Part shown: in pieces, positions 1 through 33,492 of the stretch | Position numbering within the stretch: position 1 is the first letter of the stretch | Layout: each line of letters starts with the position of its first letter | Assembly (NCBI GenBank): GCA_030065775.1 | Contig: JASJDL010000010.1 | Span: forward strand, 1 to 33,492 | DNA length: 33,492 nt | DNA from: Flavobacteriaceae bacterium | Lineage (GTDB): Bacteria > Bacteroidota > Bacteroidia > Flavobacteriales > Flavobacteriaceae | Reading direction: 5' to 3' | Position numbers and translations under genes: made by a program | The notes under the pieces: generated by a model | What the model was told of the DNA's origin: nothing | Seen by the model: only the letters and a program-made list of their open reading frames with translations | The model's database searches: none

Positions 1-1
1 A

Positions 2-76
2 AAACCCATTACTAATGAAGTGCTACCATTTTTATGTAAACCGTACCGAATTAAAGGTATCGCAGACAAGCCATAG
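2..76 (+). CDS. 3' tail of an upstream gene, possibly a receiver-domain protein (partial)
   Basis: An open frame runs from the window edge to a TAG stop at 74-76 and encodes 24 residues. The segment FLCKPYRIKGIAD resembles the end of a response-regulator receiver domain, where a conserved Lys-Pro is followed by an aromatic residue and a final helix, as in hybrid sensor kinases. Only the extreme C-terminus is visible. The family assignment rests on this short resemblance alone, and the frame could be open by chance. Confidence 0.4.
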   Translation, partial: KPITNEVLPFLCKPYRIKGIADKP

Positions 77-214
77 GATTGGTACATTTTAAAGATTGAT
101 CCAAAAAATATTTTAATCCTTAACAAAAATTCAAGTATTTACTAATTAAAAAGGTCCGGCACTTTAGTAATGTGTATAGGTATCTTTACGTCAAACTCGC
201 AAAACATTAAATTT
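77..214. other. Intergenic region upstream of the YHS gene
   Basis: No gene, RNA or clear hairpin is seen here. A TATCTTTA at 180-187 differs from the Bacteroidota -7 element TAnnTTTG only at the last base. It lies 27 nt before the preferred ATG at 215, so it may be a weak promoter for the YHS gene. Confidence 0.3.
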
Positions 215-670
215 ATGAGAAAAACTTTTTTTATTTTCTTCTTGTCTTTAGGATGTGCGATATCGAGTTTTGGCCAGCAAATTGATTATAATGAAGAAAA
301 AGGCTATATAGCCAACGGTTATGATGTTGTGTCTTATTTTTCAAATAAGGTATTACGAGGAATTTCCAAATACACGTACACCTACAATAATGCCGACTAT
401 AAGTTCTCATCAGGTGCTAATTTGGAAAAATTTAAAGCCAATCCTAAAATGTACGTCCCTAAATATGGAGGATGGTGTGCTTATGCCATGGCAGATAAAG
501 GAGAGAAAGTTCGTATAAATCCAAAAACTTTTGAAATTAGGAATGGGAAATTATATCTTTTTTACAATGCTTTTTTTGATAATACTTTGGAGAGTTGGCT
601 AAAAGAAGGACCCAATGAATTAAGAAAAAAAGCTGATGTAAATTGGGATAAAATAAAGTATAAGAAATAA
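215..670 (+). CDS. Secreted YHS-domain protein
   Basis: The product is 151 aa from the ATG at 215. That start is preferred over an in-frame upstream ATG at 170 because it gives a clean signal peptide (MRKTFFIFFLSLGCAISSFG, then QQ) for export to the periplasm or cell surface. The mature part carries a YHS domain: NGYDVVSYF at its start, then YKFSSGANLEKFKANP, and a YGGWCAYAM segment with one Cys. YHS domains occur in metal-handling proteins, but the substrate of this secreted type is not established. A hairpin terminator follows the stop codon. The YHS call is firm; any metal-binding role is inference. Confidence 0.85.
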   Translation: MRKTFFIFFLSLGCAISSFGQQIDYNEEKGYIANGYDVVSYFSNKVLRGISKYTYTYNNADYKFSSGANLEKFKANPKMYVPKYGGWCAYAMADKGEKVRINPKTFEIRNGKLYLFYNAFFDNTLESWLKEGPNELRKKADVNWDKIKYKK

Positions 671-695
671 GTGACTTTGAATTATAGCGATAAAA

Positions 696-721
696 AAAAG
701 CGAACTTTTCAGTTCGCTTTT
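696..721. terminator. Bidirectional terminator between the YHS gene and hppA
   Basis: The stem GCGAAC (700-705) pairs with GTTCGC (712-717) around a 6-nt loop. It is extended by AAAA (696-699) pairing with TTTT (718-721). The A- and T-tracts on either side make it usable from both strands, which suits the two convergent genes. Confidence 0.85.
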
Positions 722-742
722 ACTATTTTAAAATAGTGTAAT

Positions 743-3076
743 TTATTCTTCGTGTTCTGCGATTAAGTGATCTACCTCATCACCTTCAACAGTCTTAACA
801 GTGACATCTTTTTTGCCATTTACTTCTGTCGTTGTGATTACCGTAGCATTCTTCTCACCGTTTTCCTTTTTAACAAGTACTTTCATCTCAGTATTCGCAT
901 TATCTGCTACCATTTCATTCACGATAGCACCCTTCTTATTATAGGCTGTTACCTCATCAACACTTATTGCAATACTTGGAGCAATAACTAAGGCCACTAC
1001 AGACATTAACTTTAAAAGAATATTCAATGAAGGACCCGAGGTATCCTTAAATGGATCTCCGACAGTATCACCAACCACAGCTGCTTTATGAGCATCTGAA
1101 CCCTTTCTACCTTCTTCTTCGATCATTTTTTTTGCATTATCCCAGGCACCTCCTGCATTTGACTGGAAAATCGCCATTAAGACACCTGCAGTTGTTACAC
1201 CTGCTAATAAACCTCCCAACATTTCCGCACCGCCAATAAATCCTACTGCTACAGGAACAGCAATCGCTAGCAATCCAGGGAATACCATTTCTTTTATAGA
1301 AGCTGTGGTTGAAATTTCCACGCATTTCTCATACTCTGCAACACCATTAGCAGCATCAAATATCTTACGATCAGCTTCAGACGCCTTAGACATATCACTA
1401 TCATACTTGCGCATTACCTCTAAAGCATCCTTTAAAGCAGGAATATCTCTAAATTGTCTACGTACTTCTTCGATCATTGCCATGGCAGCTCTACCAACAG
1501 CATTCATCGATAATGCCGAGAATACGAATGGCAGCATACCACCAACTAATAATCCGGCCATAATTTTTGGTTGAGAGACATCAATTGCAGTTACATTAGC
1601 TGTTTTCATAAATGCCGCGAATAAGGCTAAAGCCGTTAAAGCCGCAGATGCAATCGCGAATCCTTTACCAATTGCCGCAGTTGTATTACCTACTGCATCT
1701 AACTTATCTGTACGTTGACGTACCTCGCTAGGCAATTCACTCATTTCGGCAATACCACCCGCATTATCTGAAATTGGCCCGTAAGCGTCAACCGCCAACT
1801 GAATACCTGTATTTGCTAGCATACCAACAGCGGCAATAGCAATACCGTACAATCCTGCGAAGTGATGCGAAACTAAAATAGCAGCTGCTATTAATATAAT
1901 AGGAATTGCTGTTGACATCATGCCAACACCCAAACCAGAAATAATATTTGTTGCAGAACCGGTCTCAGACTGTCTTACAATATCTCTAACCGGCTTCTTA
2001 CCTGTACCTGTATAATACTCTGTAACTTTTCCAACTAATAATCCTGCGATTAATCCGGCAATTACTGCTGCAAAAACACCAACAGAACCATAAGGAAGTC
2101 CTTCAATAGTCTCAGGAATAAAGGCTTTTATGATGAACCATGATGCCACCAACATTAATCCCGCAGATCCAAATTCACCAACATTTAAAGCCGTATGAGG
2201 AGAACCTCCTTCCTTTACTCTCACAAAAAAGGTTCCTATAATTGACATTACAATTCCAACTGCTGCTAGAGCTAATGGCAAATAGACGGCTCCTAAGCCA
2301 TCAAAACCTGGCGTAACCAGTAAAGCACCCAAAACCATTGTACCAATTATAGAACCAACATACGATTCGAATAAATCGGCACCCATTCCAGCGACGTCTC
2401 CAACATTATCTCCAACATTATCTGCAATCGTTGCGGGATTCAACGGGTGATCCTCAGGAATACCGGCCTCAACCTTTCCAACCAAGTCAGCTCCAACATC
2501 AGCAGCTTTGGTATAAATTCCTCCTCCTACACGAGCAAATAAAGCTATTGAAGAGGCTCCAAGAGAAAAACCAGATAGTACATTTAATACTTCATTGATT
2601 CCCCAACCTTGCGTATTGTAAAAAGCAAACAATCCGCTTAGGCCTAAAACACCTAAACCAACAACACCTAATCCCATTACGGATCCACCTGCAAATGCTA
2701 CTTCTAATGCTTTTCCTAAAGATATTCTAGCTGCGTTTGTAGTTCTCACATTCGCTTTTGTGGCTACACGCATTCCAATAAATCCGGCCAACGCAGAACA
2801 GATAGCGCCAACTACAAATGAGATAGCAACCATCCAATTTGAATCTGCTTCTGACTGTCCTTTAAACACTAAGAGTGCGGCAATGGCTAAAACGAAAATG
2901 GATAATATTTTGTATTCGGCTTTTAAAAATGACATAGCCCCATCAGCAATGTTCTTTGCTATTGATGCCATATTTTCATCGCCTACTTCCTGTTTAGATA
3001 CCCAAACATTTTTAGCGTAAACAAAAATCAATGCTAAGACACCAAATGCAGGTAAAAATTGTACTAATGATTCCAT
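743..3076 (-). CDS. hppA: Membrane-bound K+-dependent pyrophosphatase (H+ and/or Na+ pump)
   Basis: This polytopic inner-membrane enzyme hydrolyses pyrophosphate and uses the energy to pump H+ or Na+. The product is 777 aa from the ATG at 3076; a 14-residue non-hydrophobic upstream extension of the frame is rejected. The substrate signature [13 protein letters not shown] is at about residues 193-205, followed by a [20 protein letters not shown]-type stretch. The motif GNTTAA at about 463-468 has Ala where K+-independent enzymes have Lys, which points to the K+-dependent class. Ion choice cannot be decided by eye, since this class includes Na+, H+ and dual pumps. The last hydrophobic helix is followed by about 73 hydrophilic, charge-rich residues, longer than the usual short C-terminus. 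Confidence 0.96.
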
Positions 3077-3115
3077 AAAAGTTGTTGTTTTTTCTTGGTT
3101 ATGGTTTAAACGCGG

Positions 3116-3123
3116 CAAAAATA
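3116..3123 (-). promoter_or_regulatory. Putative -7 element for hppA
   Basis: Read on the minus strand this is TATTTTTG, matching the Bacteroidota TAnnTTTG element, 39 nt before the hppA ATG. No convincing TTG box was found upstream, so the call is moderate. Confidence 0.4.
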
Positions 3124-3195
3124 GTAAAACCCAGTAGATTAAAAAAATAAAAACCCAGCTAAAGAAGTAGTTCCTTTAAAGTAAAAATTTCTTTT

Positions 3196-4749
3196 TTACT
3201 TCTTTAAAACTTTACCGTTCAATTGATTCGTGAATTTTCCATTGGCAACGGATATTTTTCCATTGATAATACTGTATTCCAACCCTTGTGCCAGCTGAAA
3301 TGCATCTTTATAATTTGCTTTATCTTGAAATGTTTCAGGACTGAAGATAATTATATCGGCATAATAACCTTTATTCAATATTCCTCTTTTCGGGATTCCA
3401 AATATTTCCGCTGTTTTAGAGGTACTACTGTTAATAAAGGTAGCTACGTCAATTATTTTTTCTTTTCTAATATAGGTGTTGAACTTCCGAGGAAATGATC
3501 CGTACTTACGGGGATGGCCTGTATTACCATCTGACCCGGTCACCACCCAATCCTGCCGCATGAAGTTTTTAATGTCATATGGATTCATATTGAAGGATGC
3601 CACACGAACATATCCTTTTTTAATCACCTCGAATACGGTTTCTTCTGGAGATATCTTCAATTCCTGTGCTATTTCCAGTAAACTTTTATTTACTAAACTC
3701 GAGTCTGGAATCTTCACTATTAGTAGTTTATCAGGGCCTCCACGACGTGTAATATTCTTTCGGGTTTCCGCTAAGATTCTTTGCTTTAGTTGAGGGCTTT
3801 TATATCGAATAAAGAGTGAATCTTCACCCCCGCTTTCGGCCCAACGGGGTACAACTGCTGCCTTTAAACTGGTTGCAGAAGCGTTATAAGGATATTGATT
3901 TGCCGTAACCTCTATACCTTCTTGTCGCGCTGATTCAATTAGTTTGATAATAGAATCACTTTGCTTCCAAACATCAACCCCCAAACATTTTATATGAGAA
4001 ATATGTATTGGTAATTTTGCTTGCTTACCTATAGTAATGGCTTCTTCAATTGCAGGGATCAACCCAACTGAATAGGAGCTTTCATCTCTTAAATGCGTAT
4101 CGTAAATACCATCATTCTCTGCCACTATTTTAGCAAGAGCAATAACTTCTTCAGTATCAGCATAGCTTCCAGGTGCATAAAACAGTCCTGTTGACATGCC
4201 AAAAGCACCTGCATCCATTTCTTCTTGCAACAATTCTTGCATTTTAAGAATTTCTTCTTCGCTGGCTTTCCTATCACTTTTACCCATCACCTGTTCTCTA
4301 ATAGTTGCGTGACCTACTAAAGGAACCGCATTGGTACCAATACCTTGTGTTTCATATAATTTGATGTATTTAGAAGACGGGTAGAAACTATCCCCATCGT
4401 TTCCAACTACAACGGTTGTGATTCCTTGAAAAAGAAAAGGCCGATTATGTGACTTTGTTGTATCTATTAAGTCTCGGTCTGCATGTGTATGCGGATCAAT
4501 AAATCCTGGTGAAACAATCAGCCCTGAGGCATCTATCGTCCTTGTAGCTTCTATTGTTGCGTCCTTTTCATTACCAATAAAAACAATTTTATCGCCCGTT
4601 ATAGCGATGGTCAAATCGCTCGCCGCTGAATCGATACCATTATAAACGATGCCATTTTTGATAAGGATATCTGCTTCTATTTTTCTTTTGGAGCAAGAAG
4701 AATATAGTAGTAAGATAATTACGAGGTATGTGCCAATCTTGAGATTCAT
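3196..4749 (-). CDS. D-aminoacylase / N-acyl-D-amino-acid deacylase family lipoprotein
   Basis: The product is a 517-aa amidohydrolase-superfamily protein exported as a lipoprotein (lipobox LLYSSC, Cys19). Family features are PGFIDPHTHADRD with metal-site His87 and His89, DTHLRDES (His219), ISHIK (His252), and TGSDGNTGHPR with catalytic Asp407. D-aminoacylases remove the acyl group from N-acyl-D-amino acids. The usual zinc-ligand Cys in the VGNCG motif is Asp118 here (VVVGNDGDS), so metal binding or substrate may differ. It is the third gene of an operon and overlaps the upstream peptidase gene by ATGA, implying translational coupling. The context suggests periplasmic breakdown of peptides or acylated amino acids. 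The exact substrate is unknown. Confidence 0.88.
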   Translation of the reverse strand: MNLKIGTYLVIILLLYSSCSKRKIEADILIKNGIVYNGIDSAASDLTIAITGDKIVFIGNEKDATIEATRTIDASGLIVSPGFIDPHTHADRDLIDTTKSHNRPFLFQGITTVVVGNDGDSFYPSSKYIKLYETQGIGTNAVPLVGHATIREQVMGKSDRKASEEEILKMQELLQEEMDAGAFGMSTGLFYAPGSYADTEEVIALAKIVAENDGIYDTHLRDESSYSVGLIPAIEEAITIGKQAKLPIHISHIKCLGVDVWKQSDSIIKLIESARQEGIEVTANQYPYNASATSLKAAVVPRWAESGGEDSLFIRYKSPQLKQRILAETRKNITRRGGPDKLLIVKIPDSSLVNKSLLEIAQELKISPEETVFEVIKKGYVRVASFNMNPYDIKNFMRQDWVVTGSDGNTGHPRKYGSFPRKFNTYIRKEKIIDVATFINSSTSKTAEIFGIPKRGILNKGYYADIIIFSPETFQDKANYKDAFQLAQGLEYSIINGKISVANGKFTNQLNGKVLKK

Positions 4750-5894
4750 TGCGATGTGGTTGTTAAAAGCAAAGTTTTCATTAATTCACGGGCATATACT
4801 CCTGCCCGCTTTCTAATTGTATCCCTATCCACTTCGTCTCCATCTTCATAAGTGACAGCTTCGCACCCAATTTGATTAAAAAAATAATTATAACAATATG
4901 GTAATTCTTGACTACGTCTTCTGGCTTCAACTTTGAATGAAGAGTTGTTTTGGATATTTCCAATCCAGTTAGGGATGATTTTTTTTGTTTTTATTTCATT
5001 AACTGAATCTAAGACCAGCATATAGGGCCCGCTATACGATGTATGGAAATCTATGGCAAATTCTATTTTAGTTCCTTCTTTAATTTTAGTCTCTATATAT
5101 GATTTTACAGCTTGCGTTTCGGGTTCTTTGAAATCTACCCAGTCTCTATTTAGATCAGTTCCGTTCGCATTATGACGCCAATTACCCATATCTGCGCCAT
5201 CTGGATTCAACAGTGGAAATACTATAATATTGAACTCATTTCTAAATGAATTTGCGATTTCAGAATCACCTATCATTTCTTCATAAAAAGCTTTAAAACC
5301 AATTGTTCCCCCGGGTATTTCGGGTGGGTGTTGTCTTGCGATCATAACAACCGATCTGTTTAATTCTTTATTGGAATTCAATACATAGTTGTTATTTTTT
5401 AAGACTGTTTGTCCGGCCACTTCTTTACTTAAAAAAGGACGAAGAATCAGAATACTGTCAAGCCATGAATAGGTATCATTACTTGATTCAATTTCCTGGG
5501 CTGCGACATAAATTTTCTTTGAAGAGACATTGAGCCTTAAAGTGGCTGTACCCAGAGATGTATCAATCTTTATATCCGATTCCTCTATTTTTTCCCATGA
5601 TTTCTTGTCTGGGCTTAATTTTGGGATGTAACGATGCTTATACGCTCCATAATCCAAGGTTACTTCAATCTCTTTTTCAGACCCTGATGTGATCCCAAAG
5701 GCGAACCAGGGGCTTTTATTAACAGGTTCAAAAGCAGGGTTTATATAAGCGATGTATTTATCATTTCCCTTAAAGGAAACGCTGTCTAATCTGGCGCCCG
5801 CAAAACTACTATCAAATAAAACTTCAGTTTTGGGTTCATTTTTACAGCTCAGGCTTAAAACTGTAAACAAACAAATACGAATAACTATTCTCAT
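4746..5894 (-). CDS. M14-family zinc carboxypeptidase lipoprotein (second paralog)
   Basis: The product is 382 aa with a lipoprotein signal (LSLSC, Cys17). An N-terminal domain of about 150 residues precedes the M14 peptidase domain. The catalytic set is complete: RQHPPE gives zinc ligands His189 and Glu192, LNRDW gives substrate-binding Arg250, DFHTSY gives the third zinc ligand His284, and VTYEDGDE gives the general base Glu350. The same layout and motifs occur in the gene directly upstream, so the two are tandem paralogs. ATGA overlaps link it to the genes on both sides. It should cleave C-terminal residues from peptides in the periplasm or at the surface. Specificity cannot be read from the sequence. 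Confidence 0.9.
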   Translation of the reverse strand: MRIVIRICLFTVLSLSCKNEPKTEVLFDSSFAGARLDSVSFKGNDKYIAYINPAFEPVNKSPWFAFGITSGSEKEIEVTLDYGAYKHRYIPKLSPDKKSWEKIEESDIKIDTSLGTATLRLNVSSKKIYVAAQEIESSNDTYSWLDSILILRPFLSKEVAGQTVLKNNNYVLNSNKELNRSVVMIARQHPPEIPGGTIGFKAFYEEMIGDSEIANSFRNEFNIIVFPLLNPDGADMGNWRHNANGTDLNRDWVDFKEPETQAVKSYIETKIKEGTKIEFAIDFHTSYSGPYMLVLDSVNEIKTKKIIPNWIGNIQNNSSFKVEARRRSQELPYCYNYFFNQIGCEAVTYEDGDEVDRDTIRKRAGVYARELMKTLLLTTTSQ

Positions 5895-7117
5895 TTCAAT
5901 AAAACATGCATCATCTGTTGCGCTGATACTTTGCCAATTAATTTTATTTGATCTCTAGGGGTTTTGTCTCCAATTTCATAGGTGATCCCCACAGCGTTAT
6001 GCCCATATAAAAACCAGCCTTTTGACACCGGTGAAGTACTATTTGCAGCTTTTTCATTAACCTTATACCCGGAGATATTTTCTTCTAAAGCCGCGAACCA
6101 ATCCTCAATAAAGTTTGGTAATGTGGTACGCTCTCTGATTTTATTGGTATAAAAAACGTCTTCATAGGTAGAATGGAAATCGAGACCTAGCAGCAGCACA
6201 GCTTTGTCTTTTTTAAGTTGTTTCGTAACAAACTTGACGATATTCCTTACTTCGGGTTGATGGTATTTTGACCAATCTCTGTTCGTATCAACTCCCGCAG
6301 CGCTATGCCTCCAATGCCCAAGATCAACACCATCTGGATTCACTATAGGAAATGCCAAGACGCGATATTTCCTTAAAAAATCACTAGAAAGCTCTGAATT
6401 ATCTAAAACCGTTTGCAAAAATTCTTTAAATGCAAAAAAACCTGTTACTTCGGGTGGGTGTTGTCGTGTAAGCAAAACAATAATCGGCTTGTTTTTTTTA
6501 GCACCCCTGTAGATATCTAATACAGGAAGTTGCCTGCCTAACTTCGATTTGCCAAAATTCTTAAAACGAACATACTCCTTTCCCCTAATTAACTTCATAT
6601 ACCAATTTTTAACATCTGTAGAAGTCTGGAGTTCTTGTGCAGCAATTGTTAATGGTTTCTTATCAAGGGAAACTTTAATCGTAACTATTGAATCTTTCTT
6701 GAAAATATTGGTAGAGTCAATGAGTCTCCAACGATTATTTTTCTTGAGTTTAGGGATATATCGATGCTTATGGCCTTTCGGATATTTGAACGTAAAATAG
6801 AATGTTTTAGGTACTGATGACCAGGCCTTGAAGGCATAATAAGCACTGCGGTTTATGGGTTCATTTTCGGGGTTTATTATTAAAATTGCAGAACTATCAC
6901 TAGCCGTTTCAACTCCATTTAATCGCGCTCCATCAAATTGATTACTGGTGTAAACTCCTGCATCTTCTAAACTAAAAACTTTCTTCAGTTGACTTGAAAT
7001 TGGTTTTGTTGTCGTATCAACAGGCTTTTCAAAATCTACAGTATTCAAAGTTTTACAGGAAATAAATAAAACTAAACAGGAAGAAAGGAGTAGATTTTTA
7101 AGGGTATTTAGATTCAT
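5891..7117 (-). CDS. M14-family zinc carboxypeptidase lipoprotein (first paralog)
   Basis: The product is 408 aa with a lipoprotein signal peptide ending LFISC (Cys21), so it is likely anchored in a membrane facing the periplasm or surface. It has an N-terminal domain with the KHRYIPKL segment also found in its neighbour, then an M14 domain: RQHPPE (His220, Glu223), NPDGVDLGHWRH, TNRDW (Arg280), LDFHSTYE (His315) and ITYEIGD (Glu381). All zinc and catalytic residues are present. It is the first gene of the three-lipoprotein operon and overlaps the next by ATGA. The divergence of its C-terminal third from the paralog suggests different specificity, which is inference. Confidence 0.9.
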   Translation of the reverse strand: MNLNTLKNLLLSSCLVLFISCKTLNTVDFEKPVDTTTKPISSQLKKVFSLEDAGVYTSNQFDGARLNGVETASDSSAILIINPENEPINRSAYYAFKAWSSVPKTFYFTFKYPKGHKHRYIPKLKKNNRWRLIDSTNIFKKDSIVTIKVSLDKKPLTIAAQELQTSTDVKNWYMKLIRGKEYVRFKNFGKSKLGRQLPVLDIYRGAKKNKPIIVLLTRQHPPEVTGFFAFKEFLQTVLDNSELSSDFLRKYRVLAFPIVNPDGVDLGHWRHSAAGVDTNRDWSKYHQPEVRNIVKFVTKQLKKDKAVLLLGLDFHSTYEDVFYTNKIRERTTLPNFIEDWFAALEENISGYKVNEKAANSTSPVSKGWFLYGHNAVGITYEIGDKTPRDQIKLIGKVSAQQMMHVLLK

Positions 7118-7172
7118 ACGTATTGGTTAGTGCGAATAAAGTTAACAAATTATTAGTCGCTCACACCAAAAT

Positions 7173-7198
7173 AAAAAAACCTCGCAGTTTTGCGAGGT
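7173..7198 (-). terminator. Rho-independent terminator of tRNA-Leu
   Basis: An 8-bp perfect stem, ACCTCGCA (7179-7186) with TGCGAGGT (7191-7198), encloses a 4-nt loop. On the minus strand it is followed by a run of T (7178-7173). It lies just downstream of the tRNA 3' end. Confidence 0.88.
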
Positions 7199-7201
7199 CT
7201 G

Positions 7202-7285
7202 TACCAAAGGTGGGACTCGAACCCACACGCTATTGCTAGCATTGGATTTTGAATCCAACGTGTCTACCAATTCCACCACTTTGGC
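7202..7285 (-). tRNA. tRNA-Leu(CAA)
   Basis: Read on the minus strand it folds as an 84-nt class II tRNA. The acceptor GCCAAAG pairs with CTTTGGT through a terminal G-U pair, and the discriminator is A. The anticodon stem TTGGA/TCCAA holds loop TTCAAAA, so the anticodon is CAA, reading UUG. The T loop GGTTCGAGTCC and a long variable arm are present. The 3' CCA is not encoded. Confidence 0.95.
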
Positions 7286-7295
7286 AAATGGGATG

Positions 7296-7303
7296 CAAAT
7301 CTA
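7296..7303 (-). promoter_or_regulatory. Putative -7 element for tRNA-Leu
   Basis: Minus-strand TAGATTTG fits TAnnTTTG and ends 10 nt before the mature tRNA 5' end, which suits a very short leader. No clear TTG box is seen upstream. Confidence 0.45.
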
Positions 7304-7348
7304 TAAAATATTTTGCTTCTGTCATATAAAATAGTAAAGAAGAGTGGC

Positions 7349-7376
7349 TTGGCTTTTTAAATAATTTTTACTTTTG
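7349..7376 (+). promoter_or_regulatory. Bacteroidota-type promoter of prs-rplY
   Basis: TTG at 7349-7351, a 17-nt spacer, then TACTTTTG at 7369-7376 match the TTG/TAnnTTTG consensus. It lies 46 nt before the prs ATG. Confidence 0.6.
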
Positions 7377-7422
7377 TGCCAAATTGAAAATCAACGCAAT
7401 TACTTTAAAACACACAACTCAA

Positions 7423-8364
7423 ATGAAACAAAAAGTACCTAAGCCCAAACTTTTTGCTTGCTCACAATCTTTAGAATTAGCCCATAAAATAGCCGATGCC
7501 TACGGCGGTAAACTAGGAAAATCAAGAAAAAATGTTTTTAGCGATGGTGAATTTCAGGTTTCTTTTGAAGAATCCATTCGAGGACGTCGTATATTCATTA
7601 TTGGTTCCACCATTCCACCCATGGATAACTTAATGGAAATGCTTTTGTTTATTGATGCTGCCAAGCGGGCTTCCGCACGTCATATCACGGCAGTGATTCC
7701 TTATTTCGGATGGGCACGTCAGGACAGAAAGGATAAACCTCGTGTACCTATAGCAGCTAAAATGGTCGCAAATCTATTGCAGGCTGCGGGTGCTACGCGC
7801 ATCATAACCATGGATTTACATGCCGACCAGATTCAAGGATTCTTTGAAAAACCCGTTGACCATCTTTATGCTTCGACCATATTTTTACCTGAAATTAAAA
7901 AAATGAACCTGGATAATCTAACCATTGCTTCTCCAGATATGGGTGGTTCAAAGAGAGCTTATGCCTACTCTAAATTTCTGGAAAGTGAAGTTGTTATCTG
8001 TTACAAGCAGCGCAAAAAGGCGAATATAATTTCACATATGGAACTCATCGGTAATGTAGAAGGTAAAAACGTGATCTTGGTCGACGATATGATCGATACC
8101 GCGGGTACCTTAACGAAAGCCGCTGATCTGATGATGGAAAAAGGTGCAAAAAGCGTTCGCGCAATCTGTACCCATGCAGTACTTTCTGGGGAGGCTTATG
8201 AGCGCATAGAAAACTCAAAATTAGAGCAGTTAATTATTACCGATACAATTCCGCTAAAAAAACAATTATCTAAAATAAAAGTTGTATCTTGCGCGCCCTT
8301 ATTCGCAGACGTAATGCACAAAGTGCAAAGCAACCAGTCGATAAGTGATCAATTTTTAATGTAA
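7423..8364 (+). CDS. prs: Ribose-phosphate pyrophosphokinase (PRPP synthetase)
   Basis: The product is 313 aa from the ATG at 7423; the frame extends upstream to a TTG, but the extra residues do not fit the family. It makes PRPP from ribose 5-phosphate and ATP for nucleotide, His, Trp and NAD synthesis. Family motifs are SDGEFQVSFEESIRG near the N-terminus, YFGWARQDRK (flexible loop), the signature DLHADQIQGFF from about residue 131, and the PRPP-binding loop VDDMIDTAGT at about 220-229. The length is typical of class I enzymes. A promoter matching the group consensus lies upstream, and rplY follows after only 19 nt, so the two are probably co-transcribed. Confidence 0.97.
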   Translation: MKQKVPKPKLFACSQSLELAHKIADAYGGKLGKSRKNVFSDGEFQVSFEESIRGRRIFIIGSTIPPMDNLMEMLLFIDAAKRASARHITAVIPYFGWARQDRKDKPRVPIAAKMVANLLQAAGATRIITMDLHADQIQGFFEKPVDHLYASTIFLPEIKKMNLDNLTIASPDMGGSKRAYAYSKFLESEVVICYKQRKKANIISHMELIGNVEGKNVILVDDMIDTAGTLTKAADLMMEKGAKSVRAICTHAVLSGEAYERIENSKLEQLIITDTIPLKKQLSKIKVVSCAPLFADVMHKVQSNQSISDQFLM

Positions 8365-8383
8365 ATAAATTTTTTAGTAAGTA

Positions 8384-9049
8384 ATGAAATCAATTACGAT
8401 CAAAGGATCTCAAAGAGAAAGCGTGGGCAAGTCTTCGACAAAGGCCTTACGTAATGCTGGAAAGGTTCCTTGCGTGTTATACGGAGGAGACAAACCATTA
8501 CACTTTTCAGCTGATGAAATAACATTCAGAAATTTGGTGTATACTCCAAATGTTTACACGGCGTCAATTGAATTAGATGGACAAAAGTATGCTGCGATAC
8601 TGCAGGATATTCAATTCCATCCGGTAACCGATAAAATCTTGCATATTGACTTTTATCAACTATTTGATGATAAAGAAGTAACCATGAATATTCCTGTTAA
8701 ACTTGAGGGTAATGCTCCTGGAGTTATTGCGGGGGGTGTTTTGCGTTTCCCGAATCGTAGATTAAGAGTTCGTGCGATTCCAGCAAATCTGCCTGACTTT
8801 ATCACAGCCGATATATCGAAACTAAAAATTGGTGATAAAATTTATGTAACCGATGTTGCCAGCGATGATTTTTCAATTTTACATCCAGACAATATGGTAG
8901 TATGTCAAGTAAGAATGGCGAGAGCTGCTATTACAACTACTGTTGATGAGGATGAAGAAGATGAAGAAGGAACTGAAGAGGGAGCTGCTACTGAAGAAGG
9001 AGCAACTGAAGGTGCTGCAGCACCAGAGGCAGAAGCTTCTCAAGAATAA
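8384..9049 (+). CDS. rplY: 50S ribosomal protein L25/general stress protein Ctc
   Basis: The product is 221 aa, the long Ctc form of L25 that binds 5S rRNA. The N-terminal L25 domain (residues 1 to about 95) shows [17 protein letters not shown] and [13 protein letters not shown]-terminal beta domain (about 95-185) includes [20 protein letters not shown]. The last 35 residues are an acidic, low-complexity Glu/Ala tail, common in this group. It sits between prs and pth, a classical neighbourhood for this gene. A hairpin terminator follows at 9075-9102. Confidence 0.95.
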
Positions 9050-9074
9050 GAATTCAATTCAAATGAACACTAGG

Positions 9075-9102
9075 AAGAGCTTCGCTTAAAGCGGAGCTTT
9101 TT
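9075..9102 (+). terminator. Rho-independent terminator after rplY
   Basis: AGCTTCGC (9078-9085) pairs with GCGGAGCT (9091-9098) around a 5-nt loop, with one T-G pair, and a T-run follows. It ends the prs-rplY transcript, so pth needs its own promoter. Confidence 0.82.
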
Positions 9103-9121
9103 CATTTATAACCATATCGAT

Positions 9122-9129
9122 TATATTTG
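9122..9129 (+). promoter_or_regulatory. -7 element immediately before pth
   Basis: TATATTTG matches TAnnTTTG exactly and ends 4 nt before the pth ATG at 9134. The transcript would start at or next to the start codon, so it would be leaderless if that ATG is used. No TTG box is seen at the right distance. Confidence 0.45.
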
Positions 9130-9133
9130 CCGG

Positions 9134-9760
9134 ATGCAGATCATATCTTTTTTAAGATCCCTTTTCGGAACGAAATCTACTACAGAAGAATCCATGAAGA
9201 AATATTTGATCGTTGGTTTAGGAAATATAGGAGCTAAATATGACGAAACCCGTCATAATATCGGGTTCAAGATACTCGATGAACTCGCTAAGACAAGAGA
9301 AGCAACTTTTGAAACACAAAAACTTGGTGACCTGGCAAAATTCAGGTTTAAAGGACGCGCCTTTATCTTATTAAAGCCCTCAACATTCATGAACCTAAGC
9401 GGTAAGGCCGTAAAATATTGGGCGGGTAAAGAAAAAGTTCCATTAGAGAATATCTTGATCATCTGTGATGACTTAAATCTCCCATTCGGCACAATTCGCA
9501 TAAAAGCTAAGGGAAGTGACGGTGGACATAACGGCCTTAAAGACATTATTGAAGTTTTAAACTCGACAAACTACGCACGTTTTCGTTTTGGCATCAGTAA
9601 CGAATTCTCAAAGGGACGTCAGGTAGATTATGTCTTAGGCAGATGGAGTGAAGACGAAAATAAAAAATTGCCAGAACGACTTGAAAAGGCCATTCAGGCA
9701 ATCCTATCTTTTGGTACGGCCGGTATTAAAAATACCATGAATGAGTACAACGGCAAGTAG
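9134..9760 (+). CDS. pth: Peptidyl-tRNA hydrolase
   Basis: This enzyme releases peptides from prematurely dropped peptidyl-tRNA to recycle tRNA. The product is 208 aa from ATG 9134. The classic domain starts at MKKYLIVGLGNIG (residue 21) with the catalytic His in DETRHNIGF, the essential Asp in CDDLNLPFG and the conserved Asn in DGGHNGLKDI. The extra 20 residues (FLRSLFGTK and so on) look like an N-terminal extension, which I recall from other flavobacterial Pth proteins. If translation instead starts at ATG 9194, the protein is the standard 188 aa. A -7 element sits 4 nt before 9134. The stop codon abuts the stop codon of convergent glmS with no spacer. Confidence 0.95.
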   Translation: MQIISFLRSLFGTKSTTEESMKKYLIVGLGNIGAKYDETRHNIGFKILDELAKTREATFETQKLGDLAKFRFKGRAFILLKPSTFMNLSGKAVKYWAGKEKVPLENILIICDDLNLPFGTIRIKAKGSDGGHNGLKDIIEVLNSTNYARFRFGISNEFSKGRQVDYVLGRWSEDENKKLPERLEKAIQAILSFGTAGIKNTMNEYNGK

Positions 9761-11614
9761 TTATTCGACCGTCACCGATTTTGCTAGATTTCTGGGCTGA
9801 TCTACATTACAACCGCGCATTACAGCGATATGATATGATAATAACTGAAGAGGAATCGTAGTCAACAATGGTGTTAATGCCTCCTCCGTTTCGGGTATTT
9901 CTATGACATGATCTGCAATTTCTTTCACCTGCGTATCTCCCTCTGTAACAACCGCAATAATCTGACCTTTACGCGACTTGATCTCTTGAATATTACTTAC
10001 AACCTTTTCATAATGGCCTCTTTTGGTGGCAATTACCACTATCGGCATATTTTCATCGATTAATGCAATCGGCCCGTGTTTCATTTCCGCAGCCGGATAG
10101 CCTTCTGCATGGATATAAGAAATTTCCTTTAACTTTAAAGCACCTTCGAGTGCCACAGGGAAATTGAACCCTCTTCCTAGATACAAGAAATTAGCGGCAT
10201 CTTTATAAATACTTGAGATGTATTTTACATGCTCATCTATTTTCAACAGTTCTTCTACTTTTTTCGGAATCAATTCCAATTCCTGTAAATGCATGCGGTA
10301 GTCTGAGCTAGACATGGTTCCCTTTGCTCTTGACAATCGAAGTGCAATTAAGGTTAATACCGTGATTTGCGTTGTAAATGCTTTTGTGGACGCTACGCCT
10401 ATTTCAGGTCCGGCATGCGTATATGCACCAGCATCTGTTTCCCGTGCAATAGACGATCCAACAACATTACAGACACCAAAGACAAACGCTCCTTTAGATT
10501 TAGCCAATTTGATCGCTGCAAGCGTATCGGCTGTTTCACCCGACTGTGAAATGGCTATCACGATGTCTTTTTCAGTTATGATAGGATTGCGATATCTGAA
10601 TTCTGAAGCATACTCGACCTCAACAGGTACTCTGGCAAAATCCTCAAAAATATATTCAGCCACTAGGCCTGCGTGCCATGAGGTTCCACAGGCAACAATA
10701 ATAATGCGATCAGCATTTAAGAATTTCTTCATATTATCTTCTACACCCGCCATTTTAATGATCGCCTGCTTGAGCAATAAGCGACCTCTATACGTATCCA
10801 CTATCGCTCTTGGTTGCTCATGGATTTCCTTTAACATAAAATGCTCATAACCTCCCTTTTCAATCTGCTCCAAATTCATTTGTAGTTCTTGAATATCAGG
10901 AGTTACCAGGGAATCATCCTGAATCTTTCTGATTTTTACATCTTTGCCTAGACGAATTATGGCCATTTCCTCATCTTCTAAGTATACGGCATCTTTTGTG
11001 TATTCAATAAAAGGTGAAGCATCAGAAGCGACAAAGTATTCTGATTTATCTTTTCCCAGTCCAATGGCAATTGGACTTCCTAAACGAGCAACAACGATTT
11101 CATTGGGCTTTGTTTTATCAAATACGGCTATCGCATAGGCTCCAATCACTTGATTCAATGCAATTTGCACCGCCTTACCGAGCATAACCCCATTCTGTTT
11201 TTTAACCTCTTCAATGAGGTTTACTAAAACTTCTGTATCCGTATCGCTTTTAAAGCTGTATCCTCGCTTGATTAATTCCTTTTTAATAGTATCGTAGTTT
11301 TCTATGATACCATTATGAATTATTACCAAATCTCCTGATTGTGATACATGCGGATGCGCATTAACATCATTCGGAACACCATGTGTAGCCCAACGTGTAT
11401 GACCAATTCCTAAATTACCCTCGGTGGTAATTTCTTTTTCTACCCGTTCTAAGAGATCACTTACTTTTCCTTTGGTCTTCGAAAGTTTAAGGTTATCGCC
11501 GTCATACAACGCAATACCGGCACTATCGTACCCTCTGTATTCGAGGCGTTGAAGCCCGTTAATGATTATGGGATAAGCTTCCCGATGCCCCACATAACAA
11601 GTAATTCCACACAT
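9761..11614 (-). CDS. glmS: Glutamine-fructose-6-phosphate aminotransferase (isomerizing)
   Basis: This enzyme makes glucosamine 6-phosphate from fructose 6-phosphate and glutamine, the first step to UDP-GlcNAc, peptidoglycan and LPS. The product is 617 aa, a normal length. The N-terminal glutaminase domain starts MCGITCYVG with nucleophile Cys2. Two SIS sugar-isomerase domains follow, with SQSGETADT, the segment EGYPAAEMKHGPIALID, and the conserved C-terminus PRNLAKSVTVE. It is the last gene of an operon with the DUF4270 lipoprotein and the GT5-like protein, 16 nt after the former. It ends directly against pth, so any terminator would have to lie inside the pth coding region. Confidence 0.98.
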   Translation of the reverse strand: MCGITCYVGHREAYPIIINGLQRLEYRGYDSAGIALYDGDNLKLSKTKGKVSDLLERVEKEITTEGNLGIGHTRWATHGVPNDVNAHPHVSQSGDLVIIHNGIIENYDTIKKELIKRGYSFKSDTDTEVLVNLIEEVKKQNGVMLGKAVQIALNQVIGAYAIAVFDKTKPNEIVVARLGSPIAIGLGKDKSEYFVASDASPFIEYTKDAVYLEDEEMAIIRLGKDVKIRKIQDDSLVTPDIQELQMNLEQIEKGGYEHFMLKEIHEQPRAIVDTYRGRLLLKQAIIKMAGVEDNMKKFLNADRIIIVACGTSWHAGLVAEYIFEDFARVPVEVEYASEFRYRNPIITEKDIVIAISQSGETADTLAAIKLAKSKGAFVFGVCNVVGSSIARETDAGAYTHAGPEIGVASTKAFTTQITVLTLIALRLSRAKGTMSSSDYRMHLQELELIPKKVEELLKIDEHVKYISSIYKDAANFLYLGRGFNFPVALEGALKLKEISYIHAEGYPAAEMKHGPIALIDENMPIVVIATKRGHYEKVVSNIQEIKSRKGQIIAVVTEGDTQVKEIADHVIEIPETEEALTPLLTTIPLQLLSYHIAVMRGCNVDQPRNLAKSVTVE

Positions 11615-11630
11615 AGCGTATTTTTTTAGT

Positions 11631-13199
11631 TTATTCCGGTGTTTTGGTATAGTAGATTCTCAACTTAAGTCTTCTATCAAAATCTTGATCATTTTCATCA
11701 AAGTTATTACCTTTTATAACAACACTTTGAGCATTCCAGCTAAAGTTTTTTACTATAGTATCAACAATACTTACAGGTGCTTCAGTAGGATGATACATTT
11801 TGATCGCAAGTTTATACAATTCCAATGGATCATCATTCTTTAAGACTTCTGAAATATAATCTGTTATAAAGAATCTGTAGAAGTAGTCTTCTGGGTCGTC
11901 ATCCTCATTTGTAATTAAATTTCCGTCAACACCAATGGGAGCCTCGGTTATATGGTCAAGAATTGAAACACCTTGCTCAGCGTTGTATAAGTATAACCTA
12001 TTTGGCAACCGTGATGCTTCCGGATCGTCTAAATACAACTCTAAAACCGCACCATTAATTAACCATCCTTCTTGTCTAATTCTATTCAAACTGTCAAGGT
12101 CAATTCCGTCAAAAAGTTTTAATTCCACAATAGAACCCTGAGCACCCTGTACAAAAAGTTTGCTATGGCCATTTATGGAATCAGGCGCATTGAATTGAGC
12201 TAGTAATTCTGTAGCTGAAGAGTAATCCCTGTTATACGTTGCGGCCCTAATCCCAGATAAGGGAAATACCACGGTCTGTTTAGTTTTTACCGGAACATTT
12301 ACATCATCAGTATCGCCATCACCATTAAGATCCACTGTTGTCTCGTCAGTCAAAACCTCATTCGTATAATAAATCGATATGTTGGCATCGTTCATTGAAA
12401 GGAACATTAGAGATCCCAGATCAGACTGAGGTTCAATAATTATACCTCTGAAATAATTCGAAAAGAGCTCAGGTGACTCTGCTTCTGCTTCGGTGATTTC
12501 ATCGATAAATATTCGCTTAAACTCATCTGAATCCAAACCCAATTTAACAGACGGATTCCTTGCTTCCTTTAGTATTGTATCAATTCGCTGCTCATTTTCA
12601 AAAAAACTTCTTGTCACATAAAGTACCGTATCATTAGCATCAGGTTCGAAGCTTTCAGCATAGAGTTGCTCACCCTTTGTGTAAGATTCATTCGAATAGT
12701 ATAGCTTGTTCCTAGTGGGATCTTGAGGGTCGAGGGTATTCAAAAAAGTCGTGAGTCTATTGACTTCTAATTGATAAGATGTGTCGGCATCTCCGAAAAT
12801 TGAATCTAGTGTAAAATTCGGTGTACCGTCTTCATTATTTTCTTGCCTGGTAGCAAAATAAGGTATATCTAATATTACGGTATCTATAACCGGGTTAAGG
12901 CCAAAGTCAATTCCACCTACCGGTAGACCGAGCTGAGAAATGAAAGCTGATCTAAGAATTCCGAAATCATCATCATTCAAAACACCAATACCATATATGG
13001 GTAGGCCATCAACCCTCGATGAATCTACGTTCTTCGAATAGGCAACAACTTCAAAATCTTGAAATTCAGTATCAAACAGATTATTATTAACAATATTTAC
13101 ACCGATATTCTCGAAATCTTTCTCACAGGAAATTACGCCGAAAAAGACTACACAAAAAACAAGCAAATACTTTGCACTGTTTATAATTTTATTAGTCAT
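11631..13199 (-). CDS. DUF4270-family lipoprotein
   Basis: The product is 522 aa from ATG 13199; the frame extends two codons upstream to a TTG. The N-terminus MTNKIINSAKYLLVFCVVFF leads to the lipobox GVISC. Downstream are the recognisable DUF4270 features: NNNLFDTEFQDFEVVAYS, VDGLPIYGIGVLNDDDFG, and a long beta-rich, acidic extracytoplasmic domain with an Asp-rich loop near the middle (DLNGDGDTDD). The family is common in Bacteroidota envelopes and has no established function. It lies between the GT5-like gene and glmS on the same strand with short gaps. This suggests a link to cell-envelope sugar metabolism, but that is only a context argument. Confidence 0.85.
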   Translation of the reverse strand: MTNKIINSAKYLLVFCVVFFGVISCEKDFENIGVNIVNNNLFDTEFQDFEVVAYSKNVDSSRVDGLPIYGIGVLNDDDFGILRSAFISQLGLPVGGIDFGLNPVIDTVILDIPYFATRQENNEDGTPNFTLDSIFGDADTSYQLEVNRLTTFLNTLDPQDPTRNKLYYSNESYTKGEQLYAESFEPDANDTVLYVTRSFFENEQRIDTILKEARNPSVKLGLDSDEFKRIFIDEITEAEAESPELFSNYFRGIIIEPQSDLGSLMFLSMNDANISIYYTNEVLTDETTVDLNGDGDTDDVNVPVKTKQTVVFPLSGIRAATYNRDYSSATELLAQFNAPDSINGHSKLFVQGAQGSIVELKLFDGIDLDSLNRIRQEGWLINGAVLELYLDDPEASRLPNRLYLYNAEQGVSILDHITEAPIGVDGNLITNEDDDPEDYFYRFFITDYISEVLKNDDPLELYKLAIKMYHPTEAPVSIVDTIVKNFSWNAQSVVIKGNNFDENDQDFDRRLKLRIYYTKTPE

Positions 13200-13227
13200 A
13201 AACAAATAGTAATATTTAAATAATCAA

Positions 13228-14034
13228 TTATAAGACTTTGGTTAGGTAAAAATCGGAATAGGCCTCTGTGAAATCATCAACAGGCTGGTATTCTAATACT
13301 GGGGTTTCAGAAGATTCGATATGCTCTAAAATCTCTTTTGGCAGCTTTTCGCTTCCTTTGATAACAGCATCAGAATTTTCAATCGCAATTTTTAAAAGGT
13401 TAGTATGATTCGCCTTAGTTAATGATTTTAATTTTTCTTCAGAAATAGAGTCAAATTTAATTTTCGTGATCATTTCCTCACCCAATGAGCCTTTAAAATC
13501 ATTATTATAGATAGAGGTAACTATTTTACTTTCGGCAAAAAGAGGATCATTTTTATAATACTCTCTAAGGTACAAAGGCAGTAAAGAGGCCATCCATCCA
13601 TGCACATGAATAATATCAGGTGCCCAATTCAATTTTTTCACCGTTTCCACAACACCCTTGGCAAAGAAAATCGCTCGTTCATCGTTGTCAGGAAATAAAT
13701 TTCCTTCTTCATCAGTATAAAGTGCTTTGCGCTTAAAGTACTCTTCATTGTCTATAAAGTAAACCTGCATTCTCTCCTTTGGAATCGAAGCCACTTTAAT
13801 GATTAATGGCATATCCATATCATTGATTATGAGGTTCATACCCGACAATCGTATCACTTCATGTAGCTGATGTCTTCGCTCATTAATGACACCAAATCTC
13901 GGCATAAAAATACGTGTCTGTGCACCATTGTTATGCATTTTTCTAGCTACTTCAAAAGACATGTTAGCAGTTTCATTCTCAGGCAAGTAGGGTACAACTT
14001 CAGAAGAAACGTACAGAATTCTCTTATCTTTCAT
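13228..14034 (-). CDS. Glycogen/starch synthase-like protein, N-terminal GT5 domain only
   Basis: The 268-aa product resembles the N-terminal Rossmann domain of GT5 glycogen synthase: ILYVSSEVVPY, RIFMPRFGVINER, YFIDNEEYF, NDERAIFFAKG, DIIHVHGWMASLLPLYLR and IYNNDFKG. The C-terminal half of the enzyme, which binds the nucleotide sugar, is absent; full enzymes are about 470-500 aa. The usual K-x-G-G-L loop after the first strand is replaced by a PENETANMS segment. It is therefore unlikely to make glucan. The frame is intact with no decay, and the C-terminus (residues 200-268) is a distinct short tail, so this looks like a retained short protein and not a pseudogene. It is the first gene of the DUF4270-glmS operon and divergent from panC. 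Confidence 0.85.
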   Translation of the reverse strand: MKDKRILYVSSEVVPYLPENETANMSFEVARKMHNNGAQTRIFMPRFGVINERRHQLHEVIRLSGMNLIINDMDMPLIIKVASIPKERMQVYFIDNEEYFKRKALYTDEEGNLFPDNDERAIFFAKGVVETVKKLNWAPDIIHVHGWMASLLPLYLREYYKNDPLFAESKIVTSIYNNDFKGSLGEEMITKIKFDSISEEKLKSLTKANHTNLLKIAIENSDAVIKGSEKLPKEILEHIESSETPVLEYQPVDDFTEAYSDFYLTKVL

Positions 14035-14058
14035 AAATCCATCTTAGTTACGAATATG

Positions 14059-14066
14059 CAAAATTA
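14059..14066 (-). promoter_or_regulatory. Putative -7 element for the GT5-like operon
   Basis: Minus-strand TAATTTTG fits TAnnTTTG, 24 nt before the ATG at 14034, in the 102-bp divergent gap with panC. No TTG box was found at a suitable distance. Confidence 0.35.
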
Positions 14067-14136
14067 CAAAATTTTATGCAGATTTAGACCTAAAAACAGT
14101 AAGTTTACCCGCTTTTAACTCATAATTAAGAACTTC

Positions 14137-14979
14137 ATGCGGGTTTTTCATTCTATCCTATCATTACAGAAATATCTCAACAAAAAACGCACCAAAAATT
14201 CGATCGGATTCGTTCCTACTATGGGGGCACTTCATGACGGACATCTGGCCCTTGTTAAAAGAGCGATTAAAGAGAATGATATAGTTGTAGTGAGTATTTT
14301 TGTGAACCCAACCCAATTTGATAAAAGCGAAGACCTTAAAAAATATCCCCGAACACTTGATACCGATGTCAATCTGTTAAAAACGACGAAGCATACTATA
14401 GTTTTTGCACCCTCTGTTGAAGAAATGTACCAACAAAACATCAAAGCCAAAAAGTTTCATTTTGATGGATTAGAATATGAAATGGAAGGAAAACATCGCA
14501 ATGGCCATTTTGACGGTGTCGGCACCATAGTAAAACGTCTTTTTGAGATTGTACAACCTCACAAAGCCTATTTCGGTGAAAAGGATTTTCAACAATTGCA
14601 GATTATCAAAAAATTGGTCGATAAATACCAACTTCCTGTAAAAATAATTGGATGTAAAATTCATCGCGAAGCAGATGGTTTGGCCATGAGCTCACGAAAT
14701 ACACGACTCACAAAAAAACAACGAGATGCCGCTCCTTTTATCTATCAAATACTCAAAGAAACTAAAAATAGGTTCAAAAAAGAATCGATCCCAACTATAG
14801 AGCAATGGGTAACTAAACAATACAAGAATAACCTTGAACTTCAGTTGGAGTATTTTGAAATTGCCAATAGTAAGACTTTAAAACCTGCACGGCGAAAACT
14901 AAAAAAAAATAAATATAGGGCATTTGTAGCGGCCTATGCAGGAAACATTCGTTTGATCGATAACATCGCTTTAAATTAA
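14137..14979 (+). CDS. panC: Pantothenate synthetase
   Basis: This enzyme joins pantoate and beta-alanine with ATP to give pantothenate, leading to coenzyme A. The product is 280 aa, normal for the family. Visible motifs are FVPTMGALHDGHLALV (nucleotidyltransferase HxGH), VSIFVNPTQFD, RNGHFDGVGTIVKRLF, FGEKDFQQLQIIKKL and MSSRNTRLT. It is divergent from the GT5-like operon across 102 bp. The adjacent panD that often follows in related genomes is not found here. A hairpin (ACCCGC 14107-14112 with GCGGGT 14139-14144) overlaps the start codon, which may be chance. Confidence 0.97.
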   Translation: MRVFHSILSLQKYLNKKRTKNSIGFVPTMGALHDGHLALVKRAIKENDIVVVSIFVNPTQFDKSEDLKKYPRTLDTDVNLLKTTKHTIVFAPSVEEMYQQNIKAKKFHFDGLEYEMEGKHRNGHFDGVGTIVKRLFEIVQPHKAYFGEKDFQQLQIIKKLVDKYQLPVKIIGCKIHREADGLAMSSRNTRLTKKQRDAAPFIYQILKETKNRFKKESIPTIEQWVTKQYKNNLELQLEYFEIANSKTLKPARRKLKKNKYRAFVAAYAGNIRLIDNIALN

Positions 14980-14980
14980 C

Positions 14981-14988
14981 TACTTTTG
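14981..14988 (+). promoter_or_regulatory. Putative -7 element for the LPG-synthase-type membrane protein
   Basis: TACTTTTG matches TAnnTTTG and lies 19 nt before the TTG start at 15008. A TTTG at 14952-14955 is slightly too far upstream to be a convincing partner. The position supports the TTG start. Confidence 0.5.
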
Positions 14989-15007
14989 TCAGCGAAAAAA
15001 CCTTACC

Positions 15008-15979
15008 TTGAATTCTAGTTTTAAAAAAACATTGTTTGCAATAATTCCTATAGCCATAGGCATAGGTGTGATCTGGTATTTTTTGGCCCAACTGTCTCCA
15101 CAAGACAAAAAAGATATCATAAATTCGTTTAAATCGGCTAACTACTGGTGGGTGGGTTTATCATTATTTTTTGGAATGCTGAGCCATTTTTCAAGAGCCT
15201 ATCGCTGGCAATTTTTATTTGAACCATTAGGGTACAAGCCAAGATTTGTCAACAGTTTTATGACTGTTTTAATGGCCTATTTAGTGAATCTGGCGATGCC
15301 AAGAGCAGGTGATGTCGCCAGAGGAACAGCAATTTCAAGATATGAAAAGATTCCGTTTGAAAAAGCCATTGGAACTATTGTTGCCGAAAGAATTGCCGAT
15401 GTAATTCTATTATTATTTATTATCGGAATCGCCTTTATCTCACAGGCAGAACTCATAAAAGGTTACTTATTTAAAAATGGTACTTCCAGTACAGTAATTG
15501 GCATCCTGATTTTATTGTTGCTAGGAGGATTTGCCATTATAGGATTTCAATTAATTCAGAGAGCCAAAAGTGGATTTTTACTCAGGGTTAAAAAATTTGT
15601 AAACGGATTATTTGAAGGGGCCATAAGTATCTTCAGAATGAAGAAAAAATGGCCTTTCATTTTACATACTTTTTTTATTTGGGTGATGTATGTACTCATG
15701 TTCTACGTGGTCACTTTTGCGCTGCCTGAAACAACTCATTTACCTTTTGAAGCAATTATTGTAGGCTTCGTAGTTGGCGGATTAAGTATGGCCCTGACCA
15801 ACGGCGGACTGGGTACGTATCCTGTTTTTGTTGCCGGTGCTTTAGCATTATATGGCGTTGCCGGAAATCCGGCGAATGCTTTCGGATGGATCATGTGGAC
15901 CGCCCAAACCCTGATGATTATTGTTTTTGGCGGATTTTCTTTTTTATTACTACCTATTTACAATCGAAACCGGGGTTAA
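15008..15979 (+). CDS. Lysylphosphatidylglycerol synthase TM-region (UPF0104-type) membrane protein
   Basis: The product is a 323-aa integral membrane protein with about eight hydrophobic segments. It belongs to the LPG synthase/flippase-like family, shown by SRAYRWQFLFEPLGYKP, LVNLAMPRAGDVARG, GTIVAERIADVILLL and the late segment GLSMALTNGGLGTYP. It lacks the soluble aminoacyl-transfer domain of MprF, so a lipid-transport or unknown envelope role is more likely than lysyl transfer. The start is TTG: the first in-frame ATG (15178) would remove the first membrane segments, and a -7 element lies 19 nt upstream. The stop overlaps the next gene's ATG by one base, so the two are coupled. Confidence 0.87.
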   Translation: MNSSFKKTLFAIIPIAIGIGVIWYFLAQLSPQDKKDIINSFKSANYWWVGLSLFFGMLSHFSRAYRWQFLFEPLGYKPRFVNSFMTVLMAYLVNLAMPRAGDVARGTAISRYEKIPFEKAIGTIVAERIADVILLLFIIGIAFISQAELIKGYLFKNGTSSTVIGILILLLLGGFAIIGFQLIQRAKSGFLLRVKKFVNGLFEGAISIFRMKKKWPFILHTFFIWVMYVLMFYVVTFALPETTHLPFEAIIVGFVVGGLSMALTNGGLGTYPVFVAGALALYGVAGNPANAFGWIMWTAQTLMIIVFGGFSFLLLPIYNRNRG

Positions 15980-16908
15980 TGGAACGATTTTATAGTAATG
16001 GTAAATTGCTGATCACAGGTGAATACCTCGTTTTAGACGGAGCGCGCTCATTGGCTTTGCCTACCAAAAAAGGACAAGCACTTAACGCGCAGCCTATTGA
16101 AGACTCCAGACTAATTTGGGAGAGTTTTGATGAACAGAACAACCCCTGGTTACAAGTTGAATTTGACTTACCAGGACTTCGGATAATTTCTGAGACCTTT
16201 GCTTCAAATATAGAAGATGGCAGTGACTCACTCGGATTGAAACTTCAAGAAGCCCTGCTGGAAGCCAAAAAATTAAATCCTGATTTTCTAAAAGATACGA
16301 AAGGGTGGTACATTAAGTCTAATCTCGATTTCCCAAGAAATTGGGGGCTGGGTTCTTCATCAACACTCATCAATAATATAGCACAATGGGCCAAAATTGA
16401 TGCCTTTTCGTTGCAATTCAAAATCTTCGGTGGCAGCGGCTATGACATTGCGTGTGCCCAACATGATTCACCTATTATCTATCAGTTGAAAGACCAAGAG
16501 CCAATTATTGAAAGTGTGAATTTTGATCCTATTTTTAAAGCGCAGTTATATTTCGTACATCTCAATAAAAAGCAAAATAGCCGGGATGGCATTGCCCGAT
16601 ATCAAAAATTTCAAGCCGATAAATATGCTTTCAAAGAAGAGATCTCGGCATTGACAAATGCGATCTTAATCGCAGATTCTTTAACCGATTTCGATCAAAT
16701 TTTGATGGAACATGAACGCCTCATTGCATCGGTTATTGATCAAAAACCTGTTCAGCAAGTTTTGTTTTCGGATTATTTTGGACAAACAAAAAGTCTTGGT
16801 GCCTGGGGTGGCGATTTTATACTCGCTACGGGAAACGAACACACTCCGAATTATTTTAAGAAGAAAGGATTCCCCACAATAATACCTTACCAAGAAATGG
16901 TACTATGA
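15979..16908 (+). CDS. GYDIA-family GHMP kinase (candidate phosphomevalonate kinase)
   Basis: The product is 309 aa from the ATG at 15979, which shares one base with the upstream stop; the longer frame begins with an implausible out-of-family segment. It starts like a GHMP kinase (FYSNGKLLITGEYLVLDGA) and has the ATP loop NWGLGSSSTL. The diagnostic GYDIA lies in KIFGGSGYDIACAQ, and a C-terminal glycine motif is seen in SLGAWGGDFILATG. The family is typical of flavobacteria that use the mevalonate pathway. With mvaD and mevalonate kinase also in this window, phosphomevalonate kinase is the most attractive role, but no sequence feature proves it. It overlaps the next flavoprotein gene by ATGA. 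Confidence 0.85.
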   Translation: MERFYSNGKLLITGEYLVLDGARSLALPTKKGQALNAQPIEDSRLIWESFDEQNNPWLQVEFDLPGLRIISETFASNIEDGSDSLGLKLQEALLEAKKLNPDFLKDTKGWYIKSNLDFPRNWGLGSSSTLINNIAQWAKIDAFSLQFKIFGGSGYDIACAQHDSPIIYQLKDQEPIIESVNFDPIFKAQLYFVHLNKKQNSRDGIARYQKFQADKYAFKEEISALTNAILIADSLTDFDQILMEHERLIASVIDQKPVQQVLFSDYFGQTKSLGAWGGDFILATGNEHTPNYFKKKGFPTIIPYQEMVL

Positions 16909-18119
16909 ATCAGCGAGTAGTTATAATTGGTGGTGGAGCAGCAGGGTTTTTTGCCGCGATAACGATCGCTGAAACTAATCCTGATTTACAGGTTACCATA
17001 CTTGAAAAAAGCAATAAGGTACTTCAAAAGGTTAAAATTTCGGGAGGTGGTCGCTGTAACGTTACACATGCATGTTTTGACCCGAAAGATTTGGTGGAAT
17101 TTTACCCTAGAGGCAAAAGAGAACTACTTGGCCCCTTTCATCAATTTATGACCGGAGATGTGATGCAATGGTTCGAAGAGCGCGGTGTTGCATTAAAGAT
17201 AGAAGCAGACAACCGCGTATTTCCAGTGTCTAATTCATCACAGACTGTGATCGATTGTCTCTTGCAAAGTGCTAAACAAGGAGGTGTTGAGGTACAGCTC
17301 AATCAACATGTAAAGCATATTTCGAAGATCGAAAACCAGTTTAAAATTAGTACTGATTCCCAAAAGTTCCTGACAGATAAATTACTGATCGCAACCGGAA
17401 GCAGCCCAAAATTTTGGAGACTGCTGGCACAACTAGGGCATACCGTTATCCCGCCAGTACCTTCCTTATTTACTTTTAATACTAAAGATCTAAGAATTCT
17501 AGATATTCCAGGTATTTCCGTTCCTGATGCCACTGTGAACTTGGTCGATTCTCCTTATGAAGCAAGAGGCCCTTTACTCATTACCCACTGGGGAATTAGC
17601 GGCCCTTCCATATTAAAATTATCAGCTTTTGGAGCCTTATTTCTTGCTGAAAAAAATTATCAATACGATGTTCATGTCAACTGGATTTCCAAATCAAAAG
17701 AAGAGGTATTGAAACTTTTGAAATCAGCCAAAGCGACCTACGCCAAAAGGACCGTAGTTCAAAAAAATGTCTTTCAAGGCATTCCCAGGCGCCTTTGGGA
17801 AAACCTGGTTTCGGCCGCTCAAATAAATCCAAAACAGAATTGGGCAGATTTAAGCAATCAACAACTCGAAGATCTGGCTTCTCAATTGACAAATACCATT
17901 TTTAAAGCCAAGGGAAAATCGACCTTTAAAGAAGAGTTCGTTACAGCTGGTGGGGTAGATCTAAAGGAAATTAATTTTAAACGATTTGAAAGTAAACTTC
18001 ATAAAAATCTCTTCATGGCTGGTGAAGTATTGAATATTGATGCTGTTACCGGCGGATTTAATTTTCAAAATGCCTGGACTGGCGCTTATGTTGCTGGTAA
18101 AGCCATTGCACTACAGTAG
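16905..18119 (+). CDS. NAD(P)/FAD-dependent oxidoreductase (BaiN/HI0933 family)
   Basis: The product is a 404-aa flavoprotein. The N-terminal FAD-binding motif is VVIIGGGAAGFFAAI, followed by the family signature KISGGGRCNVTHA. NRVFPVSNSSQTVID, RGPLLITHWGISGP and the C-terminal FAD segment FMAGEVLNIDAVTGGFNFQ complete the HI0933-like pattern. Most members have no proven substrate. BaiN acts in bile-acid metabolism of gut bacteria, which need not apply here. The gene overlaps the GHMP kinase by ATGA and ends the panC-strand cluster. Family assignment is firm; function is open. Confidence 0.92.
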   Translation: MNQRVVIIGGGAAGFFAAITIAETNPDLQVTILEKSNKVLQKVKISGGGRCNVTHACFDPKDLVEFYPRGKRELLGPFHQFMTGDVMQWFEERGVALKIEADNRVFPVSNSSQTVIDCLLQSAKQGGVEVQLNQHVKHISKIENQFKISTDSQKFLTDKLLIATGSSPKFWRLLAQLGHTVIPPVPSLFTFNTKDLRILDIPGISVPDATVNLVDSPYEARGPLLITHWGISGPSILKLSAFGALFLAEKNYQYDVHVNWISKSKEEVLKLLKSAKATYAKRTVVQKNVFQGIPRRLWENLVSAAQINPKQNWADLSNQQLEDLASQLTNTIFKAKGKSTFKEEFVTAGGVDLKEINFKRFESKLHKNLFMAGEVLNIDAVTGGFNFQNAWTGAYVAGKAIALQ

Positions 18120-18172
18120 TTGTTAAAATTTTGTTAACTTAGTCTTAGGTTATAACCATCAAATTGCTGATC

Positions 18173-20314
18173 TTGAAAAAACTATTTCTCGTTCTCATTA
18201 TAATCTTCGCTTATTCATGTAACCCTGATGACTCTGCAGATAACATGGAGAAAACATATACACTCATACCAGACGAAAAGTTTGAGCAGATTTTAGTAGA
18301 TCAAGGCTTGGATAGCGATCAAATGGTTAATGGGCAGATGCTCTATACTGATGCTCAAAAAATTTCGGATTTAATAGTGATATTCGGCATAAATAAAGAG
18401 CTCGATTTAGAAGGAATTCAAGATTTTGTCAATCTAAAAACTCTTTACATCTATGGTGGAGCAATCAGCATTCTTGATTTAGATGATAACATAAATCTTA
18501 TTGATGTAAAATTAGAGCAAACTATCATTGAGAATCATTTGATACTTCCTTTAGAGTCAGACCTGAAAAATCTTACTCTTGAACTAGCCAGATTAAAACT
18601 CTTAAATCTACGTGAAAATGTCAAATTAGACAGTCTAACTGTTCGAAGTAACTCTTTGGAACAATTAAATATCTCCAATAGTGTAAACTTAAGTTCTTTA
18701 CATCTTACCAGCACCACCAGCGATTTTGTGGCATTAGATCTGAGCAGCAATGTCAATTTAAAAACTGCCAAATTATCAGTCGCAGGCATTACCTCTCTTG
18801 ATATAAGCAATCTGACGAAATTAAAAAATTTGAACACCATTAATTGCCCAAAGCTTATTTGTGCTAAAATTTTTGAAAACCAAGACATTTCTGACTTTAA
18901 GTATGGATATCATACAACATTTACCACAAATTGTAACAACTTGCCTGAAAGAGAATATACCACGATAACCAATGAGGAATTTGAAAGAACTTTAATTATT
19001 AATGATATCGATACCGAAGACCAATTGGACGGGAAGGTGCTTACAAAATCTCTGGAAAACGCAAAAGGCCTTTATATTGGTGGACGGTTTACAACATTAG
19101 ATAGTTTAGATGGTCTGGAAACGCTCAAAAACATAGAATGGATTTATTTCTATGATCTATTCTTAGGTAATAATCTAAGACTTGAGAATTACGACTTTAG
19201 TCAAAATACGAAGTTAAAGCATTTCACTATTAGAGGGCTCGATCAGCCTCATGGCGCTACGGGTATTGATTTCGTTGCAGATTTATCGCAGCTAAAAAAA
19301 TTAGAAACTCTTGAACTTACTTACGCTAGTTTTAGCAACCTTGATTTTAGGGAATGCCCCGACTTGAAGGTGGTAAAAGTTGTGAACGATTTATCTTTGG
19401 ATTATGACTTTACGGGAAACCCTGAACTGGAGCAGATTATAATAGAAAGGGCGAATTCAGTCGATATATCACAAAATTTAAAACTAAAAGAATTAGAACT
19501 AAAATCATCTTTAATTCCCAGTCTGGATCTCAGCAATAATTCAAATATAGAATCCATTAGTTTGGATGGATTGACCATAACCTCATTAGAAATCAATAAC
19601 AAACCGCAATTAAATGAGCTTGTTTTAAAAAACCTCAACAATTTAGCCACACCCGATATAAAGAACAATACCAGCCTGAAAACATATCATGTTGAAGACT
19701 GCAACTTAATAGGAGAAGTTGATGTCAGCTCAAATAGCGGTTTAGAAAGATTGGTTGTTAAGAACAATCAGAATATAAATTCTCTTAATATTGAACAAAA
19801 CACAAATTTAAGGGATTTGCTGGTCTGGAATACGCGGGTTAGCAGACTTGACTTAATGAACAATAGTTTACTGGAGTACCTTTCCATAAGGCATAATCCA
19901 ATGAGTGAGATAGATATTTCTAATAATTTATCACTATCAGTGCTTTCGGTGCAACATTCAGACATTTCTAATTTAGATATATCAGATCACGACAATCTCA
20001 GAGGTTTATATGTAAGACACACAAATATTAACAGCTTAGATTTACGTGATAAGACTCGTATGGAATTGATGCTGTTAAACCATAATAAATTGACGTCAGT
20101 TGATCTGACCAATATGCGTATTTTAAGAGAATTGTACATCAATAACAACGAATTATCACAATTAGATCTTAGCAATAATTTATCGCTTATTGCAGCAAAT
20201 GTGTATGATAACCCTGACTTAGATTGTATTAAAATAGCCGAAATACAAAAAATTTCATTGGTTTCAAGAGTCAATAGAAGTGAGTATCAAACATTATCTA
20301 CAAATTGTTTATGA
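18173..20314 (+). CDS. Large lipoprotein with two diverged leucine-rich-repeat modules
   Basis: The product is 713 aa from TTG 18173 (alternative TTG 18164); no ATG gives the signal peptide MKKLFLVLIIIFAYSC (lipobox Cys16). Most of the protein is irregular leucine-rich repeats of about 20-23 residues with cores such as LDLSNN, LDISNN and LNISN. Two modules are visible. Each opens with a related segment (TLIPDEKFEQILVDQGLDS near residue 30; TITNEEFERTLIINDIDT near 264). Each closes with C-x-K/I-I plus about 20 residues plus NC (near 230-254 and at the C-terminus). No C-terminal secretion-system sorting domain is seen. A surface adhesion or binding role is plausible but unproven. Confidence 0.85.
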   Translation: MKKLFLVLIIIFAYSCNPDDSADNMEKTYTLIPDEKFEQILVDQGLDSDQMVNGQMLYTDAQKISDLIVIFGINKELDLEGIQDFVNLKTLYIYGGAISILDLDDNINLIDVKLEQTIIENHLILPLESDLKNLTLELARLKLLNLRENVKLDSLTVRSNSLEQLNISNSVNLSSLHLTSTTSDFVALDLSSNVNLKTAKLSVAGITSLDISNLTKLKNLNTINCPKLICAKIFENQDISDFKYGYHTTFTTNCNNLPEREYTTITNEEFERTLIINDIDTEDQLDGKVLTKSLENAKGLYIGGRFTTLDSLDGLETLKNIEWIYFYDLFLGNNLRLENYDFSQNTKLKHFTIRGLDQPHGATGIDFVADLSQLKKLETLELTYASFSNLDFRECPDLKVVKVVNDLSLDYDFTGNPELEQIIIERANSVDISQNLKLKELELKSSLIPSLDLSNNSNIESISLDGLTITSLEINNKPQLNELVLKNLNNLATPDIKNNTSLKTYHVEDCNLIGEVDVSSNSGLERLVVKNNQNINSLNIEQNTNLRDLLVWNTRVSRLDLMNNSLLEYLSIRHNPMSEIDISNNLSLSVLSVQHSDISNLDISDHDNLRGLYVRHTNINSLDLRDKTRMELMLLNHNKLTSVDLTNMRILRELYINNNELSQLDLSNNLSLIAANVYDNPDLDCIKIAEIQKISLVSRVNRSEYQTLSTNCL

Positions 20315-20330
20315 ATACGTCACCTAGGAA

Positions 20331-21107
20331 TCATTCTTTTTGATCTAGAATTGCTTTATTTAGATATGAAGCTATTATACCGCCGAGCATTGGCGATAAG
20401 ATATACACGGTTAAAAAACTAAAGCGTACAGCGGGAAATGCAGCTGATTTCCAACCGGCAAAATAGGCCACAATCCTGGGGGAAAAATCGCGTGCAGGAT
20501 TGAATCCTCCCTGGGTAAAAGGTGCAATCAGACATATTAAAATCGTAACCGTCAGGCCAATCAATAATGGAGTCGCATTGTTGAGCTGCTCAGGTTTTTC
20601 TGTCACTCTGAAGATCACAAATACCAATAGAAAGGTGCCCAGGCCTTCGAGAAAACACGCCTGAAGATATGATACTGAGAATTTTTCCGCGAAAGTGGGA
20701 TTCGGGAAATATTCACCAAACATCATCGCTGAGCGATATGAATACGTGCTCCCTCTTAGAATTCCGTTGACTTCTTCATAATTTGCAATGGCAGTATTAA
20801 ATATCAGAAATAAAAGCAGTCCACCGACCAAAGCACCTAGAAACTGGGCTATCAGATAAAAAGGTAATTTTTTAGGTCTAAGTTGTTTGGCAAAGACCAT
20901 CGCAACACTGACTGCAGGATTTAGATGAGCCGGACATATATTTCTAACCGCAAAAATGGCCATAGCCACTCCTAATCCAAAAATAAGCGCTACACCCAAA
21001 AGGTTGAGGGCTCCGAACACTACAGAAACAGCTACAGCGCCACATCCAAAAAAAACAAGCAGTAAAGTCCCTAGGAATTCCCCTACGTATTCTTTAAAAA
21101 AAATCAT
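20331..21107 (-). CDS. aqpS: Aquaglyceroporin (MIP family), AqpS-like arsenite channel
   Basis: The product is a 258-aa MIP channel with six membrane helices and two half-helix NPA motifs, HLNPAVS and FNPARDFSPR. The Asp after the second NPA marks the glycerol-permeable subgroup, whose members often conduct arsenite. It starts 2 nt after the arsC stop and is the last gene of the ars cluster. The cluster encodes no ArsB or Acr3 pump. Known precedent: in Sinorhizobium meliloti, AqpS lets arsenite made by ArsC leave the cell down its gradient. The channel family is certain; the arsenite role is inferred from neighbours. Confidence 0.92.
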   Translation of the reverse strand: MIFFKEYVGEFLGTLLLVFFGCGAVAVSVVFGALNLLGVALIFGLGVAMAIFAVRNICPAHLNPAVSVAMVFAKQLRPKKLPFYLIAQFLGALVGGLLLFLIFNTAIANYEEVNGILRGSTYSYRSAMMFGEYFPNPTFAEKFSVSYLQACFLEGLGTFLLVFVIFRVTEKPEQLNNATPLLIGLTVTILICLIAPFTQGGFNPARDFSPRIVAYFAGWKSAAFPAVRFSFLTVYILSPMLGGIIASYLNKAILDQKE

Positions 21108-21109
21108 TA

Positions 21110-21748
21110 TTAAATAATGCTGGAGAAGATATAATACATTTCTGTAGCAATTTGCTGGCTACGTTCGTGGTATTTTTCCGCTTGTTGAGGTGTATCATCG
21201 AATGCTTTCGGGTCTTCATATGTAATGGTTACTCGTGTTTCGGCTCCCGATATAACTGGACAATTTTCATCAGCATCAGAACATGTTAGTATTGCCGCAA
21301 AATCAGATTTTGGGTTTAACGCATGATCAAACGTTTTTGAAAAACCGATCACAGGATATATACTTTCCCCAAATTTAATGACATACACCGGATTGTCACC
21401 CTGAGAAATTTTGGTGATCTCAAAACCAGAATTTTCTAATGTCTCAACCACTTTTGGAAATAAGGCAGTGGCTTCAGTTCCGCCGGAGTAACAAAAGACG
21501 TTACGAACACCAAAATACCGGGCCATAGTCTGTGCCCAAACCTGAGATAAATGACTTCTCCGAGAGTTGTGAGTGCAAATAAAATTCAATCGAATATCTT
21601 TTTTAAAGTCTACCCTATTCTGAATATAATGAACCAAAGGTTTTAATAGTACTTTACGGTCTTCGCTTAAGCTTAAGGGATCTAAATTCGATATAGTATT
21701 TTTGAGCTCACCAAAAAGCTTCGTCTTATTTTTCTTTTTAATCTTCAC
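21110..21748 (-). CDS. arsC: Arsenate reductase, thioredoxin-type (low-MW phosphatase fold)
   Basis: The enzyme reduces arsenate to arsenite. The phosphatase-like loop FICTHNSRRSHLSQVW carries the Cys-x5-Arg nucleophile. CSDADENCP supplies the two further cysteines (spaced C-x6-C) used in the disulfide relay of pI258-type ArsC, and AFDDTP is the conserved tail motif. I chose GTG 21748 because it gives VKIKKKNKTKLFGELK, near the expected family N-terminus, 20 nt after the DUF6428 stop. The frame also reaches ATG 21796, but that would add a hydrophobic stretch overlapping DUF6428 by 28 nt. TTG 21778 or 21775 are further options. Confidence 0.9.
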   Translation of the reverse strand: MKIKKKNKTKLFGELKNTISNLDPLSLSEDRKVLLKPLVHYIQNRVDFKKDIRLNFICTHNSRRSHLSQVWAQTMARYFGVRNVFCYSGGTEATALFPKVVETLENSGFEITKISQGDNPVYVIKFGESIYPVIGFSKTFDHALNPKSDFAAILTCSDADENCPVISGAETRVTITYEDPKAFDDTPQQAEKYHERSQQIATEMYYIFSSII

Positions 21749-21768
21749 AAACGAATTATTACGTATTG

Positions 21769-22257
21769 TTAACAACAAGCAGACCCAGAGCAGCATGTGT
21801 CATCTGCGGTAACGAGCGTTTGACTTGGCGCTCCAAAAGCGTCCTTGGCTTTACAATCTGTTTGAGAAACAAATAACTGTATTATTGTTTTATCTGAAGT
21901 TAATTTTACGTTATGAATTTCCAGATTTGCTTTGTGAAACAGCTCATTACTATATTCAAAAAACACCTGTGACCCTTTATCAATTTTGTGAATTTTATCC
22001 ACTTTTTCAAGGATTGATAAGGCCTTCTTTGAAGTCATATATTCGACTTTATCAATTTCTTTCGGACTTTCCCAAAGCTGAATGATGGTTTCATTCCAAT
22101 CATCCGATCTGCCTCCGCAATCTACCGATTTTATAGTTGTATTCTTTACTTCGGTGATATGATAATTTGCACCAACATAGGTGCCATCTTTGTACTCAAA
22201 TAGCAATTCCTTTTCGCCGTGTTCTTTTAAAATGTTTAAAAATTCTTGTGTTTTCAT
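21769..22257 (-). CDS. DUF6428-family protein with Cys-rich C-terminus
   Basis: The product is a 162-aa soluble protein resembling the DUF6428 family, often found beside arsC in Bacteroidota. Two similar halves are suggested: HITEVKNTTIKSVDCGG with ETIIQLWES in the first, and LEIHNVKLTSDKTIIQLFVS in the second. The last residues are TCCSGSACC, giving four cysteines in two vicinal pairs (155/156 and 161/162). Vicinal thiols bind trivalent arsenic well, so sensing, buffering or handing arsenite to another protein is possible. That is inference; no function is established to my knowledge. It sits between the membrane protein (12-nt gap) and arsC. Confidence 0.8.
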   Translation of the reverse strand: MKTQEFLNILKEHGEKELLFEYKDGTYVGANYHITEVKNTTIKSVDCGGRSDDWNETIIQLWESPKEIDKVEYMTSKKALSILEKVDKIHKIDKGSQVFFEYSNELFHKANLEIHNVKLTSDKTIIQLFVSQTDCKAKDAFGAPSQTLVTADDTCCSGSACC

Positions 22258-22269
22258 ACTTATTATTTT

Positions 22270-22839
22270 TTAACAACAAACTATTTTTTTTCGCAATCGG
22301 TTCCAGGTGTCTTTTCCAGGAGGAAAAAGCAATAAAACATGAATTAAAGCCAAAATAATCGCACCTGGAATTATATTCACAGCAACAAAACTAAAAATAT
22401 CCCTGCCAAGGGAATCAGTTAGTTGTGTATTCATTAGAATCTTGTTTTCACTAACGGTCAGTTTAGTGCCTATTATCAGAATTATAGATGCAAAATGAAA
22501 TGCATTCGCAAATAGATGTATGATATACTCCCATTTAGGTAGACCTCCCATAAAAGCTCTACTATCCGCTTCTGAATAGGCATCTAACGCAAGTACAACC
22601 AAATCTATTATAACGATAACAGCGCCTATCACAAGGCTTACTTCATTATTCTCAATAAACAAAAGCCATACAATTACAGGAAATAACATGGCTCTCAAGG
22701 CGTGAATTTTATGTTCGAAGAGACTATCTTTTCTATTAAACAATTTATATTTAAAAATATGAAGATAAAAGCCATCATAGGTAGCCAAAATCATAAATAG
22801 TACGAGACAAAAAGTGCCTAGAAAATATAGCGTTTCCAT
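22270..22839 (-). CDS. Unknown polytopic membrane protein of the ars cluster
   Basis: I do not recognise this family. The 189-aa product has about five hydrophobic segments: residues 5-25, 50-64, 68-86, 108-127 and 152-173. Several histidines lie in or next to them (YLHIF, EHKIHALRAM, EYIIHLFANAFHF, LIHVLLLF), and an acidic loop DAYSEADSRAF separates the third and fourth segments. The C-terminus is RLRKKIVCC, ending in a Cys pair. It lies between the ArsN1-like gene (9-nt gap) and the DUF6428 gene (12-nt gap). It is not ArsB or Acr3 by any visible motif. An accessory transporter or membrane redox protein is possible. Confidence 0.7.
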   Translation of the reverse strand: METLYFLGTFCLVLFMILATYDGFYLHIFKYKLFNRKDSLFEHKIHALRAMLFPVIVWLLFIENNEVSLVIGAVIVIIDLVVLALDAYSEADSRAFMGGLPKWEYIIHLFANAFHFASIILIIGTKLTVSENKILMNTQLTDSLGRDIFSFVAVNIIPGAIILALIHVLLLFPPGKDTWNRLRKKIVCC

Positions 22840-22848
22840 AATTTATAT

Positions 22849-23346
22849 TTAATCTATTCCTACCGTTTTACTTCTTCGTTCCATTAAAACATTATTATAC
22901 CAGGTATCCCCTAACTTTCCTATTCTTTCGCGATAGCCTATTGTTCTGAAACCTAGTTTTTTATGTAAATTAATGCTTGCAATATTTTGAGGAAAGATAC
23001 CGGATTGTAAGGTCCAAATACTTTCTTGTTCGCTTTCGGTTATTAAATGTTCGAGCAATTTAGAACCGATTCCTTTTCCTTGAAATCTGGTATGTACATA
23101 AACACTTACTTCTGCCACGCCACCATACACACAACGGCTTGATACAGGTGATAAGGCCGCCCAGCCTACCAATTGATTAGCTATCCAGGCTGCCAGCCTG
23201 CACATCTTTAAATGTGAGGCATTCCACTGGTCCCACGATGGAACTTCAGTCTCAAAAGTGGCCACTCCGGTTGCAATTCCATCTTTGTAAATCGACGAAA
23301 CATTAGACCAGTCTTCAGCGGTTATATGTTTAATTTCTATACTCAA
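22849..23346 (-). CDS. arsN1: GNAT acetyltransferase, phosphinothricin/arsinothricin type (ArsN1-like)
   Basis: The product is 165 aa from TTG 23346 (TTG AGT ATA); no ATG is available near the N-terminus. It matches the phosphinothricin acetyltransferase subgroup: SIYKDGIATGVATFETEVPS, CRLAAWIANQLVGWAALSP, the acetyl-CoA loop FQGKGIGSKLLEHLI, and LQSGIFPQNIASINLHKKLGF. In ars operons, members named ArsN1 acetylate and detoxify arsinothricin, an arsenic-containing antibiotic. The sequence cannot separate that substrate from phosphinothricin; the arsenic neighbours favour arsinothricin. A perfect 7+7 inverted repeat lies directly upstream, between arsR and this gene. Confidence 0.85.
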   Translation of the reverse strand: MSIEIKHITAEDWSNVSSIYKDGIATGVATFETEVPSWDQWNASHLKMCRLAAWIANQLVGWAALSPVSSRCVYGGVAEVSVYVHTRFQGKGIGSKLLEHLITESEQESIWTLQSGIFPQNIASINLHKKLGFRTIGYRERIGKLGDTWYNNVLMERRSKTVGID

Positions 23347-23362
23347 ATCGTAATTTTACGAT
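23347..23362. repeat. Inverted repeat ATCGTAA-TT-TTACGAT between arsR and arsN1
   Basis: The perfect 7-bp arms at 23347-23353 and 23356-23362 are separated by 2 nt and end against the TTG start of the acetyltransferase gene. The core TACGAT recurs upstream of arsR at 23729-23734, next to the ars -7 element. This may be a second binding site for ArsR or another repressor. Confidence 0.5.
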
Positions 23363-23380
23363 AATTATTTTCAAATTTTT

Positions 23381-23713
23381 TTAGCAACACTGTATTCCTC
23401 CGAAATCTTGTTTAAACAATGTGTCAAAAAGCTCCTTAGCCTTTTGCCAACTCTCCTGATGAATGCAATAGCGTATTTTAGGTGGATTCACCTCACCCTC
23501 TATCAAACCGGCATCTTTTAGCTCTTTTAAATGTTGCGAAATCGTTGATTGTGCCAATGGCAATACATCGACGAGATCGCCTGTGTAGCAACAACTTTGA
23601 TTGCTCAAATGTTTTAAAATCACCAATCGAACAGGATGCCCTAATGCCTTGGCGTAACGTGCCAGTTCTTTTGACTCCTCTGAATACTCAATATGCTGTA
23701 AAGTTTTATTCAT
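23381..23713 (-). CDS. arsR: ArsR-family transcriptional repressor
   Basis: The product is a 110-aa winged-helix repressor and the first gene of the ars cluster. It shows ALGHPVRLVILKHLSNQSCC, the recognition-helix segment PLAQSTISQHLKELKDAGLI, and a beta-wing with KIRYCIH. Candidate arsenite-sensing cysteines are Cys41-Cys42, which precede the recognition helix in place of the usual ELCVCDL, plus Cys83 and the terminal Cys109-Cys110. It should repress its own operon until arsenite binds. A consensus promoter and a 12-bp palindrome lie just upstream, and the start codon is only 9 nt from the -7 element. Confidence 0.93.
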   Translation of the reverse strand: MNKTLQHIEYSEESKELARYAKALGHPVRLVILKHLSNQSCCYTGDLVDVLPLAQSTISQHLKELKDAGLIEGEVNPPKIRYCIHQESWQKAKELFDTLFKQDFGGIQCC

Positions 23714-23722
23714 AGTTCATCG

Positions 23723-23751
23723 CAAATATACGATTAATATTTAAATTGCAA
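23723..23751 (-). promoter_or_regulatory. Promoter of the ars operon
   Basis: On the minus strand TTG (23751-23749), an 18-nt spacer and TATATTTG (23730-23723) match the consensus. The -7 element ends 9 nt before the arsR ATG, so the leader is very short. The TTG box overlaps the 12-bp palindrome. Confidence 0.62.
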
Positions 23752-23778
23752 AATTTTGCCTTAATTTTCCTATGTTTG
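23746..23778 (+). promoter_or_regulatory. Putative promoter of the doxX-like gene
   Basis: TTG at 23746-23748, a 22-nt spacer, then TATGTTTG at 23771-23778. It is divergent from the ars promoter, and its TTG box also touches the palindrome at 23748-23759. Confidence 0.45.
23748..23759. promoter_or_regulatory. Palindrome GCAAAATTTTGC, candidate operator
   Basis: This is a perfect 12-bp palindrome between two divergent promoters, overlapping the upstream box of both. Its position fits a repressor site able to control the ars operon and the doxX-like gene together. Identity as an ArsR operator is inference. Confidence 0.45.
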
Positions 23779-23834
23779 AATACTAATGAGTACGACTTAA
23801 TCCTTCAAAGACGCCTCACTTAATACCTAGCATT

Positions 23835-24266
23835 ATGCACGACCAAATAAAAACCTCACGCACTCAAAACATTTTTAGAATTCTGTTGGGCTGTTTTATG
23901 GTATATGCCGGTATCAGCCATCTCACTTTTAACCGGATTGACTTTCAGGCACAGGTACCAGATTGGGTGCCGTTAGGTAAAGACTTAGTGGTGTTAACAT
24001 CCGGAGTCATTGAAATACTCTTGGGGCTTTCGATTCTCTTTTGGACGAAGCAACGTGTAAAAGTCGGTTTTGCATTGGCATTGTTTTTTGTAGCAATCTT
24101 TCCCGGGAATATATCGCAATATTTGAATGGTACCGATGCCTTTGGTGTTTTGAATTCAGATAGGGCAAGATTCATTCGGCTATTTTTTCAACCCGTATTG
24201 ATCGCCTGGGCGCTATGGTCAACCGGTGCCTGGTCGGCATGGATACATCGAAATAAAAAGAGCTAG
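23835..24266 (+). CDS. DoxX-like small membrane protein
   Basis: The product is 143 aa with about four hydrophobic segments and resembles the DoxX/MauE-type family: ILLGCFMVYAGISHL, then VLTSGVIEILLGLSILF, ALALFFVAIFPGNISQYLNG and the C-terminal segment LIAWALWSTGAW. No enzymatic residues can be assigned; members are often linked to redox or quinone-related membrane processes. It is divergent from the ars operon and may share its control region. The ATG at 23835 lies 56 nt after a -7 element. Confidence 0.75.
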   Translation: MHDQIKTSRTQNIFRILLGCFMVYAGISHLTFNRIDFQAQVPDWVPLGKDLVVLTSGVIEILLGLSILFWTKQRVKVGFALALFFVAIFPGNISQYLNGTDAFGVLNSDRARFIRLFFQPVLIAWALWSTGAWSAWIHRNKKS

Positions 24267-24324
24267 TTTTTAAACTTGGCGTTTCGATAATCAAAAAAAC
24301 CCATAATCAATTGGTGAACGAATC

Positions 24325-25815
24325 ATGAACTTAAAGAGCTTTTTAATCTTGTGCTGCTTTGTGTTTGCTTCTTGCTCACAACCTTCAAAATCTTCAGATA
24401 ATAGTGTACCCGTCGCAGACCAGTTATCTAAAGCGCGGTCATCAGATGGGTATTATATCTCATGGAAAGAACATATTATAGATGATACTGCCAGCAGCGG
24501 AATTGATATAAGTGGAAGTGATGGGTTATCGATCGGAGACCTTGACAAAGATGGTATTATTGATATTGTCTCTGTTCATGAATCTGACACAGAATATGAC
24601 GGTGCTCTTGAAGGTCACATTAGAATTGCATTCGGATCACAAGACTCAAATAAATGGGTGTCGATTACTTTAGCTCAAGGAAAAGAAGCCGCTGCAGCTG
24701 AAGACGTTGCAATTGATGACGTAAATGGCGATGGTTATTTAGATGTAGTTGCAGCTTGCGAATTGGGTCACCTTATCTATTTTCAGAATCCTATGTCTGA
24801 GATTCGCTCCTCGAAATGGCCAAGGATCATTCCCGAAGTTACTCAAGAACGCGGATCATTCATTCGAGTATTTCTAGCAGATTTGAATAATGATGGGAAG
24901 CCTGAAGTGATTAGCGCCAACAAAGGTGATCAATTAGGTGCCGGCACTAATGATAATGCTGTTGATGGACTCAATACCATTTCATATTTTGAAATTAAAG
25001 GAGATCCATTGAAGAATGATTCATGGGTTGAACAGGAATTGATCAAGGTTAAGATTCCTATCAACTCGCGGCCCATAGATATCGATAAAGACGGTGACCT
25101 GGATGTTATTGCAGGCTCTAGAGGTGAAAATAAGATTATCCTTTTCGAAAATATGAGCAACGACACCATACGTTTTAAAGAGCATCCAGTGATTATTAGG
25201 AGAGCTAATATGTCAGATAACGACAAAATAGAATTAAATGACTCCATTCCAAAAGTGAACGGTTTTAATATGGATTTTTTGGATGTAAATAGTGATGGTA
25301 GACTCGATATTTTACTCACAGAAGTCATTGATGAATTTCCCCTTGGAACAACGCTGGTATGGCTGGAACAACCTCAAGAATTGTCTCAAGACTGGATTGC
25401 ACATTCTATCGGTTCAATAAAACCGGATAGGCTGGTTGGTTTCGCTGTCGCGGATATTACCAATGATGGGAAACCAGATGTAATTACCGGCGGTTATAGC
25501 AGAGGAAACAGAAGAACAGATGAAGACATCACTGTTAAGGATCCTCTTGGGAGGCTGGCATGGTTTGAACATCCGCAAGACCCATATAAACCTTGGATAC
25601 GACAAGATATATCGCGCCGTAAACGCGGCATGTTCGATAAATTTATTCCTCTTGACTTAGATAAAGACGGTGATATTGATTTCCTGTCGACGCGCGGAAA
25701 TAGTCTACCCTATGACGGTGTGTTTTGGCTAGAACAGATCAGAACTACAGAACCCTCAAAATCATTTATGAGTGCAAGGGTGAAAGATAGCGAAGAGATG
25801 CCAGTACCCAAATAA
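24325..25815 (+). CDS. FG-GAP/VCBS-repeat lipoprotein (beta-propeller)
   Basis: The product is a 496-aa surface or periplasmic lipoprotein (MNLKSFLILCCFVFASCSQP, lipobox FASC). Seven Ca2+-binding-type loops of the D-x-[DN]-x-D-G kind are spread along it: DLDKDGIIDIVS, DVNGDGYLDVVA, DLNNDGKPEVIS, DIDKDGDLDVIA, DVNSDGRLDILL, DITNDGKPDVIT and DLDKDGDIDFLS. This fits a seven-bladed propeller. Conserved W/F-x-x-P/N strands follow the loops (LVWLEQPQE, LAWFEHPQD, VFWLEQ). It is probably a binding or scaffold protein. No enzymatic domain is seen, and the neighbours do not point to a substrate. Confidence 0.85.
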   Translation: MNLKSFLILCCFVFASCSQPSKSSDNSVPVADQLSKARSSDGYYISWKEHIIDDTASSGIDISGSDGLSIGDLDKDGIIDIVSVHESDTEYDGALEGHIRIAFGSQDSNKWVSITLAQGKEAAAAEDVAIDDVNGDGYLDVVAACELGHLIYFQNPMSEIRSSKWPRIIPEVTQERGSFIRVFLADLNNDGKPEVISANKGDQLGAGTNDNAVDGLNTISYFEIKGDPLKNDSWVEQELIKVKIPINSRPIDIDKDGDLDVIAGSRGENKIILFENMSNDTIRFKEHPVIIRRANMSDNDKIELNDSIPKVNGFNMDFLDVNSDGRLDILLTEVIDEFPLGTTLVWLEQPQELSQDWIAHSIGSIKPDRLVGFAVADITNDGKPDVITGGYSRGNRRTDEDITVKDPLGRLAWFEHPQDPYKPWIRQDISRRKRGMFDKFIPLDLDKDGDIDFLSTRGNSLPYDGVFWLEQIRTTEPSKSFMSARVKDSEEMPVPK

Positions 25816-25864
25816 ACTGCTGGTGAACCGATTACAGCGAAGTCCAAACACTTGAAGCATTTCA

Positions 25865-27388
25865 TTACTCTGCGATCACGGTGAAATCTCGAATCGCCTG
25901 ATTGGGTTCCATAATATCATAGCCTTTCCAAAACTCAGGACTATATTTCGGCATATAAGTAGGTAGCACACTGTTTTGTTCTTTAAAACCTTCAAAAGCC
26001 GTTGCTGTTATGGCATCGGTATCAAAAATAACCACTTCCTTTTTTTCTGAACTGGTAATCGCAAAGTCTAACTTTACATAGAGTTCATTCTGTTTGCGAC
26101 GCCCCTTTACATGTTTATTTTTCTCAATAATCTTCAAAGGTCTGCGAACACCAAATCTACTGGCATTTTCTTTTTCAAGATATTGCAGGTTGTATCGATT
26201 ATCTTCATCCTTACCAAAAATCATTTTCCCTTTTGCCAGATAAATTCTAAAAGAAAAACCCAATAATTTAAAATTCTTCACCGCTTTTACATTTTCATAA
26301 TCAGCCCGAATAATAGCGAAGTCTTCGGTATTCACATAGAGTTTTCCTTTGAAGTCTTCGGACCGCTTTGGCTTGAATTCCAATACATATACCGCATCAT
26401 CACCTAAAAAAGTAATATCTAATAAGGTAAAGTCGTACCTGTTGGATTTATTGATAAAATTAAGATTGCTCTTCTCTTGAAAAAACAAACCGCCAAAGAG
26501 TCCCGACAAACTAGACCGTCGGTATTTTGCAAAGTTCTTTTTTCGGTCTTCCTTTTTTTTCTTCTCTTCTTCCAATTTTTTATTGAGTGCTTCGGCATTG
26601 GTTGAATCTACTGCTTCATTTTGTAGTTCATCCATGTCAAGTTTGGTCCCAAAAATCCCAGATTTTATCTTGAAGTAAGAGTTTTTCTTTACGTTTTGGT
26701 TGATGATACGTTCGAATTTTTCCTCCAAAGCAGTTAAACCGACTTCGTTATTCTTATCGTAAAGTTCTGAGGCTTTAATCAGGTCAATTTTCTGCTTTTC
26801 TTTATCAAAATTCCCGTAAAGGTCACATAAAACCTCCGTATAGTACGAGTTATTCTTCGGGATGCTTTGCATCACACTGTCAAGAAATGGTTTATTGAGT
26901 TCTTTTATGGTTGATTTTTTTAGTGTGTAATCAGACTTTATAAAGTTTTGATGGTTCGATTCACGGAAAAACAGGCGCTTTTTAGTCAAATCAAAATTGT
27001 AATTCTGAGGAATGTTTTCTTTTACTTTTTCAATGATCTCTTCAGCAGTATAGTTTTTACTGCTAAGTACAACCTCCCGTAATTCAATAGCTTTAGGCGC
27101 CAAATAAATAACACTGTCTTTAAACTGGTTTAGGGGCTTGGCGATGGTCTTAAACCCAATACAAGAAATGGTTAAGGTATCTGTTGGTTTGGAATCTTTT
27201 CTGTACAAAAAACTAAAACGGCCTTCTTCATTACTAATCATTCCGCTTTTTTTATACAAGATCGTGGCATAAGGTACCGGTTCCTTTGTGACAGAGTCTA
27301 TAATTTTAGAGCTTACTATCTGTGCTTGCATTGTGAATATAAATCCAAATACGACTGCGAAAACTAGTAAGCTTTTATTTTTTTGCAT
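25865..27388 (-). CDS. Secreted protein with N-terminal carboxypeptidase-regulatory-like domain
   Basis: The product is 507 aa with signal peptide MQKNKSLLVFAVVFGFIF and cleavage near MQAQ. Residues 24 to about 110 form a carboxypeptidase-regulatory-like beta-sandwich (IIDSVTKEPVPYATILYKKS, ISNEEGRFSF, TISCIGFKT), ending in the typical LREVVLSSKNYTAEEIIEKV junction. The remainder is a family-specific beta-rich region interrupted by a charged, helical stretch at about 265-285 (KKLEEEKKKKEDRKKNF). There is no plug/barrel of a TonB receptor and no peptidase motif. Such proteins are common in Bacteroidota envelopes and have no assigned role. It is convergent with the FG-GAP gene. Confidence 0.8.
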   Translation of the reverse strand: MQKNKSLLVFAVVFGFIFTMQAQIVSSKIIDSVTKEPVPYATILYKKSGMISNEEGRFSFLYRKDSKPTDTLTISCIGFKTIAKPLNQFKDSVIYLAPKAIELREVVLSSKNYTAEEIIEKVKENIPQNYNFDLTKKRLFFRESNHQNFIKSDYTLKKSTIKELNKPFLDSVMQSIPKNNSYYTEVLCDLYGNFDKEKQKIDLIKASELYDKNNEVGLTALEEKFERIINQNVKKNSYFKIKSGIFGTKLDMDELQNEAVDSTNAEALNKKLEEEKKKKEDRKKNFAKYRRSSLSGLFGGLFFQEKSNLNFINKSNRYDFTLLDITFLGDDAVYVLEFKPKRSEDFKGKLYVNTEDFAIIRADYENVKAVKNFKLLGFSFRIYLAKGKMIFGKDEDNRYNLQYLEKENASRFGVRRPLKIIEKNKHVKGRRKQNELYVKLDFAITSSEKKEVVIFDTDAITATAFEGFKEQNSVLPTYMPKYSPEFWKGYDIMEPNQAIRDFTVIAE

Positions 27389-27572
27389 GGTTTCAATTTT
27401 TGTACTGCGAATTAAATCAATCTTATAGTCTCTACACTTTGTTTCACATTTTCTTAAGACAGATTTATTCTTTTTTTAACGCTTTCGCGGATACGAATGG
27501 TTGTTCAATAGACGAGCAATTCAATAAAAAGTAACACGAATTTTGACTAATTTGCAACGAATAACCAAACCT

Positions 27573-28079
27573 ATGATTGTTAAAGTACTGAATCCCGAAC
27601 AGGTAAAAACTACTGCTGAAATCGCGCATACTATCTGGAACCATCATTATGTACCCATTATTGGCCAGGATCAGGTGGATTATATGCTCGAGCACCTCCA
27701 AAGTGAAAGAGCTATTTCTGAACAAATTGAGTCAGGGTATGAGTATTATTTGATATATCAAGAAAAGACCCCTGTTGGCTATCTAAGCTTACGTCCTAAC
27801 TATCCGGAAGGGAAAATCATGATCAGCAAAATTTATATCGATGCTACTACCCAAGGAAAAGGGTATGGTTACGAATTACTTGAATTTGTCAAAAAATTAA
27901 CCTTAAAACGATCTTTTAAATCCGTCTGGTTAACTGTAAACCGCCACAACTCGAATACGATTAACTGGTATCAAAAAAGAGGCTTTGAAGTGATCGGAGA
28001 AAAGAAGCTTGATATAGGCAACGGTTTTGTTATGGATGATCTTGTAATGGAAGCTTCAGCCGATAAATTATTGTCATAA
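27573..28079 (+). CDS. GNAT-family N-acetyltransferase
   Basis: The product is 168 aa from ATG 27573; the frame reaches upstream to a TTG at 27543, but that extension does not look conserved. It shows the GNAT fold: IYIDATTQGKGYGYELLEFV contains the acetyl-CoA pyrophosphate loop Q-x-x-G-x-G, and NTINWYQKRGFEVIGEKKLD is the C-terminal motif. The N-terminal segment (VKTTAEIAHTIWNHHYVPII) is characteristic of the subgroup that acetylates small amines or protein N-termini, but the substrate cannot be inferred. It ends 2 nt from the stop of the convergent 78-aa gene. Confidence 0.88.
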   Translation: MIVKVLNPEQVKTTAEIAHTIWNHHYVPIIGQDQVDYMLEHLQSERAISEQIESGYEYYLIYQEKTPVGYLSLRPNYPEGKIMISKIYIDATTQGKGYGYELLEFVKKLTLKRSFKSVWLTVNRHNSNTINWYQKRGFEVIGEKKLDIGNGFVMDDLVMEASADKLLS

Positions 28080-28081
28080 AT

Positions 28082-28318
28082 CTACTTCGCTACTTCACCT
28101 CGATGCGGTCTTAACGCGTCTCGTACCGCTATCATATCTTTTTCGTTGATGATCATGAAAGCCGTTGTATGAAAATCGGAAAAAGTTTGGGTAGCAATTT
28201 TATAAGAAGTAATCTTTTGTACATCAGCATAGTCCTTGAGATGCACTACATGATGTTCCGCCGTTTTTTGAGCAGACGGTCCACGAAAATCCCAAATCAA
28301 TTTTATTTTTCGACTCAT
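28082..28318 (-). CDS. Small protein of unknown function (78 aa)
   Basis: I do not assign a family. The 78-aa protein starts MSRKIKLIWDFRGPSAQKTA and continues with EHHVVHLKDYADVQKI and a C-terminal EKDMIAVRDALRPHRGEVAK. It has no signal peptide or membrane segment. It is credible as a gene because a good minus-strand promoter (28335-28362) lies directly upstream with a leader of about 10 nt, and the codons look normal. It is divergent from mvaD across 54 bp, and the two promoters overlap. Confidence 0.75.
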   Translation of the reverse strand: MSRKIKLIWDFRGPSAQKTAEHHVVHLKDYADVQKITSYKIATQTFSDFHTTAFMIINEKDMIAVRDALRPHRGEVAK

Positions 28319-28326
28319 TTTTTCTC

Positions 28327-28357
28327 TTGAAGTGCAAAACTAATAATTCTATCTTTG
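28327..28357 (+). promoter_or_regulatory. Promoter of mvaD
   Basis: TTG at 28327-28329, a 20-nt spacer, then TATCTTTG at 28350-28357 match the consensus. Transcription would start near 28364, which excludes the TTG at 28355 as start codon and favours the TTG at 28373. Confidence 0.62.
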
Positions 28358-28362
28358 CACAA
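28335..28362 (-). promoter_or_regulatory. Promoter of the 78-aa gene
   Basis: Minus-strand TTG (28362-28360), a 17-nt spacer and TAGTTTTG (28342-28335). It occupies the same DNA as the mvaD promoter on the other strand. Confidence 0.6.
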
Positions 28363-28372
28363 AACCAAAATT

Positions 28373-29479
28373 TTGGACGGAAACGAATTTATCTACAAGG
28401 CCCCTGATACTAAAATTTTATCCGATGGAAGCTTCACTTGGAAAGCCCCAAGCAATATCGCCCTCGTAAAGTATTGGGGAAAGCATGGTATGCAATTACC
28501 TAAAAACACCTCGATAAGTTTTACCTTAGATGCTTGCCATACCATCACTACTTTAGAATTTAGAAATCATACTAAAGTTGGTTCAATATCGCATAAAAAT
28601 GAACTCAATTTTAACGTCTATGTCGACGATCAAAGACAAGATGATTTTAAACCTAAGATTGCTGCTTTTCTAACAAGGATAAAGAACTACGTTCCGTTTC
28701 TAGATGATTACGACTTGAATATTAAAACCCATAATTCTTTTCCTCATAGCAGTGGTATAGCGTCATCCGCGAGTGGTATGGCTGCCCTGGCTCTATGTAT
28801 TATGAGTATGGAAAAGGAATTAAATCCATCAATGTCAGATGAGTTTTTTTACCAAAAAGCTTCCTGGCTTGCACGTTTAGGATCAGGCAGTGCTGCACGA
28901 AGTATTAAAGGTAGCATAGTTGTTTGGGGTGAACATCCTGGGCTCAAAGGAAGTTCCGATTTATTTGGAGTTGAATTTCCCCATGAAGTACATACCAATT
29001 TTCACAACTTTCATGACACCATCCTTTTAGTAGATAAGGGTCAAAAACAGGTATCAAGTACTGTTGGCCATAATTTAATGCATGAACATCCTTTCGCGGG
29101 GCAACGTTTTGATCAAGCGAACGAGAACATTAGTAAACTGAGTGCTATCCTACAAAATGGCGACCTTAAAGCGTTTGTAGCTCTTGTTGAGAGTGAAGCG
29201 TTGACTTTACATGCCATGATGATGACCAGTAATCCGTACTTCATCCTCATGAAACCCAACACGCTTTCGATTATCAATAAGATCTGGGATTTCCGCAAAA
29301 AGACCGGTGCGACTATTTGTTTTACATTAGATGCCGGGGCCAATGTACACGTGCTTTATCCTGAGAAAGAGAAGAAATCTATTCACAAATTTATAACGAC
29401 AGAATTACTTCAATTTTGCCAAAACAGGCACTATATCAGTGATCGTATTGGTGCTGGTGCTAAAAATTTGACCAAATAA
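28373..29479 (+). CDS. mvaD: Diphosphomevalonate decarboxylase
   Basis: This enzyme converts mevalonate 5-diphosphate to isopentenyl diphosphate with ATP. From TTG 28373 it has 368 aa. No ATG lies before the conserved FTWKAPSNIALVKYWGKHG, and an upstream TTG (28355) overlaps the -7 promoter element. Family features are PKNTSISFTLDACHTITTL, the ATP loop HSSGIASSASGMAALAL, RLGSGSAARSIKGSIVVWGE, and the C-terminal LDAGANVHVLYP carrying the catalytic-region Asp. Mevalonate kinase follows after 67 nt behind its own promoter. Identity is certain; the start codon is likely but not certain. Confidence 0.96.
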   Translation: MDGNEFIYKAPDTKILSDGSFTWKAPSNIALVKYWGKHGMQLPKNTSISFTLDACHTITTLEFRNHTKVGSISHKNELNFNVYVDDQRQDDFKPKIAAFLTRIKNYVPFLDDYDLNIKTHNSFPHSSGIASSASGMAALALCIMSMEKELNPSMSDEFFYQKASWLARLGSGSAARSIKGSIVVWGEHPGLKGSSDLFGVEFPHEVHTNFHNFHDTILLVDKGQKQVSSTVGHNLMHEHPFAGQRFDQANENISKLSAILQNGDLKAFVALVESEALTLHAMMMTSNPYFILMKPNTLSIINKIWDFRKKTGATICFTLDAGANVHVLYPEKEKKSIHKFITTELLQFCQNRHYISDRIGAGAKNLTK

Positions 29480-29513
29480 TTTGACTGAAATTGTGAATTT
29501 ACCGTTATATTTG
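29480..29513 (+). promoter_or_regulatory. Putative promoter of mevalonate kinase
   Basis: TTTG at 29480-29483, a 22-nt spacer and TATATTTG at 29506-29513, 33 nt before the ATG at 29547. The spacer is slightly long; the -7 element is a perfect match. Confidence 0.5.
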
Positions 29514-29546
29514 TGTGAATTTTATTGAGATAGCAAGAAAAATTCC

Positions 29547-30473
29547 ATGAAGGGGCCCTTATTTTACGCAAAAATCTTATTGTTCGGTGAATATGGAATC
29601 ATTAAAGATTCTAAAGGTTTAGCTATACCATATAATTCCTATCAGGGTGCTTTAAAGACAAATGAAAACCCGAGCGAAGCTTCTAAAAAATCTAATAAGA
29701 ACTTAGCAGAATTCCAGAACTATTTAAGAGGTCTTTCCAAAGAGTTGGTACAGTTTCGATTCGATGAACTCGAACGCGATATCAATGCGGGTATGTATTT
29801 TGACTCCAGTATTCCCCAGGGTTACGGTGTTGGTAGTTCAGGTGCCTTGGTCGCTGCTATCTACGACAAATATGCCAACGATAAGATCACTGTTCTGGAA
29901 AATCTTACAAGAGAAAAATTATTAAAACTGAAAGATATTTTCGCTGCTATGGAGTCCTTTTTTCATGGCAAAAGTTCTGGTCTTGATCCGCTAAATAGCT
30001 ATCTCAGCCTGCCAATACTTATCAATTCAAAAGACAACCTTGAACCTACCGGTATTCCCTCCCAAAAAGAAGGAAAGGGTGCTGTATTTTTGCTAGATTC
30101 TCAGCAAGTTGGTGAAACGGGCCCTATGGTGAGTATTTTCATGAATAAAATGAAAAATGAAGGTTTTAGAAAAATGATCGATGAAGATTTTGCCAGGTAT
30201 ACCGATGCTTGTATCGACGACTTCTTACACGGCAATGTGAAATCACTATTGGGCAATGTCAAACAATTATCTAAGGTGGTCTTGGCCAATTTTAAGCCAA
30301 TGATCCCAAAAGCATTTCATAAGGTCTGGCAAAAAGGTATTGAAACCAATGATTATTACCTGAAATTATGCGGTTCAGGCGGTGGTGGTTATATTCTTGG
30401 CTTTACACATGATTATCAGAAAACCAAAGAGCTTCTGAAAGACTACAAATTAGAGTTGGTGTATACTTTGTGA
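29547..30473 (+). CDS. mvk: Mevalonate kinase (GHMP family)
   Basis: The product is a 308-aa GHMP kinase that phosphorylates mevalonate. Motif 1 is FYAKILLFGEYGII, the ATP loop is PQGYGVGSSGALVAAIYDKY, ESFFHGKSSGLDPLNSYLS contains the catalytic Asp context, and motif 3 near the C-terminus is LCGSGGGGYILGF. The position between mvaD and a prenyltransferase gene supports mevalonate over other GHMP substrates. It stops 16 nt before the prenyltransferase ATG, so these genes are likely co-transcribed. Confidence 0.9.
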   Translation: MKGPLFYAKILLFGEYGIIKDSKGLAIPYNSYQGALKTNENPSEASKKSNKNLAEFQNYLRGLSKELVQFRFDELERDINAGMYFDSSIPQGYGVGSSGALVAAIYDKYANDKITVLENLTREKLLKLKDIFAAMESFFHGKSSGLDPLNSYLSLPILINSKDNLEPTGIPSQKEGKGAVFLLDSQQVGETGPMVSIFMNKMKNEGFRKMIDEDFARYTDACIDDFLHGNVKSLLGNVKQLSKVVLANFKPMIPKAFHKVWQKGIETNDYYLKLCGSGGGGYILGFTHDYQKTKELLKDYKLELVYTL

Positions 30474-30489
30474 TGCAGAATCCATTTTT

Positions 30490-31422
30490 ATGGATAACTT
30501 TGATGGCGTTGTGAAGCACGTTTCCAAAAAAAAATATTCTATCTTTTATAAGTTTTTCAGCCTGCTTTCTGTAGTGCGAGGATACAATATTTTGATTATT
30601 GTTCTGGCGCAGTATTTAGCCTCTTTATTTATTTTTTCACCTGAAAGCTCTTTAAAAGATGTAGTTTTTGATTCAGACTTATTTTTAATTGTGTTTGCGA
30701 CTGTTTGTGTGATCGCTGCCGGTTATATCATTAATAATTTTTATGATGCTGAAAAAGATCGCATTAACCGTCCGTTAAAAGCCAAAATTGATAGTATTGT
30801 CAATCAAAAGACGAAGCTCAACATCTATTTCTTCCTAAATTTTTCTGGTTTTGTTTTAGGATTTATTATTTCCTGGAAGGCTGCTTTGTTTTTTGCGGTT
30901 TATATTTTCTTAATCTGGTTTTATTCCCACAAGTTGAGCAAATATCCCTTAACAGGATTAATTTCCTCCACAGTACTGGCGTTGTTGCCCTTTTTTATAA
31001 TCTTTGTTTATTATCGCAATTTTTCAAAGGTTATTTTTGCGCATGCCCTATTTTTAGGAATTATTTTATTGATCAAAGAACTTCTAAAAGAATTAGAAAA
31101 TATCAAAGGTGACTTGTTACAAGACTATAAAACGGTACCCGTAGCTTATGGTGATAATTTTACAAAGGGATTGATCAGTTTTTTGGCAATTCTGGTTGCG
31201 GTTCCCGCTTATTTTTTATGGAAATATCCCGAGATTGGTTACATGAAATACTACTTTTATGGTACTGGAATTATCCTGGCGATCATGACATTTCAATTGT
31301 GGATAGGTAATTCAAAAAAGAACTATGTCTTTTTGCACAATGTTATAAAGCTTGTTTTGATTGCGGGTGTTTTTAGCTTAGTTTTAATCGATACCTCGGT
31401 TATCATTCAACGAATTTTATAA
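30490..31422 (+). CDS. UbiA-family prenyltransferase (geranylgeranylglycerol-phosphate geranylgeranyltransferase-like)
   Basis: The product is a 310-aa membrane prenyltransferase with about eight or nine hydrophobic segments. The first Asp-rich motif is NNFYDAEKDRINRP (N-x-x-x-D-x-x-x-D). The second lies in ELENIKGDLLQDYKTVPVAYG, with Asp residues that bind the second Mg2+-diphosphate contact. This pattern resembles the subgroup annotated as geranylgeranylglycerol-phosphate geranylgeranyltransferase, which makes archaeal-type ether lipids. In bacteria the acceptor is not established, so homogentisate- or quinone-type acceptors remain possible. It lies 16 nt after mvk and one base before the nitrilase gene. 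The isoprenoid neighbours support the prenyl donor. Confidence 0.85.
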   Translation: MDNFDGVVKHVSKKKYSIFYKFFSLLSVVRGYNILIIVLAQYLASLFIFSPESSLKDVVFDSDLFLIVFATVCVIAAGYIINNFYDAEKDRINRPLKAKIDSIVNQKTKLNIYFFLNFSGFVLGFIISWKAALFFAVYIFLIWFYSHKLSKYPLTGLISSTVLALLPFFIIFVYYRNFSKVIFAHALFLGIILLIKELLKELENIKGDLLQDYKTVPVAYGDNFTKGLISFLAILVAVPAYFLWKYPEIGYMKYYFYGTGIILAIMTFQLWIGNSKKNYVFLHNVIKLVLIAGVFSLVLIDTSVIIQRIL

Positions 31423-31423
31423 T

Positions 31424-32374
31424 ATGGATCAGTATTTAAAAGTTGCATTGGCGCAAATCTCGCCAGTTTGGTTAAACAAAGATAAAACCTTGGAGAAGGT
31501 CAAAAATGCAATTGCTGAAGCTGCCGAAGAACAGTGCGAATTGATCGTATTTGGTGAAGGTCTTGTGCCCGGGTATCCATTCTGGCTGGCTTTGACAGGA
31601 GGTGCTCAATGGAATACTAAAGTTAATAAAGAACTCCATGCGCATTATGTAAACAATGCGGTTACCGTTGAACGCGGTGATTTAGATTCAATTTGTGAGC
31701 TGGGTAGGACTCTTAACATCGCTATTTATTTAGGGATCATTGAACGTCCTTTAGATCGTGGTGGTCACAGCATTTATGCTTCCCTAGTGTATATCAATCA
31801 AAAAGGTACTATAGGTTCGATCCACAGAAAGCTACAACCTACGTATGACGAACGTCTGACCTGGGCGCCTGGGGATGGTCATGGCTTGCAAGTACATCCA
31901 CTTAAGAAGTTCACAGTTGGGGGTTTAAATTGCTGGGAAAATTGGATGCCATTACCTAGAGCTACCCTGTATGGACAAGGTGAAAATTTACATATTGCCG
32001 TTTGGCCCGGTAGTGACCATAATACCAAAGATATTACAAGATTTATAGCGCGCGAATCGCGCTCGTACGTTATTTCGGTTTCAAGCCTCATGACACGGGA
32101 AGATTTTCCGAAGGATACGCCACATTTGGAGAAAATAATCGAAGAAGCGCCAACTATTTTGGCCAATGGCGGTAGTTGCATTGCCGGCCCTGACGGGGAA
32201 TGGCTCATTGAACCACAACTTCAGAAAGAAGGGCTACTAATTGAAACTTTAGATTTTAACCGGGTATTGGAGGAACGTCAGAATTTTGATCCCGTAGGTC
32301 ATTATTCTCGACCCGACGTAACAAAATTGATGGTAAATCGAGAGCGGCAATCCACAATTTCACTAAAAGATTAG
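31424..32374 (+). CDS. Nitrilase (carbon-nitrogen hydrolase superfamily)
   Basis: The product is 316 aa with the full catalytic triad of the superfamily: Glu in VFGEGLVPGYP, Lys in HRKLQPTYDERLTWAPGDG, and Cys in GLNCWENWMPL. The CWEN-x-x-P form is typical of true nitrilases (branch 1), which hydrolyse nitriles to acids and ammonia, more than of amidases. HSIYASLVYIN and RESRSYVISVSSL are further family segments. It starts one base after the UbiA stop, so the two are probably translated from one mRNA. The substrate is unknown. Confidence 0.9.
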   Translation: MDQYLKVALAQISPVWLNKDKTLEKVKNAIAEAAEEQCELIVFGEGLVPGYPFWLALTGGAQWNTKVNKELHAHYVNNAVTVERGDLDSICELGRTLNIAIYLGIIERPLDRGGHSIYASLVYINQKGTIGSIHRKLQPTYDERLTWAPGDGHGLQVHPLKKFTVGGLNCWENWMPLPRATLYGQGENLHIAVWPGSDHNTKDITRFIARESRSYVISVSSLMTREDFPKDTPHLEKIIEEAPTILANGGSCIAGPDGEWLIEPQLQKEGLLIETLDFNRVLEERQNFDPVGHYSRPDVTKLMVNRERQSTISLKD

Positions 32375-32402
32375 CACACCATACATTTAAGAAGTACCTT
32401 TG
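32371..32402 (+). promoter_or_regulatory. Putative promoter of the pseudouridine synthase gene
   Basis: TACCTTTG at 32395-32402 is a perfect TAnnTTTG, 15 nt before the ATG. TTA at 32371-32373, 21 nt upstream, is a poor TTG box. A TTG inside this element is a less likely start codon than ATG 32418. Confidence 0.45.
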
Positions 32403-32417
32403 CCAAAATTTTTTAAA

Positions 32418-33275
32418 ATGGCAACTAGAAAATCATCGTCGAGAGGACGACACGCCAGCAGTACTTCTCGAAAATCTCCTTCTCAACAAAGAATAGCTAA
32501 TAAAAGTAAGTCGGGTTCTAAAAAAGAGGCACGCAAAACTACTGATGTGCAAAAGAAATCGGGCTCAGGTTCTATTCGCTTAAACAAATACATTGCGAAT
32601 GCGGGTATCTGTTCCCGTCGTGAAGCCGATACCTTCATCAAAGCTGGAAGTGCTACCGTCAATGGAAAGGTAGTAACAGAAATGGGCTACCAGGTAAAAC
32701 CGGGGGACGAAGTACGCTTTGACGGTCAATTAATAAGCCCTGAAACCAAACGGTATGTTTTACTCAATAAACCAAAAAATTATATTACCGACGTTGCAGA
32801 TCAGCGTGGAAGAAAAACCGTTATGGAATTAATCTCAAGTGCCACAAAAGAACGTTTGTATCCAGTGGGGCGTTTAGACCGTAATACCACGGGTTTATTA
32901 TTATTCACTAATGATGGCGATATTGCCAAGAAGCTAACACAACCAAAAGTACCGTTTAGAAAACTGTACCAGGTTTCATTAGATAAAAAATTAAGTACGA
33001 AAGACCTTCAAAAGATGTCTGAAAATTTTATGCTGGAAGGTAAGATGGTCTATATTGATGCTGTATCGTATATAGAAAATCAGCCTAAAACCGAGGTGGG
33101 TATTGAGATCCATTCTGGCAGAAACCGTATTGTGCACAAAATATTTGAACACTTCGGCTACAAGGTAACAAAGCTAGACAGGGTTTTATTTGGAGGATTA
33201 ACAAAGAAAAATTTACCCCGCGGGCACTGGCGCCACCTCACGCAGCAGGAAGTCAATAATTTAAAGATGATATAA
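32418..33275 (+). CDS. rluB: Ribosomal large-subunit pseudouridine synthase, RsuA/RluB family
   Basis: The product is 285 aa from ATG 32418. Residues 1 to about 53 are basic, Ser/Lys/Arg-rich and probably disordered. An S4 RNA-binding domain follows (IRLNKYIANAGICSRREADT to KPGDEVRFDG), then the synthase domain with KPKNYITDVADQRGRKT and the catalytic YPVGRLDRNTTGLLLFTNDG containing the nucleophilic Asp. The segment GRNRIVHKIFEHFGYKVTKL is also conserved. The RluB/RluF/RsuA subfamilies are hard to separate by eye; the S4 domain and length fit RluB best. A terminator lies about 105 nt downstream. Confidence 0.9.
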   Translation: MATRKSSSRGRHASSTSRKSPSQQRIANKSKSGSKKEARKTTDVQKKSGSGSIRLNKYIANAGICSRREADTFIKAGSATVNGKVVTEMGYQVKPGDEVRFDGQLISPETKRYVLLNKPKNYITDVADQRGRKTVMELISSATKERLYPVGRLDRNTTGLLLFTNDGDIAKKLTQPKVPFRKLYQVSLDKKLSTKDLQKMSENFMLEGKMVYIDAVSYIENQPKTEVGIEIHSGRNRIVHKIFEHFGYKVTKLDRVLFGGLTKKNLPRGHWRHLTQQEVNNLKMI

Positions 33276-33381
33276 GAATAACTTTAAATCAAAAACCGCA
33301 GAAATTCTATGGTCTCTTGTGTTACCGCCAGGATTAACTCCTAATGGTCGCTATTCCTTTGGTTCAATTCCTGAAAAAAAT
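33276..33381. other. Intergenic region after rluB
   Basis: No gene or hairpin is seen before the terminator at 33382. Short open frames here run into the tRNA-Phe antisense sequence and are typical false calls. Confidence 0.5.
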
Positions 33382-33409
33382 AAACCCACTCATTTTTTGA
33401 GTGGGTTTT
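33382..33409. terminator. Bidirectional terminator between rluB and tRNA-Phe
   Basis: An 11-bp perfect stem, AAACCCACTCA (33382-33392) with TGAGTGGGTTT (33398-33408), encloses a 5-nt T loop. A- and T-rich flanks make it usable for rluB on the plus strand and for the tRNA on the minus strand. Confidence 0.88.
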
Positions 33410-33419
33410 GTATTTTAAG

Positions 33420-33492
<73 letters not shown>

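Follow-up and report, generated by a model that had tools for sequence, protein, structure and literature searches.

A stand-alone, catalytically eroded GT5 domain beside bamH in Bacteroidota and its possible role in envelope biogenesis

Glycogen synthases (GlgA) are, in general terms, proteins of about 480 residues made of two Rossmann domains. In the stretch of flavobacterial DNA analysed here (33,492 nucleotides, henceforth the window), an open reading frame that resembles just the first of these domains opens an operon that ends in glmS. This raises several questions: is the gene a recent truncation or a dead remnant? Is its product one part of a split enzyme? Or does half a glycosyltransferase, referred to here as GT5N, have a function of its own, and if so, is that function related to the genes that follow it?

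Identity of GT5N and erosion of its active site

The GT5N gene (Table 1) is intact, with an ATG start and no internal stop, and encodes 268 residues. PF08323 (starch synthase catalytic domain) covers residues 5-238 with 185.5 bits, nothing was recognized behind residue 238, and the domain search of the 268-aa protein returned no C-terminal GT-B family match. The full-length GlgA models of NCBIfam align over the first ~240 of their ~480 positions and no further, scoring 179 bits against a cut-off of 754 for the best and nearest sequence model, PRK14098 (NF010698), and 128 against 328 for TIGR02095. The nearest PDB entry by sequence is 1rzu, the glycogen synthase of A. tumefaciens (E 1.1e-10), which also ranks first (E 5.6e-9) in a Foldseek search with the AlphaFold2 model of GT5N (pLDDT 80.7, pTM 0.84), the best matches being GT5 glycogen and starch synthases. 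GT5N thus has in common with GlgA (PF08323 plus a C-domain; TIGR02095, NF010698/PRK14098) the N-terminal GT-B Rossmann domain, a kinship seen in PF08323, in Foldseek and in the tree described below, but it lacks the second domain and the KxGG donor loop, and the residues H161 and D137 are replaced. All this bears out the sequence-only reading, which had described an intact protein equivalent to the first half of glycogen synthase, missing the sugar-nucleotide domain and the loop, at the head of an operon with a DUF4270 gene and glmS. Inspection of the N-terminus (MKDKRILYVSSEVVPY) revealed no signal peptide or lipobox, and the protein is predicted to be cytoplasmic.

Table 1. Coordinates of the features discussed, in window positions
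Feature	Position	Strand	Basis
GT5N, 268-aa protein made of a lone N-terminal GT5 (glycogen synthase-like) domain with an eroded active site	13228..14034	-	ORF, PF08323, AF2 model, orthologs
GT5N conserved block, residues 41-103	13726..13914	-	columns at least 95% conserved, 77 short sequences
bamH (DUF4270), encoding a surface lipoprotein of the BAM complex of Bacteroidota	11631..13205	-	PF14092, 173.5 bits
glmS, third in the cluster, for glucosamine-6-phosphate synthase	9761..11614	-	TIGR01135, 810 bits, over cut-off
panC, divergent neighbour	14137..14979	+	TIGR00018, 302 bits; kept in 50/61 Bacteroidia loci
Divergent intergenic region with Bacteroidota-type -7 element TAATTTTG	14035..14136	-	sequence

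The active site was compared across 77 short forms, 11 canonical GlgA and 20 full-length forms, taking E. coli GlgA (NC_000913) as reference. The K15-x-G17-G18 loop of the E. coli enzyme, which corresponds to the donor-binding motif of GT5 enzymes (PMC6086201), aligns with P18-E-N20-E21 of GT5N. Among the short forms, K15 is variable, D21 and G18 are lost (the latter falling outside the common residues), and G17 is retained in a single sequence and substituted by T or S in 72; canonical GlgA keeps both glycines in 11/11. D137 persists in 16 of the 77 (G in 60; G146 in the protein of the window) and H161 in nine (Y176 in the window), and the columns of R300, K305 and E377 are deleted in all of them, as is all sequence from N246 on. 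Canonical and full-length forms retain K15, D137, H161 and E377 almost throughout, the full-length ones with K at position 15 in 16 cases and R in four. The lost active-site residues rule out a catalytic glycogen synthase, and GT5N is best read as an ancient, presumably non-catalytic pseudoenzyme. Sensing of ADP-glucose, one of the roles proposed earlier, is unlikely as well, because GT5N has neither the donor loop nor the nucleotide-binding C-domain and glycogen genes are dispensable for its retention.

The short forms nonetheless have a strongly conserved block of their own between residues 41 and 103, comprising R41, P45, G48, R53, L57, H58, V60, R62, L63, K80, V81, A82, Q90, Y92, F93 and D95. 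This block is nearly absent from canonical GlgA; several of its residues are common to full-length FCB forms, and the full-length relatives from other classes of the phylum carry the pattern FGxIxERRxxLHxVxRL as GT5N does. It is also the least confident stretch of the AF2 model. Across 59 diverse sequences, 18 columns of GT5N are invariant, and dN/dS is 0.02-0.03 for those Flavobacteriaceae pairs that show at least one nonsynonymous change and 0.07-0.11 for symbionts with 600-kb genomes; the gene is under strong purifying selection. A functionless remnant that persists thanks to the bamH promoter would account for the lost active site and for the leading position of GT5N, the 5' end of which would have to be kept because it heads the bamH operon. 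However, such a low dN/dS (about 0.02), the invariant columns and the intact state of GT5N in symbionts that have lost bamH make a remnant hardly credible, and the selection evidence contradicts it.

Does GT5N act, then, as half of a split enzyme? The Alg13/Alg14 transferase is a precedent for a stand-alone GT-B half, and GT5N could by analogy be an acceptor half pairing with a separately encoded donor half, in keeping with the N-domain fold retained in the model and with the block 41-103, which could form an interface. The donor half, however, was not found: the C-domain matches listed for ten genomes include no convincing stand-alone one, since the frames that contain them are, with a single 101-aa exception, at least 300 aa long, as expected of complete GT4 enzymes; a 345-kb symbiont genome, G437, has no GT5/GT4-type C-domain whatsoever, and a 490-kb one, G024, has only that of BshA (MurG lies outside this exclusion). 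The N-half itself has lost two of its own residues, H161 and D137, and this also speaks against a split glycosyltransferase, which we consider very unlikely; the partner enzyme suggested by the sequence-only reading finds no support.

Distribution, origin and gene order

GT5N is present in 147 of 149 genomes drawn across its own class, in 246 of 257 in a second draw (221/223 of the near-complete ones) and in 82 of 89 genomes across its own order (near-complete, 65/66). The sampled orthologs measure 248-288 aa, with identities to the window protein down to 32%. A genuine GlgA can coexist with GT5N at a separate locus, as seen in ten relatives with a second match, each of which encodes a full-length GlgA besides GT5N; in the own genome, of which the assembly is only 80% complete, no other full-length GT5 N-domain was found. 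At the level of the phylum, the short form is found in some classes and a form of ~490 aa in others, so that full-length orthologs occur only in other classes (the class names of the compared relatives being inferred). In a tree of 73 N-domains, built with a quick method and SH-aLRT support, the short forms constitute one clade (100) nested in full-length FCB GT5, and canonical GlgA is set apart (99). Because of this nesting, the parsimonious reading is that the C-domain was lost once, anciently, before Bacteroidia and related classes diverged. A recent truncation, which full-length orthologs in close relatives would have indicated, is ruled out by the near-universal orthologs of a single length and by the tree.

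In the window, GT5N is followed on the same strand by bamH and then by glmS, and panC is divergent; the -7 element lies 32 nt upstream of the GT5N ATG, and the likely start of bamH is an ATG at about 13199. The label DUF4270 used for this neighbour in the earlier reading is outdated, as the family is BamH, defined in two papers of 2025 (PMC12611786, PMC12578637); the window protein clearly belongs to it and is likely an exact ortholog, with a score for the NCBIfam model BamH_fj (323.8 bits) below the equivalog cut-off of 420. In F. johnsoniae, BamH is Fjoh_0823, and bamH depletion constructs have been driven by the fjoh_0824 promoter (PMC12611786), whereas BamH of B. thetaiotaomicron is Bt4306 (PMC12578637) and BT_4307, the number next to BT4306, is annotated as “putative glycogen synthase” (PMC8941943). 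Judging from gene order, fjoh_0824 would be the GT5N ortholog.

This arrangement is conserved, as are the lengths: at 61 Bacteroidia loci, BamH is directly next to GT5N in 55 and GlmS lies within three genes in 45. Among 15 short-form loci of other classes, 14 have BamH within three genes and 14 BamG, and 12 of 20 full-length loci have each of them. Distant BamH calls were based on iterated HMMs (E < 1e-4), and BamG calls on NF053685, the cut-off of which (250) was exceeded at L150 (256.5 bits) and not reached at L168 (236.6). No GlmS link was seen at GT5 loci outside Bacteroidia. Chlorobia-like loci have a full-length GT5 with bamH and bamG unlinked, which matches the published finding that Chlorobiota lack BamG/H (PMC12611786). 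Since full-length forms are already encoded upstream of bamH and bamG, these are the oldest partners: the GT5-BamH-BamG linkage predates the truncation, and GlmS and panC joined later, only in Bacteroidia. It should be borne in mind that operon conservation is evidence of co-expression and not of a common mechanism.

Other genes recur at these loci. A GmhB-like HAD phosphatase (heptose-bisphosphatase family) adjoins GT5 in 16 of the 20 full-length loci, lying between GT5 and BamH (L146-L165, other classes), and an RfaE2-type adenylyltransferase-like gene is found near panC in many Bacteroidia loci; a link of the ancestral GT5 to ADP-heptose is possible. Ten loci (L044, L047, L050, L058, L068, L070, L071, L073, L074 and L085) contain an inserted DAHP-synthase-like gene of ~340 aa, which either separates bamH from glmS or immediately follows bamH.

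The age of the linkage across several classes, older than the loss of the C-domain, and the O-glycosylation of both BamG and BamH (PMC12611786) would suit a GT5N that serves the BAM complex itself, through synthesis, glycosylation or assembly of these two proteins. The BamH/BamG module (PMC12611786, PMC12578637) and GT5N are indeed long-standing genomic neighbours and are both found phylum-wide. Nevertheless, GT5N is cytoplasmic by its sequence, the complex purified from F. johnsoniae consists of BamA and five proteins, none described as Fjoh_0824 (PMC12611786), and the full-length form exists in Chlorobia-like genomes with bamH and bamG unlinked. Moreover, symbionts devoid of BamG and BamH keep GT5N, even one with no Omp85 match (G024), and BamA presence does not follow that of GT5N. 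A role in the BAM complex is, in our view, rather unlikely.

Retention in reduced symbiont genomes and the likely function

Insect symbionts of 345-600 kb retain GT5N after having dropped glycogen genes, lipid A genes and, in some cases, GlmS. G024 (22% GC) encodes a GT5N of 262 aa together with murA-murG, mraY, ddl, mreB, rodA, ftsW and ftsZ; HMMs detected no BamG, BamH or GlmS, there was no Omp85 match, and BLAST with E. coli queries, which divergent genes can escape, found no lpxA/B/D or glgA/C/P. In G437, GT5N stands alongside murA-murG, mraY and ddl, and a 788-aa POTRA protein is still there; glmS, glmU, glmM, lpxA/B/D and glgA/C/P were found by search in neither of these two genomes. G541, the sister of G437, is without GT5N. 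G513 has GT5N and murC, with no GlmS and no Omp85 match, and G557 has a GT5N ORF of 252 aa with neither murC nor glmS. Some 50 genomes of one symbiont genus (500-630 kb) retain the gene, which in two of them has stop codons within or close to it, and at the loci read in this genus bamH is gone and glmS lies directly downstream of GT5N. Genomes of 200-300 kb have mostly lost it. Retention of GT5N is thus independent of GlmS, BamGH and glycogen genes. Presence or absence of GT5N and of murC coincides in 10 of 11 reduced lineages (Fisher p 0.015), compared with eight for GlmS (p 0.18) and six for BamA (p 1.0), a profile that rules out dependence on BamA; the lineages are few, and differences in genome size confound the comparison. 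As a separate observation, E. coli queries found no FtsZ, FtsI, FtsW/RodA or PBP2 in G437 (L296-L307, L314-L319), where the murein-precursor pathway is present with no visible polymerase.

These genomes also bear on the amino-sugar link proposed earlier. In one form of it, GT5N would regulate GlmS or amino-sugar flux by binding a sugar nucleotide, like GlmR/YvcK of Bacillus. This Firmicutes protein, a GlmS-stimulating regulator that binds UDP-GlcNAc (PMC7525490, PMC6171935), is a possible analogue, being a non-catalytic factor tied to GlmS and the wall, and the GlmS neighbour in Bacteroidia, kept directly downstream in 600-kb symbionts without bamH, speaks for the idea. Still, the two proteins are unrelated by sequence and fold search (convincing GT5N matches were confined to GT5/GT4 families and folds, with no YvcK-fold homology), the nucleotide-binding half of GT-B is absent, no GlmS link exists outside Bacteroidia, and G024, G437, G513 and G557 all retain GT5N in the absence of glmS. 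GlmS as defining partner is weakened in favour of the older BamH/BamG, and regulation of GlmS is unlikely.

A housekeeping role outside the envelope, such as metabolite binding, would fit the exception G557, and in each of two B. thetaiotaomicron screens a photo-affinity probe based on vitamin B12 enriched BT_4307 (log2 fold changes of 2.6 and 1.05; PMC8941943). Yet the same probe list includes abundant proteins for which no connection with B12 is known (trigger factor, aspartokinase), GT5N has no classical DxHxxG motif, and it persists in symbionts of 345-600 kb. We regard such a role as quite unlikely.

An envelope role rather than glycogen making is probable because of the envelope-gene neighbour and of the survival in tiny symbiont genomes. 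At a probability of roughly 0.4, the best explanation is that GT5N would be a non-catalytic cytoplasmic binding or scaffold factor for envelope biogenesis, with the supply of peptidoglycan precursors or amino sugars as the most likely stage, as its near-universality, lost active site, purifying selection, BamH/BamG neighbours and agreement with murC suggest. As the sequences show, a glycogen-synthase-like GT5 encoded beside bamH-bamG lost its donor-binding C-domain once, and its active site eroded, whereas another face of the protein, residues 41-103, has remained nearly invariant. The resulting protein may bind or scaffold in the cytoplasm, and its co-transcription with bamH, in Bacteroidia also with glmS, could match wall-precursor supply to outer-membrane assembly. 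A more specific version can be put forward tentatively at most: a core wall factor of Bacteroidota, required phylum-wide, in which the half GT-B would bind a murein-precursor enzyme or intermediate and co-expression with BamH, a BAM dome subunit, would match wall and outer-membrane growth. Against the precursor stage stand G557, which has GT5N and no murC, and Uzinura, whose published gene list has 'glgA' though peptidoglycan genes are absent (PMC3971599).

Previous annotations and other genes of the window

Being a single-copy gene in nearly all Bacteroidota and in reduced symbionts, GT5N likely has a core function, and the newly described BamG/BamH module is hereby linked to a cytoplasmic partner gene. 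A 2024 review mentions a conserved glycogen synthase “fragment” in one sentence, almost certainly the same family; we found no analysis there of how the family is conserved, of its gene neighbours, or of its active site and function. In the open-access literature, we found no published work on the function of GT5N, nor, in the literature, any essentiality record for its gene. The name “glycogen synthase”, under which the family is currently annotated, is misleading. BT_4307 has been interpreted as a potential glycogen synthase and used to argue that B. thetaiotaomicron stores glycogen (PMC10797578); the sequence does not support this identity, and the missing active site contradicts the storage argument.

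Elsewhere in the window, an ArsR-type regulator, a GNAT acetyltransferase, an arsenate-reductase-like protein and an aquaporin (20331-23713) have the appearance of an arsenic-handling operon, and the 716-aa product of 18164-20314 has a periodicity like that of leucine-rich repeats and matches no Pfam family. Finally, a diphosphomevalonate decarboxylase, a GHMP kinase and a UbiA prenyltransferase are consecutive at 28355-31422, forming a mevalonate-pathway cluster.
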